NCBI GenBank assembly: GCA_030043155.1
Contig: JASHYE010000322.1
Coordinates: 1 to 9,489 of the forward strand
Origin: Candidatus Acidiferrales bacterium
Lineage (GTDB): Bacteria > Acidobacteriota > Terriglobia > Acidoferrales > UBA7541
Direction of reading: 5' to 3'
DNA length: 9,489 bases
Below, piece by piece: positions 1-9,489 of this stretch. The notes under the pieces were generated by a model. That model did no database searches, was not told where the DNA came from, and saw nothing but the letters and a program-made list of their open reading frames with translations. The position numbers and the translations under genes were made by a program. How positions within the stretch are numbered: the first letter of the stretch is position 1; each line of letters opens with the position of its first letter.

Positions 1-2116
1 GTGATGTGCTCGTGTAACGCGCCTGAAACGTGAAAACGTTGTGTGGCACTTGCTCCACCCATGTATTCACCAGCGAAGGCTGTCCCGGCGCGCTGATAAT
101 CGTTGCGTCCACGAACTGGTATCCACCCGACAACTGAAAGCGATGCGTCATTTGCGCGAGCCAGTCCACTTCGAATCCCGGTGCTCTGGTGCGGCCAAGA
201 TTCGCGCGCACAAACGTCAGAGCGTTCGGCGTAGGAGCAGGACAGATGGACGGAACCGGCGTCACCTGGCACGAAAGGCTGGAAATCGGATTGACGATCT
301 CATTAAAGAAGAAAGCGCCACGCACCTGCAGCCGGTTGCTCAATCCATCTACGGAAACGCCTGCCTCGCCTCCTGTGAGTCGCTCCGCAGTGAGATTTGC
401 GTTCGCATCAGTGAGATTGTTGGCTTGGCGAAAAGAGCGATAAAGCTCGTTGAGCGATGGCGCACGAAATGCGCGATATACCGAGGCTGACCATGAGACA
501 TGTGCGTTCATCGCATGAACGATGCTGGCGCGTGGATCGAAAACATTGTAAGAACGGTTCGCGTAGGGCGTGTTGGTTGCGGGCCGAGCGGGGTCAATTG
601 GTTCGCTGATCAGCAAACCTTCCACATTGCGCCAATCGTCAAATCTCGCACTCATGCCCAGCATCCACGACGGCGCGATCTGAATTAAATCTTCGCCAAA
701 AACGCCGGTAGTTTCCTGATGGCCCCCTGCAAAGGTGTCCTTGGAATTGATTTCGGTCGTCGGCGAAAAAATTTGTTCCTTACTGTGGCCGATTTCTTCG
801 TGCGCGTCAAATCCAGCAACAAGTGTTTGGCGCTTTCCCAATCCGCGCGACCACACCGCTGATCCTCCCACACCCTGGCCCGGGACGGTTTGCAAATCAG
901 TGAGCGCCTCGCTGTTCTGGTTCAGCGCGACCGAGTAAAAACTCTGATGATAGGTTTCAAAGTCTGCGTAGGACCGCAGTTCGAGATTACCCGCCGAACC
1001 GAGGCCCAAGTTCGCTCCAAGGATTCCTTCGCCCAGGCGAATGCCATCGGTCTGGCCAATCGTGCCGTTGTTGCGAGAATCGTCGAAATACGACCCTCGA
1101 ACAAATACATCGCTTTGTGCGCCGATTTTGCGACCAATCGTAAGATCGGCAGTGCCATGCTGAGAATAGGCGCTCGTGTCCACGCTGCCCTGGTCGCTTT
1201 TGGGAACAAGGACATATCCATCGGTGTGAAATGCTTCGCCGGAAAACACCGATTCCCATTGGCCAAGCGATCCTCCCGCCGACAGCGAAACATCTTGAGT
1301 ATTTTGGTTGCCGTAGGAAGTCTCAAGCGAAATGCCGTCAGGCGACGCTGGTCGCGTCAGAAATTGAATGACGCCGCCCAGAGCCTCGCTTCCGTATAGA
1401 CTCGACGCGCCTTCCTGCGCGACTTCAACGCTCGAGACGGAGGCGTCCGGCACGCGGTCCCAATAAACCCATGAACCGAATGGATCGTTTAGCGGAACCC
1501 CGTCGTCGAGCACGAGGACGCGGCTCGCTCCATTTGCACCCAGGCCCCGCAAGGAAACACCTAGCGTGGTCGGGTTTGCCGTGCGGCTGCTGTTTCGACG
1601 AAAGAGGCTGAACCCAGGAACTTGGCGCAGCGTGTCGTCCAAAGTGAGAGCCGGTGTCGTTTGAAGATCATCGCTTGTCAGTTCAATATCGCTCATGGGA
1701 GCTTGTCCGATCGGTGTCGGTGTGCGTGCCGCCGTGACCAGAACCTGCTGGTTCACGGATGCAGCTTGGAGCACGATGGCCAATTGCACTGGTTTCCCGG
1801 AAGCGGCATCCCAATGTTGCTGCGTTTCCTTCATGCCCGATGCACGAATGATGATGGTTCCTGAAGATCCCTTGACGTTCTCGAAATGGAATGACCCGTC
1901 GGCAGACGTAATCGTCTTTGCTGAGTAAGCCGCCGATTGCAGTTCGACTTCAGCTCCGGCAATGGACGCGCCGGTCGCGTCGCGCACAACCCCTTCCACG
2001 CGCGTGCCCTGCGCCGACGCAATGGCGGGAACAACCATCGCCAGAAAAACTGACAGCATCAGCAAGCGCACAAGCATCTCCGCAAGCCCAGGCCGAATCG
2101 TTATGGTCACACGCAT
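1..2116 (-). CDS. TonB-dependent outer-membrane receptor, BtuB-like, 3' end outside window
   Basis: Outer-membrane beta-barrel receptor that takes up a scarce ligand using TonB/ExbBD energy. About 705 codons are open, without a stop, from ATG 2116 to the window edge. In order: signal peptide (hydrophobic core residues 18-33, cleavage near ASA|Q at 36), a carboxypeptidase-regulatory-like beta-sandwich (about 37-118, with VEGVVRDATGASIAGAEVEL), a TonB-box-like VLVTAAR (125-131), a plug domain (about 150-255, with SLRGLGANGASRVLVLDDGV and SLYGSEALGGVIQFLTRP), then barrel strands. The last visible residues (VPHNVFTFQARYTS) resemble the penultimate barrel strands, so perhaps 60-100 residues are missing. 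An in-frame ATG at 2077 gives a more compact signal peptide (MLVRLLMLSVFLAMVVPAIASA) and may be the true start; neither start has a convincing ribosome binding site. Plug style and size resemble BtuB, and the divergent neighbour is a B12-controlled operon, so cobalamin is a plausible ligand, but the substrate is not proven. Siderophore or sugar uptake remains possible. Confidence 0.92.
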   Translation of the reverse strand, partial: MRVTITIRPGLAEMLVRLLMLSVFLAMVVPAIASAQGTRVEGVVRDATGASIAGAEVELQSAAYSAKTITSADGSFHFENVKGSSGTIIIRASGMKETQQHWDAASGKPVQLAIVLQAASVNQQVLVTAARTPTPIGQAPMSDIELTSDDLQTTPALTLDDTLRQVPGFSLFRRNSSRTANPTTLGVSLRGLGANGASRVLVLDDGVPLNDPFGSWVYWDRVPDASVSSVEVAQEGASSLYGSEALGGVIQFLTRPASPDGISLETSYGNQNTQDVSLSAGGSLGQWESVFSGEAFHTDGYVLVPKSDQGSVDTSAYSQHGTADLTIGRKIGAQSDVFVRGSYFDDSRNNGTIGQTDGIRLGEGILGANLGLGSAGNLELRSYADFETYHQSFYSVALNQNSEALTDLQTVPGQGVGGSAVWSRGLGKRQTLVAGFDAHEEIGHSKEQIFSPTTEINSKDTFAGGHQETTGVFGEDLIQIAPSWMLGMSARFDDWRNVEGLLISEPIDPARPATNTPYANRSYNVFDPRASIVHAMNAHVSWSASVYRAFRAPSLNELYRSFRQANNLTDANANLTAERLTGGEAGVSVDGLSNRLQVRGAFFFNEIVNPISSLSCQVTPVPSICPAPTPNALTFVRANLGRTRAPGFEVDWLAQMTHRFQLSGGYQFVDATIISAPGQPSLVNTWVEQVPHNVFTFQARYTSTS

Positions 2117-2443
2117 TTCGAACGTTGGATTCGCAGAGCAGTCTATCCTATCAGTTCGTTGTATGCTTTTGTCCGGCTCAGTTTTTTGTTACAACCCAAA
2201 CGGCAGTGCGAAACCCGAAAAACTCGAGGCTCGATTGGGAACGCGTGTATGATTTCCGAAGACTGTACACTCATCTGGTTCCGCCCGGACGTATATCACT
2301 TCTCCCGGCTCTTAAATCTAAACCCTCAACTCGTTAGGGGGATAGATTACAGAGACGCGCGAACGCGCCCTGCCCCCGCGGACGACGGCTGGTACGGTCG
2401 CCCCAGCTCCCTCATTTTGAATTTCAACAAAGAAATCACAAAA
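2117..2443. other. Divergent intergenic region, no gene supported
   Basis: This stretch separates the receptor start from the operator and promoter of the nrdA operon. Open frames crossing it (for example from a TTG at 2159) lack a ribosome binding site and show no recognisable protein character. It should hold the promoter of the minus-strand receptor gene, but I see no convincing -35/-10 pair. No cobalamin riboswitch core is present on the minus strand here: the complement of the GCGGTAA core is absent. The only structure of note is an imperfect inverted repeat at 2315-2348. Confidence 0.6.
2315..2348. repeat. Imperfect inverted repeat in the divergent intergenic region
   Basis: AATCTA (2315-2320) pairs with TAGATT (2343-2348), and inside it CCCT (2323-2326) pairs with AGGG (2336-2339), followed by AA/TT around a CTCG loop. 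Small unpaired stretches sit between the stems. It is followed by no T-run on either strand, so it does not look like an intrinsic terminator. It could be an operator for the divergent receptor gene or a chance structure. Confidence 0.35.
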
Positions 2444-2459
2444 GCACAACATTTAGGTT
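2444..2459 (+). promoter_or_regulatory. Putative NrdR box 1
   Basis: GCACAACATTTAGGTT compared with the published NrdR consensus acaCwAtATaTwGtgt matches 11 of 16 positions, including all six strongly conserved ones (C4, A6, A8, T9, T11, G13). It lies just upstream of and touches the -35 element. NrdR is the zinc-finger/ATP-cone repressor of ribonucleotide reductase genes, and a site immediately in front of nrdA is where it would be expected. The match was made by eye, and no nrdR gene is in the window. Confidence 0.68.
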
Positions 2460-2486
2460 GACAGAAAATGATCAACACCGTATGTT
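2458..2486 (+). promoter_or_regulatory. Sigma70-type promoter of the nrdA-nrdB-thioesterase-metE operon
   Basis: A perfect -35 TTGACA (2458-2463), a 17-bp spacer and a -10 TATGTT (2481-2486) predict a transcript start near 2492-2494. That is precisely where the first riboswitch helix begins, so the leader would start with the aptamer. The leader to the nrdA start codon would be about 300 nt. The two NrdR-like boxes overlap the promoter elements. Confidence 0.8.
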
Positions 2487-2490
2487 GTGC
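2475..2490 (+). promoter_or_regulatory. Putative NrdR box 2
   Basis: ACACCGTATGTTGTGC matches the NrdR consensus at 12 of 16 positions, including five of the six strongly conserved ones (A6 is G). It starts exactly 31 bp after box 1, the roughly three-helical-turn spacing known for tandem NrdR boxes. It covers the -10 element, so binding would block RNA polymerase. Its right half (ATGTTGTGC) is the exact reverse complement of the left half of box 1 (GCACAACAT). Confidence 0.68.
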
Positions 2491-2493
2491 ACC

Positions 2494-2698
2494 GCTTGCT
2501 GGCGGCGTTTCCACAGAAACGCCTAAAGGGAATCCGGTGCAAGTCCGGAACTGCCCCGCAGCGGTAAGCAGGAACGAACACCCAAACACCACTGGTTTTC
2601 TCTGAAACTGGGAAGATGGGTCAGTAGAAAAGCCATTCAAGGAATGGCGATGCCTGCGAGTCCGAAGACCTGCCAGTAGCCACGCTAAACCCGGCGTG
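2494..2698 (+). promoter_or_regulatory. Cobalamin (B12) riboswitch
   Basis: The RNA leader binds adenosylcobalamin or a related cobalamin and represses the genes downstream. Conserved core pieces appear in order: GGGAATCCGGTGCAAG (2528-2543), CTGCCCCGCAGCGGTAA (2551-2567), CCACTG (2589-2594) with CTGGGAAGATGGG (2608-2620), and the closing GAGTCCGAAGACCTGCC (2658-2674). The closing helix pairs CTGGCGG (2499-2505) with CTGCCAG (2670-2676) and is extended by GCT (2494-2496) with AGC (2678-2680). Another hairpin is GCGTTTC/GAAACGC (2505-2511/2516-2522), followed by a 4-bp P5-like stem in the CCGGTG core and a peripheral hairpin GCCATTC/GAATGGC (2632-2648). Directly after the closing helix, CACGC/GCGTG (2681-2685/2694-2698) occupies the P13 position. 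It lies between a good promoter and nrdA, the usual place for cis control. Confidence 0.95.
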
Positions 2699-2703
2699 TA
2701 CAT

Positions 2704-2738
2704 CTCGAGCAAGCCTCCGAGGGGAGGTTGGCGGTGAG
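2704..2738 (+). promoter_or_regulatory. Putative riboswitch expression-platform hairpin
   Basis: CCTCC (2714-2718) pairs with GGAGG (2723-2727) around a GAGG loop. CAA/TTG (2710-2712/2728-2730) extends the stem past a bulged G, with possible outer CTC/GAG pairing (2704-2706/2736-2738). No T-run follows directly, only TTTT at 2745-2748, so it does not read as a standard intrinsic terminator. It may act as an anti-sequestering or sequestering element in translational control of nrdA; the exact switching partner is not clear by eye. Confidence 0.4.
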
Positions 2739-2781
2739 CTAGTGTTTTCAAACTACTCCCATTTCATCCCCTCAGGTGTCA

Positions 2782-2791
2782 GGCGGAAAGG
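2782..2791 (+). promoter_or_regulatory. Ribosome binding site deciding the nrdA start
   Basis: The purine-rich GGCGGAAAGG lies 5 nt before ATG 2797. The in-frame GTG at 2776 is preceded by a C/T-rich stretch without Shine-Dalgarno character, so ATG 2797 is preferred. This site is the likely end target if the riboswitch works by controlling translation. Confidence 0.6.
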
Positions 2792-2796
2792 CATTT

Positions 2797-5172
2797 ATGG
2801 CAACCTCGGCTCGTGTAATCACCAGCGACTCGGTGATTGAGTTCCCTTCGTCCGGAAATTCCTCGCAGATGCACGTTCGCAAGCGCAACGGAAATCTCGA
2901 ACCCGCAGACGTCAACAAAATCGTGCGCGCCGTGGAGCGATGCTGCGAAGGACTGCAATGTGTCGATGCGATCCGCGTTGCTAGCAAAACCATCGGCGGT
3001 TTGTACAACGGTGCGACCACGAAAGAACTAGACCTACTTTCCATTCAGACGGCTGCCTCACTCATCGCAGAGGAACCGGAGTATTCCAAGCTTGCTGCGC
3101 GCCTTCTTGATGGTTTCATCACCAAGGAAGTCACCAATCAAAATATTCATTCGTTCTCGCAGTCCGTTGCTGCGGGGAAACAACACAGCCTCGTCTCGAA
3201 AGAGCTCGCTCTCTTTGTTTCCGAGAACGCGCGAAAGCTGAACGATGCGATTGATGAGAAACGCGCAGAACTTTTTGAGTATTTCGGTCTCCGAACGGTC
3301 TATGACCGCTATTTGTTGCGTAACCCGGAGACTCGCGAGGTGATTGAAACGCCGCAACAATTTTTCCTTCGCGTCAGCTGCGGCCTTTCGCGCACGGTGC
3401 AGGAAGCCGTCGAGTTTTATCGTCTGATTTCCGCGCACGATTACCTACCCAGTTCCCCAACCCTTTTCAACTCCGGCACGAAGCACTCGCAGATGTCTTC
3501 CTGCTACTTGCTCGATTCGCCCGCTGACAATCTCGAAGCAATTTATGAAAAGTACAAAGATGTTGCACTGCTCTCGAAGTTTGCGGGCGGGATTGGCCTT
3601 GCATATCACCGCGTTCGGTCTCGCGGTTCTTTGATCCGCGCGACGAACGGGCACAGCAAGGGAATTGTGCCGTGGCTCAAGACGCTCGATTCTTCCGTCG
3701 CCGCAGTCAACCAAGGAGGAAAGCGAAAAGGGGCTTGTTGTGTTTACCTCGAAACATGGCACGCGGATATCGAGGAGTTCCTGGAACTGCGCGAAAACAC
3801 CGGAGACAACGCGCAACGCACATACAATCTGAACCTCGCGAACTGGATTCCTGATCTCTTCATGAAACGCGTCGAAGCGGATGGAATGTGGTCACTTTTC
3901 GATCCCAAAACTGTTCCGCACTTTCCCGATCTCGTAGCCGAGGAATTCGAAAAAGCATACATCAAAGCTGAGCAGGAGAAACTTTTCGTCCGACAACTAA
4001 AGGCTCGCGATCTCTATGCGCGGATGATGAAGGTGCTTGCGGAGACAGGCAACGGCTGGATGACGTTTAAAGACTCAGCGAACCTGAAATCGAACCAGAC
4101 AGCGAGGCCAGCCAACGTCATTCACTTATCGAATTTGTGCACGGAAATTATGGAAGTCAGCTCGCGGCAAGAGACCGCTGTTTGCAACCTTGGCTCTATC
4201 AATCTCGCAAAACATGTTGCGCCGGGCGGCTTCGATTTTGGGAAGCTCGCTCAAACAGTTCGAATAGCCGTGAAGTTTCTGGACCGCGTCATCGACATCA
4301 ACTTTTATCCCATCTCGCAGGCTGAAGACTCGAACCGGCGTTGGCGTCCAGTGGGCCTCGGTGTCATGGGCTTACAGGACGTATTCTTCACGCTGGGGCT
4401 GCCGTTTGATGCGCCAGAAGCGCGCCCGCTTTCCAGGCGCATTCAGGAAACGATTTATTTTCACGCCCTGAGCGCCTCGTGCGACCTGGCGGCGGAATTC
4501 GGGCCACATCCTGCTTTTGGTGAGACGCGAGCGGCGGAAGGCAGCCTGCAATTCGACGCATGGGGTGTAAATCCAGGAAATGCGCTGCGATGGGAGGATT
4601 TGCGCGGGAAGATCAAAGCGCGCGGCCTGCGCAACTCCCTGCTGATTGCGATCGCGCCCACAGCAACGATTGCGTCGATCGTTGGGTGCTACGAGTGCAT
4701 TGAGCCTCAGGTTTCGAATCTTTTCAAGAGAGAGACACTTTCTGGTGATTTCTTACAGATCAATCGCTATCTGGTTGCTGAACTCAAAAAGTCGAATTTG
4801 TGGAACGAGGAGATGCGTAACCGGCTCAAGCTCTCCGACGGTTCTGTTCAGAACATCGCAGAGATTCCCGACGATGTGCGAGCGGTATACCGAACGGCCT
4901 GGGAAATTCCGATGCGGTCGCTGATTGACATGGCAGCGGACCGTGGCGCATTCATTGACCAGAGCCAATCGTTGAATCTTTTCGTGCTTAGTCCAACCAT
5001 CGGAAAGCTTTCCTCCATGTACATGTATGCGTGGAAGAAAGGCCTCAAAACGACTTATTACCTACGTTCGCGCCCGGCCACGGAAATCGCCAAGACAACG
5101 GTCCCTGTCTCAGCGGCGCAATTCGTGGCTTGCTCTCTCGAAAACCCAGACTCTTGCGAAGCCTGCCAGTAG
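2797..5172 (+). CDS. nrdA: Class Ia ribonucleoside-diphosphate reductase, alpha subunit
   Basis: Cytoplasmic large subunit of the oxygen-dependent ribonucleotide reductase; with NrdB it reduces ribonucleoside diphosphates to deoxyribonucleotides. The 791 residues are close to the E. coli length (761). An N-terminal ATP-cone (about 25-112, starting MHVRKRNGNLEPADVNKIVR) should sense dATP/ATP. The catalytic residues are present: C236 in SSCYLLD and C463 in AVCNLGS (redox pair), N446-C448-E450 in NLCTE (thiyl-radical cysteine and its partners), and tyrosines Y754-Y755 in the radical transfer path. The protein ends CEACQ, with C787/C790 as the shuttle pair that receives electrons from thioredoxin or glutaredoxin; the spacing is CxxC rather than the E. 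coli CxxxxC. It is the first gene after the B12 riboswitch and the NrdR-like boxes, 26 nt ahead of nrdB. The enzyme itself does not use B12, which explains repression by cobalamin when a B12-dependent NrdJ is encoded elsewhere. Confidence 0.97.
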   Translation: MATSARVITSDSVIEFPSSGNSSQMHVRKRNGNLEPADVNKIVRAVERCCEGLQCVDAIRVASKTIGGLYNGATTKELDLLSIQTAASLIAEEPEYSKLAARLLDGFITKEVTNQNIHSFSQSVAAGKQHSLVSKELALFVSENARKLNDAIDEKRAELFEYFGLRTVYDRYLLRNPETREVIETPQQFFLRVSCGLSRTVQEAVEFYRLISAHDYLPSSPTLFNSGTKHSQMSSCYLLDSPADNLEAIYEKYKDVALLSKFAGGIGLAYHRVRSRGSLIRATNGHSKGIVPWLKTLDSSVAAVNQGGKRKGACCVYLETWHADIEEFLELRENTGDNAQRTYNLNLANWIPDLFMKRVEADGMWSLFDPKTVPHFPDLVAEEFEKAYIKAEQEKLFVRQLKARDLYARMMKVLAETGNGWMTFKDSANLKSNQTARPANVIHLSNLCTEIMEVSSRQETAVCNLGSINLAKHVAPGGFDFGKLAQTVRIAVKFLDRVIDINFYPISQAEDSNRRWRPVGLGVMGLQDVFFTLGLPFDAPEARPLSRRIQETIYFHALSASCDLAAEFGPHPAFGETRAAEGSLQFDAWGVNPGNALRWEDLRGKIKARGLRNSLLIAIAPTATIASIVGCYECIEPQVSNLFKRETLSGDFLQINRYLVAELKKSNLWNEEMRNRLKLSDGSVQNIAEIPDDVRAVYRTAWEIPMRSLIDMAADRGAFIDQSQSLNLFVLSPTIGKLSSMYMYAWKKGLKTTYYLRSRPATEIAKTTVPVSAAQFVACSLENPDSCEACQ

Positions 5173-5198
5173 AAACAGCAACACAAAAGGAGAAGGAA

Positions 5199-6197
5199 AT
5201 GATTCTTGATCCGGGATTTGATTTGACATTGCGGCCGATGAAGTATCCGGCCTTCTATGAACAGTACAAAGCAGCAATCAAGAACACGTGGACCGTAGAG
5301 GAAGTAGACTTCTCAACGGACGTGAGCGACTTGCGTCAGCACATGACGCCCGCCGAACAACACCTGATCAATCGTCTTGTCGCCTTCTTTGCCACCGGCG
5401 ACTCCATCGTGGGAAACAACCTTGTGTTGAATCTGTATAAGCACATTAATTCGCCGGAAGCCCGCATGTATCTTTCGCGGCAGCTCTTCGAGGAAGCGCA
5501 GCACGTGGAGTTCTATCTGACGCTGCTCGACACCTATATTGCCGACCAAGAAGAACGTAAACAGGCTTTCGACGCCGTGGAGAACATTCCGTCGATTCGC
5601 AGAAAGGCCGAGTTTTGCTTCAAGTGGATTGACTCGATCCAAGCACTCGACAAAATACAAACAATTGATCAGCGTCGTAACTTCCTGCTGAACCTAATCT
5701 GCTTCGCTTGCTGCATCGAAGGACTCTTTTTCTTCGCCGCTTTTGCCTATGTCTATTTCTTGCGTTCGCGCGGCCTTTTGCATGGGCTGGCGACAGGAAC
5801 AAATTGGGTCTTCAGGGACGAAAGTGCGCACATTCAATTCGCATTCGAAGTAATCCGCACAGTCCGCCGTCAGGAGCCGGAACTCTTCGATCCCAGAATG
5901 GAAGATCGCGTGGTGGAAATGTTGAAAGAAGCCGTGGATTGCGAGATGGCTTTTGCCGAGGACGTTTTGAGTCTCGGCGTCGGAGGGCTGTCGGCAAAAG
6001 ACATGCTCGAATATCTCCGATACGTTGCAGACCGCCGCCTCGAAGCGCTCAGCATTGCGCCGGTGTTTGGCTCAAAAAATCCCTTCGGCTTTATGGAACT
6101 ACAGGATGTGCAAGAGCTGACGAACTTCTTCGAGCGCCGTGTGTCTGCCTATCAGGTGGCCGTCAAGGGCGAAGTGGCTTTCCATGACGACTTCTAG
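5199..6197 (+). CDS. nrdB: Class Ia ribonucleotide reductase, beta (radical) subunit
   Basis: Ferritin-like subunit that houses the diiron-tyrosyl radical cofactor and passes the radical to NrdA. All expected ligands are visible: D68 (ATGDSIV), E99 and H102 (FEEAQH), E174 (CCIEG), E208 and H211 (RDESAH). Radical tyrosine Y106 follows H102 by four residues as in E. coli, so this is a tyrosyl-radical enzyme and not the Phe-containing chlamydial type. The length of 332 residues fits the shorter NrdB forms (E. coli has 376). The C-terminus VAFHDDF is the acidic/aromatic tail that docks on NrdA. The ORF is open upstream to 5031, but that part overlaps nrdA in another frame. ATG 5199 has an ideal AAGGAG (5187-5192) 6 nt ahead and starts the conserved MILDPGFDLTLRPMKYP, so it is chosen. 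The end overlaps the next gene by 14 nt. Confidence 0.97.
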   Translation: MILDPGFDLTLRPMKYPAFYEQYKAAIKNTWTVEEVDFSTDVSDLRQHMTPAEQHLINRLVAFFATGDSIVGNNLVLNLYKHINSPEARMYLSRQLFEEAQHVEFYLTLLDTYIADQEERKQAFDAVENIPSIRRKAEFCFKWIDSIQALDKIQTIDQRRNFLLNLICFACCIEGLFFFAAFAYVYFLRSRGLLHGLATGTNWVFRDESAHIQFAFEVIRTVRRQEPELFDPRMEDRVVEMLKEAVDCEMAFAEDVLSLGVGGLSAKDMLEYLRYVADRRLEALSIAPVFGSKNPFGFMELQDVQELTNFFERRVSAYQVAVKGEVAFHDDF

Positions 6198-6585
6198 CGA
6201 AAATCAATCACCCGAGACACGCATCGTGGAGATGGTGTTCCCGAATCAAGCGAATCATTACGGAACGCTCTTCGGCGGCGATGCCCTTCGACTCATGGAC
6301 ATGGCTGCATTCGTCGCGGCTTCCCGGCACGCAAGGAGGCCGGTGGTCACGGCCAGTTCCGAACGCATTGATTTTCACGTTCCCGTAAGGCAGGGCCAGC
6401 TCGCCGAAGTTGTGGGCCGAGTCACTAAAACTGGACGGACTTCGATGACTGTCGAAGTAGAACTTTGGGCGGAGGACTTGCTGACAGGAGCGCGGCAGCT
6501 TTGCACAAAAGGCAGCTTCGTCCTTGTTGCTGTGGACGAAGGCGGCCGACCCATCGCTATCCCTGGTCCGCCCGCATCGCGTTAG
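6184..6585 (+). CDS. Hotdog-fold acyl-CoA thioesterase (YciA/ACOT-like)
   Basis: Predicted to hydrolyse an acyl-CoA to the free acid and CoA in the cytoplasm. The 133-residue protein has the family signature N24-HY-G27-TLF-G31-G32 followed by D39 (in LRLMDM), the layout of YciA and related acyl-CoA hydrolases, where the Asp is catalytic. Later hotdog segments fit too: RIDFHVPVRQGQ (61-72) and the strand GRTSMTVEVELWAEDL. ATG 6184 overlaps the nrdB end by 14 nt in another frame, so translation is probably coupled; the upstream purine run AAGGGCGAAG is a weak ribosome binding site. A longer open frame reaches 6139, but that extension has no thioesterase character. The acyl-CoA substrate cannot be read from sequence. 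Its place between nrdB and metE in a B12-repressed unit is unusual. It may serve CoA recycling when B12-dependent methylmalonyl-CoA mutase is idle, which is my inference. Confidence 0.87.
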   Translation: MTTSSENQSPETRIVEMVFPNQANHYGTLFGGDALRLMDMAAFVAASRHARRPVVTASSERIDFHVPVRQGQLAEVVGRVTKTGRTSMTVEVELWAEDLLTGARQLCTKGSFVLVAVDEGGRPIAIPGPPASR

Positions 6586-6605
6586 AAACGCAGAAACGAG
6601 GCTAT

Positions 6606-8909
6606 ATGGCAATTGCGACGAATCTTGGTTTTCCGAGGATGGGCGTTCATCGCGAGTTGAAGAAAGAGCTCGAAACTTACTGGGCAGGAAAGAGTAGCGC
6701 CAGCGATCTATTTTCTGTTGGGCGAGTCTTGCGAACGAATCATTGGGTTCTGCAAAAACAGGCGGGAATTCATCACATTCCATCAAACGACTTTTCCTTC
6801 TACGATCACGTGCTGGATACAGCCGCGATGGTTGGAGCTGTTCCCGAACACTACGACTGGAAAGGCCCGCAAGTGGATCTGGACACGTATTTCGCCATGG
6901 CGCGTGGCGTGGCAGAAAAGGCGGGGAAGAAGGCACTTCCCGCCATGGAAATGACAAAATGGTTCGACACGAACTATCACTACATCGTGCCGGAATTTGT
7001 AAAGGGTCAGGAATTCTCTTTGGGCTCGCTGAAACCCATAAGCGAGTTTCTTGAAGCGAAATCCTTGGGAATCCCCACGCGGTGCGTGCTCCTTGGACCT
7101 GTATCATTTCTGCTCTTAGGAAAAATGAAAGACGCAGATGCTGATCCGCTCTCGTTGCTTGATCGCATCTTACCTATCTATGAAGAGGTTCTCGGTAGGC
7201 TGGCCGAATCGGGTGCCGATTGGGTGCAAATCGACGAACCCGTTCTGCCATTGCAGTCGCGCGAAGAGACGCGGAAAGCTTTCGTGTCGGCCTATGAACG
7301 GCTCGCGCAAGTTTCTTCGAGCCTGCGCATCCTTGTTGCGACGTACTTCGCTGGCCTTGGAACGAACATGCAAACCGCACTTCGTCTGCCCGTGGCAGCC
7401 CTGCATCTCGACTTGGTTCGTGCTCCCGAGCAACTGGAACACGCCTTGACGGACATTCCGGCAAACTTGATGCTGTCACTGGGCATCGTTGACGGTCGCA
7501 ATATCTGGAAAACAAATCTACAGCGTGCCTTCCATCTCATTGAACGCGCCGCAGGTTCGCTAGGCCACGACCGGATTCTAGTCGCCCCCTCGTGCTCGCT
7601 CCTGCATAGCCCAGCTGACCTCGACGAAGAAAAACACTTGGATGGTGAACTTCGAAATTGGCTCGCCTTTGCGAAACAGAAACTCGAAGAAGTTGTCGCC
7701 TTGCAACGTGCACTTTCGGGCGGACGGGACGCGATTCAAGACTTTCTGGACGCCAACGAGAGTGCAATGCGTTCTCGCAAAAAATCAGCGAAGATTCACA
7801 AGCCGGAAGTGAAGCAACGAAGTGCCGCTGTCACGGAAGCTATGTTTGTTAGGAGGACGCCGCATGCTGAGCGCAAGAAAATCCAGCAACAACGCCTGAA
7901 CCTGCCGCTGTTTCCAACCACCACCATTGGCTCGTTTCCGCAAACCAAGGAAGTGCGCGAGGCTCGCGCCTCACACAAGGCGGGAAAGCGAGATGATTCG
8001 TCCTACGAAGCATTTCTCCGTTCGCAGACCGAAGACGCCATCCGTTTTCAGGAGGGAATCGGTCTGGACGTGTTGGTGCACGGCGAGTTCGAGAGAAACG
8101 ACATGGTCGAATACTTCGGCGAACAGCTGGAGGGATTTGCCGCGACCGAAAACGGGTGGGTACAAAGCTACGGTTCGCGGTGCGTGAAGCCGCCGGTGAT
8201 CTATGGAGATATTTTTCGCCAGGGCCCGATGACGGTAAAATGGTCGAAATACGCGCAAACACTCACCGCCAAGCCAATGAAAGGAATGCTCACGGGACCA
8301 GTCACGATTTTGCAGTGGTCTTTTGTGCGGGACGACCAGCCGAGATCGGAAACGTGCCGACAAATAGCTCTGGCCATCCGTGACGAAGTAGCTGACCTCG
8401 AAGCCGCGGGAATCGCGGTCATTCAAATCGACGAGCCTGCTCTGCGTGAAGGACTGCCACTTCTGCGCTCCGAATGGGCTGACTATCTTTCGTGGGCTGT
8501 TGATTGTTTCCGGCTCGCTTCATCGTCCGTTCGTGACGAAACGCAAATTCACACACACATGTGCTACGCCGAATTCCAAGACATTATTGAAGCTGTTACG
8601 AAGATGGACGCGGATGTCATCTCTATCGAAACTTCTCGCTCGCAAATGGAACTACTCGACACGTTCGCACACTATAACTATCCCAACGATATAGGGCCTG
8701 GCGTTTACGATATTCATTCTCCCCGTGTTCCGCCTTCCCAAGAGATGCTGGCGCTGCTGCGAAAAGCGGCAAAGGTCCTATCGCCCGAACAGTTGTGGGT
8801 GAATCCTGACTGCGGACTGAAGACAAGGCGATGGGAAGAAGTCCGGCCAGCATTGGTCGCGATGGTGACGGCTGCGCTCGCTATGCGCGCTCAATTTCAG
8901 CGCGTATAG
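6606..8909 (+). CDS. metE: Cobalamin-independent methionine synthase
   Basis: Transfers the methyl group of 5-methyltetrahydropteroyl-triglutamate to homocysteine without B12; last step of methionine synthesis, in the cytoplasm. The 767 residues are close to E. coli MetE (753). The N-terminal barrel opens with LGFPRMGVHRELKKELETYW. After a charged linker (about 385-430) the C-terminal barrel begins at FPTTTIGSFPQTKEVR (436-451), the homocysteine-binding loop. The zinc ligands are H651 and C653 (HTHMC), E675 (ISIETS) and C736 (NPDCGLKT), each exactly ten positions after the E. coli ligands; the catalytic acid His is H704 (YDIHSPRVPP). The start ATG 6606 has GAGG 4 nt ahead and lies 20 nt after the thioesterase stop. 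The frame is open upstream to 6465, but that part overlaps the thioesterase. No SAM riboswitch or separate promoter was seen in front of it, so control probably comes from the B12 riboswitch 4 kb upstream. Confidence 0.97.
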   Translation: MAIATNLGFPRMGVHRELKKELETYWAGKSSASDLFSVGRVLRTNHWVLQKQAGIHHIPSNDFSFYDHVLDTAAMVGAVPEHYDWKGPQVDLDTYFAMARGVAEKAGKKALPAMEMTKWFDTNYHYIVPEFVKGQEFSLGSLKPISEFLEAKSLGIPTRCVLLGPVSFLLLGKMKDADADPLSLLDRILPIYEEVLGRLAESGADWVQIDEPVLPLQSREETRKAFVSAYERLAQVSSSLRILVATYFAGLGTNMQTALRLPVAALHLDLVRAPEQLEHALTDIPANLMLSLGIVDGRNIWKTNLQRAFHLIERAAGSLGHDRILVAPSCSLLHSPADLDEEKHLDGELRNWLAFAKQKLEEVVALQRALSGGRDAIQDFLDANESAMRSRKKSAKIHKPEVKQRSAAVTEAMFVRRTPHAERKKIQQQRLNLPLFPTTTIGSFPQTKEVREARASHKAGKRDDSSYEAFLRSQTEDAIRFQEGIGLDVLVHGEFERNDMVEYFGEQLEGFAATENGWVQSYGSRCVKPPVIYGDIFRQGPMTVKWSKYAQTLTAKPMKGMLTGPVTILQWSFVRDDQPRSETCRQIALAIRDEVADLEAAGIAVIQIDEPALREGLPLLRSEWADYLSWAVDCFRLASSSVRDETQIHTHMCYAEFQDIIEAVTKMDADVISIETSRSQMELLDTFAHYNYPNDIGPGVYDIHSPRVPPSQEMLALLRKAAKVLSPEQLWVNPDCGLKTRRWEEVRPALVAMVTAALAMRAQFQRV

Positions 8910-9127
8910 AGGGTGTTCGATTATGCGATCGGGATCTTTCCGAGTTGAAGTGATTTACCAATCATTGTTAGTGACTCTTACGGTCTGAAGCGATGTTGTT
9001 TGAATCTGACTCCGAAGCATCTGGAATAGGAGCGGCGAGATGGAGAGCCTTTAATATTCGGAGCTAACGCCGCAAGATCGCGCATTATACTTAATTGTGC
9101 AAACACAACTCGGCAGTATGCTTTAGG
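8910..9127. other. Intergenic gap between metE and the sugar dehydrogenase gene
   Basis: No gene or clear intrinsic terminator is visible after metE; only short, weak inverted repeats occur and none is followed by a T-run. A TATACT at 9086-9091 could be a -10 element for the downstream gene, but no matching -35 lies 16-18 bp upstream. Confidence 0.5.
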
Positions 9128-9489
9128 ATGTTCGCATCGTTCTGGCGCAAGGGAGGCATACAAACGACAAAGTTGACGAACGCAGTTTTTCTCGTGGCTC
9201 TGCTATCAAGCGCGGTCTATGCACAGACGAATGCCGGAAACCAGAAATCCGATCCCAACCTTCCTTTCACCATCACTCAGGTAGCGAGCTTCGACCTGCC
9301 CTGGCGCATCGCGTTCCTGCCCGACGGTCGTATGCTGGTCACCGAAAAAGTCGGCCGCGTTGATCTGGTCACTCAGCAAGGTGCCAAGACCGAAGTTGGC
9401 GGCGTCCCGCCTGTCTATTATGAAGGCCAGAACGGCATGCTCGGCGTTTTCCTCTCCCCCCACTATGCCACTGACCACAATGTGTATCT
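9128..9489 (+). CDS. PQQ-dependent sugar dehydrogenase-like protein (soluble GDH fold), 5' part only
   Basis: Probable exported six-bladed beta-propeller of the soluble glucose/sorbosone dehydrogenase family, which oxidises sugars with PQQ. About 120 codons are visible before the window ends. A signal peptide with hydrophobic core AVFLVALLSSAVYA is followed by cleavage near YA|Q (residue 32). Then come family motifs: LPWRIAFLPDGRMLVTEKVG (57-76) and YYEGQNGMLGVFLSPHY (97-113), corresponding to the typical PWGLAFLPDG.lLVTEK and GQGGLLDVAL.P.F. The PQQ and calcium ligands lie further on and cannot be checked, so some members of this fold without PQQ activity remain possible. ATG 9128 has a poor ribosome binding site; a strong GGGAGG sits at 9151-9156 inside the frame, which makes the start uncertain. 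It is separated from metE by 218 nt and is probably a separate transcription unit. Confidence 0.85.
   Translation, partial: MFASFWRKGGIQTTKLTNAVFLVALLSSAVYAQTNAGNQKSDPNLPFTITQVASFDLPWRIAFLPDGRMLVTEKVGRVDLVTQQGAKTEVGGVPPVYYEGQNGMLGVFLSPHYATDHNVY

Follow-up and report, generated by a model that had tools for sequence, protein, structure and literature searches.

A cobalamin riboswitch ahead of nrdAB, a hotdog thioesterase gene and metE: a putative B12-starvation operon whose thioesterase recurs beside B12-independent backup genes

Introduction

B12 riboswitch regulons are usually described in terms of cobalamin uptake, cobalamin synthesis and backup enzymes, among them ribonucleotide reductase (RNR) and methionine synthase. 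The Streptomyces nrdABS genes, reportedly placed under a B12 riboswitch by Borovok in 2006, offer a class Ia RNR under the same kind of control as the locus described here; to our knowledge that operon contains neither metE nor a thioesterase gene. In mycobacteria metE is said to lie under a cobalamin riboswitch, and such systems likewise have the aptamer before a B12-independent methionine synthase.

A comparative study of cobalamin-riboswitch regulons recognizes a category of 'isozymes of B12-dependent enzymes' (PMC3766115). Its aptamer class and regulatory logic are like those of our locus, and the terms nrd, metE and thioesterase are absent from its main text. In Bacillus methanolicus MGA3 one AdoCbl riboswitch precedes metE and another precedes nrdAB (PMC4342826). 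Both backups are under cobalamin aptamers in one genome, as here, but each has its own transcript and aptamer and no thioesterase is named, whereas our locus has one aptamer for both and a thioesterase gene. In Chlorobium metE and nrdD lie under cobalamin aptamers, which differ from ours in being separate for metE and the RNR gene.

Results

A single aptamer heads four packed genes

The window, by which we mean the whole 9,489-nucleotide stretch of DNA analysed, contains a single full-length RF00174 match over the gathering score in cmscan, lying ahead of nrdA (2483-2691, plus strand; 103.3 bits, E 1.4e-25, cut-off 31.5, model 1-189). The aptamer scores 138.4 bits against R1, a covariance model built in this analysis from 19 sequences that include the window's own. 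Four genes follow it on the plus strand, nrdA, nrdB, a gene for a hotdog thioesterase (TE) and metE, separated by 26, -14 and 20 nt. An earlier note on this DNA had claimed both a complete cobalamin aptamer before nrdA and this tight packing, and the spacing is confirmed exactly.

The nrdA gene (2797-5172) encodes the class I RNR large subunit (TIGR02506, 716 bits, cut-off 341; PF02867, PF00317 and PF03477; PDB 5d1y, 678 bits). The open reading frame list gives a possible GTG start at 2776, and the ATG at 2797 has the better Shine-Dalgarno-like GGCGGAAAGG. The small-subunit gene nrdB (5199-6197) exceeds the Pfam cut-off of PF00268 at 282 bits and falls below that of its best NCBIfam model (270 bits versus 309); the residue at its radical position is Tyr (FEEAQHVEFY, aligned to PDB 2ani). 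Against the B12-dependent NrdJ model TIGR02504, NrdA scores 356 bits, below the cut-off of 400. Judged by its NrdA score and the adjoining nrdB, the enzyme is a class I RNR and not NrdJ. TE (6184-6585) overlaps the end of nrdB by 14 nt, and metE (6606-8909) encodes a cobalamin-independent methionine synthase with both domains, PF01717 and PF08267 (NF003556, 1150 bits; TIGR01371, 1102 bits; both over cut-off).

A promoter-like TTGACA-17-TATGTT (2458-2486, plus strand; 10/12 consensus positions) would put the transcription start at the aptamer's 5' edge, a placement that fits, and the number of such sites in the scan, two versus 3.1 expected by chance, is not above chance. The other lies at 5629, within nrdB. 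The earlier note had held that a separate strong promoter before metE would speak against one operon, and the consensus scan places no promoter-like site directly upstream of that gene. Between aptamer and nrdA, the plus-strand leader (2692-2796), which carries the Shine-Dalgarno-like GGCGGAAAGG, showed no intrinsic terminator-like site on that strand in our scan; its fold, examined for Shine-Dalgarno sequestration, gave a z of -1.9. All of this, from the aptamer and the identity and packing of the genes to the failure of the scan to place a promoter immediately ahead of metE, supports the single B12-riboswitch-headed operon that had been proposed.

Two further candidates in the window were set aside. 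A low-scoring match to a Yersinia sRNA (2020-2101; 16.5 bits versus a cut-off of 58) is attributed to chance, and a TonB receptor was not called BtuB because TIGR01779 (80/600 bits) ranked third, behind two TonB haem models.

nrdAB and metE recur under one aptamer

One aptamer also lies ahead of nrdAB and metE in at least four other genomes from two phyla. The order is aptamer-nrdA-nrdB-metE in L021 (G009) and L232 (G952), aptamer-metE-nrdA-nrdB in L023 (G010) of Singulisphaera acidiphila and aptamer-TE-nrdA-nrdB-metE in L113 (G098). The last has all four window genes in a different order, and its RNR differs, being class Ic-like with 42% and 36% identity to the window's. Five nrdAB-metE rows lack TE (L021, L111, L112, L023, L232), and in G073 and G207 one aptamer stands before nrdA and a second directly before metE. 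The search by nrdA similarity covers its 80 best loci, several of which begin near a contig edge, so aptamers may be missed at some of them; one round of aptamer scanning took in 50 of 68 outstanding loci. The survey of gene order in relatives that the earlier note had suggested returns nrdAB and metE under one aptamer at no fewer than four loci, and this combination is recurrent and not peculiar to the window. The new point is TE.

B12-dependent counterparts were sought in 14 genomes that have such rows of nrdAB, TE or metE, some of them short of the full operon. MetH is present over cut-off in 13, a NrdJ-model match over cut-off in 12 (all except G009 and G335) and a CoA mutase in nine.

The thioesterase and its family

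With PF03061 well over cut-off (76.2 bits versus 20.6) and the catalytic Asp retained as the D of MD in NHYGTLFGG..L..MD, the window TE is assigned by its sequence to the 4HBT hotdog thioesterase superfamily. It shares its fold family with YciA/Acot7-type acyl-CoA thioesterases (PDB 2eis, 2gvh, 1yli), and its relatives of known structure, where a function is named, are acyl-CoA hydrolases or thioesterases; the letters of 2eis are identical to the Thermus TE of L150. No NCBIfam cut-off is passed, and the YciA equivalog NF007970 gives 54.8 bits versus 162, so the protein is a relative of YciA and not YciA. Its MD-motif Asp matches Asp44, the catalytic residue of Haemophilus influenzae YciA (PMC2698920), at a position inferred from alignment ranges. 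In a Pseudomonas putida strain deleted for prpC and prpE, that distant relative increased the output of propionate about 10-fold (PMC9399607).

In Acidobacteriota, Xanthomonadales, Alphaproteobacteria and Thermus, close relatives of the window TE adjoin B12-independent backups, whether metE, class I nrd genes or the prp operon for the 2-methylcitrate pathway. Among 60 TE loci from two phyla, a backup neighbour lies within 1.5 kb in 14 of the 16 most similar loci versus 0 of the 44 others (Fisher 7e-12, kinship ignored), a division set after the scores were seen. The flanks spanned 1.5 kb, or less where a contig ended (as at L123, L125, L135, L141 and L172), and the counts are not independent because the top group includes close relatives (Xanthomonadales). 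The motif NH.GTLFGG, by which the linked TEs also differ from YciA, is common to them and found in 0/44 unlinked loci. Asn-Pro versus Asn-His was rejected as a mark of linkage, as Asn-His is present in the 16 unlinked TEs of Pseudomonadota too; these read NHH[N/D]TLFGG or NHYDTLFGG, and it is the Gly of the motif that separates linked TEs from them. Five prp-linked TEs (L151, L152, L188, L192, L193) have Gly or Ala where the catalytic Asp would stand. On the TE tree, linkage requires 5 label changes versus 25.2 in shuffles; the linked TEs do not form a single clade, because the Thermus and G022 copies group with the 16 Pseudomonadota TEs that lack backup neighbours (98/90).

Linked TEs also lie near cobalamin aptamers. 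An aptamer occurs within 10 kb of 13/14 linked TEs versus 0/16 unlinked ones (Pseudomonadota). The aptamer rows counted were those sharing a contig with the TE, less one G727 row that lies about 2.5 Mb off, together with some further rows. In 8 of the 14 linked cases the aptamer precedes TE on the same strand. In five of the 13 aptamer-near cases the aptamer is not upstream of TE, and in three of those five (G748, G449, G657) it heads queH, which we take to be likewise a B12-independent backup.

The arrangements vary. Thermus pTT27 has aptamer-TE-nrdB-nrdA (aptamer 32.7 bits, cut-off 31.5), the order of the laboratory strain Thermus thermophilus HB8 with its TE, TTHB207; Novosphingobium, aptamer-DUF1852-metE core-TE-acnD-prpF-prpC-prpB; Shinella, aptamer-metE-TE followed by aptamer-nrdHIEF; and Sphingomonas, TE as the first gene after an aptamer plus a divergent aptamer-DUF1852-metE core. 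L152, L188, L192 and L193 read TE-prpD-prpC-prpB beside a short-chain acyl-CoA regulator, and in Azospirillum TE, aptamer-metF and a CoA mutase lie within about 7 kb. These last two kinds of locus appear to point to a propionyl-type CoA. G022 has TE-metE and neither a mutase, a MetH over cut-off nor a nearby aptamer. Mutases were not clearly enriched in TE genomes (11/14 versus 18/26 controls), and G748, G449, G657 and G327 have nrdAB-TE with no mutase match.

Discussion

We propose, as the probable reading of the window, a B12-starvation operon in which TE would hydrolyse the acyl-CoAs that accumulate at stalled AdoCbl-dependent mutases. We infer B12 repression and co-transcription of the four genes, together with the mode of switching and the TE substrate, along the following lines. 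When adenosylcobalamin is plentiful it would bind the aptamer and lower expression of nrdA-nrdB-TE-metE, since the B12-dependent MetH, NrdJ and acyl-CoA mutases would then do the work. When cobalamin is scarce the four genes would be made together, NrdAB supplying deoxynucleotides and MetE methionine, and TE would hydrolyse short acyl-CoAs (propionyl-, methylmalonyl- or related) behind the stalled mutases and so free CoA. The place of TE in the B12 regulon is well supported by its neighbourhoods, which suggest a repeated member of B12-backup loci and not an odd passenger.

It is possible, if somewhat doubtful, that TE serves some role other than mutase relief, for example on a thioester linked to one-carbon or methionine stress, or in general acyl-CoA housekeeping. 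TE accompanies metE or nrdAB in the mutase-less G022, G748, G449, G657 and G327, the Azospirillum copy is near an aptamer-headed metF, and mutases are about equally common among controls; the four TE-prpDCB loci with their acyl-CoA regulator and the named functions of the solved relatives argue against it. We regard as unlikely that TE is a neutral passenger of mobile B12-independence cassettes within a B12-repressed nrdAB-metE backup operon. The rows without TE and the TE genomes without mutases would suit such a passenger, but TE swaps partners (nrdAB, metE, prpDCB) and orders inside one functional theme, as a passenger is not expected to, and in Sphingomonas it comes directly behind the aptamer. 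That the aptamer governs nrdAB alone and metE has its own promoter, as the second aptamers of G073 and G207 might suggest, is very improbable given the window's short gaps and single aptamer and a scan that places no promoter-like site immediately ahead of metE.

A broader form of the mutase-relief proposal is more tentative, and we would put it at somewhat below an even chance. Unnamed hotdog acyl-CoA thioesterases with NH.GTLFGG may, across several phyla, belong systematically to the cobalamin-riboswitch regulon as an arm of their own, standing beside RNR and MetE and relieving the build-up of CoA thioesters from stalled AdoCbl-dependent acyl-CoA mutases, while the prp-linked versions without the Asp may bind or sense. 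We keep the substrate claim low because mutase enrichment was not clearly found.

This reading of TE yields a simple prediction of substrate and phenotype for strains that are easy to handle, and offers a candidate role for the structural-genomics structures 2EIS and 2GVH. The recurrence of TE with the backup enzymes and the 2-methylcitrate operon suggests that the regulon as usually described lacks an arm, one that would handle an acyl-CoA jam, itself a possible consequence of B12 shortage. Its presence beside backup genes in distant bacteria hints at an overlooked part of how they may cope with such shortage.

Anatomy of the operon

We identify a real B12-backup operon in the window, headed by a full cobalamin aptamer at 2483-2691 on the plus strand (RF00174, 103.3 bits). 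As the earlier note described, four tightly packed plus-strand genes follow, with spacings of 26, -14 and 20 nt: nrdA (2797-5172, starting at ATG 2797), nrdB (5199-6197), the hotdog thioesterase gene (TE, 6184-6585) and metE (6606-8909). NrdA and MetE score above curated NCBIfam cut-offs, NrdB and TE above Pfam cut-offs only, and the radical position of NrdB is Tyr by alignment to 2ani. A consensus scan places a promoter-like site (TTGACA-17-TATGTT) immediately 5' of the aptamer. We infer that B12 represses the operon; that the aptamer acts on translation is a guess, made because the leader scan found no plus-strand terminator-like site between aptamer and nrdA.

Upstream and divergent lies a gene for a TonB-dependent receptor (2-2116, minus strand) that carries a carboxypeptidase-regulatory-like domain at its N terminus. 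The receptor's top partial models, all below cut-off, are two TonB haem families, with TonB-B12 next; the window scan found no minus-strand aptamer for it. A glucose/sorbosone dehydrogenase-type gene (PF07995, plus-strand ORF from 9095) lies 3' of metE. Of the first four listed nrdA matches (72-74% identity), two come from Acidobacteriota and the other two from records that bear the label Elusimicrobia; the closest MetE proteins (95-96% identity) are encoded on short NCBI contigs. The source of the window is probably an acidobacterium.

Recurrence of nrdAB-metE under cobalamin aptamers

Surveying gene order in related genomes, as the earlier note proposed, recovered aptamer-headed nrdAB with metE in the genomes G009, G098, G010 and G952. 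MetE matches of at least 697 bits occur in 13 of 297 Acidobacteriota genomes (split across two contigs in G143), and nrdAB lies immediately 5' of metE in four of the 13, with one aptamer in G009 and G098 and two in G073 and G207. Two loci each carry one cobalamin aptamer before nrdA (3791-3984 in L111, 3823-4016 in L112) and another in the nrdB/metE interval (7558-7750 and 7589-7775, respectively). Among Planctomycetota, 22 of 294 genomes encode MetE at E <= 1e-150 and nrd genes adjoin metE in five; an aptamer heads the row in G010 and G952, and none was found in the regions scanned in G821, G800 and G979. A SAM riboswitch, not a cobalamin one, precedes another Acidobacteriota metE (L092, 4021-4139, minus strand).

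Our covariance model R1, derived partly from the same nrdA loci it scanned, places an RF00174-type aptamer shortly 5' of nrdA in 20 of the best 80 nrdA loci; one of the 80, from an Acidobacteriaceae MAG (L014), has an AdoCbl-II aptamer (RF01689) at 7732-7808 before nrdA. An aptamer precedes metE-nrdA-nrdB in L023, and L016, labelled Nitrospira, reads nrdA-nrdB-metE, with nrdA only 77 nt from the contig end, which hides any leader. The Comamonas label of L018 may be wrong: the span and query identity of its nrdA match equal those of Corallococcus L017.

The same four genes recur in another order in G098 (L113), where a 93-bit aptamer precedes TE-nrdA-nrdB-metE. Identity to the window proteins is 69% for TE and 60% for MetE, and only 42%/36% for the ribonucleotide reductase (RNR), whose NrdB (6229-7233) has Phe in place of Tyr at the radical position, which we take to mark a class Ic-like enzyme. 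RNRs of a second type lie near metE in L113, L188 (3033-4028) and L229-L231. G098 also encodes, at another site, an NrdJ-model match (586 bits over the frame), and it has a MetH scoring 1480 bits as well as two mutases. Each of the three functions thus has a B12-dependent counterpart in this genome.

The thioesterase recurs in B12-backup loci

A TE relative lies within 285 nt after nrdB in eight of the best 80 nrdA loci, five of them with an aptamer before nrdA (L037, L039, L056, L057 and L076, the others being L052, L053 and L067), and farther from nrdB in four more. At E <= 0.001, 191 of the 297 Acidobacteriota genomes gave a TE match; in Pseudomonadota, where the threshold was E <= 1e-15, 133 of 398 did. 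From these, 30 loci per search, one per genome, were kept and their neighbourhoods scanned with 22 query proteins. In Acidobacteriota, nrd or metE neighbours occur at both of the top two loci and at none of loci 3-30 (0/28). In Pseudomonadota, backup genes lie within 1.5 kb of TE at 12 of the top 14 loci (>=123 bits) and at none of the 16 lower-scoring ones (100-114 bits). One top-group exception, L161, has nrdB about 4 kb off on the same strand and an aptamer before nrdA (L186); in the other (L167/L191) no relevant neighbour was found. A cobalamin aptamer lies within 10 kb of TE in 13/14 top loci versus 0/16 lower-scoring ones, upstream on TE's own strand in eight of the 14; the other five head queH (G748, G449, G657), nrd genes and metE (G555) or a DUF1852-metE core (G632).

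QueH, an epoxyqueuosine reductase, is a B12-independent counterpart of QueG. B. subtilis QueG is termed Cbl-dependent in PMC9600662. A cobalamin aptamer directly precedes queH in L195 (14558-15268, minus), L196 (12235-12945, minus) and L197 (2288-2998, plus); aptamer-queH is convergent with nrdAB-TE in three genomes and occurs also in L053, where queH follows metE, and L066.

Six of 298 matching plasmid records, picked from the best 30, were opened. Thermus pTT27 reads aptamer-TE-nrdB-nrdA, its TE identical in letters to PDB 2eis ('TTHB207'); a Novosphingobium plasmid reads aptamer-DUF1852-metE core-TE-acnD-prpF-prpC-prpB; a Sphingomonas plasmid has divergent aptamers, one heading TE and the other a DUF1852-metE core; and a Shinella plasmid carries aptamer-metE-TE plus aptamer-nrdHIEF. 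A Cereibacter plasmid reads TE-prpD-prpC-prpB, with no aptamer found upstream of TE. In Azospirillum L153 (8001-14729), an aptamer comes after TE and heads a methylenetetrahydrofolate reductase gene, and a CoA mutase gene lies roughly 4.3 kb farther along; nrd, metE and prp (2-methylcitrate) genes were not found within 8 kb of TE. The 2.4 Mb genome G022 has a TE-metE pair (L114, 6712-9465), and neither MetH over cut-off, nor a mutase, nor an aptamer near TE-metE was found.

On a tree of 79 TE domains, which has few columns and many open forks, proximity to class I nrd, metE or prp ('linked') needs 5 changes versus 25.2 in shuffles. The window and L113 TEs pair at 99/94; those of Thermus and G022 group with unlinked Pseudomonadota TEs at 98/90. 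The motif NH.GTLFGG is found in the linked TEs compared, except second domains of double-domain forms (NSSGRMFGG in L154, LYGG in L155 and L190), also in L191 and L153, and in 0/44 unlinked loci; the 16 unlinked Pseudomonadota TEs read NHH[N/D]TLFGG or NHYDTLFGG. Gly or Ala replaces the catalytic Asp in prp-adjacent TEs (L151, L152, L188, L192, L193) and in L153. Since this Asp is catalytic by mutagenesis in H. influenzae YciA (PMC2698920), prp-linked TEs may lack hydrolysis altogether.

Proposed mechanism

The sequences show the operon's anatomy and the recurring association of its genes. Beyond this, we propose that B12 would repress the operon, that NrdAB would stand in for NrdJ and MetE for MetH, and that TE would release CoA from acyl-CoAs stalled behind AdoCbl-dependent mutases. 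This last step is suggested by TE joined to prpDCB with an adjoining short-chain acyl-CoA regulator (L152, L188, L192, L193) and by the mutase neighbour of the L153 TE. H. influenzae YciA, a distant relative, also points to this step, having raised propionate output about 10-fold in engineered P. putida (PMC9399607); the CoA thioesters of 2-methylsuccinic and mesaconic acid are likewise split by YciA enzymes to give the free acids (PMC9529712). The proposed relief of mutases is weakened, however, because mutase genes are not clearly commoner in TE genomes (11/14) than in controls (18/26), and because some nrdAB-TE genomes (G748, G449, G657, G327) gave no mutase match, as did the TE-metE genome. 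Five of the 11 mutases are long fused forms, presumably of the IcmF type. A methylcitrate-synthase-type match (TIGR01800) exceeds cut-off in 20 of 24 genomes tested, and propionyl-CoA therefore often also has a B12-free sink.

Literature and significance

In the earlier note, the exact arrangement with a thioesterase inside was not known to have been described. The nrdAB-metE operon itself proved to recur in other genomes. Among the matches listed in the literature searched, in the portions available, we met no description of a TE in a B12 regulon or of a joint nrdAB-metE operon, though two founding B12-element surveys could mention either; neither appears in the available parts of PMC3766115, PMC9600662, PMC8620254, PMC8123684, PMC5948670, PMC2698920, PMC9529712, PMC9399607, PMC4465626, PMC4342826 or PMC12013260. 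The main lasting point is that TE is probably an extra arm of the B12-starvation response.
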